From Amphiura filiformis (taxonomy: Eukaryota; Echinodermata; Ophiuroidea; Amphilepidida; Amphiuridae), in assembly GCF_039555335.1 (NCBI RefSeq), contig NC_092642.1, positions 17,017,208-17,081,207 of the forward strand: DNA of 64,000 bases. Reading direction: 5' to 3'. Below the pieces are notes generated by a model. It was not told the DNA's origin, did not search any database, and saw only the letters and a program-made list of their open reading frames with translations. Shown here in pieces: positions 1-64,000 of this stretch (positions are counted from its first letter, which is position 1; each line of letters begins with the position of its first letter). Made by a program: the position numbers and the translations under genes.

Positions 1-562
1 AGCGAAGATATTGAGTACGTAAGTTCTGGTATTACAAAATTGGAAATTGAGATATCGTGGGTAAAAAGCTGAAAAGACAAAAAAAACCAACGACAACAAC
101 AACAACAACAAAACAAACAGACCAGAACAATTTGGAGTACATGTAATGAATTAAAAGAGTTGACATGAGATTAGGAATTAATGTTTTCTGCTGTTTCAGT
201 GTGCATGTTCTCATCGTTGATGGTTTGGTGGACTGTCATGTAGATGTAAGCGTGATCCTAAAAATGCCTTTCACATTGACCAAAACTAATTACAAGACCT
301 CTTCTACATTGAGGCTGGCTTTCCCTTTTAAAGGGAATTTTTATTCATAGATTTAGACAACTTTGTTACCATACTGTAAATTTGTTTTTTTCCTCAGATC
401 ACACTTGCTGACATCGCTTTCTTCAGAACAATGGAAATCACTTTGGCACAGGCAGGAAATATCCTGGAAAACTATCCCAAACTAAAAGCTCTCAATGAAA
501 AGATGGGTACAGAACCAAAGATTGCTGCATGGGTGGCCAAACGACCTGAAACGCCATTTTAA
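1..562 (+). CDS. Sigma-class glutathione S-transferase, 3' part (partial at left edge)
   Basis: Three exon pieces are seen: 1-18, 200-245 and 398-562 (stop TAA at 560-562). Donors are GTAAGT at 19 and GTAAGC at 246; acceptors are the CAG before 200 and the TCAG before 398 behind a T-rich tract. The phases join: exon 1 ends after two bases of a codon, and exon 2 ends on a codon boundary. The last exon encodes ITLADIAFF near its start and AAWVAKRPETPF at its end, the C-terminal helical domain of sigma/prostaglandin-D-synthase-type GSTs, cytosolic enzymes conjugating glutathione to electrophiles. Exon 2 (HVLIVDGLVD) matches the family's HVDAIVD-like helix. About 45 residues normally lie between that helix and ITLAD, but the 152-bp intron holds no exon. 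The locus may therefore be a pseudogene, a degenerate copy or an assembly problem. The family call is confident; function of this copy is not. Confidence 0.75.
200..245 (+). CDS. GST internal exon (all-alpha domain helix)
   Basis: A 46-bp exon between ctgtttcag and GTAAGC. It encodes VHVLIVDGLVDCHVD after a split codon completed by the T at 200. This matches the conserved HxxxIVDxxxD helix of sigma GSTs. Its small size makes the borders less certain than those of the terminal exon. Confidence 0.55.
398..562 (+). CDS. GST terminal coding exon
   Basis: This is the 55-codon last exon including the stop. It starts right after tttcctcag and opens on a codon boundary. It reads ITLADIAFF, then NYPKLKALNEKM, then AAWVAKRPETPF, which is the GST C-terminal core. 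The hydrophobic face and the basic end (KRPETPF) are intact. No other frame is open over the same bases with comparable similarity. Confidence 0.85.
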   Translation: MTLADIAFFRTMEITLAQAGNILENYPKLKALNEKMGTEPKIAAWVAKRPETPF

Positions 563-3100
563 TAGGACCAAGAATTCTGGATGGCCAAATCATTTAAGAC
601 AAGACAGTGTAACATGTAGGCTTATGTTCAAAAATAGTATTTGGTTTGTACCAGTAAAAACTCTCGACTATAAGACCCCTGCTTCTTCGTGTGTTATAGT
701 TAGGGCACAGGGGCGTTGCCAGCAGCGTGCAAACTCATGCAAATTTCCTCCAAGTAGTTTTATTTTCACCGTCCTTGTCTTTATCTCTTTCTTCCCTCAT
801 TTCTGTTTTTTCCTTTTTTCTTCCTCTTCTATTTGCCTCCTCCCTTTGTCTCTCACGAGTGTCCTTCTTTTCTTTTCGTTTTTGTTTCTCCGGGTGAGCT
901 CACGCGTGGCCCTGGCTACAATACTGCGTCATTATTATGTTTCACGTAAGATCCTTTGTGAATTGTTTTTTTTTTTTTTAAGAAAGATGTTTTAGTCTCA
1001 GGTAAGATATTAGGCATCGCACATTTATAATTATATGTCGGCATCTTAACACAGAGCCAGCCTGCTCATTTAATCGAATTCACATCGATGGCTTAGAACC
1101 AGAACTCTTTATGTCCACAATTGATGTTTGATGTTTCCTATCGAAAACATTGGCAGAGACAGCGAGCCTCCGTTGAATTCATTCTCAAACATGTATATAT
1201 CAGAGGTGTAGAGTCGTTGGCAAGTCGACTCATTTCTCGCAAATATTCGAGTCGAGTGGTACATGTAATAATTATTATATCTTTAACATGTTCGGAATTG
1301 GTGAAGCAATACCCTTTATAAAGTGTACACCCGTAGTGGACATAATCAGTTTTTGACTCTAATAAGCCATTGCGGTAGAATATAGCAAGTACAAATGGTA
1401 TTACATATTTCTCATTTCATTAATTTATTATTTCTTTATTCATTTTAGTCGTCAACTTGACAACCCACGGGTCAGATATTTACGGGTCAAAGCTTTAAAA
1501 TTGTGCCAGGGATATTGTGATAATAAATAAACGAAAGTAGAGATTTTAACATGAAAATCGTATAAAACATTTTATAAGGCACTACAGGCAAAAAAGAATC
1601 AAAGTGCAAACTTGTTACAAATTAAATTACGTGCCTTCAAGGTAGATCCCTATACGAACTGTACAAGTCAAATCAAGTGAAAGATTGTTGAGATGGAGGG
1701 AAAAGATCTGTACCCTTTTTGAAATTAAAGCTTTTAAACAAATTTCGGTAATGATCTTCATATCTGACACAAGGAGAGTTCGCCTGATGAACTACCTCAA
1801 CATTGTTGAGCACTAATGCGTCAATAAACATGGAATCGTTTGCAACTTGGAAGGTCAACAACGTAAGAACGTATGGTTCTAAATTTAGTTGGTCTCATAG
1901 GCGTAGATCCCGGGGGGATGGGGGGGATATACCCCCCAATATTTTGCCAGGGGGTGGTCCATACACTCATCCCCCAATGTTGACGTACACCACTTACTAA
2001 TCATTGTAAACTAAAGAGTTGAAGCACTTGTGTACATGAACAGGTCCAAAGATACATAGGTGGTATGTGTCATACAATGTATTATTTTTAGATAAATAAA
2101 TGTTTATAATACTGTCACATGTCCGATTCAAACTTTATTTCGTCTGATTTAAAATGGATACTTTTATCTGAAATAGAATGCAAATGTTGAAAAGTCATAA
2201 ACAGAAAGTAATTATTAAAAACCCCGTTTTGTTAACTTAAAGTGTACCAATTTATAATATTTTGCTCGGAATGCTCGGGGGGAAAGAAGCAAAGAAAGAA
2301 AAACACATTCAATATCAGTTTATTTTACATGATACACAATATTAGTAAATGATTTAAATGCATATAAGCCAGATAAGCATAGTGGGCAAACTAAATATAT
2401 AAATGATTTTATTACTCAATAATAATATTGAATGCAGTATAATTTATAGTGCAGAGACAAGGACACGGCGGGGGACACGGAGAAAGACAAAATTTTGATG
2501 TGAAGACAAGACAAAACGAGACAAGGCAACATATGCAGAATTCAAAATACAATTTATTCAAATACATTCTGTAATTGGGTAGAATGATGTATTACATACA
2601 ACTTACAAGCTATTAATTAATTCTACGACCATCAATTCTTCAAGTGCAACACCGCCATCACTGTTGTAATGGACACAAATCATTTCCAAATTGATGGCGC
2701 TGTTGTCTGCTTTCCATTTCTTTAAAGGGAGTGGAGGGCACGACGGTATAAATGCCGCTACGTACATCTCAAAATTTGGATAGAAAGCAGAATATGAAAA
2801 ATCTGACCCAACCTTTTAATACACCATAGGAGTGAGAGTGGAATCCATTTGGGGGGGGTCTGAGTTGAGGGGAAATCTGATTTGTACCATGGAGGAGAGG
2901 GCAACTTAAGGGGGGGGTGAGGGACGGGGAACGGTCTACTATTTTCGTAAATTGTTCAAACCGAACATGTTGAAGTGCCAAATAAAATAATACTTTAATA
3001 ATATTACGTCACATGAAATAATACGGACATCACACGTTTACATACGAATCCAAACTAACCATGTCAAACCAAAAATCCCGGCTAAAAATACCTTTCCAAA
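563..3100. other. Intergenic stretch downstream of the GST, no gene seen
   Basis: This presumably includes the GST 3' UTR. A pyrimidine-rich tract lies at about 765-900 and a T run at about 966-979. G-rich low-complexity patches occur at 1912-1975 and 2850-2930, the first of a kind often found at transposon ends. A short GACA/GACAA-rich patch lies at about 2450-2530. No reading frame resembles a protein. Confidence 0.5.
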
Positions 3101-4180
3101 CGCGCGTGCACTGTTAGAAAAAAACCTGTATTTTACCGGTAAAATACCGGCGTCCCAGCTGCCAGTATTTTACCGGTAAAATACAGCAACCGTAAACAAG
3201 AATTGACCGTTAATTGAACAATTCGTTTGACGGTTGCTGTATTTTACCGGTAAAATACTGGCAGCTGGGACGCCGGTATTTTACCGGTAAAATACAGCAA
3301 CCATAAACAAGAATTGACCGTTAATTGAACAATTCGTTTGATTTTTTAACGGTTGTACGTTTTCTCCTAAAAAACCGGGTTTTTTTCCTTCGTGCCCGTT
3401 ACTGGTAAATTAACAGTGGAATAATGCAATAATACGACTTTTAACGTTTTTTAAGAGGTCCTTAAATTCTAATAACAACGTTAATTAACGATAACAGTGT
3501 TATTTTATGGTACTTTCTACATAAATGACCCGTTATTTGGAGTATCTGGGCAGTATAAATGCCATCTTCAGCCGTAATATAACACTATACTATCTCTTAA
3601 TTAACAACATTTTAGGTAAAATGACGCTTGACAATGTCAACAAACGATGTTTTAATGTTATTTAACAGTTGGCGTGAACATACATGATAGATGTTATTTT
3701 ACTGAGATCGTGTATAATTTCAGTTCTACTGTAAATAAACGTGGCAGAATGTTATTCCATAGTAAAATTGTATATTTCAGGGAGTAACGTAAACAAACTA
3801 TTGTACTGTAAAATAGCGTTGAAGGCGGTTATTTTACAGTCACTTTGTATATTCCACGTCAGGTCGTTATTTCACAGTCAATTTGTATATTCTAGGTAGC
3901 AACGTAAATAAACTTTTGTTCTGTAAAAAATAGCATTGAAGACGTTATTTCAGGAGTAACGTAAATAAACTATTGTACTGTAAAATAGCGTTGAAGGCGG
4001 TTATTTCAGTCAATTTGTATATTCCACGTGAGGCCGTTATTTCGCATTCAATTTGTATATTCCAGGTAGTAACGTAAACACAGGTTTGTACTGCAAAATT
4101 TACAATACAAACTAGTTTATTTACGTTTAATTGCAGACGTTGCTACAGGTAACGTAAATAAACATCTGAAAATTAAAGTT
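3100..4180. repeat. Degenerate repeat block rich in GTAAATAAAC / GTAAAATAGCGTTGA motifs
   Basis: After the 66-bp palindrome, short motifs recur irregularly: AACGTAAATAAAC, CTGTAAAATAGCGTTGA, TTTGTATATTCCA and TTATTTCACAGTCA (about 3600-4150). Vocabulary and style match the 11.5-13.7 kb block, suggesting a common class of foldback or MITE-derived DNA. No coding potential is seen. Confidence 0.55.
3128..3295. repeat. Perfect 66-bp inverted repeat with 36-bp loop
   Basis: Left arm 3128-3193 and right arm 3230-3295 are exact reverse complements over 66 bp, checked base by base. Each arm itself contains two copies of the palindrome TATTTTACCGGTAAAATA. The loop (AAACAAGAATTGACC...) is repeated directly after the right arm. 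The structure could form a long hairpin and looks like the core of a foldback element. Confidence 0.9.
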
Positions 4181-4539
4181 GTTGACTGATCATTAATTGT
4201 TATAAATCATGCCTTCGTAACACATTCATGCTGTGAGTACTCAGCAAACTAATTTGAAAAGGAATAAACAACAAATCACACGAAGGTGTTTTCACAATCT
4301 GTTTATTAATCAGCACAGCTGAGATAAACAACAACAAACAGATGAACAAAATCAGTAAAATCTTATAAACATTGGTTTCCTCAAAATGCAGAGAGCCCTT
4401 TGTTGAACTAAACCCTCGAAACTTACACATGCAACAAATACAATGTATCAATATACATGTAAATCTGTCAGTCTATATCAAAACGACTTTTGGTACAATA
4501 ATACAGAGTATGAAAAATGAAATTAAAAAGATTAGTCGT

Positions 4540-5305
4540 GTCCACACAGTAAGGTTTAAGACATTTAAACCCAGGTTTAAATTCAGATGGATTTAGCGGC
4601 GGGTTTAAATTGCTGTCTGAACGATCATCGGATTTAAGTCTAGCAGATTTATCGAGCCCTAAATCCGCCAATTTAACCCTGCTTTTGACCAGGGTTAGTA
4701 GCGGGTTTAAGCTTAAATCCGCTGTGTATGAACGGTGTTCGTAGAGCTGTCGGGTTTAAGGGGTAAAAACTAACATAATGCCCATTGAACTACGCAGTTT
4801 AGATAGAAGCGAACTCTATTACATGTATTATGCCTATAGGGTGCCGATTTCATGATGGAAGCAGGTATTACGAGTTGAGTTATAAATTTTAGAATTTCAT
4901 GTTTCATATTTTGATCGCGTTAGGCCCCTACTATATAAAAGTCACGGTCAACGTTTTTAGCTATTCGGGGCAGCAGAGGAAAGGGCAAATTTTCATCATG
5001 CTGTAGGCCTATATCATTCGAATTTCAACAACGGGTATTTTCGTGCCAAAGTATTGCTTTGAACTTGAAGATAAAACATCGAAAATTGTCATGTGCACAC
5101 TTGTACATTTCGTATAATCGAAAGTTCTAAGGAAATATGCTCAAATAGCACATAGTCTAAACCCGGGTTTAAGCTTATTGGATTTAGGCACTAAACCTGA
5201 CTGTCTGGACGTGCAGAGATTCTATCGGATTTATTTTAATTGCAGCGGATTTATAGGTGATAAAGATAAACCTGGATTTAAATACATGTGAGAACGCAGC
5301 TTAAG
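4540..5305. repeat. Foldback-like element with GGTTTAAAT-type motifs
   Basis: The outer parts are rich in related motifs in opposite orientations. Left: AAACCCAGGTTTAAAT and GCGGGTTTAAA at about 4565-4610. Right: ACCCGGGTTTAAGC and AAACCTGGATTTAAA at about 5160-5285. The middle (4740-5150) is unique AT-rich sequence. Terminal repeats and target duplication were not resolved. Confidence 0.4.
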
Positions 5306-5519
5306 TTGACTTATTTCCTGTGTAGGCCTAACTAAGTAAATAAGCATTTAATTATTACAAATTTGGTAGCATTTTTAGGAAGTGAAATATAAGTAAAAGT
5401 AGGCCTTGATGATTAACTAAGAGTATCTGATTTCTTATTCTCAGACCAAGTCCATCGTTTTGATATGAATTGACACAAATAGCAATAGCAATATAAATAA
5501 CGTGCTATTTTTTATATTT

Positions 5520-6600
5520 TCAACAACTTCACTTTCACATAATTTGAGGCCAAAATATAAACTCAAACATAGAAAATCATGTATAGGCCTGCACTGTGAA
5601 TTCCCTTCTTGGAATTTGTTCATTGAATACTTCTTGATATCTTCTTAATGTTATTTTTGATATTTTTATCAACTTTACACTTTCACATAATTTGTGAGGC
5701 CAAAAATATAAACTCAAACATAGAAAATCATGTATAGGCCTAGGCCTGCACTGTGAATTCCCTTCTTGGAATTTGTTCATTGAATACTTCTTGATATCTT
5801 CTTAATGTTATTTTTGATATTTTTATCAACTTTACACTTTCACATAATTTGTGAGGCCAAAAATATAAACTCAAACATAGAAAATCATGTATAGGCCTAG
5901 GCCTGCACTGTGAATTCGCTTCTTGGAATTTGTTCATTGAATACTTCTTGATATCTTCTTAATGTTATTTTTGATATTTTTATCAACTTTACACTTTCAC
6001 AAAATTTGTGAGGCCAAAAATATAAACTCAAACAGAGAAAATCATGTATAGGCCTAGGCCTGCACTGTGAATTCCCTTCTTGGAATTTGTTCATTGAATA
6101 CTTCTTGATATCTTCTTAATGTTATTTTTGATATTTTTATCAACTTTACACTTTCACATAATTTGTGAGGCCAAAAATATAAACTCAAACATAGAAAATC
6201 ATGTATAGGCCTAGGCCTGCACTGTGAATTCCCTTCTTGGAATTTGTTCATTGAATACTTCTTGATATCCTCTTAATGTTATTTTTGATATTTTTATCAA
6301 CTTTACACTTTCACAAAATTTGTGAGGCCAAAAATATAAACTCAAACATAGAGAATCATGTATATAAGCCTGCATGGTGAATTTCCCTCTTGGAATTTGT
6401 TCATTGAATACTTCTTGGTATCTTCTTAATGCTATTTTGATATTTTTATCAACTTTACACTAAATTCATATAATTTGTGAGGCCAAAAATATAAACTCAA
6501 ACATAGAAAATCATGTATAGGCCTGCACTGTGAATTCCCTCTTGGAATTTGTACATTGAATACTCCTTGGTATCTTTTTAATGATATCTTTTATATTTTC
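5520..6600. repeat. Satellite array, ~157-bp monomer
   Basis: About seven head-to-tail monomers share landmarks such as TATAGGCCTAGGCCTGCACT, GGAATTTGTTCATTGAATAC and ATTTGTGAGGCCAAAAATAT. Central copies are spaced 157 bp apart and are almost identical; edge copies diverge. Short reading frames on the - strand repeat with the same period and only reflect the satellite. A displaced partial copy resumes at about 7005-7110 after an inserted element. Confidence 0.9.
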
Positions 6601-6610
6601 ATCAACTTAA

Positions 6611-6994
6611 GGAGGAGCTGACCCTTCGCGTTTTTTTTTCATGCACCTAATTACTAACAGTATTCCTGACTATATTCTGAAGAATTGGGAAGGGCTACAA
6701 AAACCAAAGTTACCATGACTATAGCCAAGATTACCATCATCATGTCTATGAAGTTTGATTTTGTTTAGCTTTTACAAATTTTCTTCGAGAGTGTAAAATG
6801 TTCGAAAAACAAAAGTTTTGAACATTTGACACTATATGCGAAAATCAATAAAAGCTAAACAAAATCAAACTACATAGGAAGGATGGCAAAAACCTTAGCT
6901 ATATTCATAGCAACTTTCATTTTCTAGCCTTTCCCAATTCTTCACAATACAGGCTAGAGTAGTACCGCTAGGTGCACGAAGGGTCGGCTCCCCC
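6611..6994. mobile_element. TTAA-flanked foldback element inserted in the satellite
   Basis: Termini are inverted: GGAGGAGCTGACCCTTCG at the left against CGAAGGGTCGGCTCCCCC at the right. TTAA flanks both sides (6607-6610 and 6995-6998). The interior also folds back (TTAGCTTTTACAAATTTTC against GAAAATCAATAAAAGCTAA). The element is 384 bp with no coding sequence, so it is a non-autonomous TTAA-target element of piggyBac/Kolobok type. Confidence 0.7.
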
Positions 6995-7004
6995 TTAAAA
7001 CTTT

Positions 7005-7110
7005 CACAAACTTTTTGTGAGGCCAAAAATATAAACTCAAACATAGAAAATCGTGTATAGGCCTGCACTGTGAATTCCACTCTTGGAATTTGTTCATTGA
7101 ATACTCCTTG
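7005..7110. repeat. Displaced partial 157-bp satellite monomer
   Basis: It carries GTGAGGCCAAAAATATAAAC, ATAGGCCTGCACTGTGAATT and GGAATTTGTTCATTGAATAC in the same order as the main array. It was separated from the array by the TTAA element at 6611-6994. Confidence 0.8.
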
Positions 7111-7755
7111 GTATCTTCATAATACTCCATGACTTAAACAGATTACAAAGTCTAGAATAAATACTTGATGACAGAGGCCAAGTCCCAACCCAAACTCACT
7201 CCATAAGTAAGCAATGTGCTGGTGGTATGATTTGAACCCAGAATCTCCTGGTCACTAGTCTGTACAATTAACATGATTAATGGTACGGTACTGTAGAACT
7301 AATCACAGTAATGCTAGACAAAAAGCATTGATCACTTTTCAATTAGTTTTGAGTGGAATTATCAATCTGTCTTGAGTTTTGCCATAGAGTAGCCCATGTC
7401 TCTCACTGGTGAACTATCAGTTCATTTGTAATACTTTTAGCTCCCTTATTTGCGAGTCTCACTATGATTGGCTACTTGGGCAACTGGTGTGTTGCAACTG
7501 GTTCGACCACGTATTGTTCGTGTATTACACAATAAACAGTGGCGCAATATTGAACCAGCACTTTTGTTTCACGATTGCCGAAGTTTGAACCCAATCATAG
7601 CTCTAGTAACCAGTCACATTTCTCAATTGTTGATATAGATATATGCAACAACCTACTCTGAACAGAATACATAATTCAGAACAGTAAACATCAATTCGAC
7701 ATCTGATGATTTAGATGATAAGATATAGCTTCCTTTATCCGTTCAATTTCAAAGT
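7111..7755. other. Non-coding stretch, likely 3' UTR/flank of the - strand gene
   Basis: No gene-like frame and no clear repeat were recognised. It lies directly downstream of the stop codon of the - strand gene ending at 7756, so part of it is probably that gene's 3' UTR. Confidence 0.4.
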
Positions 7756-7885
7756 CTATAGCCAATCACTTTCAAAGTCTTTCAGTTTGTTACATAGTTG
7801 GAGGACTTGTGGATGAACGGCTGTCTTCTTGCCTTTCTTTTTACTTCTCTTGGACCCTTGACTAGGGTTGATGCCAAGGAAGCAC
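7756..7885 (-). CDS. Terminal exon of the uncharacterised - strand gene
   Basis: The acceptor is TTTCAG before 7885. The frame reads CFLGINPSQGSKRSKKKGKK, then HPQVLQLCNKLKDFESDWL and a TAG stop. The lysine-rich run is a plausible nuclear localisation signal. The first base completes the AGG codon begun by the previous exon. Confidence 0.7.
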
Positions 7886-10446
7886 CTGAAATCAAATTCA
7901 TACATTCATATCAGTTCATTCAATATCAGTGACAATACATTGTAATTTGTAGTTTTTATTATTGAATAATATTCTATGTAAAAGATTTTCATAGACATTG
8001 AATGCTGTTAACATAAGTCACAAACATCTAAGAATATGGTTCATTCATATATCAAAAGGGTTTTGCACTAAATTATTACAACGAAAGGTATTTAAGTTGA
8101 AACTTATGCACTACATGGATTTTTCATATTAGTTTATTTTGAAGGACTGTATAATTTTAACATTTTTGACCTACTGTGGACTAACCACTCTACAAATTAT
8201 GATTTTCCCACTAGTTACAGGCCCATACACATCAACTGACACTGATTGATGATCACATGATTCAGGTGTTTCTGTTTAATGTTAAGGTTGGATTCAGGTA
8301 CAGCAATTTGTCCATTTGAACTGTTGTTGAAATCTATACAGCATATTTGCCAATAATAAAATGAATATTTTAACTTGTTTCCAGCATTACTAAATACTAT
8401 TAAAAAAATATCATCAGACATTGGAAGCAATCAAAATATGCACATTATTTAGTTTTCATCATTGTTATTATAATTAAAAAGCTACAAGGGCTACAATAGT
8501 ACATGTACAATGAAACCAGTAATGAATGACACATTATTTGAATTCCTATGATCATTTTACATAAAACTCCTCAAATCTATTATAAAAGTTTCAAAATTAT
8601 TGCAAAAGTTTCAAATAAATTGTGAAATAGCTTCTTGCACCCTCAGTTCATCCAATCCATAATGTGTTAGGCGGTACAAAATGTTAATAATGAAAAACAC
8701 ATCACACAACACCTCAAAGCAAATGAAGCAGAGAAATAAACATCCTTATATATAATCTTACCTCTGAATAAATTCCAATGTTGCTCCGATATTCTCAGGG
8801 TACTCGAAGTTAAAGACGTAGAATGTAGAGAACCACAGGGCCAATGCTGACAGCTGGTTGGTGATGAGATCAATGACTACCTTCCCATTTATTGTCAGTG
8901 AGAACTTGTTAGTGTCAAATGGTGAATCTCCTATTTAAAGTAAAGAAAGATAAAATGCATTGCATACACACAATGAAAGGAATGCCAGTTAAAGGGACAG
9001 TCAGTGATTGTACAGAGATTCAACATCCCCTTTTAATAGGTATCACTTTAATTCCAAACTTTTAGCCAAGTCTGACCTTCCGTTTAGAAGTTATGCAATA
9101 TTGTGTGCATTGCATTGTTCCATAGGCTTCTATGGCGAATTTCTGATGCCCGCGCATCAGAAAATAAAGATTTGACTCTCGTTCACAAACTGTATAGTTT
9201 GTGCAAGATTCCTTTTCAGGCTAACCTTCCCCAACAAGCAAAAAAAAAAAAAAGGTATGTGTGAAAAAAAGTTTGACCTTGACCCGCAGATCTCTGACTG
9301 TCCCTTTAAGCATTCGCACATGATTTCATATTGAAAACAATAATAAATTCCAAAGCGATTATTGTTTCCAAGTAAAAGTACTACTTTTTCTGAAAGAAAA
9401 TTTGATGAGGAATTCAAATCTGTGACTATTTTCCTTCAAGTGTAGAAGAAATTTAAAACAAACTGATTTAAAACTATGACAAAATTACATATTTTGGATC
9501 TACCTGTAACTTGGTTGGACAACATTATGTTTACATTACAAGTTTGTCTCATTTGAAGGGCTAGTATGTCCTTAACTGATGAACTGGCATCTGTGCAGTT
9601 TGATTACTCTCTCAAAATTACATTGAATTAATTTATGAACTGACACAATTAGCAACCAAGATTGGCTCCAACTTTATATTGGGTGATAATGAATAAAACT
9701 TAACTTCTAAACCTCCTTTTAGCTACTAGGCCTATGTTTTAAGCTAAAGCAATACTGACATGTCAGGCTATATATTTAGTTCAGAAAATGATCTTTCTTG
9801 GCTTTTGTCAGTTAGGCCTAAGTGTTTCCTGACTGGATTATGAGTGTTTGTTGCAAAAATCCACAAGAGAATTTCTATGCTTATTCATTTATTCCCAAAG
9901 TTTCATGACCAGGTTTTTGCTCTTTGCTGGATAAAAATCAAATGTGCAAAAATTTAGGTACTTTCCAGAAAAATGTAATTCAAAGATTATTAAAATGTCA
10001 ATTTAACCTCTCAATGAGCTAAGTCAATTGTCTTTACAAATTTTTAAAGGTAGAAAGCAAATTGATTTTAGAGCTTATTTTTTAGACTACTCTCAGAAAT
10101 AAGGGTTCTAAAAGGGTTCTTCACTTGTCCTCTATATGGCACCCTTTAAGGTTCTAAAAGGAACCACTAAGACACTCTAGGGAACCTTTATTGGTTCTTA
10201 ATGTAACAAGCTATAGAACCTTAAAGGGTTCCTGAATTTTCTGTAACCTTTTTTGAGGGTTCAATAGCCAGGGTTCCATATACTGGACAAAAAATGTTTC
10301 AGTTGGCACCCCCTTTTTCTGAGAGTGTAAGTGATAATCGATAGCCAATAAAGCCACAATGAATAGAACTTACCATGGGCAACAAGACAAGGTGTTGCCG
10401 GTAACTCCAGTGTTTCAATGGTAGAAGCTGAAGTACTTGTCAAGGT
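7756..10446 (-). CDS. Uncharacterised protein, last three coding exons (5' end not found)
   Basis: Exons on the - strand are 10374-10446, 8762-8930 and 7756-7885 (stop TAG at 7756-7758). All borders are GT-AG and phases join exactly, giving 123 residues plus stop. The order is a Thr/Ser-rich lead (TLTSTSASTIETLELP), a segment reading KFSLTINGKVVIDLITNQ, an aromatic patch (ALWFSTFYVFNFEYP), GATLEFIQRCFLGINP, a strongly basic stretch (SKRSKKKGKK, possible nuclear localisation) and an acidic/hydrophobic end (KDFESDWL). The FNFEYP...TLEFIQR module resembles the C-terminus of multi-copy uncharacterised proteins I recall from fishes and invertebrates; no function is known to me. No ATG exists in the first exon, so upstream exons are missing. 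A TTAA element sits in the first visible intron. Confidence 0.7.
8762..8930 (-). CDS. Middle exon of the uncharacterised - strand gene
   Basis: A 169-bp exon between AAATAG and AG|GTAAGA. It encodes DSPFDTNKFSLTING, then VVIDLITNQLSALALWF, then FNFEYPENIGATLEFIQ. It is the best-conserved-looking segment of the gene, with many aromatic residues and no stop. Confidence 0.75.
8993..9305. mobile_element. TTAA-flanked MITE with AGGGACAGTCAG termini
   Basis: Inverted ends AGGGACAGTCAGTGAT / AGAGATCTGACTGTCCCT-type (outer AGGGACAGTCAG matches exactly) are flanked by TTAA at 8989-8992 and 9306-9309. It is 313 bp, non-coding, and sits in the intron of the - strand gene between its exons at 8930 and 10374. 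Confidence 0.7.
10085..10330. mobile_element. Small foldback element with CTCTCAGAAA termini
   Basis: The left end reads ACTCTCAGAAATAAGGGTTC and the right end TTTTTCTGAGAGTGT, which are inverted relatives. The interior repeats GGTTCTAAAAGG and AACCTTTAAAGG motifs in both orientations. It is non-coding and lies next to the exon at 10374-10446. Confidence 0.55.
10374..10446 (-). CDS. First visible coding exon of the uncharacterised - strand gene
   Basis: A 73-bp exon between TTTCAAATAG and CATG|GTAAGT. It encodes TLTSTSASTIETLELPAT and ends PCLVAHG across the splice. No initiator is present. A candidate 5' leader exon lies at about 11235-11340 on the same strand. Confidence 0.6.
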
Positions 10447-10954
10447 CTATTTGAAATATAAAAGAAAATCAAGTTCAGTAAAACATAATTACAAAGTAGC
10501 AATGGTATCAATGTGTACATGATCTGATATCGAACATTTAAATAATCTCTCCCTGAAATGTGGCCACTTCACAGCACTGAAAAAAAGCTAAAGGAAAAAA
10601 ATCAATTCTAATGCCTTTCACTAGGAATGCGACAAACAGCGTTTTGAAACTAAACTTGCAAATTAAATGATACAACATAATATTGTAGCTCAATTTATTG
10701 GGAAGAGTATTGTCCTAGTATACAAAGGTTGCCAGTTCTAAAAAAAAAGCACTATTTGAATGTAGGTGTTTTTTTTCAATGTTATGCACCAGCCACGTCT
10801 CTGGGGAAAGATATAATATCAATCCAGAGGAAAAAAGGTACTTCTTTCCTAATTATCAGATATTACTTTTTGTAGATTCTTAAATCTTCCATTGACTGTA
10901 ATTAAAGCATTATTATATGCAATTTGCTCACAGCTCACTAGTGTGCCCTCTATG

Positions 10955-11120
10955 TACATTTAAAAGAAACTGTAAGAAAACGTTCAAACGCATGTTTTTA
11001 TATTTAAATAAACAGTAAATTACATTAAATATACAGTCATTTGTTTAATTTTGCACATTACATCGTAAAAAAACCGAAACATTACATTGACAGGAAAACG
11101 TATAATTATACTGATTTTTT
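10955..11120. repeat. Partial copy of the ~371-bp repeat
   Basis: It matches the array at 12030-13735 over AAAAGAAACTGTAAGAAAAC, AAATAAACAGTAAATTACAT and TTACATTGACAGGAAAACGT. It lies about 1 kb from the array and is truncated. Confidence 0.65.
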
Positions 11121-11234
11121 GACCCAAATGACCCACAGAAAGATAAGCATTGATCTATGGTACCGGTACATGGGCATTTAGATCGTACCATGCACTTAAA
11201 CCATGTGAACTAAAACAACTAGCGTTTACTTGCC

Positions 11235-11345
11235 TGTCTCTGTTAAAGTTGACCAGCAAAGAAGCGATCTAGCAAACTTATCAAAGTAAAACACTTCGAC
11301 GCCACGGTCGTCTTCTTCAAGTCCTATCGGCCGATATACGTCTCA
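11235..11345 (-). other. Possible upstream exon of the uncharacterised - strand gene
   Basis: This is a patch with more CpG than its AT-rich surroundings. On the - strand it ends in GGCAAGTAAAC, which could be a splice donor. One frame is open over about 36 codons up to that point but has no ATG, so it could be a 5' UTR or a coding exon. It is a guess from position and composition only. Confidence 0.2.
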
Positions 11346-11419
11346 TTACAGCGCGCAACGGCTACTCCCCGGGGGCTGCTCCTCTGCATGCGGTATTCTG
11401 ATACTAACAGCGCATCCTC

Positions 11420-12030
11420 AGTTCAATCAATTATGCATAATTACCCAGGGAAAACGGTCTATAAAGTATTATTACAGGAGACCTGTGAACTTACGGGTTT
11501 TCAAAAAAGAAAATACATTTTTTATTTGTTTGTTTCTGTAAATTTACGGATTTACCAGAACATCCATATTTTTTCTGTAAAATAACATTAATTCCGTAAA
11601 AATACGGAATGATTCCGAGTTGTTTGGAATATTTACCGTTAAAACTCTACGGAATATTACGAATATTCTGTATTTTTAAGGAATATTTTCCGTAAGAAAC
11701 CTCGTTTTATTCTGTATTTTTAATGAATAAGTTTTACGGAATGAATAAATTACAATTTACGGATGTTCCGTAACCCTGCTGCCGGAATGTTCCGTAAAAT
11801 AACGGAATAGTTTGCTTCTATAAAACTATGAAAATATATCTCAAAACACTTAAAAAGTGAAGTATAATGTTGAAAAACAATTAGGGTCCTATGTGTTTTT
11901 ACCTGCGGTAGGATCAATTCACATTTATATTATGATTTAATTTGATATTTTTAACAGTGATGGTGTTAATTAAAAAAAAAAAAATGGTGAAAGTCATATT
12001 TTACCTGTAAATTAACTTCATACTAATATT
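11420..12030. repeat. AT-rich repeat block with TACGGAAT / TTCCGTAA motifs
   Basis: Short motifs recur in both orientations: TTCCGTAAAA, TACGGAATGATTCC, AATATTACG and TTCCGTAACC. This is typical of the inner part of a foldback element. It merges into the 371-bp array on the right. No coding sequence. Confidence 0.45.
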
Positions 12031-13735
12031 TTAACGGTTTAAACGTATGTTTTATTTGTAAATAAACAATAAATTACATTAAAATTAAATTATAAAAAAT
12101 TTGCAGATTGTATCGTTAAAAAAAACAAACTAAACTTTAGATTGACAGGAAAACGTTAAATTGATGACTTTAGCGTCTTGAAAACGGTAAAAACTGTTAA
12201 TTTTTCATGTAAATTAACGTTGAACTTCAATTGTGGTACGGGAAATTGTAAATTTACGGTTGTTTACCATAATGTTGTGTAAAATTTGTTCAAATATAGT
12301 ATAAGCCGTATTTTTACCTGTAAATTAACATTCTAACAATTTTTAACAGTGTTAGTAATGCACTTTTAAAAGAAACTGTAAGAAAACGTTCAAACGCATG
12401 TTTTTATATTTAAATAAACAGTAAATTACATTAAATATACAGTCATTTGTTTAATTTTGCACATTACATCGTAAAAAACCGAAACATTACATTGACAGGA
12501 AAACGTATAATTATACTGATTTTTTAGCGTCTTTTTGTATATAAATTGTTTTGAAAACGGGAAAAACTTTTAATTTTTCATGTAAATTAACGTTGAACTT
12601 CAATTGTGGTACGGGAAATTGTAAATTTACGGTTGTTGACCATGATGTTGTGTAAAATTGGTTAAAATATGGTATAAGCCGTATTTTTACCTGTAAATTA
12701 ACATTCTAACGATTTTAACAGTGTCTGTAATGTAATTTTAAAAGAAACTGTAAGAAAACATTCAAACGCATGTTTTTATTTGTAAATAAACAGTAAATTA
12801 CATTAAATATACAGTCATTTGTTTAATTTTGTATATTGTTATCGTTAAAAAATAAACTAAGCATTACATTTACAGGAAAACGTAAAATTGCTGATTTTTA
12901 GCGTCTTTTTTGTGTAAATTGTTTTAAAAACGGGACAAACTGTTTAATTTTCATGTAAATTAACTTTCACTTATTTGTGATACGGGAAATTGTAAATATA
13001 CGGTTATTGACCATAATATGTTGTGTAAACTTTGTTTAAATATTGTAAAAAACCGTTTTTTTACCTGTGAATTAACATTCTAACGATTTTAACAGTGTCG
13101 TAATGTACTTTTATAAGAAACTGTAAGAAAATGTTCAAACGTATGTTTTTATTTGTAAATAAACAGAAAATTATATTAAAATTACAGTAATTTGTTTAGT
13201 TTTGTATATTGTATCGTAAAAAAATAAACTAAACATTACATTTACAGGAAAACGTAAAATTGCTGATTTTTTAACGTCTTTTTTTGTATATATTGTTTTA
13301 AAACAGGACAAACTGTTAATTTGCATGTAAATTAACTGTCACTTCAATTAATGGTACGGGAAATTGTAAATTTACGGTTATTGACCATAATGTTGTGTAA
13401 ACTTTGTTTAAATATGGTAAAAACCGTATTTTTACCTGCAAATTAACATTCTGACGATTTTTAACAGTGTCGGTAATGTACTTTTAAAAGAAACTGTAAG
13501 AAAACGTTCAAAATTATGTTTTTATTTGTAAATAAACAGTAAATTGCATTAAAATTACAGTTATTTTTTACTTTTTGTATATTGTATCGTAAAAAATGGG
13601 ATATTTGATAAAAACATTACATATACAGGAAAATGTAAAATTCCTAATTTTTCACCGTATTTTTGTATATAAATTGTTTTAAAACGGTAAAAATTGTATT
13701 TTTTCCCTGTAAATTAACGTTCATTTTTAACAGTG
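12030..13735. repeat. Tandem array, ~371-bp unit, about 4.5 copies
   Basis: The landmark AAGAAACTGTAAGAAAA recurs at about 12369, 12741, 13113 and 13485, spacing ~370-372 bp. A fifth, more diverged copy begins near 12030. Each unit contains GTAAATAAACAGTAAATTA, GGGAAATTGTAAATTTACGG and CTGTAAATTAACATTCTAAC. Non-coding. Confidence 0.8.
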
Positions 13736-13857
13736 TGGTCGTTCTGGACGTCCAACGAAGACTGCTGATTAGTTAGTGGTCTGTGGTTAGTTGAACCAGA
13801 GAAGATGAGAAGATTCTCATCTTCTCTGGTTGAACATTTTCAGTTTATTAAATCTTA

Positions 13858-14420
13858 CGGGCTCTGGTATGAACGTTTCGACAGTATTTTTGTGGGACAT
13901 GAGAGCACATCCACATCAGACATATCGAATTGAATTCTGAATAGGGCCTACGAGGAATGTCCTGATGATATCAAATAATTTGGAATTTTTTGAAATTCGG
14001 GAAGTTGCAAATTTTATGACAAATTATTAACTTTTGATATATTTTTTTTAATTTTTGATATTTAACAGTCTTCGAAGTAAACTTTCTAAATCCATGATTA
14101 TGTTCTTAAAGTGTATGTAGCTGGGATTGAAAAGCCAACGATCAATTGGAAATTCGTATTGAAGATATGGATTTCCCCCTTAAAACACTAAAAACAATTG
14201 GTGTCTGTTGGGGAAAAATCAATATCTTGTTAAGTATCAAAAATATCAATTTTTAATCATTTGCAATAAAATTTATATTAGGCCTATATTGCGAATTTAA
14301 AAAAAATCAGAATTATTGATATCAGAAGGACATTCTTCGTATTATTCAGAATGCAATTCGACATGTCTGATGTGCTATCTATAGCTGCATGTCCCACTAA
14401 AATACCTTTCCAAACGTTTA
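13858..14420. mobile_element. Family-A foldback MITE, copy 1
   Basis: The left arm carries TGAACGTTTCGACAGTATTT, GTGGGACATGAGAGCACAT and CAGACATATCGAATTG. The centre carries GTATGTAGCTGGGATTGAAA. The right arm has the inverse (CATGTCTGATGTGCT, CATGTCCCACTAAAA). It is one of at least seven related copies in this window. Non-coding. Confidence 0.75.
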
Positions 14421-14546
14421 ATTGGTTAATTTCGAATACGTCAATCAATATAAACGCATCTCCTTTCCTTTTAGCTGAGAGTATTCTGATATTCGTGCAA
14501 GATCAAAGAAGTCCAAAAGTAATTCACATACATAGGCCTAATATTA

Positions 14547-15313
14547 GGGGAAAGTGGGGTAATCCCGGGCACCTTTCGTTAAGGCTACACAGGTACAAGA
14601 TTAAATAAAGTTCATCAGTGAAAATCATATCAATGCAAAGTAGGAGTAATGTTCTAACTAGTAACCAGTTTATAATAACTCAACATCTATAGTTAATAAG
14701 TTATAATTAAAAAACAAAATGGAAAAAAATGATGGGGTAATGCCGGACACGGGGTAATCCCGGACACATGATTGTTGCTAAAGGGAAAGTGGAGTAGGAT
14801 GATAATCCTCTGAATGTATTAGGTACTTCTGTTACCTCAAGCATACAACTATGGGGGCTGTTGTTGTTGTCTATATTTTCGAAATAACAAGTGTCCGGCA
14901 TTACCCCATCTGTATAGAGACGCATGTGTGTCCGGGATTACCCCTCACGGTATCGATTTATTTTTTCAGTGCTTGTTCTACTAATCCATTTTTAAGATAC
15001 CAGAATTCATACACTCAGCTAACAATCAAGTATCAAACATAATTTTCATCCATACTTAATCTGTGTCCCTTGTCGCATTAACTGTCACCCAGCTAATAAA
15101 TCACTTTTCAGATAAAAAGTGAAAATGACAATTTCTGTTTTTTCGTAATTTTCACAAAGAAAGACGAGACCCAAAGCGCTGGTAGTAGTACACGTGAGGT
15201 ACACCTTGAGGTAGCTAATACCCTAAGGTAGTATAATAGTGCCACCCTTCTCCGTTTAGCTGCAATCGACGTGTCCGGGATTCCCCACAGTCCGGCATTA
15301 CCCCACTTTCCCC
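14547..15313. mobile_element. TA-flanked element with GGGGAAAGTGGGGTAAT termini
   Basis: The inverted ends GGGGAAAGTGGGGTAAT / ATTACCCCACTTTCCCC are exact over 17 bp and flanked by TA (14545-14546 and 15314-15315). The motif GGTAATnCCGGACAC recurs inside in both orientations. It is 767 bp with no transposase frame, so a non-autonomous DNA transposon, superfamily open. Confidence 0.65.
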
Positions 15314-15321
15314 TAAATAAG

Positions 15322-15385
15322 TTAAGTGTGCTGCGGCTTGTGGGTTTAATCCGGTAGCGCGCATAAATCACTGCGCTTTCCCCTA
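15322..15385. repeat. 3' remnant of the tRNA-derived SINE
   Basis: GTGTGCTGCGGCTTGTGG and ATAAATCACTGCGCTTT match the 3' end of the fuller SINE at 28465-28880. Only the tail is present. Confidence 0.6.
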
Positions 15386-15416
15386 CCATGTTTATTAACA
15401 TGTTTATAATAGGAAT

Positions 15417-15611
15417 AGTGTATGTAGCTGGGATGAAAACCGACCACCAATTGAAAATTTTGACCTTTCATATTGAAGATATACATTTTTTTCTCCAAAA
15501 AAGGACATTCCTCGCCCGGGATTCCTCGTATTCAAAATGCAATTCGATATGTCTGATGTACTCTCAGGTAAGTCCCACAAAAAATACGTGAAAACGTCGC
15601 TATCCGAGCCT
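15417..15611. mobile_element. Family-A foldback MITE, copy 2 (right part only)
   Basis: It begins in the family centre (GTATGTAGCTGGGATGAAAA) and runs to the right end (TCGATATGTCTGATG, CCACAAAAAATACGTGAAAA), with TTAA at 15612-15615. The left arm is missing. Confidence 0.65.
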
Positions 15612-17869
15612 TTAAAAGCCGACTATTTACAACGATTATTTTAGAAACATATTTCTGTTTCTGTATAAATTTGAATGCGCTTTGAAATCATTGCCAACGT
15701 GTAAACCTTGACCTATTATTATATCTTGGGCTCGTAGCTGACTAATTATCAGCTACAACTGTAACAATAAGTCTGAACCTTCTATCTAGATGTTGTCAAA
15801 ATTATGGCGAAATGATGAAGTGCTTGTTGGAATTCAACCTAAATTTAATTCATTTGCAGATTAAAGCATAGTCATTAGCCTAAACATGTTAAATCAGTTT
15901 ACATTTATAGGACACTCTGTGTATACCGTCTACAAGCATATAGAGTGCTTCTGATGAAAGCTACATTAATCCAGGCGCCATTATGGAGTATGAGCAAATA
16001 AATTACGGATCCAAGCATATACAAACAAGTATTATTTTAAGACCAATCTATTGTATTGGTATATTTACGCTGGTTTCGAATTAATTTAGCTTTCATGAAT
16101 AAAAATTCCTTTAAAAAAGGAATGTGGCGCCCAATGTGAACTTGGACGTGATATGGTGAATTCCATGGTGTGTAGATTTGGTACTGTAATATTTTTCTAG
16201 GGAAGAGTAGAAGATATCAAATGCAAGAGAAATGTGTTTGATTGGGGAAGGTGTTCTGACAATCCAAATATAAACTTAGTCCACCTCAAATGACCTGTAA
16301 CAATTTGTGATTGACATTGCTTAATTCACCTCGGATGACTTTGATCTGACATTCAACATTTTCGCGCTTACACCAATCATATCCATAACAATTTAACTCT
16401 TACAACTTCCTGTCAACTCTCTAATTTAAAACTCTAAATTTCTGTCTGTTTGCCTTTTCTGTCTTATACCATTTACACTACAGTTTGTTACAATTATTAA
16501 GATAAGCAAACATTGCTGGGTAGATAACAGGATTTAGTTATTTACTTAATCCAATCATGGAAGTAGTAGCTAGTCAATTTTGGTCTTCAGTGTTTTAAAA
16601 TACAACAATGTAGAACATGATATTTTTATCGTAGTGGATACCGGCTGCGCCGGCATCCACTACTCAAAATATTGGACCTGCCTGTCGTCTATCACACGGT
16701 AGAGGATAGGCAAAATAAAAATTCCTATCGTTTATTCTCTAATTAATATGACGTGTTGTTTGCATACAGTTTGCCGCCCAATTGTGCCACCATCCCAGCA
16801 AACACAAAAACGTTTTAAAAACGTTTTAAATAAGTTATATTTTGGTTTAGGTAAAAACGTTTTAATAACATTAAAATGTCGGGTTATATAAAGGTCATGA
16901 TAACGTTTTAAAACGTTTTGTATGAAAACACACTACAACAATATTTTGAAATGTTTTCAAAAAATGTTATTGTAAACTATTTTTGCAAACATTTTTGCCA
17001 AATATTGTGTCAATACTTAAATAACATTATGTTGAAATAAAACACAGAAATGTTCTTAAAATGGTTTTTTTTTCAAAACCTCTTAATAACATTTAAATGT
17101 CGGGTTATATAAAGGTCATGAAAACGTTTTTAAAACATTATTGAAAATATTTTGGGCAAACATTTTTCGCAAAATATTTTTTCAACCCAAAAATAACATT
17201 ATGTTTAGAAAGTTTTGTATCAAGTTTTCAAGAATGTTATTAAAACGTTTTTATACCATTTATATAACCCGACATTTAAACGTTTTCTGTAAAACATTTT
17301 TGTTTGCTGAACAGTAGATTATCAAAAAATGTTTTTACGGTTATGAAAACGTTTTATACTCTTAAGGTTAGCCGAGAGTTTTTCATGCGCTTGATTTCAG
17401 AGGGCGTAAGTTCATAACAGAAACAGCCATGCAGAAAATGAACAAGCGTACCGGGACGTAGGCCTACTTACAATAGAATATCGATCCACGGTCAAGACAT
17501 GAAAAGGCTATGAAACTTGGCTTAGCTCGTGCCCGGAGCTCGGATGCCGGGGGGGTGGCACAAGCCGTTTTCGGCAATTTTCACTTGTAAGGATTTTATA
17601 AATTTTAAAATTGATTGGGGGCACTTCGTCAAGCTACGCCCTGGAAAATGTGTTGATTTTGAATTTATAGCCTTGATATCTTTGATGAAATCAATGCTGC
17701 TATTCCCCTGATTACAATGTAAGGGTAGGCAACAACAACAATATCAAAAAGCAATTATTTGTAAATCGAATTTGGGATGAAAATCAACAAGACAGACTTA
17801 GCAGGCCTGAATTATATAAAGTGAAAAACAATCAATCACGATTCACTGCACTCAGCGAATCAATCAAAT

Positions 17870-18068
17870 AAAACTAAAAAGAAAGGAGCAAGAAAGAATA
17901 AAGAAATAGTGAAAAGAGAAAGAAAGAGAGAGAAAGAAAATGAAAGAAAAAGAAAGAAAGAAAGAAATGAAAAAAATGAAAAAAAAAAGAAATGAAAAAA
18001 GAAAGGAGAAAGAAAAGAGGAAAGAAAGGAAGTAGAAATGAGAGAAGAGAAGAAAAAAAGAAAATTCA
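17870..18068. repeat. Purine (GAAA/GGAA) low-complexity tract
   Basis: Almost uninterrupted A/G for about 190 bp. Long open frames of Phe/Ser/Leu on the - strand are compositional artefacts. It follows the tRNA-like head on the - strand and may be part of a SINE-like unit. Confidence 0.85.
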
Positions 18069-18069
18069 G

Positions 18070-18152
18070 CCACACGGAGGCTCGAACCCACAAAAATAGT
18101 TCATATTAAATTCCCAGTCCAACGCTCTATCCACTCGGCCATAGATCAGCTT
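18070..18152 (-). repeat. Degenerate tRNA-like sequence (SINE head or tRNA relic)
   Basis: The - strand has an A-box-like TGGCCGAGTGG (18131-18141) and a B-box GGTTCGAGCC (18079-18088). A 5-bp stem with G-U pairs (TTGGA/TTTAA) can enclose a CTGGGAA loop. The expected acceptor stem does not pair and the variable region is irregular, so a functional tRNA is unlikely. It lies inside the element at 16794-18918. Confidence 0.4.
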
Positions 18153-18920
18153 ATGCAATTGACTGTTCTCAAAGCGGATGATATAACTATAATTGGATGC
18201 AATAATACATGATTACAATCGCGTCCGCATTATGGCTCTTAGAATAAACACGCATGTCGGCGCTGAAATTTTGAACGAACTGAACGAACTTCAATTTTGG
18301 AGTGAAAATCAAATGGAATAGCAATTGGCAGAATGTTGAGAAATAATGTAGGTATTCAGATGTCTAAATTAACGTCTCGTAATCAAGATATCGATAATTT
18401 CACAAACCAGCTTTTTCTCAAGCAAATTCTCCAAAATTTCCCCCAAAACGGGCTTTTAAAATTTAATCGGTACTGTATTTGGTTCTTCCCCATGGCAACA
18501 TTATTTCTTTGATCGATTTGTAATACAATACGAAAAAGAAGAAAACAATCGCTCGGTGTGGATTTATACGGAGCGCACATTTGAAAAAACCCTCATGGAA
18601 CGTGTTTTTGATCTTGTGAACATGGTGGGTAAAAATGCTTTAAACGAAGGATTTTCAAATTTATTCTAATAATTTGTATATAACACACACAAAAATGTTA
18701 AGCTACATCCAATGCACCAACATTTCACTCGCTGCGATAGTTTGATTACTGAGAAAACTCTGTTTTAGAAAACAACTTTATACGTCTTTTATACGTTTTT
18801 TATACGTCTCTTTGTGTAACCTTAATATACCCTTTATATAACCCGACATTTAAACGTTTTCTGACAACCTTTTATAACCTTTTGTGAATGATGTCGAAAA
18901 CGTTTTGTGTTTGCTGGGAT

Positions 18921-19619
18921 ATTGCAACTTTGGCAATAACCGCTATATAGATTCTATGGTATAATCAGCAAACAAAAGCCATCAGTTTAAGAGGCCTCGT
19001 TAATTGATCTTATCACTATGGACCACAAGAGTCTCATCCCAATGGCACAGTCCAATAACCTCAATTACATAATCATAGTGCAAAATTTGACCTCCAGTTG
19101 CAGAGTATGAGTTTGTGTATCCAAATTTTCAAAGGATTAATGTACAAATGTATTAGGGTGCAAGAACTGTTCCCATGATAGATGAGCATGTTGTGGATCC
19201 TAGTGTATGGTCAAATGTCACCGTCTATCGGGTTCTAAGGCACACGGTAAACTGGTTGAACGCATACAAAGGTCAGGATTTATTTGGTGTTTTTAGAAAT
19301 CCTAATTTTGTATTTTAAACAAAGAATGTACGCTCACCATTTTATCCCGTGCATATCAGAAAACAATAATAAAATAAAATCCAAGCAAATTGTGGTTTTA
19401 TTTCTGAGCTGGGCATAATTTTAGCAAAACAATTGCGAAGTCAATCTAGCAAGAGTGAAATTAGAAGCTTTTCACAAAGTCATACCTATATTGTGGCGCG
19501 CCTCCGTAGAGGGCGCCACAAAAACACTATATATGTATGCTTGTAGACGGGGTTTTACGGTATATCAGGAAATTCATATTGGTGTAAATATTACAAATAA
19601 CCAGATCTAGGCTATTACA
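18921..19619. other. Non-coding stretch
   Basis: No gene is seen. TGGCGCGCC...GGGCGCCACA at about 19494-19520 and TATGCTTGTAGACGGGG at about 19537 have inverted relatives near 16120 and 15925, so an older element may span about 15.9-19.55 kb. Its ends were not resolved. Confidence 0.3.
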
Positions 19620-20100
19620 TGGACCTTCCAGGCAAAAATTTATGCATGAGCCATGCCCATGAACATGCCAAGATCTTGTCAAGAACATGCCCTATTTTGG
19701 CTAGCAACGGGCATGAATTTTTGTGAATTTGGGTATTTTTGATGGGTTATCAGAGCCTTGCCGTGTTCAGAGCATGTTCATGGGTAACACATGGGCATGA
19801 ATCGCGGTCAATGTCAAATTCTCTCTACTTCCATGCCCATAAATTCCTTATTCATGGGTAACTCATGGGCATGAATCAGGGTCAATGTCAAATTTTCTCT
19901 ACTTCCATGCCCATGAATTCTTTATTCAAGGGCGTCAATTACATTTCAATGGGTTCAAAATTCACCACCCATGAATCCTTGATAGAGAATTTTATGGCAT
20001 GTTCATGCCACATACAAAACAAAAGAATCGGAATGTAAGTTGCCATGTTCATGACATGAACAATGTTCATTGAACATGCCATGTTCATTACATGATTTGC
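19620..20100. repeat. CATGCCCATGA-rich foldback repeat
   Basis: CCATGCCCATGAA, CATGGGCATGAATC and TTCATGGGTAAC recur in both orientations with near-duplicate blocks at about 19790-19860 and 19855-19925. The sequence can fold on itself. Non-coding. Confidence 0.55.
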
Positions 20101-20189
20101 ATATCAACCAGTAGCGATTTTTGAGAATACCCATTTTTGCCTCGTATGCCTATAGTAAATAGAAAATGCGCACATTACACACGTGACCA

Positions 20190-23100
20190 TGCTTTGCTTA
20201 CTTACTTGCTTATTTCGGGTGGTTTTCCCGAACCACGACAGCTCTCCATATCCTCCTGTCCTGCATCGCCGTTCCCAGGTCAGATGCTTCCAGTCCTGTG
20301 TCTTGCTTGAGTACATCAACATATGTAAGGAGTGGTCTACCAGGGTTTCTTGTTCCATGCTTGGGTGCCCAGTTTATCAGGTTGGCGACAGGTTCACACT
20401 TGCTCCTGAAACAGTGGCCAGCGAAGCGTGTTCTCCTTTCTCTGATCTTCTCTGAGAGCCTTGGGAGGTCTCCATACAACTCTTTGTTGCTTATGTGCTG
20501 TTTCCAATGGATGTTGTACACTGCCCTAAGCATACGGGTGTAACAGCCGTCCAGCTCTTTAGATAGTTTGGGAGTTATGGTCCAGGCTTCACATCCGTCC
20601 CGGACATCCGTACGTTAACACAGACGCCACTGTTGCACTGAAGACCCTCAGTTTGAAATTCTTTGGTAGAGCAGACTTCCAGATCTTACTTAGGCTGTTG
20701 CATGCTCTCCAAGCAGCTGCCTTGCGTGTTTTGACATCATGCTCTGTGCTAGCCATCCATGCTCCAAGGTATTTGAAGTCTTTCACCTCATCTAGCTTTG
20801 TACCATTATTTGTGCAGATGTTAACTTGCTGATCTTGGTTAAAGGACATGAACTTTGTCTTGGTGGCATTCATCTTTAATCCGACTCTTCCGACTGATGC
20901 TTCTACCCTTTGCAGCAGTTCCTGAGCTTGTTTTATCTCTTCTGACAGTAGGGCGATGTCATCAGCGAAGTCCAGGTCGGTTACCACTTCTGGCCCAACT
21001 CGTCTGCTCTTTCTCCTTTCAAGCTGGAATCCTAGTGCTTCTTCCTTGCCATCTATAGCCACTCTCAAGGCATAGTCAAGCACTATCACAAACAGATACA
21101 GGGCAAGTGTATCTCCTTGCAGAACGCCGGCTACGATGTCAAACAGCTCAGTTTCTCCATCAGGGAGATCACTTTGGCTTTGGTTTTCTTGTATGTCCTT
21201 CCAATGGCATCCACAAGTTGTTTTGGTATCCCATAGGCTCTGAGGATTTGTAGCATCTTGCCTCGGTGAATAGTGTCGAAGGCTTTTCGGAAGTCAATGA
21301 ATGTGATAATGGCTGGTAGATTTTGGCCTTCACTCCTTCTATTATCCTTCTAAGAGCCAGTATGTGGCTGACAGTAGTTCTTCCCACTCTGAAGCCATTC
21401 TGGTTGTTTCTCAGAAGTCCATCAACTTTGGGTCTTATCCTGTTGAGTATCAACCTATTGAAGGTTTTGGCCACTATTGAGGATAGGCTGATGCCACGGT
21501 AATTACCTCCTTGACTTAGGTCTCCTGACTTTGGTATTGGGATTATGTTAAGAATAGACCACTGATCAGGCATTCTTTCTTTCAGCAATGCATCGTTGCA
21601 AAATCCTAGCACCAGGTCATCCAGGTCACATCTCTTTAAGACTTCTGGTGGGATGCCGTCTTCTCCACTACTCTTTCCCTCTGCTATTGCTGTCTTTGCC
21701 TTTGTGTATTCTTCATGGCTAAAAGGACCAACCTCAATCGTGAGATCATCTGTGATGGGCTCTATCGTATCATCTTCTCCCTCTATATCTGGGGAACTTC
21801 CTAGTAGGTCTTTGAAATGATGATACCAGTTGTTAACCCTTTCCATCTGAGTGTCTCCTTTCAGCTGGCCCCTCATTGACGATTTTCTTCCTGTAATGTC
21901 ATTAATCAGTCTCCAACTCTGACTGTGCTTACAGTTGTCATGAGCCATTTCAACTTCTCTCAGCTTGATGTTGAGATCATCCTCTATTGCCTGATTATAG
22001 GCTCCTGCTAGTTCAGACTTTGCCTGATTATAACTGAGCCTGTTGTCTTCAGTTGTGCATTCTTGATATGTCTCATAAGCCTTCTTGATTTTCTGTCTTG
22101 CTGTTGTTACTCTGTGATCACTTGAGAAGCACGCCTTCCTGATTTTCTTTCTAACAGGGATGATCTTCTCTGTTGCTTCTGCAGTGGCGCTTATGAATCT
22201 CTCATATCGCTCGGTTGCATTTTCATTGATGTCTTCTAGAGGCCGGAATCTGTTGCGTACCTCAATTGTGTATTGCTGTTGTAACCTGTTGTTTGAACTC
22301 AGTACCTTCCAGTCGTAGTGTTTCTTTCTTGACAAAGCCTTGCTCTTTCTTAGACTTAGTCTGATCCTTGCTGATACAATCCTATGATCAGATCCTATGT
22401 TGGAAAATGTGCTATAAGCTTCAGCGTTCAGCAAGCTGTTCTTCCACTTTTTCCGAATCAGAACATAGTCCAGTTGATATTTGCTTCCCGTTGGGCTCAT
22501 GTACGTCCACAGCTTTCCATTCCTCTTTCGGAAGTAGGTATTAGCAATTATGAGGTTTTTCTCAATTGCCAAATCTACCATATACTTTCCATTTCTGTTG
22601 GTTGTGTCATGATAGGTATAATTTGCATCTCCAGTTCCAACTCTACCATTGAAGTCTCCTACTATTACAAGGACATTGTGAGCTGGGATGGAATCAATGG
22701 CTCTTCTTAAGTTGTCATAGTGTGCTTCAATGTTGTCTTCATTGTCCACGTTAGTTGGACAATAGGTAACTATTACTGTTGTTGCTGGGTTACCCTGAAA
22801 GTTGGCAGCCAGGATACGGTCTGTGTGTTGTGTCACGCTAGCTAGTGAGCTTTTAGTACTAGAACTGAGAACGATGCCAACTCCGCCAGTTGCTGCACCT
22901 GCTCTATTTCTGACAGCTGAAGTTGTAATTAGCGTCTGGCCAAGGATGTTCTCATATCTGACTGGTTCCTTGTGGACTATACGATGTTCCTGTATCCCCA
23001 GTATGTCTATGTTGTATGCCATTAAGCTGCACACTAGTTCCTCGCTGCATCTTTGTTCTCTGATGGTCCTCACATTCATGGTGGAGATTGTGACAATTTT

Positions 23101-23860
23101 CTTGCAGTTCATAAGGTTACTCCTTTTGCTTCCACATATGTCAGCCTTGTCCCTTCCTTGCGGCTTTGAGGACAAGCCATCATTTGATTTCTCAGAATCC
23201 GTGTCAGCTCCAGGAGTTGGTGTTTTGTAGGGACTCTAACCCTAGTGTAGTTTAGGTTTGCTGTCATAGTTTTTCTTTTGCTGCTTAATTCTGCGGTCGC
23301 AACTCCTACAGAATGGTTTAACATAGGAGTTTGCCTTCTCACAGTTGTCTTGTGGCCGCTGTATAATAATGAGAAATCATTTTATCAACGCCCTTCACTC
23401 TTACCACTTCCGTCTCCAACCAGATGTAGTAAGTTGTACAGGTCTCAGGACTCCCTGCTTGTGTTCACTGACCGTATCCATAGAGTATTTACTATTATGA
23501 AACGCCCTTCTGTCGGAAACAAGAGATTGCATCTCAAAACCGCCTGAGGTAGTGAACTACCTCAGCTATTTGACCCATAGCTGGGGCTTGGTTGATGGGC
23601 GCCAGGGCATGTCCACACGCCGGTGGGCCTGCACACCGCATCTCTGGGGCCCAAAGCTGCTCCGAGATCCCTTACAGTTTCGCCTGGGGCCGTGGGGTAC
23701 CCAGTTACCGTGTGCTGTCGCTGGGAGGCACTGTAAGAGTCTTGATGTAGGAGAGGCTATGTACTGGCAGGAGAAGGCTTACATACTTTGCTTCCCTTTT
23801 CGCCTTACGGCTAGCCAGCGGCAGAAGCTGAAAGCAGAAATTTGCAAGCACTAAACTACA
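20190..23860 (-). mobile_element. RTE-like non-LTR retrotransposon (LINE), decayed
   Basis: On the - strand: a GC-richer 5' leader (about 23860-23180), a coding region with an APE-type endonuclease followed by a reverse transcriptase (23175-20210), then a short tail of AAGTAAGTAAGC repeats (20185-20212), the kind of simple 3' end seen in RTE-type LINEs. Three frameshifts mean this copy is inactive. It sits between the uncharacterised gene and the GPCR. Clade assignment rests on domain order and 3' tail only. Confidence 0.8.
20210..23175 (-). pseudogene. LINE endonuclease/reverse transcriptase, frameshifted
   Basis: The N-terminal part shows APE endonuclease motifs: GIQEHR (catalytic Glu), VIVGDFNGR, LDYVLI and SDHRIV. 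The RT part shows GEDGIPPEVLK, IIPIPKSGD, NYRGISL, NGFRVGRTT and DFADDIALL (FADD, two catalytic Asp). The C-terminus has RRTRFAGHCFRS and NPGRPLLTYVDVL. Three breaks are visible: one base lost near 21322 (after EGVKAK), one near 21164 (after KAKVIS), and about 13 extra bases near 20595 (GGATGT duplicated after LTYG). The protein would copy LINE RNA at nicked chromosomal DNA if intact. Confidence 0.85.
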
Positions 23861-23957
23861 TGCTACTACTAATCTACCTCGCTAATGCACTAGACGCATC
23901 ACAACACCCTGTGTCCAAAGGACACTGAATACATGTAATTTCTTGAAGCCAGCTTAA

Positions 23958-24340
23958 GGGTTCGGTTACCCACCTTTGCACAGTATTTTTGTGGGACCTG
24001 AAAGCACAACAGACACAACAAATTGCAATTTGAATACGAGGAATATTCTTCTGATACGGTATCAAATAATTTTGATTTTTTTTTAAATTTGCGATACAAT
24101 ACAAATTTTATGGGAATTTAATTATTAAAAATTGACATTTTGACATATTTAACAGTCCTTGAAGTAAATGTAGCTGGGATGAAAAGCCGACCATCATATG
24201 AAAAGTTTGACCTCTTGTATCGAAGATATACATGAAGTTTCCCAAAAGACCTTTGGGAAACTAAATGTATATCTTCAATACGAAAGGTCAACATTTTCAT
24301 ATGATGGTCGGCTTTTCCTCCCATGCAGCTACAAACACTG
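23958..24340. mobile_element. Family-A foldback MITE, copy 3 (left part, split by insertion)
   Basis: TTAA (23954-23957) precedes the left end. TTTTTGTGGGACCTGAAAG, AATACGAGGAATATTC and the central GTAGCTGGGATGAAAAGC are present. The copy is interrupted at 24341 by a 1.9-kb element and resumes at 26241 (GATTTATAAAGTTTACTTCG). Confidence 0.7.
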
Positions 24341-24343
24341 TAA

Positions 24344-26237
24344 GGGGTCATGTCACAATATGCACGCAGTTTCTGTGTGCAATTTTGCTGGCTAGAGTGC
24401 AAAATTGCACACACGGATAATGCTATTTGCATGCAGGCAATAACATCTTGCACTGGAAATTGCGACCTAGCACTGGCACGCTGGAGGAGGTTGACCTGTT
24501 GATGACTGTGAACTGGTCTCTCCCCTAACCATGCTAATAGCGTAGTAATTACCTCAGGGAGTTCACAGTCAGTGCAACACAAATCAGTGATATTTGACAC
24601 ATGCTTGTGGTGATGTTGTCATTCTCATAATTTTCTTCTGCCATTCCATTTTATTACATATTTATGTGAATATGCCTCTACTAATTAGCACTTGTTTAGC
24701 ATTAGCCTAGTATATATGGGACCATAACAACCCGTCTCTGACATTACAAAATCCACCAGTCCTATCTGGTGCGCCTCGCTGGCCGCTTTGAATTTTGATC
24801 CAGAAAACAAAAATCATATTGAGTAAGTTTTGATTAAACTAGAGGAAACATATTAGCATAATGCTAATCGGCAAAAATGTTTTGGTATTTTGTTAACAGT
24901 TTTTTAATACTTGAAATGTAGTTTCGTAATGTTTTTCTTGATTTGTGTTCAGTCATTTTAAAATAATAAGGCACAAATGGCATTAAACTTATTCCAAAAC
25001 CATGATATGTCCAGATATTGGTACTTTAATTGGCAGCAATTTGGTTCCATACAGTATCATACTTGACCTACAATAGTTACCAATAAAACTAATGATGGAT
25101 AATATTTGACACTCAAATTTTTGCACAGCTCTCTATACTGTACAATAGACCTTGTCCTATTTTATATTTATGAAATTGTTTCCTTTATATTTATAGCATT
25201 TTGTGTTATTATTCATTAGTATTGCAATGGTTTTAATACCAGTCAATGTTGAAGACAATGTGGTATTGTACGAATTTCAAACAACGGTTCCTAATGCTCA
25301 CGATGATTAAGCTTTTGATATCAAATTTGGCATCAACCTTCGAAGGAAAGTGTATAGAAAATTATTATATAAATCATTTTGCCATAAACTCATGCAACTA
25401 TAGTGACATTTTTTTAATTTGGCTGTATTTACATGGGAACTGTAAGTTAGCCGTCAGTATTTGAAATAAAATATTAATCAACAGAGAACACATATTGCTT
25501 GACAATCATAATGGGATGTTGAAATGTTTCAGTGCCCGTGCCTCTATAATTATAACCTATTAATTAAAAACTAATTAAAAATTAATTAAGTGCTGCCTCT
25601 GTTGACTTTAAAGAATAAGACTTATTTGGTTGATACATTAAAATTTACCCAAATATATACTATTGTCTTACCTTCGAAGAGTGGAAGACTCTTGTTTATT
25701 TTTGTGTATCACTTGTGCATTAAAAGAAAATCATTCTCAAATTCATGTTAATGAATGCATTGCTATTGTAATAAAATATAGTTTATGTCCAAGTGCAATA
25801 CATAATAAGGAATACCTAACTCAAAAAGACTGTTTAGGTGGGATAGTATAAAGAATAAAATGCATAATTCACACATTTTCTATTTTGTAACAAAATTTAT
25901 ATTATAACATTATATCACATCTGTTGTAAAAAATTATAGACCCTATAATATTATTGTAAAACATAGGCAAACTGTTTAAAAACTTTGCCAGCCAAATCTG
26001 AGAATGTGCACTGGGAATATATTTTTATGGGGAGGGTTAAGTATAAGGTCAAGTTCCTCCTCCAACTCCAGATTACCTTTGGGAAAAAGACCATACTGGG
26101 CCAGATAATTGCAGCCTACAGTGGGTTTGATACAACGCCCAATTGCACGCGGATATTTTTATCAGTGCTTGCAGGCTGTGTGCAATATTGCCACCAGAAT
26201 TGCACACAGATTTGCGTGCATTTTGTGACATGATCCC
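24344..26237. mobile_element. Harbinger-like non-autonomous DNA transposon, TAA target repeat
   Basis: The ends GGGGTCATGTCACA and TGTGACATGATCCC are inverted with one mismatch. Subterminal sequence continues the match (ATGCACGCAnnTTCTGTGTGCAATT-like on both sides). TAA flanks both ends (24341-24343 and 26238-26240), fitting the 3-bp TWA targets of PIF/Harbinger elements. The 1,894-bp interior is AT-rich with no transposase frame. It is inserted in MITE copy 3. Confidence 0.7.
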
Positions 26238-26240
26238 TAA

Positions 26241-26320
26241 GTACATCATTAGATTTATAAAGTTTACTTCGAGGACTGTTAAATATGTCAAAATATAAAT
26301 TTCTAAATTTAAACTAAAAT
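26241..26320. mobile_element. Family-A MITE copy 3, right fragment
   Basis: GTACATCATTAGATTTATAA, TTTACTTCGAGGACTGTTAA continue the MITE interrupted at 24341. The far right arm is missing. Confidence 0.6.
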
Positions 26321-26841
26321 TGTATATAAATGGTTATTAGCTATATTGTTAAAACAAATATTTTGCCAAACACGAGGAAAATGGCAGTATTGACAAAGTT
26401 GAAACCCTAAAATTAAGTAGAGAAATTACAGATTCATGTAAAATGTCTTATTTCAATACAGGGTCTTGGCTAAACTATTAACAGGCTAAGCACATCTATG
26501 AATAATTATTTTGATGATTTTTACGATCCTCATTTACAGGATGAGCAAATCACTGAATAGGCATTTAAGTATATGATTTGTAGAATGAACTTTTGCAAAA
26601 CACCAAAGTGTTATTTTTCAATAATATTTTGATTCAGATAATGAAAATCGATTTTTTTGTGCCTACTTCGACCAACAATACCTCGTTTACCTGTAAGTTG
26701 GTCCAACGCCTGAGCCAAACGGTGGGTAAAATTACCCAGTGTTTTAACAAATAATTTAGGATGATATGAATAAAACTTTAAAAAGTCCCTTTTCCTCCTT
26801 TTTCACCATTCGATATAGAGATTGGTCTTGTAGGAAGCATT

Positions 26842-27015
26842 CTAAGCGTTACTCTCATTTGTTGCCCTGGTGCCTCCAGATTCTTGTGTGCTATTTCTGC
26901 CTCTCACATGTATAGTACCACCTGGTTGGTTCACAGGATGCAGGGCAGTTTTTCCGACATCTGCCATTTTAGTATTCACATCTACTTTGTTCGCAAAAGC
27001 TTGGCATCCAAATAA
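26842..27015 (-). CDS. GPCR terminal exon (cytoplasmic tail)
   Basis: The acceptor is CTATCTTCAACAG before 27015. There are 58 codons including TAG (26842-26844). It starts LFGCQAFANKVD, continuing the FQVGLME helix 8 of the previous exon, with a possible palmitoylated Cys in LFGC. The tail is Ser/Thr/Asn-rich (RGRNSTQESGGTRATNES), suitable for phosphorylation. Confidence 0.7.
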   Translation of the reverse strand, partial: LFGCQAFANKVDVNTKMADVGKTALHPVNQPGGTIHVRGRNSTQESGGTRATNESNA

Positions 27016-27599
27016 CTGTTGAAGATAGAAAAAAAGTATTCTTTATTATTATTACCTTTTAAAGTTCCAATGTGTATTCAAAATCGTTTACTTGTTAAAA
27101 ATGTTCCTGTAGTGAACTTGCTTCCACTGAGTTAAGACACAGCTTATTTTGTTCTGAGTTTGTTGTCCTGTTTGCTACATATCTATTTGAACTTGCCTTC
27201 AGTTTTTGACTTGAATTTGTTTTAAAACTACAGTATGTAGTTTTCGTTGTTTGCTTTTATATTTTGTTGTCTGCCCCTGAAGAAAAGCAGTTTATCTGGT
27301 CGAAACGTCGGTGTTTTATTTGTCTGTTTGGTTTTGTTTATCTGATTTTCATCACTTTCAGTGTACTTTTGTACTGTTTTCCTTAAACTTCTATGGGCTC
27401 TAGAATTGGCCATTGTTGGCCATCGAACTTTGCCTGTTTTTGTGCCTATATGGTTGTTTGGTTTATCATGTTTTATCGTCAGAGGGGAGCTGTAACTAGG
27501 CGGATTAGGGTTAAAAAAGGCGAGTTATAAAAGCGCCTTAAAAAGGCGAGTTACCCCACAGAGATTAGGTTTTTTGTCAATTACCCCCACGAAGTAAGC

Positions 27600-27965
27600 T
27601 CAAGGCGAGACGACAACACCAACAAGTTCCACTGGTGAGTTACGACAACACCATCAAGTTCTGCAAGCGAGTTGCGACAACACCATCAAGTCCTGCAAGC
27701 GAGTTCCGACAACACCATCAAGTCATGCGAGCGAGTTACGACAACACCGCCAAGTCATGCAAGCGAGTTACGACAACACCATCAAGTCCCGCAAGCGAGT
27801 TACGACAACACCATCAAGTCCTGCGAGCGAGTTCCGACAACACCATCAAGTCCTGCAAGCGAGTTCCGACAACACCATAAGTCATGTAAGCGAGTTCCGA
27901 CAACACCATCAAGTCCTGTAAGCGAGTTACAACAATGCCGTCAAGTCCCAACGGCGAGTTACATG
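27600..27965. repeat. 32-bp minisatellite, about 11 copies
   Basis: The unit is AGCGAGTTACGACAACACC plus ATCAAGTCCTGCA. Copies from 27666 are spaced exactly 32 bp with point differences. It lies in GPCR intron 3. There are no unique spacers, so it is not a CRISPR array. Confidence 0.9.
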
Positions 27966-28464
27966 TAGGACTTGATGTAGGTTTTCCTGTGACATGTGTG
28001 AGGTCTTCAATTTAGACCGATTTGGCACCCCCTAGTGGTAGCGCCCGCGGCACGTTAAACCCTTGCCCCCCCAGTTACGCCACTGAAAGAAACATGGGCA
28101 GTCATGCATTAAAACACAGCCAACAATTAATTTCATTAATTTTGTTAATATAGCAATAGAGTAGAAATAAAATATCGCGCAGTAAGCCCTATAATTGTAT
28201 TTTGTTTATATCATTTCTGTCATTGCAATTTCCTATAACACAATTTTCCAGGGTAAATATTAACTTGTTTTTCATTACTCGCGTTGAATAATTCTGCACA
28301 TTACAATAAAAGAATGTTTTCATTTTATAAGGTGTTTGTGGTGAAAAATTGATATTTTATATTGGCCTTTAATTCAATATTTGTTATGAGTTTCTGCGTG
28401 GACCTTTAATTCAATGACTTTTGGAGGCTGTTCAGATAAATATCTTACAAAATAAAATTTAGAA

Positions 28465-28880
28465 CAGGGCTTCGGTCTATATCAGTCAAGTTAGCGCAAT
28501 CGATATAAGGCGTTCGACTATGGTATACGAGAGGTTGCGGGTTCGAACCCTGGCGGTACCTAGTACGCTCTCGTGGAAAAATTGAGTTAGCTTGAAATTC
28601 CCCTTGGACAAGGAACTTACTGCTAATTTGTCTCGTTGTACATTGTAACCCGTACGAAACTTGGGGAGCTGATCCTGGTTGCGATGGTTATTTGTGGAAT
28701 GTCTAGGGTGTGCGCTCTTGAAGCAGCAAAAGTCACTGAATTGTTGTTTAATGGTTTATGGAATGATGTGGGGCCGTAGTGGTCAGCGATAGCCTGTAAA
28801 GTGTGCTGAGGCTTGTGGATCAACGTCTAGGCGTTGTGCCTGTGCGTAGTGGACTATAAATCACTGCGCTTTTTTTTTTT
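28465..28880 (+). mobile_element. tRNA-derived SINE
   Basis: It has an A-box-like TTAGCGCAATCG (near 28491), a B-box GGTTCGAACC (28540-28549) in GCGGGTTCGAACCCTGGC, a unique body, a 3' block GGCTTGTGGATCAACG...ATAAATCACTGCGC, and a T run at 28870-28880. The 3' block recurs alone at 15322-15385, so it is a repeat family. It lies in GPCR intron 3, opposite in strand to the gene, with its tail 60 bp from the exon donor. Confidence 0.75.
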
Positions 28881-28939
28881 ATATACCAGACGGTTTATAG
28901 GACCCTATGAATACTTTCGTCATGACAGTACGAACTTAC

Positions 28940-29264
28940 CTCCATCAGACCAACTTGAAATCGTCTGCTCATGAATGCGTAGACAATGAAGTTCAAAGCA
29001 CTCCCTGCATATGCAATAAGACAAGCTGACACTTCCATTCCCGCCAAACCAGCAGGAGACAACCTCACCAGATACTTCAGCAGACGACTTATAAGTGAAG
29101 GCATCCACGAAACGGCGAAAACAACCACCACGATGATCACCATTCTCACAGTCTTATCAGTTTTACTTTTAGTGTTAGATGCTTTATCATCTTTTCCACT
29201 GAGTTCATTCTTCATCGCCTTCTTTTCTGATTTTTTAGCCGTCTTCAGTATGCGATAGTAGCAG
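28940..29264 (-). CDS. GPCR exon part: end of TM5, IL3, TM6, TM7, helix 8
   Basis: It starts at the transposon junction with (T)GCTACTATCGC and ends CTGATGGAG|GTAAGT. A basic IL3 (KKSEKKAMKNELSGKDDK) leads to TM6 (VRMVIIVVVVFAVSWMP) and TM7 (ACLIAYAGSALNFIVYAF), then SRRFQVGLME. The frame is open throughout. Confidence 0.8.
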
Positions 29265-29279
29265 CCCAGTGGGCACAGG

Positions 29280-29560
29280 TTAGGATTTCGACGTTGTATC
29301 AACGTTGATACAACGTCGAAATATAACCTAACCTGATTTCAACCCGATTTCAACCTAGAGATTGGTTGAAATCAGGTTGAAATTTCAACGTCGATACAAC
29401 GTTGAAATTTCAACCTGATTTCAACCATGTTTCAACAAACTTTCAATGCAAAAATTAAGGAGGTTGAAATCAGGTTGAAACTTCAACGTTGATACAACGT
29501 TGAAATTTCAACCTGATTTCAACCAATGTTTCAATGCACAACTTAATGACGTTACATAAA
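29280..29560. repeat. Left subterminal GTTGAAATC repeats of the 10-kb element
   Basis: Many overlapping palindromes: GACGTTGTATCAACGTTG, GTTGAAATTTCAAC, ATTTCAACCTGATTTCAACC. The same vocabulary occurs at the right end (39400-39600). Confidence 0.75.
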
Positions 29561-29847
29561 ATATTATTAGGACGAAATATGCATATGCCTAGTATAATAC
29601 ATGTTTAAAGGTCGATAGCATTGAAATTTTAGCCAAGTTTTTCTCTATCTCCAGGCCGCATGATCTAACGATTTAAACCGAACTTCCGTTCCTTCTTCAA
29701 GTGGCGCGCGCGCGTGCACTACCTCAAATACTTACGCGAAAACACCGGGTGGTACGGGGTATGCTATACGGCCCCGTCGCCGCTCAATTGGCGTGCTGAT
29801 GTTGATATGGGAATTCCTACAACATGGTGAAGTTGGTGCAAGAGACG

Positions 29848-30115
29848 TTCACAAACACTTGTTAGGGGGGCTGATGCAAAAGGGTGGGGAGGGCTTTAGT
29901 TTTGACCCTCCTAGGGGTAGAGGAGGGCCTTGAAAAAATGACCAAAAATTTTCCCAGGAAAATTGAGTTTATATGATTTTCTATGGGATTGACCAATAAT
30001 TTTCATGTCAAAGGGGGAGGCTGAATTTTTAGAGATCTGAAAGGGGGCGAAAAACTTTCGCGATGATTTTTTTTTGCATCAGCCCCCTAACAAGTGTTTG
30101 TGAGCGGTCCCTAAT
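29848..30115. mobile_element. Foldback element with CACAAACACTTGTTAGGGGG arms
   Basis: Left CACAAACACTTGTTAGGGG and GGCTGATGCA (about 29849-29880) match inverse right TGCATCAGCCCCCTAACAAG and TGTTTGTGAGCGGTCCCTA (30073-30113). Non-coding, nested in the left part of the 10-kb element. Confidence 0.65.
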
Positions 30116-30429
30116 ATGCCTATTCGCATATCTTCAAACTATTTTACTAACCCGATCATATCGCCCCGGGGAATTGCCCGGGTATCGCCGCGGCGGCATA
30201 GCCGGTGTAGTAGCTACGAGGTCGGCATATCGAGGTCGGCACCCATACGCGGGAGGCAACCGGGTGCGGGAGTGGGTGGGCCGGCCGCATCATAGGCCTA
30301 TGTTGTCGATCATAGTCGGAGAAAGCAGGGGAGTGTTATGGGGGGGGGCACGCCCTCTCTAATTTTTTTTCATGGGGGACGGCAAGTGTTTATAGGTAGG
30401 CCTATACCGCACGTTTGCAAGATATTGTG

Positions 30430-31195
30430 GGTGGGTATGTACACGCGTGCACAATTGTGTTAACAAGCGTTCGCAAATGTTTGCGAGTACGCACTCATGT
30501 TTACAAGTGTTCATGGGTAGGCCTACGCTTGCGTACATTGCCGGTACGCACGCACGTTCGCAAGTGTTTGCGAATACGCATGCGCGTGCGCAATTGTTTA
30601 TGGGTACGCATGCACATGTTCAAGTCTTTATAGGTACGCACATGCGTTTGCAAGTTATTGCGGGTACGCACGCGCGTTCGCAAGTGTTTGCAAGTATACA
30701 CATAATGCATACACAAGTGTTTGCAAGTACAAACGCACGTTCTCAAGTGTTTGGGAGTATACGCACGCACGTTCGCAAGTGTTTGCGTGAATACACTCGT
30801 TCTCAAGTGTTTATGCGTACGCATGCACGTTCGCAAGTGTTTGCAAGTACGCAAGCGTATGCGCAAGTGTTTACGGGTACGCACACGCATGCGCAAGTGT
30901 TGATGGGTACGCACTTGTGTTCGAAAGTTATTGCGGGTACGCACGCGCGTACGTTACGCAATCGAGTTTGCAAGTGTTTTCGAGTACGCATGCCCGTTCG
31001 CAAGTGTTTATGGGTACGCGAAAGTTATTACGGGTACGCATGCGAGTTCGCAAGTGTTTGCAAGTGCACACTCGCGTTCACAAGTGTTTATAGGTACGCA
31101 CGCACATTTGCAAATTATTTAAGGTATACGTACGCGCGTGCACAAGTGTTTGTGAGTACGCACACAAGTGTTTATGGGTAGGCCTACGCACACGC
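30430..31195. repeat. 30-bp minisatellite, about 25 units
   Basis: The unit is roughly GGGTACGCACGCACGTTCGC plus AAGTGTTTGC. It is degenerate, with some double-length units. Because the unit is a multiple of three, long open frames appear in several frames on both strands (for example 30447-31181 +, 30501-30944 -). Alternating purine-pyrimidine stretches such as ACGCACGCGCGT are frequent. Confidence 0.85.
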
Positions 31196-32640
31196 GAGTG
31201 CAAAACTGATGCCACTGCCACGAGCGGGACGGCGCATCAATCAATGACATAATGCCTTGAATGTGTCCGTTTGTTTGAACTTGATGTAGGATCTGGATTT
31301 GGATCTGGATAGGCAAGCAGTGAATTCTGCATCACGCTAGAGTTGTAGGCTAGTCGGCCTAGGCCTATGAAACATGTTGAAAAACAATTTCAAATTTTGG
31401 ATATTCGTTAGTTCTGGTCGCATTTTGACCTATAAACATGTTTCTAATCCTAGATCACCATGTTTGGACATTCAAAAGTTAAAAAAATTTTGGATTAAAA
31501 TTATAGTAGTATCGCTTTCGCCCAACACTTTTCCAGAACGGATATTGCCCAATGTACATCAGTAAGCAAAAGGAGTTGTACGCGTACGTGTGACGAACAT
31601 GAACTTGAGGCCTAAATTTGCAAATAAAACAGGTTAGTAAACATTTAAATTTTCTTTAAAGGTCTACTTGACTTTTGGACACATTGCTGGATTTATATTT
31701 CAACTTGGTTTTCCATTTTGTATCATCAGGATATGTTAAAATAGTTAAGCTTACTGAGCAGTTAAATTACATGCCTGCTGCATGCACATGCCATGCATGC
31801 TGTACAATCATGAATGCACCATTCGAGACACGAAACAGTGCCTTGAAGTTGACATGCTTAATGACTTGTACTTGTACAAGACCCAGTCATGCCAGTTTGG
31901 AATATTTGCTGGGGGCAATCAGGACCGTAGTCTGGATTGATTGGGGGGTATTGATTTTGAAAAAGTGGACTTTTTTCAAAATTTGGAACTTTGGACTGGG
32001 CGGATTTGGACATTTTGGACGGACCAAGATTACAGAAGGCATAAAAACCTCTATTTTTCGCTCGCTGCGCTCGCAAATGGGACTTTTGGGTTAAAAGGGA
32101 ACTTTTGGGCCTTTGGCATTTGGGGGGGATGCTGGCTACGGGCCTGGGGGAAATGCAAATGTTTATCGTATAATTAAGAAACTAGGCCCCTAGCCTAGGG
32201 TAGACATGTCCACATTCCTTATTATAGAGGGCGACATTCAATCCAAAAAGGGAAATACAAAAATTTGAAATTTGGACACCAGAAACTTGACGACGTAGTC
32301 TAAAATGTGCCGGTACTTTATCCTTGATACAGAAGTCAGCATGCAGTGAAAGTTAGATTTCATAAAATAAAATCGCCTTTGTGTAAAATGGATCGCCGTG
32401 GTGAAAAATGATGCATTACATGTTTTTTTTTAAACAGACATTTGCCCATAACTTCGCTAATTTTTGACCTACAGACATGGTTGACCCCTCATTTTTTAAG
32501 TTAAATAATCACCTTTTTAAACAAAATAATTTCCATGTGAAATATCCTACTTGAAAATTTTGCCTAGCCCTAGTCATATCATGCAGCAATGCTCATGTGC
32601 TAGGTCATTACAATCGCAAATTTTCAATTTGCGATTCGCC
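31196..32640. other. Non-coding interior of the 10-kb element
   Basis: No protein-like frame is convincing. A TTTGG/ATTTTGGAC-rich patch at 31960-32110 gives short open frames with no recognisable domain. Confidence 0.35.
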
Positions 32641-32739
32641 GATTGTACTGTTTTTGGTCAGTTCTTCTTCTTTCTTTCTTTCTTCTGTCAAACCTATAAC
32701 GAGTCATCGTAGCCATATGCTCTAGGCCAGTGTCCAACT

Positions 32740-33495
32740 CGGGGGGGTCAAAGGTCATATGTCATTTATGGCCAAAATGTGATTTTCACTAAAAATGCTT
32801 CATCTTCCACAAACTACATAATACAATGACGTCACTTGCATACCTGCATCGCCTTAGCCAATGTCTAAAAGTTGTACAAAGAATTGGGGTCAAAGGTCAT
32901 TAAGAGGGGGGGATCTCACAATTGCATTATCTCGACATCCGTAATGGGTATGGGGCTCAAACTCGGTGACAACAAATCTCATGACCAGGGCTGGGGGACA
33001 TTTTACAGGGGTCAGGTCAAAGGTCAAATTTTAGAAATGCATTTTCTGTAAGGGGTACGGACTCAAACTCTGTGACAACAAACTGACCAGGGAATATATT
33101 GAACACTTTGCAGGGGTCAGGTCAAAGGTTATCTTGGTCAAATCTTATAATTTCTTCTTCTGGACTCAAACTCAGTGACAGCAAATCTCATGACCAGGGA
33201 AACATTTTGCAGGAGTCAGTGAGTTCAAAGGTCATGCAGGGGTCAAATTTTAGAAATGAATTTTTTTTTTTCTGTAAGGGGTACGAGGCTCAAACTCGGT
33301 GACAACAAAATTAATGACCAGGGGGGATATGTTGGAACACTTTGCAGGGGTCAGGTCAAAGGTTAACTGGGGTCAAATCTTATACCGTAATTTCATTTTC
33401 TGTAATGGATATGGGGGCTCAATTTCGGTGACAACAAACTTCGTGGCCCGGGAAACATTAAGGTCAAAGGTCAGGTCAAATGGTCATTAAAGAGT
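32740..33495. repeat. Degenerate ~110-125-bp tandem repeat with AGGTCA motifs
   Basis: Units share GGCTCAAACTCGGTGACAAC, AAATCTCATGACCAGGG, TTTGCAGGGGTCAGGTCAAA and TTTTCTGTAAGGGGTA. AGGTCA half-sites recur, including AGGTCAAAGGTCA (13 bp) near 33015 and GGTCAAAGGTCAGGTCAAA near 33461-33480, the sequence form bound by DR1-type nuclear receptors. The array lies inside the transposon, so regulatory activity is speculative. Confidence 0.65.
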
Positions 33496-33858
33496 TACAT
33501 GCCTTGCGATTGTCTGCGCTCTGTGAGCGCAAATCATTATCTCTAGTGTATTTTTTTAGACATTAAGTTACTGGTAGGGCAGACTAGATGTGTCTTTGAT
33601 GATTTGACATGAATTTCAATGTCAAAATGACAATTATTTTAAAAAATAATATACTGAGTGATAGTGATACCAAGTTTGTGGAAGTCCACATCCCACTGAC
33701 AAAATGATATTTTAATAAGCGCAGAATTATGAAGCATACATGGCCCAGGCCTATAAATATGGCTAGGCGTAAATAGTAGTACCAGTAATATTTAGTTAGA
33801 CTAGGCTAGTGGAATTTGTGGAATAAAGTTCTTTTCATATAGGCTAGATAGAGCTTAA

Positions 33859-34400
33859 GAGCTCGGATAGCAACGTTTTCACGTATTTTGTGTGGGACCT
33901 GAGAGCACATCAGACATATCTAATTGCATTTTGATTTGAATACGAGGAATGTCCTTCTAGTACGGTATCAAATAATTTTGATTTTTTTGAAATTCGAGAT
34001 TAAAAATTGATATTTTTGAAACAGTCCTCGAAGTAAATTCTATAAATCTAATGATATACTTAAAGTGTATGTAGCTGGGACGAGCGGCCGTCAATCATAT
34101 GAAAATTTTGACCTTTCCTATTGAAGATATAGATAGTTCCCCAACAAAATTTAGGTCTTTTGGGGAAAAATCTATATATGAAAGGTCAAATTTGTCAATT
34201 GATAGTTGGCTTTTCATCCCAGCTATATACACTTCAAGTAGATATCATTCGATTTATTAAGTTTACTTTGAGAACTGTTAAATGTCAAAAATTGCCATTT
34301 TTAATAATTTGCCCCAAAATTTTTATTGCATCGCGAATTTCAAAAAATTTAAATTATTAAATATATCAGAAGGACATCCCCTATTCAAAATTAATCATGT
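33859..34400. mobile_element. Family-A foldback MITE, copy 4
   Basis: TTAA precedes the left end (33855-33858). TTTTGTGTGGGACCTGAGAG, GACATATCTAATTGC, the central GTATGTAGCTGGGACGAGC and inverse right-arm pieces (TATCAGAAGGACATCC) are present. The right terminus is eroded. Confidence 0.65.
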
Positions 34401-36330
34401 TAATGTTCGTTTGTGCTTCCTTGGTAGGCCTAGTTGCAACCGTTTAGTAAACATAACGGGTAGGCCTATATCTAATCTTTTCTGAGAGACTTAAGGTTAA
34501 ATTACAAATATACATCATATGACCCTAATATTAATAATCTACTTATCTTCGTTTTTAATAGGCTAAATGAATTATGAACTTTATTCAGTATTTGTATTCA
34601 CGAGATTTAGGCCCTTAAAGCTATAGGCATATACCTTCCAAGTTATTAAAGGTCGGAAAGATCTTCCTCAAATAGATTCAACATTAAGGTGCAATCTGCA
34701 GTTCTCTAGAAAGAAACTTAAAGTGAGGCTATTTTTAATTTTTCATTGAACTTATCACTGCTCTATGTCAAAAATATCATGTTCTCTGAGTATGCCTACT
34801 TTAAACATGTGCAAGCATGACCCAATTAGTGTTGAACACTCTTTAGGCAGATTTTTTAGGCAGAAGATTCCACATCCCCAAATAATTTCTCTAGTCTAAA
34901 GCACGTGTCTAAAGGAGCAAAGATAAGTTATACTTTCCCTCTTTTTGGTCCCAAGAATGGCCCTAAGAATTGTTCAGCAGAATTACCCTAAACAGTCAGG
35001 AGTAACAGGTCTACCTTTAGTAGGCCTATGCCTATTTTACATTAAGCATATTAATCGTACTGTAAGTCTATGTCAAATATAATGTTTTTGTATGTGTAAA
35101 TTATGGAAATAATTGTATTTTTAAATCCCTAAATTGTTATTTTTGTCGTTACAGCTGACCTGTTGTTGTGCCACGTGACAATGGAATCAAAACAAGATTG
35201 GCCATGCAATAGACAGACTATAGTCCATGACAATGTACAATGTATAAAGCATCAAGAAAATTGACTTAACTTAGAAAGTTTAGATGCAGCCAAAGATTTC
35301 GGATGAACTGACAACTTGAGAGAGCCATAATTTTAATACATAAGAGCACGGTCAAATCAAAGATGGAGTAAACTGGCACGGCATGGCATGGACCAACTCC
35401 TACACTGAATAAAGTCCATTGTTGAGCAGTTGCTGCCACATACTACTCATCCGTTCAAGATCTAACTTAAGTTATTAGTCATCATTCATTCCATATAGCC
35501 CGCAGATGGAATGAACTCACGCCTCACATTCAAGGAACTGTGAAATGGACTAGCTTCAAAAAGTGTTTTGGTCAAAAATGTGCAAACCCATCAGCTTAAT
35601 GATAACAGCTGTTATTGCCTTGATATGTGTCTTGATATAGAAAGAACTAAGCAAGCAAATACAGATTCTGGTCTAGATTTTCTTAATATTGGTATTGATG
35701 ACATCATCAATGCGATATAAGCCTACTGATAGGGTTGACGTTTTCGATGCTTATCTCCTTCAGCTAAAACTGAGCACGACAAGGATCCTTTGAATACGTT
35801 GAAGGGTGGATTGCAAACGCAGAACACTTCCAAAGCTATTGATCACACTATCTGTATATGATCTGATCATCAGTCTAAGAAAGTTCTGTGAAGTTCTTCG
35901 ATGAGAAAAATAGAAGTATTCAGTTGTATAAACTGTCAACAATTTCCAGTTTAGTTATACGTGTAAAAGTCAGGACTTAGAAACCATAATTATGTTAAAG
36001 ATATCTTACATGGTATCAGAAGTTTTAAGTAAGTTGTAACGTGAAAAGAAGAAAAACTTGAGATTTTTACTCAAGATTTTTACGCAAGCCAGGGGAAACC
36101 CTATATTAACATTAAGTATAATGGGCACATTGCATCCAGTACATTCTTAAAAGGTTCCAAAAGGGTCAAGTTCTAAAGTGTCCTCCTAGTACATATATAG
36201 GCCTATGGATAACCCTCGCACTTTAACACAAACAGCTTTCTGAAAATTCACGAGTTCTTTTGAGAACCATCACAAATCTAATGTATTTAGGCTCTAAATG
36301 TCCAGCTCTAACACTTTTTAAACAAATACA
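34401..36330. other. Non-coding interior of the 10-kb element
   Basis: AT-rich unique-looking sequence. No repeat family or protein domain was recognised. Confidence 0.3.
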
Positions 36331-36337
36331 CACGTTT

Positions 36338-36523
36338 TAAAGGAAGGCTCCGCCTATCACAACATTATGCCCTATTATATGTAAGAAAAATAATTATCAA
36401 GCACGAATCACGTGGTTTTATCTGAAACAAACTCATGGCGACCATGTGATTCGTGCTTGATTATTATTTTTCTAACATAAATTTATAAGGCATGATGTTA
36501 TGATTGCCGGAGACTCCTTAAAG
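36338..36523. mobile_element. Small foldback MITE (AAGGAxGCTCCGxCxATCA ends)
   Basis: AGGAAGGCTCCGCCTATCAC at the left is inverse-related to GATTGCCGGAGACTCCTTAA at the right. The inner arms AATCACGTGGTTTTATCTGA and ACCATGTGATTCGTGCTTGA also pair. A longer relative is at 52393-52797. Confidence 0.6.
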
Positions 36524-36987
36524 TGCTTAGGAATAAAAGAAAATATTGTTTTCCACATTTTCACGAAACGATAGGTATTTTTGGCAACTCCAACTCCTAA
36601 ACATCACAAATCACAAATAAAAAGCTTACATATCTAATTTCTAAAAGTTTAAAATGACTTTCAGCACAAAATTCCAAGCAACCTTGAATTTTCGATGTGT
36701 GACACACATCTTCATGGTAGGAAGTCCTATGATGTTGTTACTTGTTACATATATATGTATCTAAACATGCATGTCACTTAGCCAAACGTTAACAGTGTTG
36801 AAGACGGGATATAAGTGTTCAGGATGCGTTTAGATACAAATTGTATCAAAGTATGATACATGTAACCATGGTAACGTAACTTGAAAATCAAAAGGACGGA
36901 GCTGATTTTATTTTGGATTTGCGATGTGTAGGAGAATATGTTTCAAAATATGAAACCATAACTTACCCTGAATTCAAACTCTATTAA

Positions 36988-37539
36988 GGGATGGAGTATG
37001 CACGTTTGGACAGTATTTATTGTGGGACATTAGAGTACATCAGACATATCGAATTGCATTCTGAATACGAAGAATGTCCTTCTGATATTAAAAAATTTTG
37101 ATTTTTTTAAAATTCGCAATGTAATACACATTTGAGCAAATCATTAAAACTGATATTTTTAATATTTAACAGTACTCAAGTAAACTTCATAAATCTGATG
37201 ATTTTTCCCAAAACACCAAAAAATTAGGTCTTTTGGGGAAAAAAATCTATATCTTCAATATGAAAGGTCAAATTTTTCAATTGATCGTCGGCTTTTCCTC
37301 CCAGCTACATACACTTTAAGAATATATCATTAGATTTATAAAATTTACTTCGAGGACTGTTATATATCAAAATGTGAAAAATATCAAATTTTAATAATTT
37401 GTCATAAAATTTGTATTATATCGTGAATTTAAAAAACGAAAATTATTTGATATCAGAAAGACATTCTCCGTATTCAGAATGCAATTCGATATGTCTGATG
37501 TGCTCTCATGTCCCACAAAAAATATTCATTCCAGATCCC
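36988..37539. mobile_element. Family-A foldback MITE, copy 5 (complete)
   Basis: Flanked by TTAA at 36984-36987 and 37540-37543. GGGATGGAGTATGCACGTTT at the left is inverse-related to ATTCATTCCAGATCCC at the right. Both arms carry GGGACATTAGAGTACATCAG / CTGATGTGCTCTCATGTCCC. It is 552 bp, non-coding, and the best-delimited copy of the family. Confidence 0.8.
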
Positions 37540-37985
37540 TTAAAATTGCATATTTATGTTCTAAAGACACAAAATAAAATTAGAAAAATTTTTCTCAATT
37601 TCTGGAATAAGGACCTTAAAATATCCCAAATTTTGGTCAAAATTTTTGACCCATATTTTTGATTAATAAAAAAATATTGAGAGAACTGTTTCTAGTTTTG
37701 TGTCTTTAGAACATAAATATGCAGTTTTATTTAAGTGTTTTTGGTGTTTTCCAGCTAAGGCGGCAGCCACTATGAAAGTGGCTATACCATCTTGAAAAAA
37801 ATAATGGATTACCTTGTTCTGCAGCTAGAGCACTATAATATTCCTGGTTGATTTTATACCAATAATAGGTGAAAGAAGTGTCCTGTATGTACATGTGTTT
37901 GTTGTTGTTTTCAGCTAAGGCTAAAGGTACAAAAAATGCTTTGTCAACTCTATAATAACATGTTAATATATCGTGCATCTATTTT

Positions 37986-38081
37986 TCAAAAGTGTTTTTA
38001 GAACGTTATTAAAACGTTTTTATACCCTTTATATAAACCAACAATAAAACGTTATCTGTAAAATATTTTGTGTTTGCTGGG
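37986..38081. mobile_element. Half element of the CCCAGCAAACACA type
   Basis: ATTAAAACGTTTTTATACCC, CGTTATCTGTAAAATATTTT and a terminal TGTGTTTGCTGGG match the right end of the element at 16794-18918. Confidence 0.6.
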
Positions 38082-38374
38082 CAACTCAACTTGCAGGTTC
38101 TACGACGACGTTGAAAAATTTATATGATGATGATATCAAAAATAAATTTCAAAGTTCAAGGTAACTCGACTTATGGCCTAAAACGCGACGCTTACTTTGC
38201 ACGTAAAATCTTTGGAAAGCTATTTAGGATTTGAAGGTTAAAAATAGGTCAAATCATCAAATTGAGGCTTTTACGATAAACTGATATAAAAAGGTGAGAA
38301 ATTAGCAAAATCGAATACTAAGAAGATTGCCCAAGTTGCATGTTTACTCAGTGGTGGCCATCTTGAAAAAAATG

Positions 38375-39003
38375 TGATTTTTGGGCAAAATGTGATTTTT
38401 GACAAAATGTGTTTTTGGTAAAAATGTTATTTTTGGTCATAAATGTGATTTTTGGTCAAAAATATGGGTTTTTTTCAAAACGTGATTTTTGGTCAGGGGT
38501 CAAAAATGTGATTTATAATAAAAAAATGTGATTCATGGTCAAAATGTGATTTTTGGTTAAAAATGTACTCTTGGTGATTTTTGGTTCAAAATGTGATATT
38601 TGGTCAAAAATGTAATTTTTGGTCAAAAATAGGATTTTCTGTCAAAAATGTGTTATTTGTTCAAAAATGTGATTTTTTGGTCAAAAATGTGATTTTTGGT
38701 CAAAAATGTGATATTTGGTCAAAAATGTGATTTTCGGTCAAAAATGTGATATTTGTTCAAAAATGTGATTTTTGGTCAAAAATGCGATTTTGGATCAAAA
38801 ATGTGATTTTTGGTCAAAAATGTGATGTTTGGTCAAAACTGGGATTTTTGGGCAAAGATGTGATTTTTGGTCAAAAATGTGATTTTTGGTCAAAATGTGA
38901 TTTTTGGTCAAAATGTGATTTTTGGTCAAAATGTGATTTTTGGTCAAAATGTGATTTTTGGTCAAAATTTGATTTTGGTCAAAATTTGATTTTTGGTCAA
39001 AAC
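38375..39003. repeat. 18-20-bp minisatellite (ATGTGATTTTTGGTCAAAA)
   Basis: About 30 units with 18- and 20-bp length variants; the 18-bp form is homogeneous at 38880-38960. It produces spurious reading frames such as FWSKCD repeats. Confidence 0.9.
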
Positions 39004-39295
39004 ATGACCGCCGCGCACGGGCCCGCGCACCTGATTGCCTCCCGCGTTGCGGTGCCGACTGCACCGGCCCTCCGACTCCGACGCATGCTCCACTGCACGA
39101 GGCCAACCGACACCACACCCGGTAGACTCCCGCGTATGGATGCCGACTGCACCGTCCCTCTGCACCGACCACTGCGCGCGGCTCACCACGACTCTACACC
39201 CGGTTGCATCCCGCGTATGGGTGCCGACTGCACCGGCCCTCTGCACCGACAACGACGGCGATACCAGTTACCCAGGGGCGATACCAATCCTAGCC
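39004..39295. repeat. GC-rich ~85-bp tandem repeat, three copies
   Basis: TGCCGACTGCACCGGCCCT recurs at about 39053, 39141 and 39224. CCCGGTTGCATCCCGCGTAT is inverse-related to the left arm of the 10-kb element near 30235-30265. Base composition differs sharply from the surroundings. Confidence 0.75.
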
Positions 39296-39399
39296 TATAA
39301 TCATGAATTCATGATAATATTCTCCCAGACGGACCACAGCGGTGAGGTTCTACAAGTGGGTACGTATAAATTTATTACTATATAATAATTATATTTAAA

Positions 39400-39610
39400 T
39401 AAATATCAGGTTAAAATCGGATTAAATTCAGGTTGAAATTTCGGCGTTTAATACAACGTGAAATTCAGGTTGAAATTAGGTTGAAATTTCGACGTTGAAT
39501 CAACGTTGAAATCGGGTTGAAATCAGGTTAGAGTCGATTTGCAAATACAACGTGATTTCAACGTCGAAACGTCAACCTGATTTCAACGTGATTTCAACGT
39601 CGGGTGTGCC
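39400..39610. repeat. Right subterminal GTTGAAATC repeats of the 10-kb element
   Basis: CAGGTTGAAATTTCG, GACGTTGAATCAACGTTG, AACCTGATTTCAACGTG recur and mirror 29280-29560. Confidence 0.75.
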
Positions 39611-39617
39611 CACTGGG

Positions 39618-39998
39618 AGACGATCATAACAGCTAATGGGATTGCGAAAAATGGCGCCAAAACTAAAAGCTCAAATTTTGGCGGAATGAAGTGAATAACA
39701 AGAGCGGCAACAAAGGCGATATTCCATATTCCAAGCAATACCCACTTAATGTTAGTTTTTGTCAAAGTCCGTGACATTGGGTGCAAAACTGCATCATATC
39801 TATCAACTGCGATAGAGGTTAAGTTGAGAATAGATGCTACGGAAGAGAAGTAGAAGAGAAACTGTTCCACTTGGTAAGAAATTCCCGTGTGACCTTGATG
39901 CAGTATGATGCCAACGACAAGCAAAGGAGTAGCCGCTATGCAGACAATAAGATCAGCCACTGCAAGGGATGTCAAGAAGATCTCTGTCAAAGTCCGTT
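39618..39998 (-). CDS. GPCR exon part: TM2 to TM5
   Basis: The acceptor is AATATTTTTTCAG before 39998. It reads ERTLTEIFLTSLAVADLIV (TM2), LVVGIILHQ, YFSSVASILNLTSIAVDRY (TM3, DRY intact), IKWVLLGIWNIAFVAALVI (TM4), FIPPKFE as a short ECL2, then LLVLAPFFAIPLAVMIV (TM5). It is cut at the transposon border within the codon following MIV. Confidence 0.8.
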
Positions 39999-41255
39999 CT
40001 GAAAAAATATTTAAAAAAAATACGAAAATCGTGAATATATAACATAGTATGAAACCCATTTTCAACGACCCAGCGCAGCTGTAGCGTAGCCAGGATTTTG
40101 CTGTGAGACCAGAGGATGATTTAAGCACTTCCCACCACGCCACTGTGTTGACTTGCGGTTAGCACAGCTGTGTGAGTGAACATGACACCACTGCTCGCAC
40201 ATTGCATTGACGGACATGGTTAAATTTGAATTTGGACTGATATATTATTTACAATAAAAACGCATTCAAAATGCTAGTCGATTGCACATTTTATGTTACT
40301 TACAGAAGGTGTGAATTATCCTTTATGCATACATCACTTTTGTTCTGAAATCGACCAAGTAATAATGACACACGCACAATTCTTAAACAACATCTTTTGC
40401 ACAGAATTCAATGGGATTTGAAAAGTAAAGTGGCAGTTGAAACTCTAGTGATAACACGTTTGCAGTGCATGATGGGGCTTCCTTAAATCATCCTCTGCTG
40501 TGAGACTAAAGTTCGGGCTCGTACGTGTCATTCTTCCGTTCGAAGCGAAATTAATTTTCAAGGCAGCGTGCTGATGACGTAAGTAAATGAAGCGGACACT
40601 ATCATGCCTATGTTCACGATATTAAACACAATGAACCTAGAGCTCTTTTCATGTTCATTCATGCATAGATCATATAGATGATCTATGATTCATGTATAAA
40701 TGCACGAACTCCAATGGTCATCAAAGGCATGGAAATAGTAGGCCCCCTAGATGAGATTAGCTACCAGCTCATTGAAATTGTTTAATTGCATAATAAATAC
40801 AATATTGATCACTATACCTGAATATACTAGTCTCAGATTGATCACGCTGAAATTCTAAGCTCAAAATATTTTTTTTGTTTTTTAATCCAAATATTTCTCA
40901 TGATATTGATATACATATGAATTGTAATATCACAATTTACTAATATATAAAAACAGAAGTGGCTGATTTTATCCATATGTTTAAAAACCATTAAATTTGT
41001 AATACTTAATTCAGAGTTTCAAGTTTCTGAGAACAACAACAGTATAGGCCTACGTTCTGTGCATTGAGAATGTTTATAGTCCCTTCTCTCAAAGCAGGCA
41101 CATCTCATTTCATGACGTCAACTTTTTTCTAGGTCAAATCGGTCTTGTTCAAAGGAACTTTTAAACGTCTTATTTTCTCAAAAAAGGAGTCATTTTCAGT
41201 GTCCTCATAATATTAGCTTGCCAATGATATGATGTTGTCCGAGCAATGTATATGA
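39999..41255. other. GPCR intron 1, left part
   Basis: No exon or clear repeat was recognised. Short palindromic ATCATATAGATGATCTATGA occurs at about 40668. The rest of the intron continues to 42294 with MITE copy 6 inside. Confidence 0.35.
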
Positions 41256-41261
41256 CCTTTA

Positions 41262-41481
41262 AGTAAATATCATTAGATTTAAACAATTTACTTCGAGGAT
41301 TGTTAAATGTGAAATATATCAATTTTTCATAATATGCCATAAAATTTGTATGTCGCGAATTTTAAAAAAATCAAGATAATTTGATATTAGAAGGACATTC
41401 CTATGTCATAATGTTATTCGATATGTCTGATGTGCTCTCATGTCCTACAAAAATGCTGTGCATACGTTGCTACCACAGCCC
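41262..41481. mobile_element. Family-A foldback MITE, copy 6 (right half)
   Basis: It begins in the centre (AAATATCATTAGATTTAAAC) and runs through TCGATATGTCTGATGTGCTC, ending before TTAA at 41482-41485. The left arm is absent. It lies in GPCR intron 1. Confidence 0.65.
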
Positions 41482-42294
41482 TTAAGTCTTACCAATAACT
41501 TACAATTTATACTGGGTGGAGGGTTGAAATGAAATAAACATCAAAATACAATTTCAGCGCATCTTCGTTAAAATATAGTACCCAATTAGTTACCGGGCAT
41601 GTAAAGCTGACTATTAAAAAATCGACCTGGCAAAACATGATAAATGCAGCAAGAATTGCAACAGCCAATACTTCTTTTCACATCAGAAGTAAAATGGTGA
41701 TGTATGTGTTTCATATCAGAAGTAATGAAATTGTGTCTTTTGTTCAAATTTATCAGGGCATTAAAGATCTCTTTCTAATTAAATGAACAGATGCAAAGCA
41801 AAATTATTTCCACATGATCTATTTGTGCCCAAACCAGCACATTTTGACATTTGAATGAAGTTGGATGGATGCAGATAAAATTGTAACCAATTAGTTACTG
41901 AATGACAGAACATTAATTCATAATCCATTCTGCGTCAAGATCATCATGATTGGTATATACAATTTAGAAGTTAGATTTCCTGGATCAATAAAAAAAGGCG
42001 CACATCGTAATAAGAAGCACACCCCTCCTTGCTCCAAAAAGTTTTTATACCATCAGAATTTCAGGAAACTATAGAGACTAAGAACTACTATTTGTGTGTA
42101 CTTTCTTGCCGATTCCTTCGTTTGCCAAAGACATCTTCCAATTTGTATTATGCATGTTCTGTCAACAGAATAGCCTATGGCACGCGGTAATATAATTATG
42201 GCAATTGTCATGATTGTAAGCTTTTTTTCGCGGATATCTATAATTAATCCTTATTACAAAAATAGGATGCTAGGATCACTCTATATGTTTTTAC

Positions 42295-42451
42295 CTATTT
42301 TCCTTCTTGAGATAACCGCGATAACCAAAAGGTTGCCACTAGTTCCCACCACTATTATAATCGTCGCTAACACCACAAACAGCAGCATAATATCGTGTCC
42401 AAATCCAGGCTCAGGTTCGGCACCAGCCTGGCTCTGGTTCACTTGTACCAT
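42295..42451 (-). CDS. GPCR first coding exon: N-terminus and TM1
   Basis: ATG at 42449-42451 opens MVQVNQSQAGAEPEPGFG with an N-glycosylation sequon (NQS). TM1 follows: IMLLFVVLATIIIVVGTSG, then NLLVIAVISRRK. The donor is AAAATAG|GTAAAAA. This is the first ATG in the receptor frame. A different-frame ATG at 42549-42551 begins an EP-rich peptide that overlaps it, so the true start is uncertain. Confidence 0.65.
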
Positions 42452-42551
42452 TGAGGTACCATTGCCAAGGTTCCCCTTCTGGTTCCGGCTCAACCTCTGG
42501 TTCAGGCTCCACCTCTGGTTCGGGTGACAAAGGCTCGGGCTCAGCAGACAT
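42411..42551 (-). other. Overlapping 46-codon EP-rich ORF at the GPCR start
   Basis: ATG at 42549-42551 opens MSAEPEPLSPEPEVEPEPE, then NGTSEPEPG, and stops at 42411-42413 inside the receptor exon. The EPEPG motif appears in both frames because GAACCnGAGCCnGG is present twice, 22 bases apart. It may be an upstream ORF, or the original receptor N-terminus put out of frame by a repeat change. Confidence 0.45.
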
Positions 42552-43930
42552 GATAATTTAGGAGGTCGTATACTAAAATCTGTGGAAACTGTGAGAAGAA
42601 AATATATTGATATTTACAACAATTATATAAAAAAAAGTAAATTCTAAGTCAATCTTGAAACACTTTATGTTTATACATGTGATTTTGGGATGCACATTGC
42701 CAAACACAAAAATACATTTGCGATATCCATCAACTTTTTTTTTGCGCATCAGTATGCATAATATACAGTAGTGTTATCTACTGAAGATAGCAGTTTTGTT
42801 CATAAGCTAAGTTTGGTTTAAAAGCCTGCATGATGAGACATTAAAGCATGCAATGAAAAAAAACCCGTTGAACAGTTTATTTTTTCACATGTCCATTATT
42901 AGACATAACAAATTCATCTTGACTTACGTTTCAAGTTGACAGTGTTGTATACCCCAGAGTGAAAAACATCTTGGCGAAGGTATTAAAATTCCGTGAAAAT
43001 CTCGATCCGGCCACTGATTAATCCACTAATAGCTTATTAATAGTCACGATAGTAGGATTTTTTTCGCGAACAACCACCATTTCGCTGAAATTCCAATACA
43101 AGCACTATTTTTAAGAATTCCAAAACCAAAGCTATGTTTGTGTATACTCAGAGAGTTTTTGTCGCAGATTTCATCATTGTTGTTCACGTGCGGTCTTCAC
43201 ATTTAGCTACATTTCATAAGACGTAAGACTGAGATGCAAATTTGTACGGTTGGCAAATCGACATCTGATATTATCCCTGCCTGCATGCGCGAAGCAAACT
43301 GGTCTAACCATGCTAACGTTGCTCGCTTGTATAAAACTGCCCGCCAATAAGACAGTGCTTTATTATTTCGACCAATAGTAGCAGGCGATTTTACTAATGT
43401 AATTTTACCATATAGAATTACAGATTCATACCAATTTTATACAATTTACATATTAAATGCACATTAAAGATTCGAATGACTTTATTTGGAACCGGTAGTG
43501 AAATAAGGTTTCGAAGTTTTCTGTCTGAAAGTTGGAATGTTTACGCACACTGGCATTTCCTATAACTCAGCATCACATGATGGTTTAATCTCAAAAGTTT
43601 GAATGCGTTTATTTTTCTCCGATTCATTTCTATCAATAAACAAATAGTGACTTAGCATAGCAACATATAACCTTGATATAAATAATGACAATGGACTGAT
43701 AATGCATTTTAAGAAAGAACGTTTCGTAATCCAAAAGCGTGGCAAAGTATCTAATATGAGTAAAAATCATATTGACGTCATCATTGTTATGCTATATTTG
43801 TTCTACTTTTTCGCATTTGATACCCTTTATCATGATTATTTTTTACGTGTATACTCTTACGGGACAAAAAGGTTCTATTAGTTGCACTTTTTTTCTATGA
43901 GTCTTTAGTTCCGTAGCTTGTTTAGTTTGT
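42552..43930. other. Non-coding stretch upstream of the GPCR
   Basis: It presumably holds the GPCR promoter and 5' UTR. No core promoter motif can be assigned confidently and no repeat was resolved. Confidence 0.3.
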
Positions 43931-43937
43931 ATGTTAA

Positions 43938-44313
43938 GGGGGTACTACACCCCTGTGGTAAATTTGTGACTATTTTTGTGTTTTTCTCAAAAACTAAACA
44001 CACACTGGTAACAAAAGTTATGTATATTATTGGGGCAAGGAATCCAATTACTAAACTGAATTTTCAGTGACTCAAGAGAAGCGGTTCAGTATATATGATA
44101 GGAAATGAGGTACATCCTATAGCGGTACCTCATTTCTTATCATAAATAACGAACCGCTTGTCTTGGGTCACTGAAATTCCAGTGTAGTAATTGGATTCGT
44201 TGCCCCTATAATATAGGCCTACATAACTTTTGTTACCAGTGTGTTATTAGTTTTGACATGTTTGAGAAAAGTGCAAAAATAGTCACAAATTTATGGAAGG
44301 GTGTAGTACCCCC
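43938..44313. mobile_element. TTAA-flanked MITE with GGGGGTACTACACCC ends
   Basis: GGGGGTACTACACCC at the left and GGGTGTAGTACCCCC at the right are exact inverses, flanked by TTAA (43934-43937 and 44314-44317). Long inner arms pair (CTCATTTCTTATCAT-type). It is 376 bp. A larger sister copy is at 57036-57920. Confidence 0.8.
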
Positions 44314-44317
44314 TTAA

Positions 44318-46025
44318 GTGCCTAAATCCATAAATCGTTATTGTTATGTGTTATTGTTATGTTATCTCTTTATGTTTTGCAACAGGGAGTGAAAACTCAG
44401 ATACCTTTTGAGTGATGCTAAATTTAGCGGATCGCGGAACAAAGTGTTGGCGTAAAGAGCAAAACGGTGGTTTTCTAACAGTTTCTTATTCTAAAATTTC
44501 AAAGTTTTAGGGGCCTGAGCTTTCGATCCTAGCAGGATCTTTTTCAAAGGCAGAGTGACAAGACAACACACAAACATGCATATATATAGGGACATGGACA
44601 TAAAGGAAGAGGAAATTAGCAAGACAATAGAAGACATAAGTGTTTCTTGGGAAATATCAATAGGGGCAGGAAGGGGATGTCATGAATGGAGTTTCTTATT
44701 CTAAGAGTATATAATGGTTCTATCTAAAACTCTGACAATAAATATGATAAATATAATGTGTGAATCGAATGAGCAACTATGGCAACTTTGTATCAGTTTT
44801 AAAAGTAATGTGTATATAAGCACTATTTCAAAAATGTTTTCTAAATGTTATTAAAACGTTTTATACCCTTTATATAATCGACATTTAAACGTTGTCTGTA
44901 AAATGTTTTATGTTAGCTGGGTAACTTTTCGGGAGAAAGTACGAGGAAGTTTGTAAGGAGAAAAAAGTATTAAAAAAAACCGCGCTAATCCCAATAATTT
45001 GGGGAAATTGTAAGTCTAAGAACCGCGCTAATTATGCTATTTATAAGTCAGGGATTTATGCTCATTACGCTAATTAACACCAATTATATAAATACAAAAC
45101 GAAGTGATGTCATTTTGTTTTCCATGCAGAATCACGCTATATTATAACTTTCAAATAGCGCTTACTGGAGACCATAAAGTTCTAAAAGTTTATATTTGCA
45201 TAAATTGCACAAATTACTGACGCCGAGATGGAATTTAGGTATAAATGTTATAATAGCACCAATTGCTTATATAGCTTATACGGCAAATCCCTTAAAAGCC
45301 TTGCCATATATGCTTATGTAAGATATTTGGGCAATTAGTGCAATTTAATGGATGCGGCAAAATCCGAAATATCCCTTTACTTAACTTTTGTATGGGTATA
45401 TATATCAAAACAATCAATCCTGCCTCTATCTGCGCCTTTTAAATCCACTTTCTCAAAATTCAGTTTTCTGCAGAGGTTAATTGACAATGCGCTACCAGAA
45501 AACACCGTTAAATTGGCACTCCAATAGGAAACTTACAACAAGGGGTATTTGGAGGACAAAATTAGTTGTGTGAAATGGTAAAAATTGGGGTCTTTGCTTA
45601 AAAACAAATAGGCTATGTCCTTTTGGAGGCAGATTCTAATAATTGAATTTATGGGGGAAGGGGAGGGGGTATAGATGTAACAATGATTTTTTTCAACAAA
45701 AAGGGTCTTAGGCACAAAAATTCACCTGGGGGAACAAAACCGAACAAGAAAATATGGGGTCTTTGAGGACAAAAATGGGTCTGGGGAGTAAACAATAAAA
45801 TACTGAATAGTTTCATGCATTCTTTATCATGTTTATATTTAAAAAGGTTGCTGAACCTACACAAGGTCATGCCAATATAAATTGCGTAACAATGTGTAAC
45901 GATATTTTGTCATCTTATAAATGGACATGTAAACAGCAACAAATTTAATTATAAAACAGATGCGTTTTGTCCACTTTCCAATAATGCACCAAATTGACCA
46001 CGTTGACGGTTTAGTAATACTGTAA
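44318..46025. other. Non-coding stretch with a half element
   Basis: ATTAAAACGTTTTATACCC...TTAGCTGGG at about 44826-44921 is a half copy of the CCCAGC-type element. G-rich patches follow at about 45640-45790. No gene was recognised. Confidence 0.4.
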
Positions 46026-46028
46026 TAA

Positions 46029-47185
46029 GGGACCGTTCAGAAATACTTTGGTGGGGGGCTGGGCACTTGAATTTTTGGAGTCAAAACTTTTTGACCCCCC
46101 TCCAGAGAACCTAAAACTTTTTGACCCCCTCTTTAGATATATGAAACTTTTTTTATTCCTTTTTTAAGAGGTTTAAAAACAGTCTGAGGAGGGGGCTACT
46201 CCATTTGTGCAAACTCAGTCACAATTATAGGCCTGAAAGTTCAAGGTGTTTTTCACATGCTGTGACTTGTATGAAGTTTAATTTCAATTTATGCATTGTA
46301 ATTTTTGTTTCATTCTCAGTAATCAAATAAATAAAAGTAACACAAAAAAGGGAAATTGACAGTGGCGTAGCTAGGGCTTGTGGCACCCAGGGCTAAGGAT
46401 AGGTGTCGCTCCCGATTCTTGAAATAATTATTGCGCCCGGAGCACAAATAGGGCCTACCGCTAATTAATTTTGGTTATAATGAAAGAATATCGGTCTTAA
46501 ATTGATCTTTCAAATGACTTTGTCCTGAAATGCGCGCAAAGCGCGCGAAAATTTTGAATTTCATCGCTTAGAGTAGCGCAGAATCGATGCTGAATTGGTC
46601 AATTTGGTGCCCCTAAGAGTGGCGCCCAGGGCACATGCCCCACCTGCCCCGTCGCTATCCATTGGAAATTCAGAGCAACATCTGGGCACATACTCAAGAT
46701 TTTTAATACTTAAGACTTGTTTATCAGGGGCGTAGCCAGCTTTCTTGGCCAGGGGGGCAAAATATAAATTTCGGGGCAAAGACAAAAACAAATCCTGGTT
46801 GCATCATTTTGACCCGGTATTATCAGTGGGATACATACATAATCACCCTTTTCTTATAGCGACTGTAGAATACATGTAAAGTCTTTGAGATTCCAAAAAG
46901 GCTTTAATGGGACACCGGTAATGAGCGCGCGTAACGCGCCAAAAATGTATTTTACACTATTTTGGGCCATAATCGTGGTAAAAAGGGCTTTATTGGTACA
47001 TATGCGCGGGTAGCGCGCAAAAATTTTGTATGCTCTTGTTCTTTTGTTCTTTTTTGTTTAAAACTTTTTGACCCCCTCCTTTGGTAACCAAAACTTTTGG
47101 GTCCCCCCCTTTGTGCAACTCAAAACTTTTTGTGTCCCCCCACACTTTGCCCAGTCCCCCCACCAAAGTATTTATGAACGGTCCC
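46029..47185. mobile_element. Harbinger-like element with GGGACCGTTCA ends, TAA target repeat
   Basis: GGGACCGTTCAGAAATACTT and AAGTATTTATGAACGGTCCC are inverted ends with one mismatch. TAA flanks both (46026-46028 and 47186-47188). The inner arms carry inverse CTTTTTGACCCCC motifs. It is 1,157 bp with no transposase frame and contains a nested GGCGTAGCTAGGGC / GGCGTAGCCAGC-type repeat at about 46360-46760. Confidence 0.7.
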
Positions 47186-47188
47186 TAA

Positions 47189-48584
47189 TGGTGGGTTATA
47201 TAAAGAACTCAAGATTTGATATTTGATATTTGAAACATTTTGATCATACCGGCGAGTGGATATGAAAATCCCGGAGAAGGATTAATAATAATTATATTCG
47301 TATTTTTATACTTTGGTATTGTTTCATTATTGAAGGTCAAACTTTAGTTACAATAATATATGAACAAATAATAACACTACTAAGATTCAACCAGTATAAA
47401 CACACCCCGGCGTCTTCGTAAAAATATTATTTTAACTTTCTCCAGAGAATAACATAACAATGATAACAGTGGTAGCGTGGTTGCCAGTCGAATTGGGTTT
47501 TAAAAATAAAAAATTAAAATTAAATCGGCACAGGCCTATATTTTATTTATACTTTTTACAAAACTTCATACGGAAAACAAAAGGCACACACCGACACAAA
47601 CACAGCTATGAAAACAAACATGATACATGTATGTGAAATAATTTGTGCAAACCATGGCTTATTATAAAGCTCTATATATAAATGCCCGATGTATGCTCAA
47701 GGCAAAGTTAATGGCAATGTGATCTTTCCAGTTCATGGTGCATCATGAATGACATTACATGCTTAAATTTAGCTGAAGATACACATGGCACTGACATTGG
47801 AGCGGAATGCTTTTGACATGGATCTGATATCTACTTCACACCATACTATACAGATGTAGGGAATGGTTTTATTATTAGTAGTAGTATTTTTAGTTTTACA
47901 GGGCTTAGTTTTACGGGTCTTATATGATTTATTTTGTTTGTGTGTGTCGGAGAGGCCCACGGTAAATTCCCATTCCAATTTGCAGCAAAAAAGGTATTTT
48001 TTTATTTGAAGACATGGATAAAAAAAAGCCCCGCATTTCGCATTTGACTCTTTTGACCTGCTACAGGAAACAAACATGTTTTTTTTTTTTTTTTTTTTTT
48101 GCCTTATCTAGAGTTCCAGTGCAGCACCAGTCTAGTACCGGTGTAGGTTATACGTGATTCCGATGTGTGTGCTCTGGAGTACTGGTACCAAAGTACGTAG
48201 GCCTACTTTTAGTAGTTGTACGGCAGTGCACCTGGCGGCAGCAATATAGGAATCTGGTAATGTAGCATCAGACGAATGTAAAAAATGCTGAGACTGTGTA
48301 GCAACTACAAATCAGGTGCCAGTTTCTTTATGACACTTTTTTTTTCTTCACACTATTGCAACTTAAAAACAGAACTCTCCACCGGCCTTATACTTTTAAT
48401 TTTATTCTTGTATTTTGCAAGCAATGCTTTTGGGCATAGGGATATCTGTTTCAACTCCAAACCAGCTGTTGCCAGTCTTTTGTCAAAAATTTAATTTATT
48501 TTCCCCTAGTATTTAATTGGGTCTTTTATCCATCTTTGTGCAATCACCTCGTCATGTACTTTCAAGGACCCCATTGCAATTAAT
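47189..48584. other. Non-coding stretch
   Basis: A T run of about 23 lies at 48079-48101. No repeat family or protein-like frame was recognised. Confidence 0.35.
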
Positions 48585-49404
48585 TGCTGGGGTATGAACG
48601 TTTGGACAGTATTTATTGTGGGACATTAGAGCATATATGCATTCTGAATACGAAGAATGTCCTTCTGATATTAAATAATTAATTCGCAATGCAATACACA
48701 TAGGGCTGTCAACTGTCATGCATTGGCCGTGAGTCTCACGCATTGGGTCACTTTCTCACGGTCTCACACCAAGGTATCTCATGCCTAAGTAGTAAATCTC
48801 ACGCAAAAAGCTGGAAAATGAGTAAAATCTCACGCATCGTCATGAATAATTTGTTGCTCCACCTCCCCCCGCTTTTCACATTCTAGAGCGCCGTGGCTCA
48901 AATAAAAATCCCGGTACGCCTGTCTCACGCCAAGCAATTCTAAAAAGTTGACAGCCCTGTACACATTTTATGACAAATGATTAAAAATTGAATTGATATT
49001 TAACTGTACTCGAAGTAAACTTTAAAAATCTGATGATATGTACTTAAAGTGTATGTATAGGTGGGATGAAAAGCCGACGATCAATTGAAAATTTTGACCT
49101 TTCGTATTGAAGATATGGATTTTTTTCCAAACACCAAGAAAAATAGGTCTTTTGGGAAAAAATCTTAAGAATATATCATTAGATTTATAAAATTTACTTC
49201 GAGGACTGTTATATATCAAAAATGTCAAAAATTATCAAATTTTAATAATTTGTCAGAAATGTGTATTATATTGTGAATTTCAAAAAATGAAAATTATTTG
49301 ATATCATCAGGACATTCTTCATATTCAGAGTGCAATTCGATATGTCTGATGTGCTCTCATGTCCCACAACAAATACTGTCGAAACGCTCATTCCAGCAGA
49401 TCCC
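48585..49404. mobile_element. Family-A foldback MITE, copy 7 (hosting a nested insertion)
   Basis: The left arm GTATGAACGTTTGGACAGTA and GTGGGACATTAGAGCATA precede the nested element. The centre GGGATGAAAAGCCGACGATC and right arm TGATGTGCTCTCATGTCCC follow it. It ends before TTAA at 49405-49408. Without the 258-bp insert and its target copy it is about 555 bp, close to copy 5. Confidence 0.75.
48702..48959. mobile_element. hAT-like 258-bp element nested in MITE copy 7
   Basis: AGGGCTGTCAACT at the left and AGTTGACAGCCCT(G) at the right are exact inverses. A 7-bp direct repeat TACACAT flanks it (48695-48701 and 48960-48966). Short CAGGG-type ends and a 7-8-bp target suggest hAT. The interior repeats TCTCACGCA motifs. 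Non-coding. Confidence 0.7.
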
Positions 49405-49599
49405 TTAATATGTTTGAGGTCCTTTGTATTTATCATGTAATCATGGCAATTGCCTCCTTTTTCCGATTTTTGAGCATCATCCAGGTTGGAAAAAATTGGG
49501 TCAACCTTTTCGGGCTGTTTCTGCAAAATTTACATCACTGCCCCCCCACACACACACTTTCAATCAGTTTCCTGATATGATCCAGGGTGAAATGATATG

Positions 49600-49830
49600 G
49601 AGATATAATATTATTTTCCCCTCCATGAGCAACATCAGGTTATTCCAATTGAAATCCATACACCCCTTTGGAAGACCTTGTACTCCCACATAGGGGGTGT
49701 AGATTTCAAATGGAGTCACTCATTCAGGTAACCCCATTTGATATTCACACACACTCTGTGGAAGATTAAGATTGTCTTCCATACAGGGTGTATGAATATC
49801 AACTGGAATAGCCCATTCAGGAGTCCAGAC
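49600..49830. repeat. Repeat with CTCTGTGGAAGATTnnGAT / ATTTCAAATGGA motifs
   Basis: TTGAAATCCATACACCCC, GGGGGTGTAGATTTCAAATG, ACTCTGTGGAAGATTAAGAT and GGGTGTATGAATATCAACTG form paired inverse blocks. The same motifs recur at 63850-64000, so it is a dispersed family. Confidence 0.55.
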
Positions 49831-51939
49831 TTATCTAATCTTTTTTTCTTGAAACAAAAACTTTGCATTATAAATTGCACGGGTAATTTAAAAATTATTA
49901 ATCACTATAAAACATGCCCTAAAAAGTTTGGGTTCAAGTGTGGTTTGGCAACGACAGATCTTAAACTTGGACAGCACTGATGAATATGTTTCATCTTGGC
50001 AATTTTTTTTGGCAAATATTTGACAAATTATGTGAAGAAGATATATAGCATGCGTAGTATGATCCTTATCCCTTCTATGTAAATGAAACAAAACAAGACT
50101 CGATGGTTTCAATATTTTCTTTTAATTTACATCTATAAAAGTACTTCAAAGCTCATGTCTCATTTTGTACAATTGCTATTACCTACATGAAAAGAGAATT
50201 ATTGTATAACTGGTACTTTTTGCACAACCACAACCAATATATAGCTTTTCAATAAGGTCCACTATAAGGGTAAAGGTACCAAAGAAGGTCCACATTCAAT
50301 ATTTGTCATTAGAAAGAAAATTAACTAATTAAGGGACAACTTTTTCATATTAAACTGTTCAAAATAGCCTGACAAAGTCAATTTTTATGGGGGTGGAGGC
50401 ATGCAGGTCCACTTTTTGCATGTAAGCAAACTTAATTGAAAAAGGTTCACATTTTGGAAATTCTGCATCCTCCAGAATAAATTTTGGCTACAGATCTGTC
50501 TGTTTCTATGTTTGTAACTTGTAGCTAGCATTGAAACAACAGGACACTGATAGGTCAGTAGCATCATATTTTATGAACATGAATTACTCATATTATCAGG
50601 TGGCATGGGTGCCAGGCCAGCAAGTGACTGGTGACAGACACCAAACTCACAACACAAAAGAATACAAAATTTTCAGAATTTGAGTTTATTCGTCGCCTTT
50701 AGCGGCAATTTCATTTTTAATTCCCAATTTTAAGTATACTTTTATACAGAATTGGATGGGGAAATTATTCTTTTACTCATCAGTGGGGGTGATTTGTTTT
50801 TGTCACATTTATATAGTTGGAGAAGCTTCATTGCCCCCCCCCCCTAAAAAAAACAAACAAATCTAATGGTACACCCATTAGTTGCAGTGAAAAACTGAAA
50901 TGTTGGGGAAGCTTCCTCCCCCCCCAAAAAAATATATTAATAATCTAACGGTACACCCATTAGTTGCAGTGAAAAATTGAAATGTAACCACACACAGAGA
51001 ACTATGCAGTGTGTATGTGACCTTGGCATGCCTTCTCACAACTTTAAAATGGGACTTAAGTTTATCCAGTGGGAAAACAGAGGTAAAACTAAGTAGCTAT
51101 TATATCTGCAGAGTGACTTTTGTTATGAATTGCTTTTATCATCCTCTGGGGAATAAGCACACACAACCTTTCTCAGGAAAATTGTAAAACATGTTATTTG
51201 CTGACAAACTGAAGGTCTTATTAAATTAACATTTCACAATATCAATTTAGTTTGTGTAGAACAACATAATATGGATGTAGAAATACCATATTCACTCCCG
51301 CACTAAATATAATGAAAATGTCACAACAGGGGAAAATTTCTTGCTTTCCCATTTGCATCTAAACTTGTACAATATTAAATGTGCATCACTGAGCTGCACA
51401 AAGAAACCCTGTCTTTCACAAATACTAAGAAAGTCCACCATGTTTGTATGTCACTTACAAGGGAATGTAGTGTACTTCTAGATTATTTCAGCATGCACTT
51501 ACTCATTGCCGGATATTAGTGTCCTGGACAATGTGACCACTATCTTCTATTATGTCAACATCAGGGGTGTGAGAGGTCACAGACCAAAAAAGAGGAAAAT
51601 TACTAAAAACACTGAAAAACAGCATAAAATAAAGGAAAAAACACCAAATATGGGCTGAAAATAAAAGAAAATGCGTAAATTTTGCCAACCAAAAATGAGG
51701 AGATCAGTTGAAAAGAGGAACTTTCACACCCCTGCAACATAGATGACCCTCAGGAAGCAATGAAATTTAATGCTTACAAGCTAAACCACATCCACAAACT
51801 AAGATTAGAATGTACTCTATGTTGGACCCAGTTAGTGATTGACATTCTAAAATGGCAGACTTCTGGGGTTCTCATATTCTAATTTCTTTGTGCTGACATC
51901 ATATAAAACAGTACTGAGATTAATTTCAAGAAGTCATCA
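49831..51939. other. Flank downstream of USP39, likely including its 3' UTR
   Basis: A direct duplication of about 115 bp lies at 50820-50985 (AATGGTACACCCATTAGTTG twice, with C-runs). Otherwise unique AT-rich sequence and no gene. Confidence 0.4.
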
Positions 51940-52008
51940 TCATGAATTAGGTGTTGTTAGGTTCAGCTGTGGTGGCGGTTCCTCTTTGGTCCTCCGTAGC
52001 TCCCATAT
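51940..52008 (-). CDS. USP39: USP39 terminal exon
   Basis: The acceptor is CAACAAATCCAG before 52008. It reads IWELRRTKEEPPPQLNLTTP and stops TGA at 51940-51942. IW continues the conserved AYIQIW end of the USP fold; the tail is lineage-specific. Confidence 0.88.
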   Translation of the reverse strand: MWELRRTKEEPPPQLNLTTPNS

Positions 52009-55000
52009 CTGGATTTGTTGAAAAGAGAAAAGGATAAAGATAATTCCATGTTCCAAACTGACATTGATTGATGAGTGTAATAAAGCCAGATTCAAATAGC
52101 ACAATTTCATACTGTCACTGTGCTTCACATCAAGTTAGCTGTTCATTTTTGGTATACAAGTCCACGAATGACAACAAGCGATGAAGCCAAAATTTTGTTA
52201 CAAGCTTTTAAATGGTGTACTGTAAAAGTGTACATATTTCTGAGCATTAATTATCATGCTTTTCATGCTCAATGCAGCCACCATGAAAAAACACATGAAT
52301 ATGTTATTTTTTGTATGTCTATGTAAGAAAACTCAAAATCACAAATTTAAAAACAAGTGTAGTAGCTCAAAATCCTTTCTAAAACCTTTTAAAGAAACAC
52401 TCTGACAATCACAACATTATGCCTTATATCTTAGAAAAATAATCATCAAGTACATTACAAATCACATGGTTTTATTTTACACAAACTCATATTGGCCATA
52501 AAAATTAATAAAAACAGCCACCTCTCAACACGCAATATTCAAAATTCCCGGGCACTGAAATTGTCTAGTGCAATGACGTCTCCCAGTAATACAATGAAGG
52601 CTGACGACACAAATAACCATTACGTCATTGCGCTATAAAATTTTGGTGTAGGAATTTGGATTATCGCGTGTTGAGAGCCAGCTGTTCTTTTTCTTGTTTA
52701 TGGTCAATATGAGTTTCAAATTTAACCATGTGATTTGGGCTTGATAATTATTTTTCCAACATATAAGGCATAATGTTATTATTGACTTCCTTTAATATGA
52801 GCAATATAGGTGGGACTTTGTGTTCTTGTGTGCTCACTATGATAGTCAGTAGGAATCAAAATGGCAGAATACTACACTTCCATTTTATCAACACATAGCA
52901 TAATAATTAACAAAAGTATGTCAGTATATGACACCTTAATCCAAGCCAACTTTCATCCTTGAGAAAGATTTGGGTCCTTATGCACAAAACAAGTTAGATC
53001 AGGTCTAACTCTAAACCTGGTCTAAACAATGGGGTAAAACAAAGAGTACCGACTTCACCATGTTTGTTTGTCACTCATGTAGTGCAAAATAGTGCACCTC
53101 TGGATTTATTTCCCTGGGCATAACGAAATAATCCAGAGGTAAACAATTTTACATTCCATAGTGACAAGCAAATATAGATCTTAAACTTATACAACTTACC
53201 TGTATATATGCTTCTGAGAGTGTGATAAGCTGTGGAAGGATGTCAGCCACGTGTAGATCTTGAATCTCATACCATTTTCCTGTACCCTGTCAATGCATGA
53301 AGAATCACAAAAACAAATTATACTTACAATTACATATTTGTTGGTCTTTATTGGTTCTCCCTTTATTGGCAATTGACCTTTTCATTAAATCCTGAAAGCT
53401 TCTGCAGTTGGTTCCTGCATACTTCATGCTGACATCATGCGCACATCATTTGTAAACATCCTCACAGTACTGATGTTCGCATTGGCACAAAGGCTTTCGG
53501 GACTTACCGAATGGGCAATGATATATATTGCTTACCTTGTGCAATACATGAGCCTTGAAGGTCCCTTTACCAGCCCCTGGTTCTCCCTCATGTACTATGT
53601 TGGCAATCAAATCAATAACATATGATATAATGCTTACCTTGTGCAATACATGAGCCTTGAAGGTCCCTTTACCAGCCCCTGGTTCTCCCTCATGTACTAT
53701 GTTGGCAATCAGATCAATAACATATGATATAATGCTTACCTTGTGCAATACATGAGCCTTGAAAGTTCCTTTACCAGCCCCTGGTTCTCCTTCGTGTACT
53801 ATGTTGGCAATCAAATCAATAACATATGATATATTGCTTACCTTGTGCAATACATGAGCCTTGAAGGTCCCTTTACCAGCCCCTGGTTCTCCCTCATGTA
53901 CTATGTTGACAATCAAATCAATAACATATGATATAATGCTTACCTTGTGCAATACATGAGCCTTGAAGGTCCCTTTACCAGCCCCTGGTTCTCCCTCATG
54001 TACTATGTTGGCAATCAGATCAATAACATATGATATAATGCTTACCTTGTGCAATACATGAGCCTTGAAGGTCCCTTTACCAGCCCCTGGTTCTCCCTCA
54101 TGTACTATGTTGGCAATCAGATCATAGTTAGTAAATGGATGTACATCCCTAACAGCCTTGTCTGTTGACAGGTACTCGCCAAGGTCTATGTTCCTGCAAA
54201 AACACAAAATGATAACATGATGTACATTGTATCTTACCTCATATAGTGCTTGAATATGTCCTTGGTTTACACTTGTGAGTGAGGACTGAAAAACAGGGTT
54301 TGAAAGTGACAGCACAAAAAAAATACATGCATGCAACTTTTTTTGCAGACTACGGCAACTACCTATGCAACTGCTATTCTATTGAGCATCATTCTAACAG
54401 GGTCAAACACAGGATTGTTTTAAAATTTCAAATATCAGACACCGATTAAAGGGTTATTTGGACATAACTTTGCAGAATCAATTGTGCAGAATTAATTTTG
54501 AAGAAAAATCCATCACAATAATTGCACATAAGTTCACCAGTCTGTCAACAGTAAACTGACTGCAGTCATCATTGTGGATATATGCCATTTGAATGCCAAA
54601 CAGTAGCCTATAATGGATATTGTGTTGTTATGACCTTTATTTGAGAATTTGATACATTTTTGAGTTGAATATAACCGTTACAATATAATTCAACATCTGT
54701 GTAAGGATAGAAACCACAGATATTTTACATTTTGGAGATTGTACTATATTTGCATGTTAAATAAGGTTTTATTTAGCTTGTCTAAATAGAACCAATTTAC
54801 CCCAGCAGAGAATGCTTTGGTCATTGCGTTGCCATAGCTGCCTTGATTTGTTTACGATGCCAATCGTTGGTATCCCCGTTCAGCCAATGGGCTTTCTTGG
54901 TTCAAGTGGAAAATCTGTGACGTTTGATTGCCGTGTAAAATCGTCACAATTTGTTTGCTGTTACTCAGAGAGGATCGGAAAAATTTTCTTTTGCAAATAA

Positions 55001-58000
55001 AATTGTTTGGCGGTTTATTTCCTTATATTATTTCTTAATCATGTTATGATATCAATTCTGATAATATTGCCTAATAATTAGGCTAATATTATGCTAACTT
55101 ATAGTATGTTATGTTAAATTAGCTTTCAGTGGTACTTTACCGGGAAGTAATGGCTAGGGGTAGGGTTTGCTCTCCGATTACTCCGGTCAGAATATATTAC
55201 CTAATTAGCTTTCAGTGGTAGGTTTACCGGGAAGTAGTGGCTAAGAGTGGATTTGCTCTCCGATGTACTCTGGCCCTAATATATATTATGTACAGTTAAT
55301 TAGCTTTCAGTGGTAGGTTTACCGGGAAGTAGTGGCTATGGGTAGGGGTTGGTCTCCGATTTTACTCAAGTCCTAATATATATTTTATACAGTTAATTGG
55401 CTTTCAGTAGTAGGTTTACTGGGAAGCAGTGGCTATGGGAAGCTTTACCCGGGTCCCAATATACATTTTATATATATTTCAGTATGTTAAGTTAGCCTTT
55501 AGTGGTATTTTACCGAGAGGTTGTGGCTAAGGGTACTTTACTCGGTCAATATCAATAAAAGCATTTAGCATTATGAAATCGTAGAAATTAAGAAATTATT
55601 GATGGTATATCAGCTGGTATATGTATAAAGAAATAATAGTTGCGAATAAATGATCCTCTTTGAGGGCAGACAAGTCCTCACTATATTTTAGTTCATATCG
55701 GATTATTCTCAGTCTTGGGGTAATCTGCCATTTTCTGGCAAAAGTGGATTTATTTTGACTGAAAAAACACAAGCGAAGTGAAAAAGATTTGTTTCTAGAT
55801 TATGGTAATTTGCATCAAGTTTTTGATTTTGTCACCCAAGGACTTACTTGACAGGAAAGTTGACAATAGTAGGGTTCTTCTCCACAAAGAATGTGTTCTT
55901 ATTGAAGCGTTTCATACACATGATGAGATATGGTGGCAGCTTGGTCAACACAAATCTCTTTACTGTTGAGTCTCTGTAGGTCTTGTATTCCTGTATATAA
56001 AATTAAAATCAGTTTTAGGTACATAACATTTTATAAAAAGAACATTAATCAAGAAATGAAATAGCTTCACTATAAATGTAAAGTGTATTAAGCTGTAATA
56101 TTTGAACAGTTCTAAGTCATTCACAATAGCACAATGTGTAATGAGATAGTTGTATATTTGATTTGTTCATAATACACATATGCTGAAGTTGGTGAAAATC
56201 TTAATTTCATACGTTGCCAGATGTTGTTATAACCAGTGTCTGCACCAGTTTGTTTTGCAATAATTGCTAAAATATTATAATATACCATGCATCATATAAT
56301 ATCTCTTTGTGTATCTTACCTTTTCTGTGACCCCATCATATTTTGCCAGTAGTGAAGACAGTGGAATCTGAGGGATGATGTTCTGTTCAAATTCATCCTT
56401 AAACAAAGGTGCTGATGGGATATCCAAGGAGAGGTACAAGAATGGGGTGTCTTGTACAGTTTCTGAAAAGAAAAAGAAGATTTGACTCACAAGTTACAGT
56501 TTCTTGCATTTTGTTGTTAAGTAGTATATAATTTTTACCATCACTATTAGATTCAAGTTTCTGCCCTAACCATCCATGAGATCACGTCCTTCATTTGGAA
56601 TAATGTGCAAAAAGTTCTCTTGCCCTTTGTACCTACAGGCAGATTCAGACAAGTTACATGTCAGATAGTTTTTGCTATTTTTTTGCCAGGAAAAAGGTGT
56701 TTTACCAAGTGGAAACAACTGTGGTTAAACTTAATTCTTTTTCGCCTGCAGCCAAAAAACCTGCAAACCCTGAATCTGTACACAACTTGGTGTTTTTGTG
56801 ATGCATTGTCATTTTATCCTTATGCAGAAAATGTGAATTTTACCAATTGATAATTTCAATCAGAAGATATCATGGCAGTTTTATGTTATCTACCTATTTT
56901 CATGACAACACACAGAGCTGTAATTGTGCTCCTTGCACAATTCTTGCGCTACTATGGCACTTTTGACATGCCTGTAATGATCATTTGTTATAACCAGATA
57001 TGATTGATTAAATTTCTATGATAGATGCTGCTTAAGGGGGTACTACACCCCTGGCCAATTTTGTGCCTATTTTTGCATTTTACTCAAAAATTATAGCGCA
57101 TTGGTGACAAGTAAGATATGTATATTATAGGGACAAGGACTATTCAGCAAAATAGAAAAAATCAGCAACTCAAGTCAAGTAAACTGAGCTCAAAAAGAAA
57201 CTTATAATTCTTCACAAGGTCATACCTTGAAATCCTGTCCATCAAATTGAACCAAAATTACACACAGGTTTACTTCAATACTCTACTCTTAACACATGTC
57301 CGTAACAAAGCAGTTATCCAACTGACACAACAGCAAAATACACTGACATAGAACAGCTTCCTGGACCACATTCACAGCCCAGCCCTGTTTCATGAAAAAA
57401 GTGTATGAAAAGCAGAAAGCAGCACCATTTTATCATCTGTGCAAGGATCTTGTGTGCATTCTCACAGATTTTTTGTGCTGGGTGCCAAATGTTGGGCTGT
57501 GAAAGTGGAGGAACTTCCAGGAAGCTGTCCCATGACAGTGCATTTTGCTGTTGGGTCAGTTGGACAACTGCTTGGTTACTGACATGTGTTTTGAGTAGAG
57601 TATTAAAGTAATCATGTGTGTAATTTTGATTCATTTTGATTGACACTCTTTTAAGATATGACCTTGTGATTCACAAGTTGTGAAAAATTATAAGTTTCTT
57701 TTTGAGCTTAGTTTAGTTATTGATTTATTGATCAAATATTGGGTTTCCCTCATTTTTGACTGTAACTCCACAACTGTTGTCTGTGCTGAAATAAAATTTC
57801 CAGTGTAGTAGTTGTAGTCCTTGCCCCTATAAGATACATATCTTACTTGTCACCAATGTACTATAATTTTTGAAAAAATGCAAAAATAGGCACAAAATTT
57901 GGCAGGGGTGTAGTACCCCCTTAATGAAGCTATAGTCTTGTATTCAAATGAACACAGAAATCAGTTTCAGGTATCATATGTGGAATGATGTTTGAACTTA

Positions 58001-61000
58001 GATATATGCAGAGGTCACATGAAGAGACGGTTTGATGCTATTTGATTGATGTGATCCGTGTACAACTTTGTTTTTGGTACATTTATAAAACTTTGACATA
58101 CAATAGGCAACAGTGTTCCTGCTGAGACTGTATGGCATGTTTTGGTGTAGGATTTGTTTGAATTGGCACAAAGCCTTCCAGGAAGAATAAGAAAAAAAGA
58201 GGTTTTAAGTCCAATTTGACCATTTATTTATTGAGATTTTTGATTTCCCCTTCAGGGGAACATTGATACAATTATAACCACCACTGGCATAATATGTGTA
58301 CATGACAAGAAAGTCAGTGCATTGCTCATTCACACTGTGCTTAACTTTGTCTTCTCTACATGTTTTAAAGGTTGGACTCAGCGGGGATTGAAACCCAGGC
58401 CTCACAATTACCAGTCAAGAGTTATACCCCTACACTATCAGAGTTCACAACTGGTACTCAATCAGATAATTCAAAATGCAGGATGTGAGAGACTGGTATG
58501 TTGCCACATATAATAAAAGTTTTGGAAAGAAAAAAAGCAGATTACCTTTGAACTCTTCTGTTTTGAGCAGTTCTTTCTTCTCTTTCTCAGATATATCCAT
58601 AGGCAAGACCTTCCTTGAGTAGACCTTCATACGGCCTTGGAATGTCTTGTAGAGGTAGCTGCTTCCCGCTTTCCTGTTTCCTCCCAATGATGCATGCATC
58701 GCATTAAGAAACCAGGAGAGGAATTCAACAGGGTCGCCTGGTGAATGAAACAAGAGTTTGATTGTAATTATTATGTATTTCAATATAAGAAGTTACTCAA
58801 AAACATTTACCGGACAATTGCATATCTAGTTGGTATGATGCAGTGATAATCTTGTAATCTCTTGCTTGGGGAGCGACAAGGGCAGAAATGCCTTTGTACC
58901 ACCAAAAGTTGATCAGGTCATCACCTTCTACAATCAGCATAATACAAAAGGGCAGTTTATAGCAATCTTGGATTTGTCACTCAGTATGACCGTGATGTCA
59001 TTGATATTATTAATATGATATATATACAGTCATAATGCATTATAATCTGATGCTGTATTATATTAGACTTAATTTCAACATGGAAAGCCCAATTCAATAA
59101 AAGTTGTTCTTCCTTGGGGCTGTGCATATACAAACATACATGTACAAAATAACAAACAATTACAAAAGCTTATATTATCTAGACTTATACATACAAAATG
59201 TATTACAAACTCAAAATTATTAATTGTCAAAAGCCAAAATGATACTTATGGTTACATACTTACCATGTTTATTAGACATATCTAGACAACTATATGAAAC
59301 ATAACAGTCAAAATGTTTCCAAGAATAGATGCAGCATTGCTTTGCTTTTTTAAATGGTATATATTATAATATAAAATTCCACAAGTTCATCAAAATATGC
59401 TAAATTGTGTGTAAAATAGGTTTCTTAACAATAAGGCAAACATCAGTGATTATAACACTGGGTTGGTGGACTACTGAAATTATGCAGTCTTGATAAAATT
59501 CCTGTTGCTTCATATATATATAATAATATCATATATAATAAACTTATTAACATTAACATAAGTTCAAGTTCAAGTTTATTTGTTTTCATCTCAATTCACA
59601 ACAAAATTAAACAAATGGAAATTAAAGATAAGAAAAACTTAATGATATACAGCACTTGCAACATCTACAACTTACACTACTTTAATTTTACTAGCATAAT
59701 TTCATAGTTTTCTTTACCTTGTGCTGTGATTTGGAATTTCTTCTTGCTGCACAGTACCACTGCCTGTAACATTTCATGAGGACTGACATGAGCCCTGAAT
59801 TCATTGGATTCCACACCACTTGCACCCAACATCAGCAACTAACACTGCTTTAATTTTACTAGCATACTTTCATAGTTTTTCTTTACCTTGTGCAGTGATT
59901 TGGAATTTCTTCTTGCTGCACAGTACCACTGCCTGTAACATTTCATGAGGACTGACATGAGCTTTGAAGTTCCTTGGATTCCACATCTTTCTCATGAGTT
60001 CTCCAAATCTCTGAGCCAAGAGATACATGATATCACCAGGAGGAAGCTTGATGTTGATGTAGTTATTCTCATCTAGGAAGTAATTTCTCAGTGGAGTCAC
60101 ATGAGCCAAGGCCTATTGGAATAGCAATAATAAGAAGACTTCAGATGTAAAACCAGTTTTTGTACTAATTTTTACTTCAGGTAATGAGATACCTTTGAAT
60201 TTGACATTGCTAAAGTTTGTTCGGCTTATAATTGGATGAAAATTGTGGGTTTTTTTATTGCGCGAGTCAATAAAATCCAATCTTACCAGTATCTGCTGGG
60301 CTCAATGCTAACTTTAGCATCAATCCCTGTTTTGTTTGATTGTTTCATTTCTGCTTTTACCTGGGTTACTCATTCAGTGGATGTTTTAAGGTATCCTGTG
60401 TTCTTCCATGGGGCCCAGGGGATTACCTTTTGTTGATTTAATTTGCGAGTATTGCAAGTAGCCAAAAATAATGCAGTTTCAAGCTAGTCTCTACAACACT
60501 GAACTCAAGTTTGCTGTGAAAATTGACGAGAACCAAAAGGGCCTGCGTCTTATTTTCACACTGACAATAAGCCAAATCGGCTTTTGGGACACTTTGCCCT
60601 CTGACCTATTGGGAAAATTCAGAAAAATTGTTTTTTGCGCGTTCACAATATCATCCAAAATGTTTTACAAGAATGAAAACAAACTCAAAAAACATTAATT
60701 ATCTACAAATTAATTATTTGAATATTTTTAATGATAACATTATGACAATAATGAATAAATTAATAATAATTACAGCAATTTCCCTGATAAGTGTCCCAAA
60801 ACTGCTCTCAAAAACCGGAAGTTACAATGGCAATTGGGCTTACATAACACAACAATAGCAATATTTATCAAAACTAAAGGAACAAACCAAAAGTCCTAGT
60901 TCTAGTAGTAACTAGATTTATTTCATAGCTGATCCTGACTCTCCCAAAGTGGGTCAAAATAATATCAATGCTGTTGAGAGCATAGGCGAAACATATTAAC

Positions 61001-63214
61001 TGACATTTGTAACTCCTTCTTGCAACGATGACACCAGTTTCGTTCATAGGACTGTATCAAGGTTTCCTAACAATAGGCAGCATGTGGCATAACATTGTAC
61101 CTCAAACTATACTAATTCATATAAATAAATGTGATTCATTCAACTTACATGTAGTAAGACATTGCAGTAGTCATTAGCTTTGATGTTGTTGAGACCTACA
61201 ATTCCTGGCAGGTATGTTGTCCCATCATAGGCACGGGATAACTTACTACTCCTCTCTAACCTCCTGATTAACTGCTTGGTAAAGGTAGGCTTCAGTACAT
61301 ACTGAAAAGTAATAAAATGATATTAAAGTGATTTCTATGGCCTATTACTAGTATGACTTTATGCAGGGTAAAAAGGGGATTTGACAGAATGTTCTAAGCT
61401 TCAGGGTTACAAGCTTGGTGCAAGATTTGTGTAAATCAAAAGCTGGTTCTTGTAATTCAAAGAGTAGATACTTTGCAAGAATCAAATGTGACATGATCAA
61501 GGGGAATGAGTCATATGTCAGCAATTTTCAATTATAAGTTTTTTATATCATTTTCTGGCAGTTCACGCATGCTACATTTTGATGCAAGCCACATCAAAAT
61601 CAGACATCTCGTTACCGAGTTATGAGCAATTGCTCAATGGCTGAAAACAATATCAAACAAAAGAATTTGAACACTGTTTTTGCCAATATCTCAAAAGCAA
61701 TATTAGCGACATCCACTCATTCCCCTTAATTACATCACATATGATTACTATATATTTCTGGGGCAAAAATTAAGGCTGATTCTCATACTGTGTGATGATA
61801 TTCTAGCATTGATGCTTGGCACTGTCTCTGATTTCCATGGTTATGAAATCATATTAGTGCCCCGGCGCTAAAGTCAGTCACTTCTGGTGGAGCTTATTGA
61901 AACAATGAATAAGTCAACATGTGGAATTTACACACAGAAACATTCAAACTACAGAGTACCTGAAGTCAAAATCAGTCACAAGGTATAAATGGTATATTTA
62001 TTTAGACAATTGATCAATTTCATTGTTCAGACACATCGAGCAGGGGGCGCTTGACAGTCGTCACTTGGAATATATTTTGTATAGTGCGCTTACAGGAAGG
62101 GCACTTATTAGGTTGAATACAGTATTTTCAAATTGACACTTACTGTGATGTCCTCCAAGGACGAATCAATGATTTCATAGTTGTCTGGTAAACAGTAAAA
62201 CTTGAGTGTGTGAAGATTAAGGAACACATGGTGGTTGACTTGTACACTGTGTGTGTATGCATGCGACTTCTGACCACGACCTGGAAGGGGACAAACAAAC
62301 ATACAAACAATTTTTAACCCTACCTCTATATAATCTTTCAAAGCAAAACCACTGCTCATCCCATGTGATGCCATGATGCAATTACCCTAAGTCATATACC
62401 GTATTGTTTGTATTAAACGCTACCCCTCTAATAAACGCCCCTCCAATTTTTCAATGACAGAGGGATAAAAATTGCCATACCATAGTGTGTGTAACTTCAT
62501 TAAGCTTAAAACTTGCATCAGTCATGCAGTGATGACAAAACTGATGATCAATAAATTGCTTGGGAAAAAACCTATTATGACTCTAACTTCCATCAAGTTC
62601 ATTGCCCAATTATGGTAGAATTTTACTAATTTCATAAGATTCTTGTTTACGGATGTAATTTCATTATATTTACCGCAAAAATATCATGTTCCATACATTT
62701 CCGCGTGCACGACCATCTTGAATTTGAACCCGGAAGTAGGTGATTCTTCCAAAGTTCGGAGCCAATTTTGAAGGTTTTTTTTCACTGAAAATTCACTTTT
62801 AATAAACGCCCCCATTTGGACAAATGCAACGCCTCTGGGGCATTCTCACTTTCGTTGGCTGGGCCAACAAAACACCTGTAACTACCTCTTCTCTCCTTTT
62901 TTGTTCTTTATATCCTTTCCGATAGCCCAAAACCACTTCTAGCGTTGGGGTTAATACATGCATATGGTATATTTAAGACTAAGGACATATTGATGGTGAA
63001 CTTGTTTTAGTAGTTTAAAAGGAGTCATGAACTTATAATTAAAACATGAACCTTTTTATTTTGAAATGTTAAGTAGCATTTTTTTTTTCAACCACATTCC
63101 ATTTGTGTTTTTTTCTTACCTTGGAAATACTTTCCACACACAAGACATGCGTACACATTCAGATGGGAGAGAGACACTGAACACAGCTTCTCAAAATCAA
63201 AATCTAACACAGTC
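51940..63214 (-). CDS. USP39: USP39, U4/U6.U5 tri-snRNP ubiquitin-specific-protease-like protein (5' end beyond window)
   Basis: Ten exons on the - strand: 63120-63214, 62144-62280, 61149-61301, 59887-60112, 58546-58737, 56320-56462, 55848-55990, 54046-54193, 53200-53286, 51940-52008. All borders are GT-AG and phases join exactly, giving about 463 residues. Order: ZnF-UBP (VLDFDFEKLC, CLVCGKYFQG, KSHAYTHSVQ, HTLKFYCLPDNYE), then the USP fold (YDGTTYLPGIVGLNNIKAND, PHEMLQAVVLCSKK, PVEFLSWFLNAMH, LPPYLIMCMKRF, YEIQDLHVADILP). The usual catalytic Cys position reads NDYC, as in USP39, a nuclear pseudoprotease needed to assemble the tri-snRNP for splicing. The C-terminus (RRTKEEPPPQLNL) differs from vertebrates. 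Two exons carry tandem duplications across their donor sites. Confidence 0.93.
52393..52797. mobile_element. Foldback MITE in the last USP39 intron
   Basis: CACAACATTATGCCTTATAT at the left is inverse-related to ATATAAGGCATAATGTTATT at the right. ATCACATGGTTTTATTTTAC pairs with AACCATGTGATTTGG. It is a relative of the element at 36338-36523. Non-coding. Confidence 0.65.
53200..53286 (-). CDS. USP39: USP39 exon (USP His-box region)
   Basis: 29 codons, phase 0 at both ends, between TTGACAG and CAG|GTAAGT. It reads GTGKWYEIQDLHVADILPQ then LITLSEAYIQ, the end of the USP domain. It is joined directly to HVLHK of the preceding exon. Confidence 0.92.
53531..54123 (-). repeat. 102-bp tandem repeat spanning a USP39 splice donor, six copies
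   Basis: CTTACCTTGTGCAATACATG (+ strand) begins at 53531, 53633, 53735, 53837, 53939 and 54041: exactly 102 bp each time. Each unit is the last 78 bp of the exon at 54046-54193 (DLIANIVHEGEP...HVLHK) plus 24 bp of its intron (read through as VSIISYVI). All six keep AAG|GTAAGC. The unit is 34 codons with no stop, so any of the six donors keeps the frame into the next exon. No acceptor-like AG with a pyrimidine tract exists within a unit. Copies differ by only a few substitutions. Confidence 0.95.
54046..54193 (-). CDS. USP39: USP39 exon with the duplicated donor
   Basis: The acceptor is GTTTTTGCAG before 54193; G completes the AAG codon. It reads NIDLGEYLSTDKAVRDVHPF, then NYDLIANIVHEGEP, and ends TFKAHVLHK|GTAAGC. 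The coordinates use the first donor, which gives the canonical protein length. Five further donors follow downstream at 102-bp steps, the last with its exon end at 53536. Confidence 0.92.
54194..55847. other. USP39 intron with a tandem repeat
   Basis: About 55100-55555 holds five degenerate ~90-100-bp units carrying TTAGCTTTCAGTGGTAGGTT, TACCGGGAAGTAGTGGCTA and CTAATATATATT. No exon is seen in the rest. Confidence 0.65.
55848..55990 (-). CDS. USP39: USP39 exon
   Basis: 143 bp between TATATACAG and TCAA|GTAAGT. It reads EYKTYRDSTVKRFVLTKLPP, then YLIMCMKRFNKNTFFVEKNP and TIVNFPVK, the central USP core. Confidence 0.92.
56320..56462 (-). CDS. USP39: USP39 exon
   Basis: 143 bp between TTTCTTTTTCTTTTCAG and AAAAG|GTAAGA. 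It reads TVQDTPFLYLSLDIPSAPLF, then IIPQIPLSSLLAKYDGVTEK. Confidence 0.92.
57036..57920. mobile_element. TTAA-flanked MITE carrying a nested foldback element
   Basis: GGGGGTACTACACCCCTG at the left and CAGGGGTGTAGTACCCCC at the right are exact inverses, flanked by TTAA (57032-57035 and 57921-57924). It is a sister of 43938-44313. The extra length is a second inverted-repeat block at about 57184-57715 (GAGCTCAAAAAGAAACTTAT against ATAAGTTTCTTTTTGAGCTT). It lies in a USP39 intron. Confidence 0.75.
58546..58737 (-). CDS. USP39: USP39 exon
   Basis: 192 bp between ATTCACCAG and CAAAG|GTAATC. It reads DPVEFLSWFLNAMHASLGG, then YKTFQGRMKVYSRKVLPMD and KEKKELLKTEEFK. Confidence 0.92.
58738..59886. 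other. USP39 intron with duplicated exon end
   Basis: Contains the 169-bp donor-spanning duplicate at 59690-59812 (listed separately). The rest is AT-rich and without a recognised exon or element. Confidence 0.5.
59718..59812 (-). repeat. Duplicate of the 3' end of the USP39 exon at 59887, with its donor
   Basis: It matches the exon at 59887-59981 and reads EFRAHVSPHEMLQAVVLCSK then KKFQITAQ|G with the same AAG|GTAAAG donor. The intron start is also copied (TTTAATTTTACTAGCATA twice). Period 169 bp is not a multiple of three, and reading through from the first donor meets a stop within five codons, so it is probably silent unless used as a separate exon. Confidence 0.85.
59887..60112 (-). CDS. 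USP39: USP39 exon
   Basis: 226 bp between TTCCAATAG and CACAAG|GTAAAG. It reads ALAHVTPLRNYFLDENNYIN, then LPPGDIMYLLAQRFGELMRK and WNPRNFKAHVSPHEMLQA. Its 3' end is duplicated at 59718-59812. Confidence 0.92.
60113..61148. other. USP39 intron
   Basis: AT-rich intron with no recognised exon or repeat. Confidence 0.4.
61149..61301 (-). CDS. USP39: USP39 exon (USP Cys-box region)
   Basis: 51 codons, phase 0, between ACTTTTCAG and CTACAT|GTAAGT. It reads YVLKPTFTKQLIRRLERSSK, then YDGTTYLPGIVGLNNIKAND and YCNVLLH. The position of the USP nucleophile is Asp, not Cys, consistent with an inactive protease. Confidence 0.93.
61478..61745. mobile_element. Foldback MITE with TGTGACATGATCA / TGATnTnnTCACA-like ends, copy 1
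   Basis: TGTGACATGATCAAGGGGAA at the left is inverse-related to ATTCCCCTTAATTACATCAC at the right. CTCAAAAGCAATATTAGCGA recurs in the copy at 63412-63665. Non-coding, in a USP39 intron. Confidence 0.6.
62144..62280 (-). CDS. USP39: USP39 exon (ZnF-UBP, second half)
   Basis: 137 bp between CCCCTTCCAG and ATCACA|GTAAGT. It reads RGQKSHAYTHSVQVNHHVFL, then NLHTLKFYCLPDNYEIIDSS and LEDIT. The His residues and Cys complete the zinc-binding ZnF-UBP domain. Confidence 0.94.
62281..63119. other. USP39 intron with a possible old repeat
   Basis: CTAATAAACGCCCCTCC at about 62430 and TTTAATAAACGCCCCCATT at about 62800 are related motifs that may mark the ends of a degenerate element. No exon is seen. 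Confidence 0.35.
63120..63214 (-). CDS. USP39: USP39 exon (ZnF-UBP, first half); first visible exon
   Basis: 95 bp between TTAATGTTTCAG and CCAAG|GTAAGA. It reads VLDFDFEKLCSVSLSHLNVY then ACLVCGKYFQG. The first base completes a split codon from an upstream exon that is not in 63215-64000. Confidence 0.92.
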
Positions 63215-63411
63215 CTGAAACATTAACAATGGGTAAAGTACAAAGTATGTCAGTATAATTATAAAAAAAATACATGGTAGTGAATTTTCCATTCATTTAT
63301 TGAGTTGTTTAACTAAATTTACAATTCAAAATTAATAACTTCACTGCTTGTCAAGTAAAATTTCACGGACATGTACTTCACTTGCCAGCCAATGAAGCGT
63401 AAATACATTAT

Positions 63412-63665
63412 ATGTGACATGATCATGAGTCGCATGTCGACCCTAGTCGAAAAAGAGATTTACATTATGTTAATAAAGAAGACATGTAGAGCTTTCAGAA
63501 ACTGAAAAACCCCATGTTGATACGACTTTTTTTTGCCAATTTTGTCAATTTATCAATCGCTGAAAATAATATAAAACAAAAGAATCTTAACACTGTCTTT
63601 GCCAATATCTCAAAATCAATATTAGCGACATCCGACTCATTTCCCTTGGTCGTGTCACATATACA
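63412..63665. mobile_element. Foldback MITE, copy 2 of the TGTGACATGATCA family
   Basis: TGTGACATGATCATGAGTCG at the left and CGTGTCACATATA at the right are inverse-related. TTTGCCAATATCTCAAAATC and AATATTAGCGACATCC match copy 1 at 61478-61745. Confidence 0.6.
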
Positions 63666-63849
63666 TCATTTGACCTGCTCTCACAAAATGAGAATACAGT
63701 TGACAAAATAATTTTCTGCAATATTTCAGATTAAATTCCTGATTTTATCAGCTTTAAAAGCATACCAAACATGTTCGGGTTGCTCCTTGATTTGGCCTTC
63801 AAAATCAATATTTCCTACAGAATGTTTTTGTTTTGGAATGGGCTATATT

Positions 63850-64000
63850 GCATTTAAAGTCCACATACCCTCTGTGGAAGATTTTGGAAATATTTTCCAC
63901 AGGGGAGCATGAATTTCAAATGGAATTAGCATGTACTCAATCTATTTGAAACTCACCCTCCCTCTGCTCTGTGGAAGATTCAGATTTAATCTTCATCAGA
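63850..64000. repeat. Second copy of the CTCTGTGGAAGATT repeat family (runs off window)
   Basis: ACCCTCTGTGGAAGATTTTG, ATGAATTTCAAATGGAATTA and GCTCTGTGGAAGATTCAGAT match the block at 49600-49830. Confidence 0.55.

Follow-up and report, generated by a model that had tools for sequence, protein, structure and literature searches.

Exon 8 of the USP39 gene described here ends in a 102-bp tandem array that carries six identical in-frame 5' splice sites, with a reading frame that stays open past all of them and without any internal AG that matches the acceptors of the gene itself. The likely explanation is a VNTR-like duplication across the boundary between exon 8 and intron 8, probably young, in which donor 1, the site in the native position, is used almost always while donors 2 to 6 stay latent.

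The USP39 gene in the window

The window, i.e. the whole 64-kb stretch of DNA analysed, carries on its minus strand a clear orthologue of USP39/hSad1, a protein of the U4/U6.U5 tri-snRNP. Ten exons join in one frame and encode a 463-residue fragment that ends at a stop codon, the 5' end of the gene falling outside the window; residues are therefore numbered here from the first exon seen. The fragment carries both a zf-UBP domain (PF02148, 2.3e-19) and a UCH domain (PF00443, 3.6e-39) in Pfam, and USP39 is its top match throughout, the best hit being human USP39/hSad1 in tri-snRNP structures (PDB 3jcr_V, E 6.1e-226, residues 2-449 of 463), so that the identity given to the gene in the initial annotation is upheld. 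No frame break was seen in the ten exons and USP39 thus looks like a working gene.

We placed the exon ends by eye, guided by splice motifs and the reading frame; protein alignment supports this placement. Exons 1 to 7 of the window lie at 63120-63214, 62144-62280, 61149-61301, 59887-60112, 58546-58737, 56320-56462 and 55848-55990, and the last exon starts at 52008, all of them on the minus strand. Exon 8 (54046-54193, minus strand), delimited by the exon model and by alignment to human USP39, measures 148 nt with donor 1 and encodes NIDLGEYL...AHVLHK; its acceptor (...GTGTTTTTGCAG/GA, the slash marking the splice junction here and below; last intron base 54194) scores 10.6 when left out of the matrix described below. 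Exon 9 (53200-53286, minus strand; GTGKWYEIQDL...), recognised by alignment to the human protein, is the shared 3' partner of all six donors. The intron upstream of exon 8 (intron 7) is 1654 nt long, and intron 8 measures 759 nt with donor 1.

Alignment to USP4 shows the catalytic Cys, His and Asp all replaced, with Asp, Thr and Gln in their places, at the positions which we take to form the catalytic triad. The junction between exons 8 and 9 falls between the former His and the former Asp. As far as these presumed triad positions hold, the array does lie near the pseudo-active site, as had been proposed.

Elsewhere in the window, Pfam matches mark a broken retrotransposon of non-LTR type (20592-23235, minus strand), whose endonuclease and reverse transcriptase domains fall in two open frames that overlap each other, and segments of a rhodopsin-family GPCR (28898-29338 and 39586-40158, minus strand) which are possibly exons of a single gene. 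An open frame at 42284-42613, with no Pfam match, resembles by eye a first transmembrane segment.

Anatomy of the 102-bp array

Tandem Repeats Finder and a repeat search place the array at 53523-54124 on the minus strand, with a period of 102, 5.9 copies, 96% matches and 0% indels. The repeat takes in the last 78 nt of the 148-nt exon 8, the donor and 24 nt of intron. There are five full 102-nt units and a partial sixth, which consists of 78 exonic and about 13 intronic nt and gives way to single-copy intron. The initial annotation had described six repeats of 78+24 bp at 102-bp steps; the spacing and the six donors stand, whereas only five of the units are full and the copies are not all identical.

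The six AAG/GTAAGC donors are all spaced 102 nt apart, their first intron bases being 54045, 53943, 53841, 53739, 53637 and 53535. The exact 9-mer AAGGTAAGC occurs six times on the minus strand of the whole 64 kb, each time as one of these donors, and not once on the plus strand. Donor 1 (54040-54048), in the native position, gives the exon of 148 nt and the intron of 759 nt. Exon and intron would measure 250 and 657 nt with donor 2 (53938-53946), 352 and 555 nt with donor 3 (53836-53844), 454 and 453 nt with donor 4 (53734-53742), 556 and 351 nt with donor 5 (53632-53640), and 658 and 249 nt with donor 6 (53530-53538), after which the single-copy intron follows; all six lie on the minus strand.

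No stop codon is present in frame from exon 8 through all six donors, so that identical donors with an open frame between them, as first reported, were found in six cases out of six. With donor n in use, Lys 412 of the fragment would be followed by n-1 additional blocks, each of 34 residues; both the block length and the junction agree with the earlier claim of 0 to 5 such blocks between HVLHK and GTGKWYE. The bridge peptide is AHVLHKVSIISYVIDLIANIVH, and the insert block itself reads VSIISYVIDLIANIVH... The insert is a repeat of conserved segments of the UCH domain and has a hydrophobic start (mean Kyte-Doolittle value of 2.05 over its first 15 residues).

Candidate acceptors inside the array

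An acceptor matrix was built from the ten USP39 acceptors, each true site being scored with itself left out. Between donors 1 and 6 we scored 40 AGs and none of them exceeded -5.2, whereas the ten true acceptors range from -1.2 to 10.6. The weakest of these is the acceptor of exon 9 (-1.2 left out, 13.1 in sample), and the margin over the AGs of the array is therefore real but not wide. Within this comparison the earlier statement that the array contains no internal acceptor proved correct, none of the 40 AGs scoring as high as any of the gene's own sites.

These scores bear on the possibility that the array represents an AGGT-type intron gain or is spliced recursively; each AAG/GT would then act as the acceptor for the donor of the previous unit, and the 102-nt pieces would be removed stepwise. 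Every unit does have AAG/GT, the motif required by the Rogers model (excerpts of PMC4974935 and PMC2891723), and these junctions score highest among the 40 AGs that were compared, reaching the 68th percentile of 3309 AGs on the minus strand. Their score of -5.2 nevertheless lies below all ten true acceptors, they have no clear pyrimidine tract, and a native intron with its own acceptor is already present downstream. Judged by a ten-site matrix, stepwise removal and AGGT-type intron gain are thus unsupported, and we consider them highly improbable.

A second donor duplication in USP39 and the expectation from chance

A further partial duplication (59659-59985, minus strand; Tandem Repeats Finder and repeat search) comprises the 3' part of exon 4, its donor (GTAAAG) and adjoining intron, with a period of 169; its two donors are located at 59886 and 59717. 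Read in frame past the first donor of exon 4, the bridge gives QGKEKL and then meets a stop, so that the second donor cannot serve the normal protein; synthesis of the full-length protein already requires, therefore, that a downstream donor copy be ignored. Exon 4 is the best control within the gene, a duplication across a donor that arose regardless of coding use.

Tandem arrays of period 60 or more number ten in the window and amount to 5102 bp, or 8% of it, as merged by hand from 44 rows of Tandem Repeats Finder output, rows with a period below 60 outside such arrays being dropped. When ten arrays were placed at random, 0.67 of the nine USP39 donors fell inside an array on average, with at least one donor in 48% of the trials and at least two in 16%. 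The actual count is two, the donors of exon 8 and exon 4. Two arrays lying over donors in one gene are accordingly not striking (P 0.16); as a repeat, the 102-bp array is far beyond chance. Given a duplication at this place, an open frame is expected in about one case in five (1/3 for length times 5/8 for introns, 5/8 being the proportion of the other USP39 introns that are open over their first 8 in-frame codons).

So cheap a frame weighs against the reading in which donors 1 to 6 are all used, in a regulated or stochastic manner, to yield proteins with 0 to 5 blocks of 34 residues, perhaps with feedback from USP39. It is favoured by donors that are all identical, in frame and without an intervening stop, and also by a report that the choice of splice sites changes with the level of USP39, both in mouse liver and in cells of human liver cancer (PMC10567755, in the part available). 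It is opposed by the nature of the insert, which would duplicate conserved UCH segments and begin with a hydrophobic stretch, and by the selection against in-frame tandem sites in folded regions of human proteins, described for events of 3-9 nt (PMC2279118, excerpt). On balance we regard this reading as unlikely. We give less credence still to its fuller version, a ladder of 0 to 5 blocks set jointly by donor choice and by the copy number of the allele and closed into a USP39 feedback loop.

The window is rich in other repeats. Additional tandem arrays occupy 27610-27948 (32-bp unit, 10.6 copies) and 30467-30950 (nested 30/60/90-bp units). Two 88-nt copies, 90% alike and 1919 nt apart, lie at 61627-61714, inside a USP39 intron, and at 63546-63633, and perhaps represent a dispersed repeat.

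Differences among the copies and history of the array

Seven sites vary among the copies, six of them exonic and one intronic. The exonic differences are all transitions and five of the six are synonymous; the exception, a change from Ala to Val, belongs to copy 3, the copy that ends in donor 3, while copy 4, with donor 4, has four private exonic differences that are synonymous without exception (4/4). With transitions only, 34.6% of changes in the segment are expected to be synonymous, which gives P 0.021 for at least five of six and P 0.014 for four of four, modest values that assume independent changes. No difference separates copies 1, 2 and 5 in their 78 exonic and 24 intronic nt. Copies 2 and 5 thus form an identical pair, and a single exonic step lies between copies 3 and 6.

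This excess of synonymous changes fits two readings: the downstream copies could be translated, or copy 4 could go back to another allele in which it formed the coding end of the exon. The former, under which the five synonymous differences out of six would count in favour of an isoform series and against the almost exclusive use of donor 1, has to accommodate the sole nonsynonymous difference, which sits inside the array, in a copy that is intronic under the donor-1 model. We prefer the latter, in which unequal exchange would have moved the exon end of another allele into the intron as copy 4. One reason is that the sole amino-acid change, too, belongs to a downstream copy; the other is that similar units recur as 2-3 and 5-6, an order to be expected from exchange between arrays. 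The low divergence of the pairs 2/5 and 3/6 beside that of 1/4 is not fully explained by exchange. A simpler origin, with two three-unit alleles joined end to end (1-2-3 + 4-5-6), was tried and rejected: copies 1 and 4 differ at 5/78 sites against 1/188 for the other pairs (Fisher P 0.009), a divergence for which end-to-end joining would need extra homogenisation, and this scheme is kept as a sketch.

To judge by the likeness of its copies the array is probably young, and variation of copy number between individuals is plausible for an array of this kind. The same likeness, with copies 1, 2 and 5 indistinguishable, is what could be expected if the copy number or the array itself were an assembly error at a repetitive or heterozygous locus. 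The seven differing sites, some of them private to copy 3 or to copy 4, and the continuation of both flanks into single-copy parts of USP39 argue to the contrary and make an artefact very unlikely in our opinion, although a genuine array may still have been assembled with the wrong copy number.

Choice among the six donors

All six donors of the array obtain the same score (13.4) with a matrix derived from nine donors. Donor strength is thereby ruled out as a discriminator, and only position and context can decide. With 1654 nt in intron 7 and 759 nt in intron 8, exon definition and hence the use of donor 1 are expected. The size of the exon points in the same direction, since it measures 148 nt with donor 1 and 250 to 658 nt with the later ones. 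In minigenes with two identical strong donors and flanking introns of 365 nt the upstream donor alone was used in five of five constructs, a result from exon-defined constructs that favours donor 1 and speaks against an isoform series (PMC9225289, excerpt). Among human donor pairs of near-equal strength the upstream site is preferred in 60% of events overall, long introns going with the upstream and short introns with the downstream donor; before matching for strength, the downstream donor prevails in about 60% of 4,171 human events and is the majority choice in all four architecture classes (same source, in part). The protein SRSF1 is able to shift the choice between such donors (PMC5585400, excerpt). 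These rules were drawn from human genes and may not hold in this animal.

The intron of 249 nt that donor 6 would leave is the main reason for doubt about donor 1. It agrees with the proximity rule that PMC9225289 credits to Reed and Maniatis, as well as with the downstream preference beside short introns reported in the excerpts of that article; both would let the last donor win, the normal protein then having five additional blocks (170 residues). Such an outcome would require an exon of 658 nt, human USP39 aligns over the junction without an insert, and the analogous downstream choice in exon 4 would truncate the protein. Donor 6 is also the lowest of the six in predicted accessibility. Taking both sides together, use of the last donor seems to us very improbable.

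Predicted RNA accessibility, given as the probability of being unpaired, ranges from 0.001 to 0.016 for the array donors as against 0.002 to 0.35 for eight other USP39 donors. Donors 1 (0.011) and 2 (0.016) are the highest of the six, donor 2 being slightly above donor 1. The predicted values are low throughout the array and do not set donor 1 clearly apart from the others, and they depend too much on the model to be given weight.

The initial annotation had set the counting of donors against the constant use of one of them. Of these alternatives, it is use of donor 1 nearly always that is favoured by the minigenes, the ABCA7 repeat discussed below, the exon lengths and the second donor copy of exon 4. 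We therefore return to the duplication with donor 1 in almost constant use, for which the following course of events can be proposed. A tandem duplication would have taken in the 3' end of exon 8 together with the beginning of intron 8, leaving a donor in every unit. The spliceosome would define exon 8 from its acceptor to the nearest strong donor, which is donor 1; the 148-nt exon and the normal USP39 would be made, and donors 2 to 6 would remain as intronic spares with trace use, perhaps giving trace in-frame isoforms. As the unit amounts to 34 open codons, trace use of donor 2 would result in an in-frame insert and not in a frameshift, and this may explain why the array is tolerated. Growth of the array and swapping of its units probably proceeded by unequal exchange between copies and alleles, which could shift units between the coding position, that of copy 1, and the intron.

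Comparison with known systems

The USP39 array can be regarded as a natural version of the classical competing-donor experiment, with six identical in-frame donors at constant spacing in a core splicing gene. On competing donors of this kind, PMC9225289 refers to Lang and Spritz (1983). Each donor choice would give rise to a countable, translatable and presumably NMD-escaping mRNA; the contest between exon definition and intron proximity should therefore be readable from RNA data of the usual kind, free of the bias that NMD brings into the case of ABCA7. Beyond this, the array suggests a route by which unequal exchange across a donor may turn a coding segment into an intronic one, and the reverse. 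Use of more than one donor would amount to an unusual means of producing spliceosome-protein isoforms that vary in size. No title or abstract start among the literature matches listed dealt with such an array, which does not prove that none has been described.

Tandem exon duplication with mutually exclusive exons likewise places duplicated exon sequence within an intron, and this is its likeness to the USP39 array. There, each copy has its own acceptor as well as a donor; here, within the limits of the same ten-site score, no duplicated acceptor accompanies the donors, and the copies are therefore not separate exons. The AGGT intron-gain cases (ATP2A1, potato RdRp and Drosophila) resemble our array in being partial tandem exon duplications with AG/GT. 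They differ in that a new intron arises through an internal acceptor, whereas in USP39, by a test that consists of scores from a ten-site matrix, no AG of the duplicate scores as a usable acceptor and an old intron gains spare donors.

Closer in arrangement are the two-donor minigenes, which also have identical donors in series before one acceptor. Those are two artificial sites 52 nt apart (PMC9225289, excerpt), as compared with six natural sites 102 nt apart in USP39. Subtle tandem sites such as NAGNAG share with the array the in-frame nature of the alternatives, but are 3, 6 or 9 nt apart (PMC2279118, in part), in contrast to the 102 nt produced here by duplication of a segment.

The closest natural case is the 25-bp VNTR in intron 18 of human ABCA7, whose unit starts with a donor GT and whose first GT is the canonical donor of exon 18 (PMC5954066, excerpt), and it is by anatomy that we would place the USP39 array beside it. 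As in ABCA7, tandem units lie directly at the end of an exon, the first donor is the exon's own and every unit contains a donor. The ABCA7 repeat comprises between about 12 and 427 units, skipping of the following exon correlates with its length, and 2 +/- 1% of transcripts keep one unit; the retention product is subject to NMD (all from the available part of PMC5954066), so that the 2% may understate donor use, whereas the USP39 inserts, being in frame, would escape this fate. The ABCA7 unit is intronic and, at 25 bp, not a multiple of three, so that its retention shifts the frame; that of USP39 is 102 bp long, in frame, and includes 78 nt of coding exon. This in-frame coding unit is the feature that distinguishes the USP39 array from the ABCA7 VNTR.
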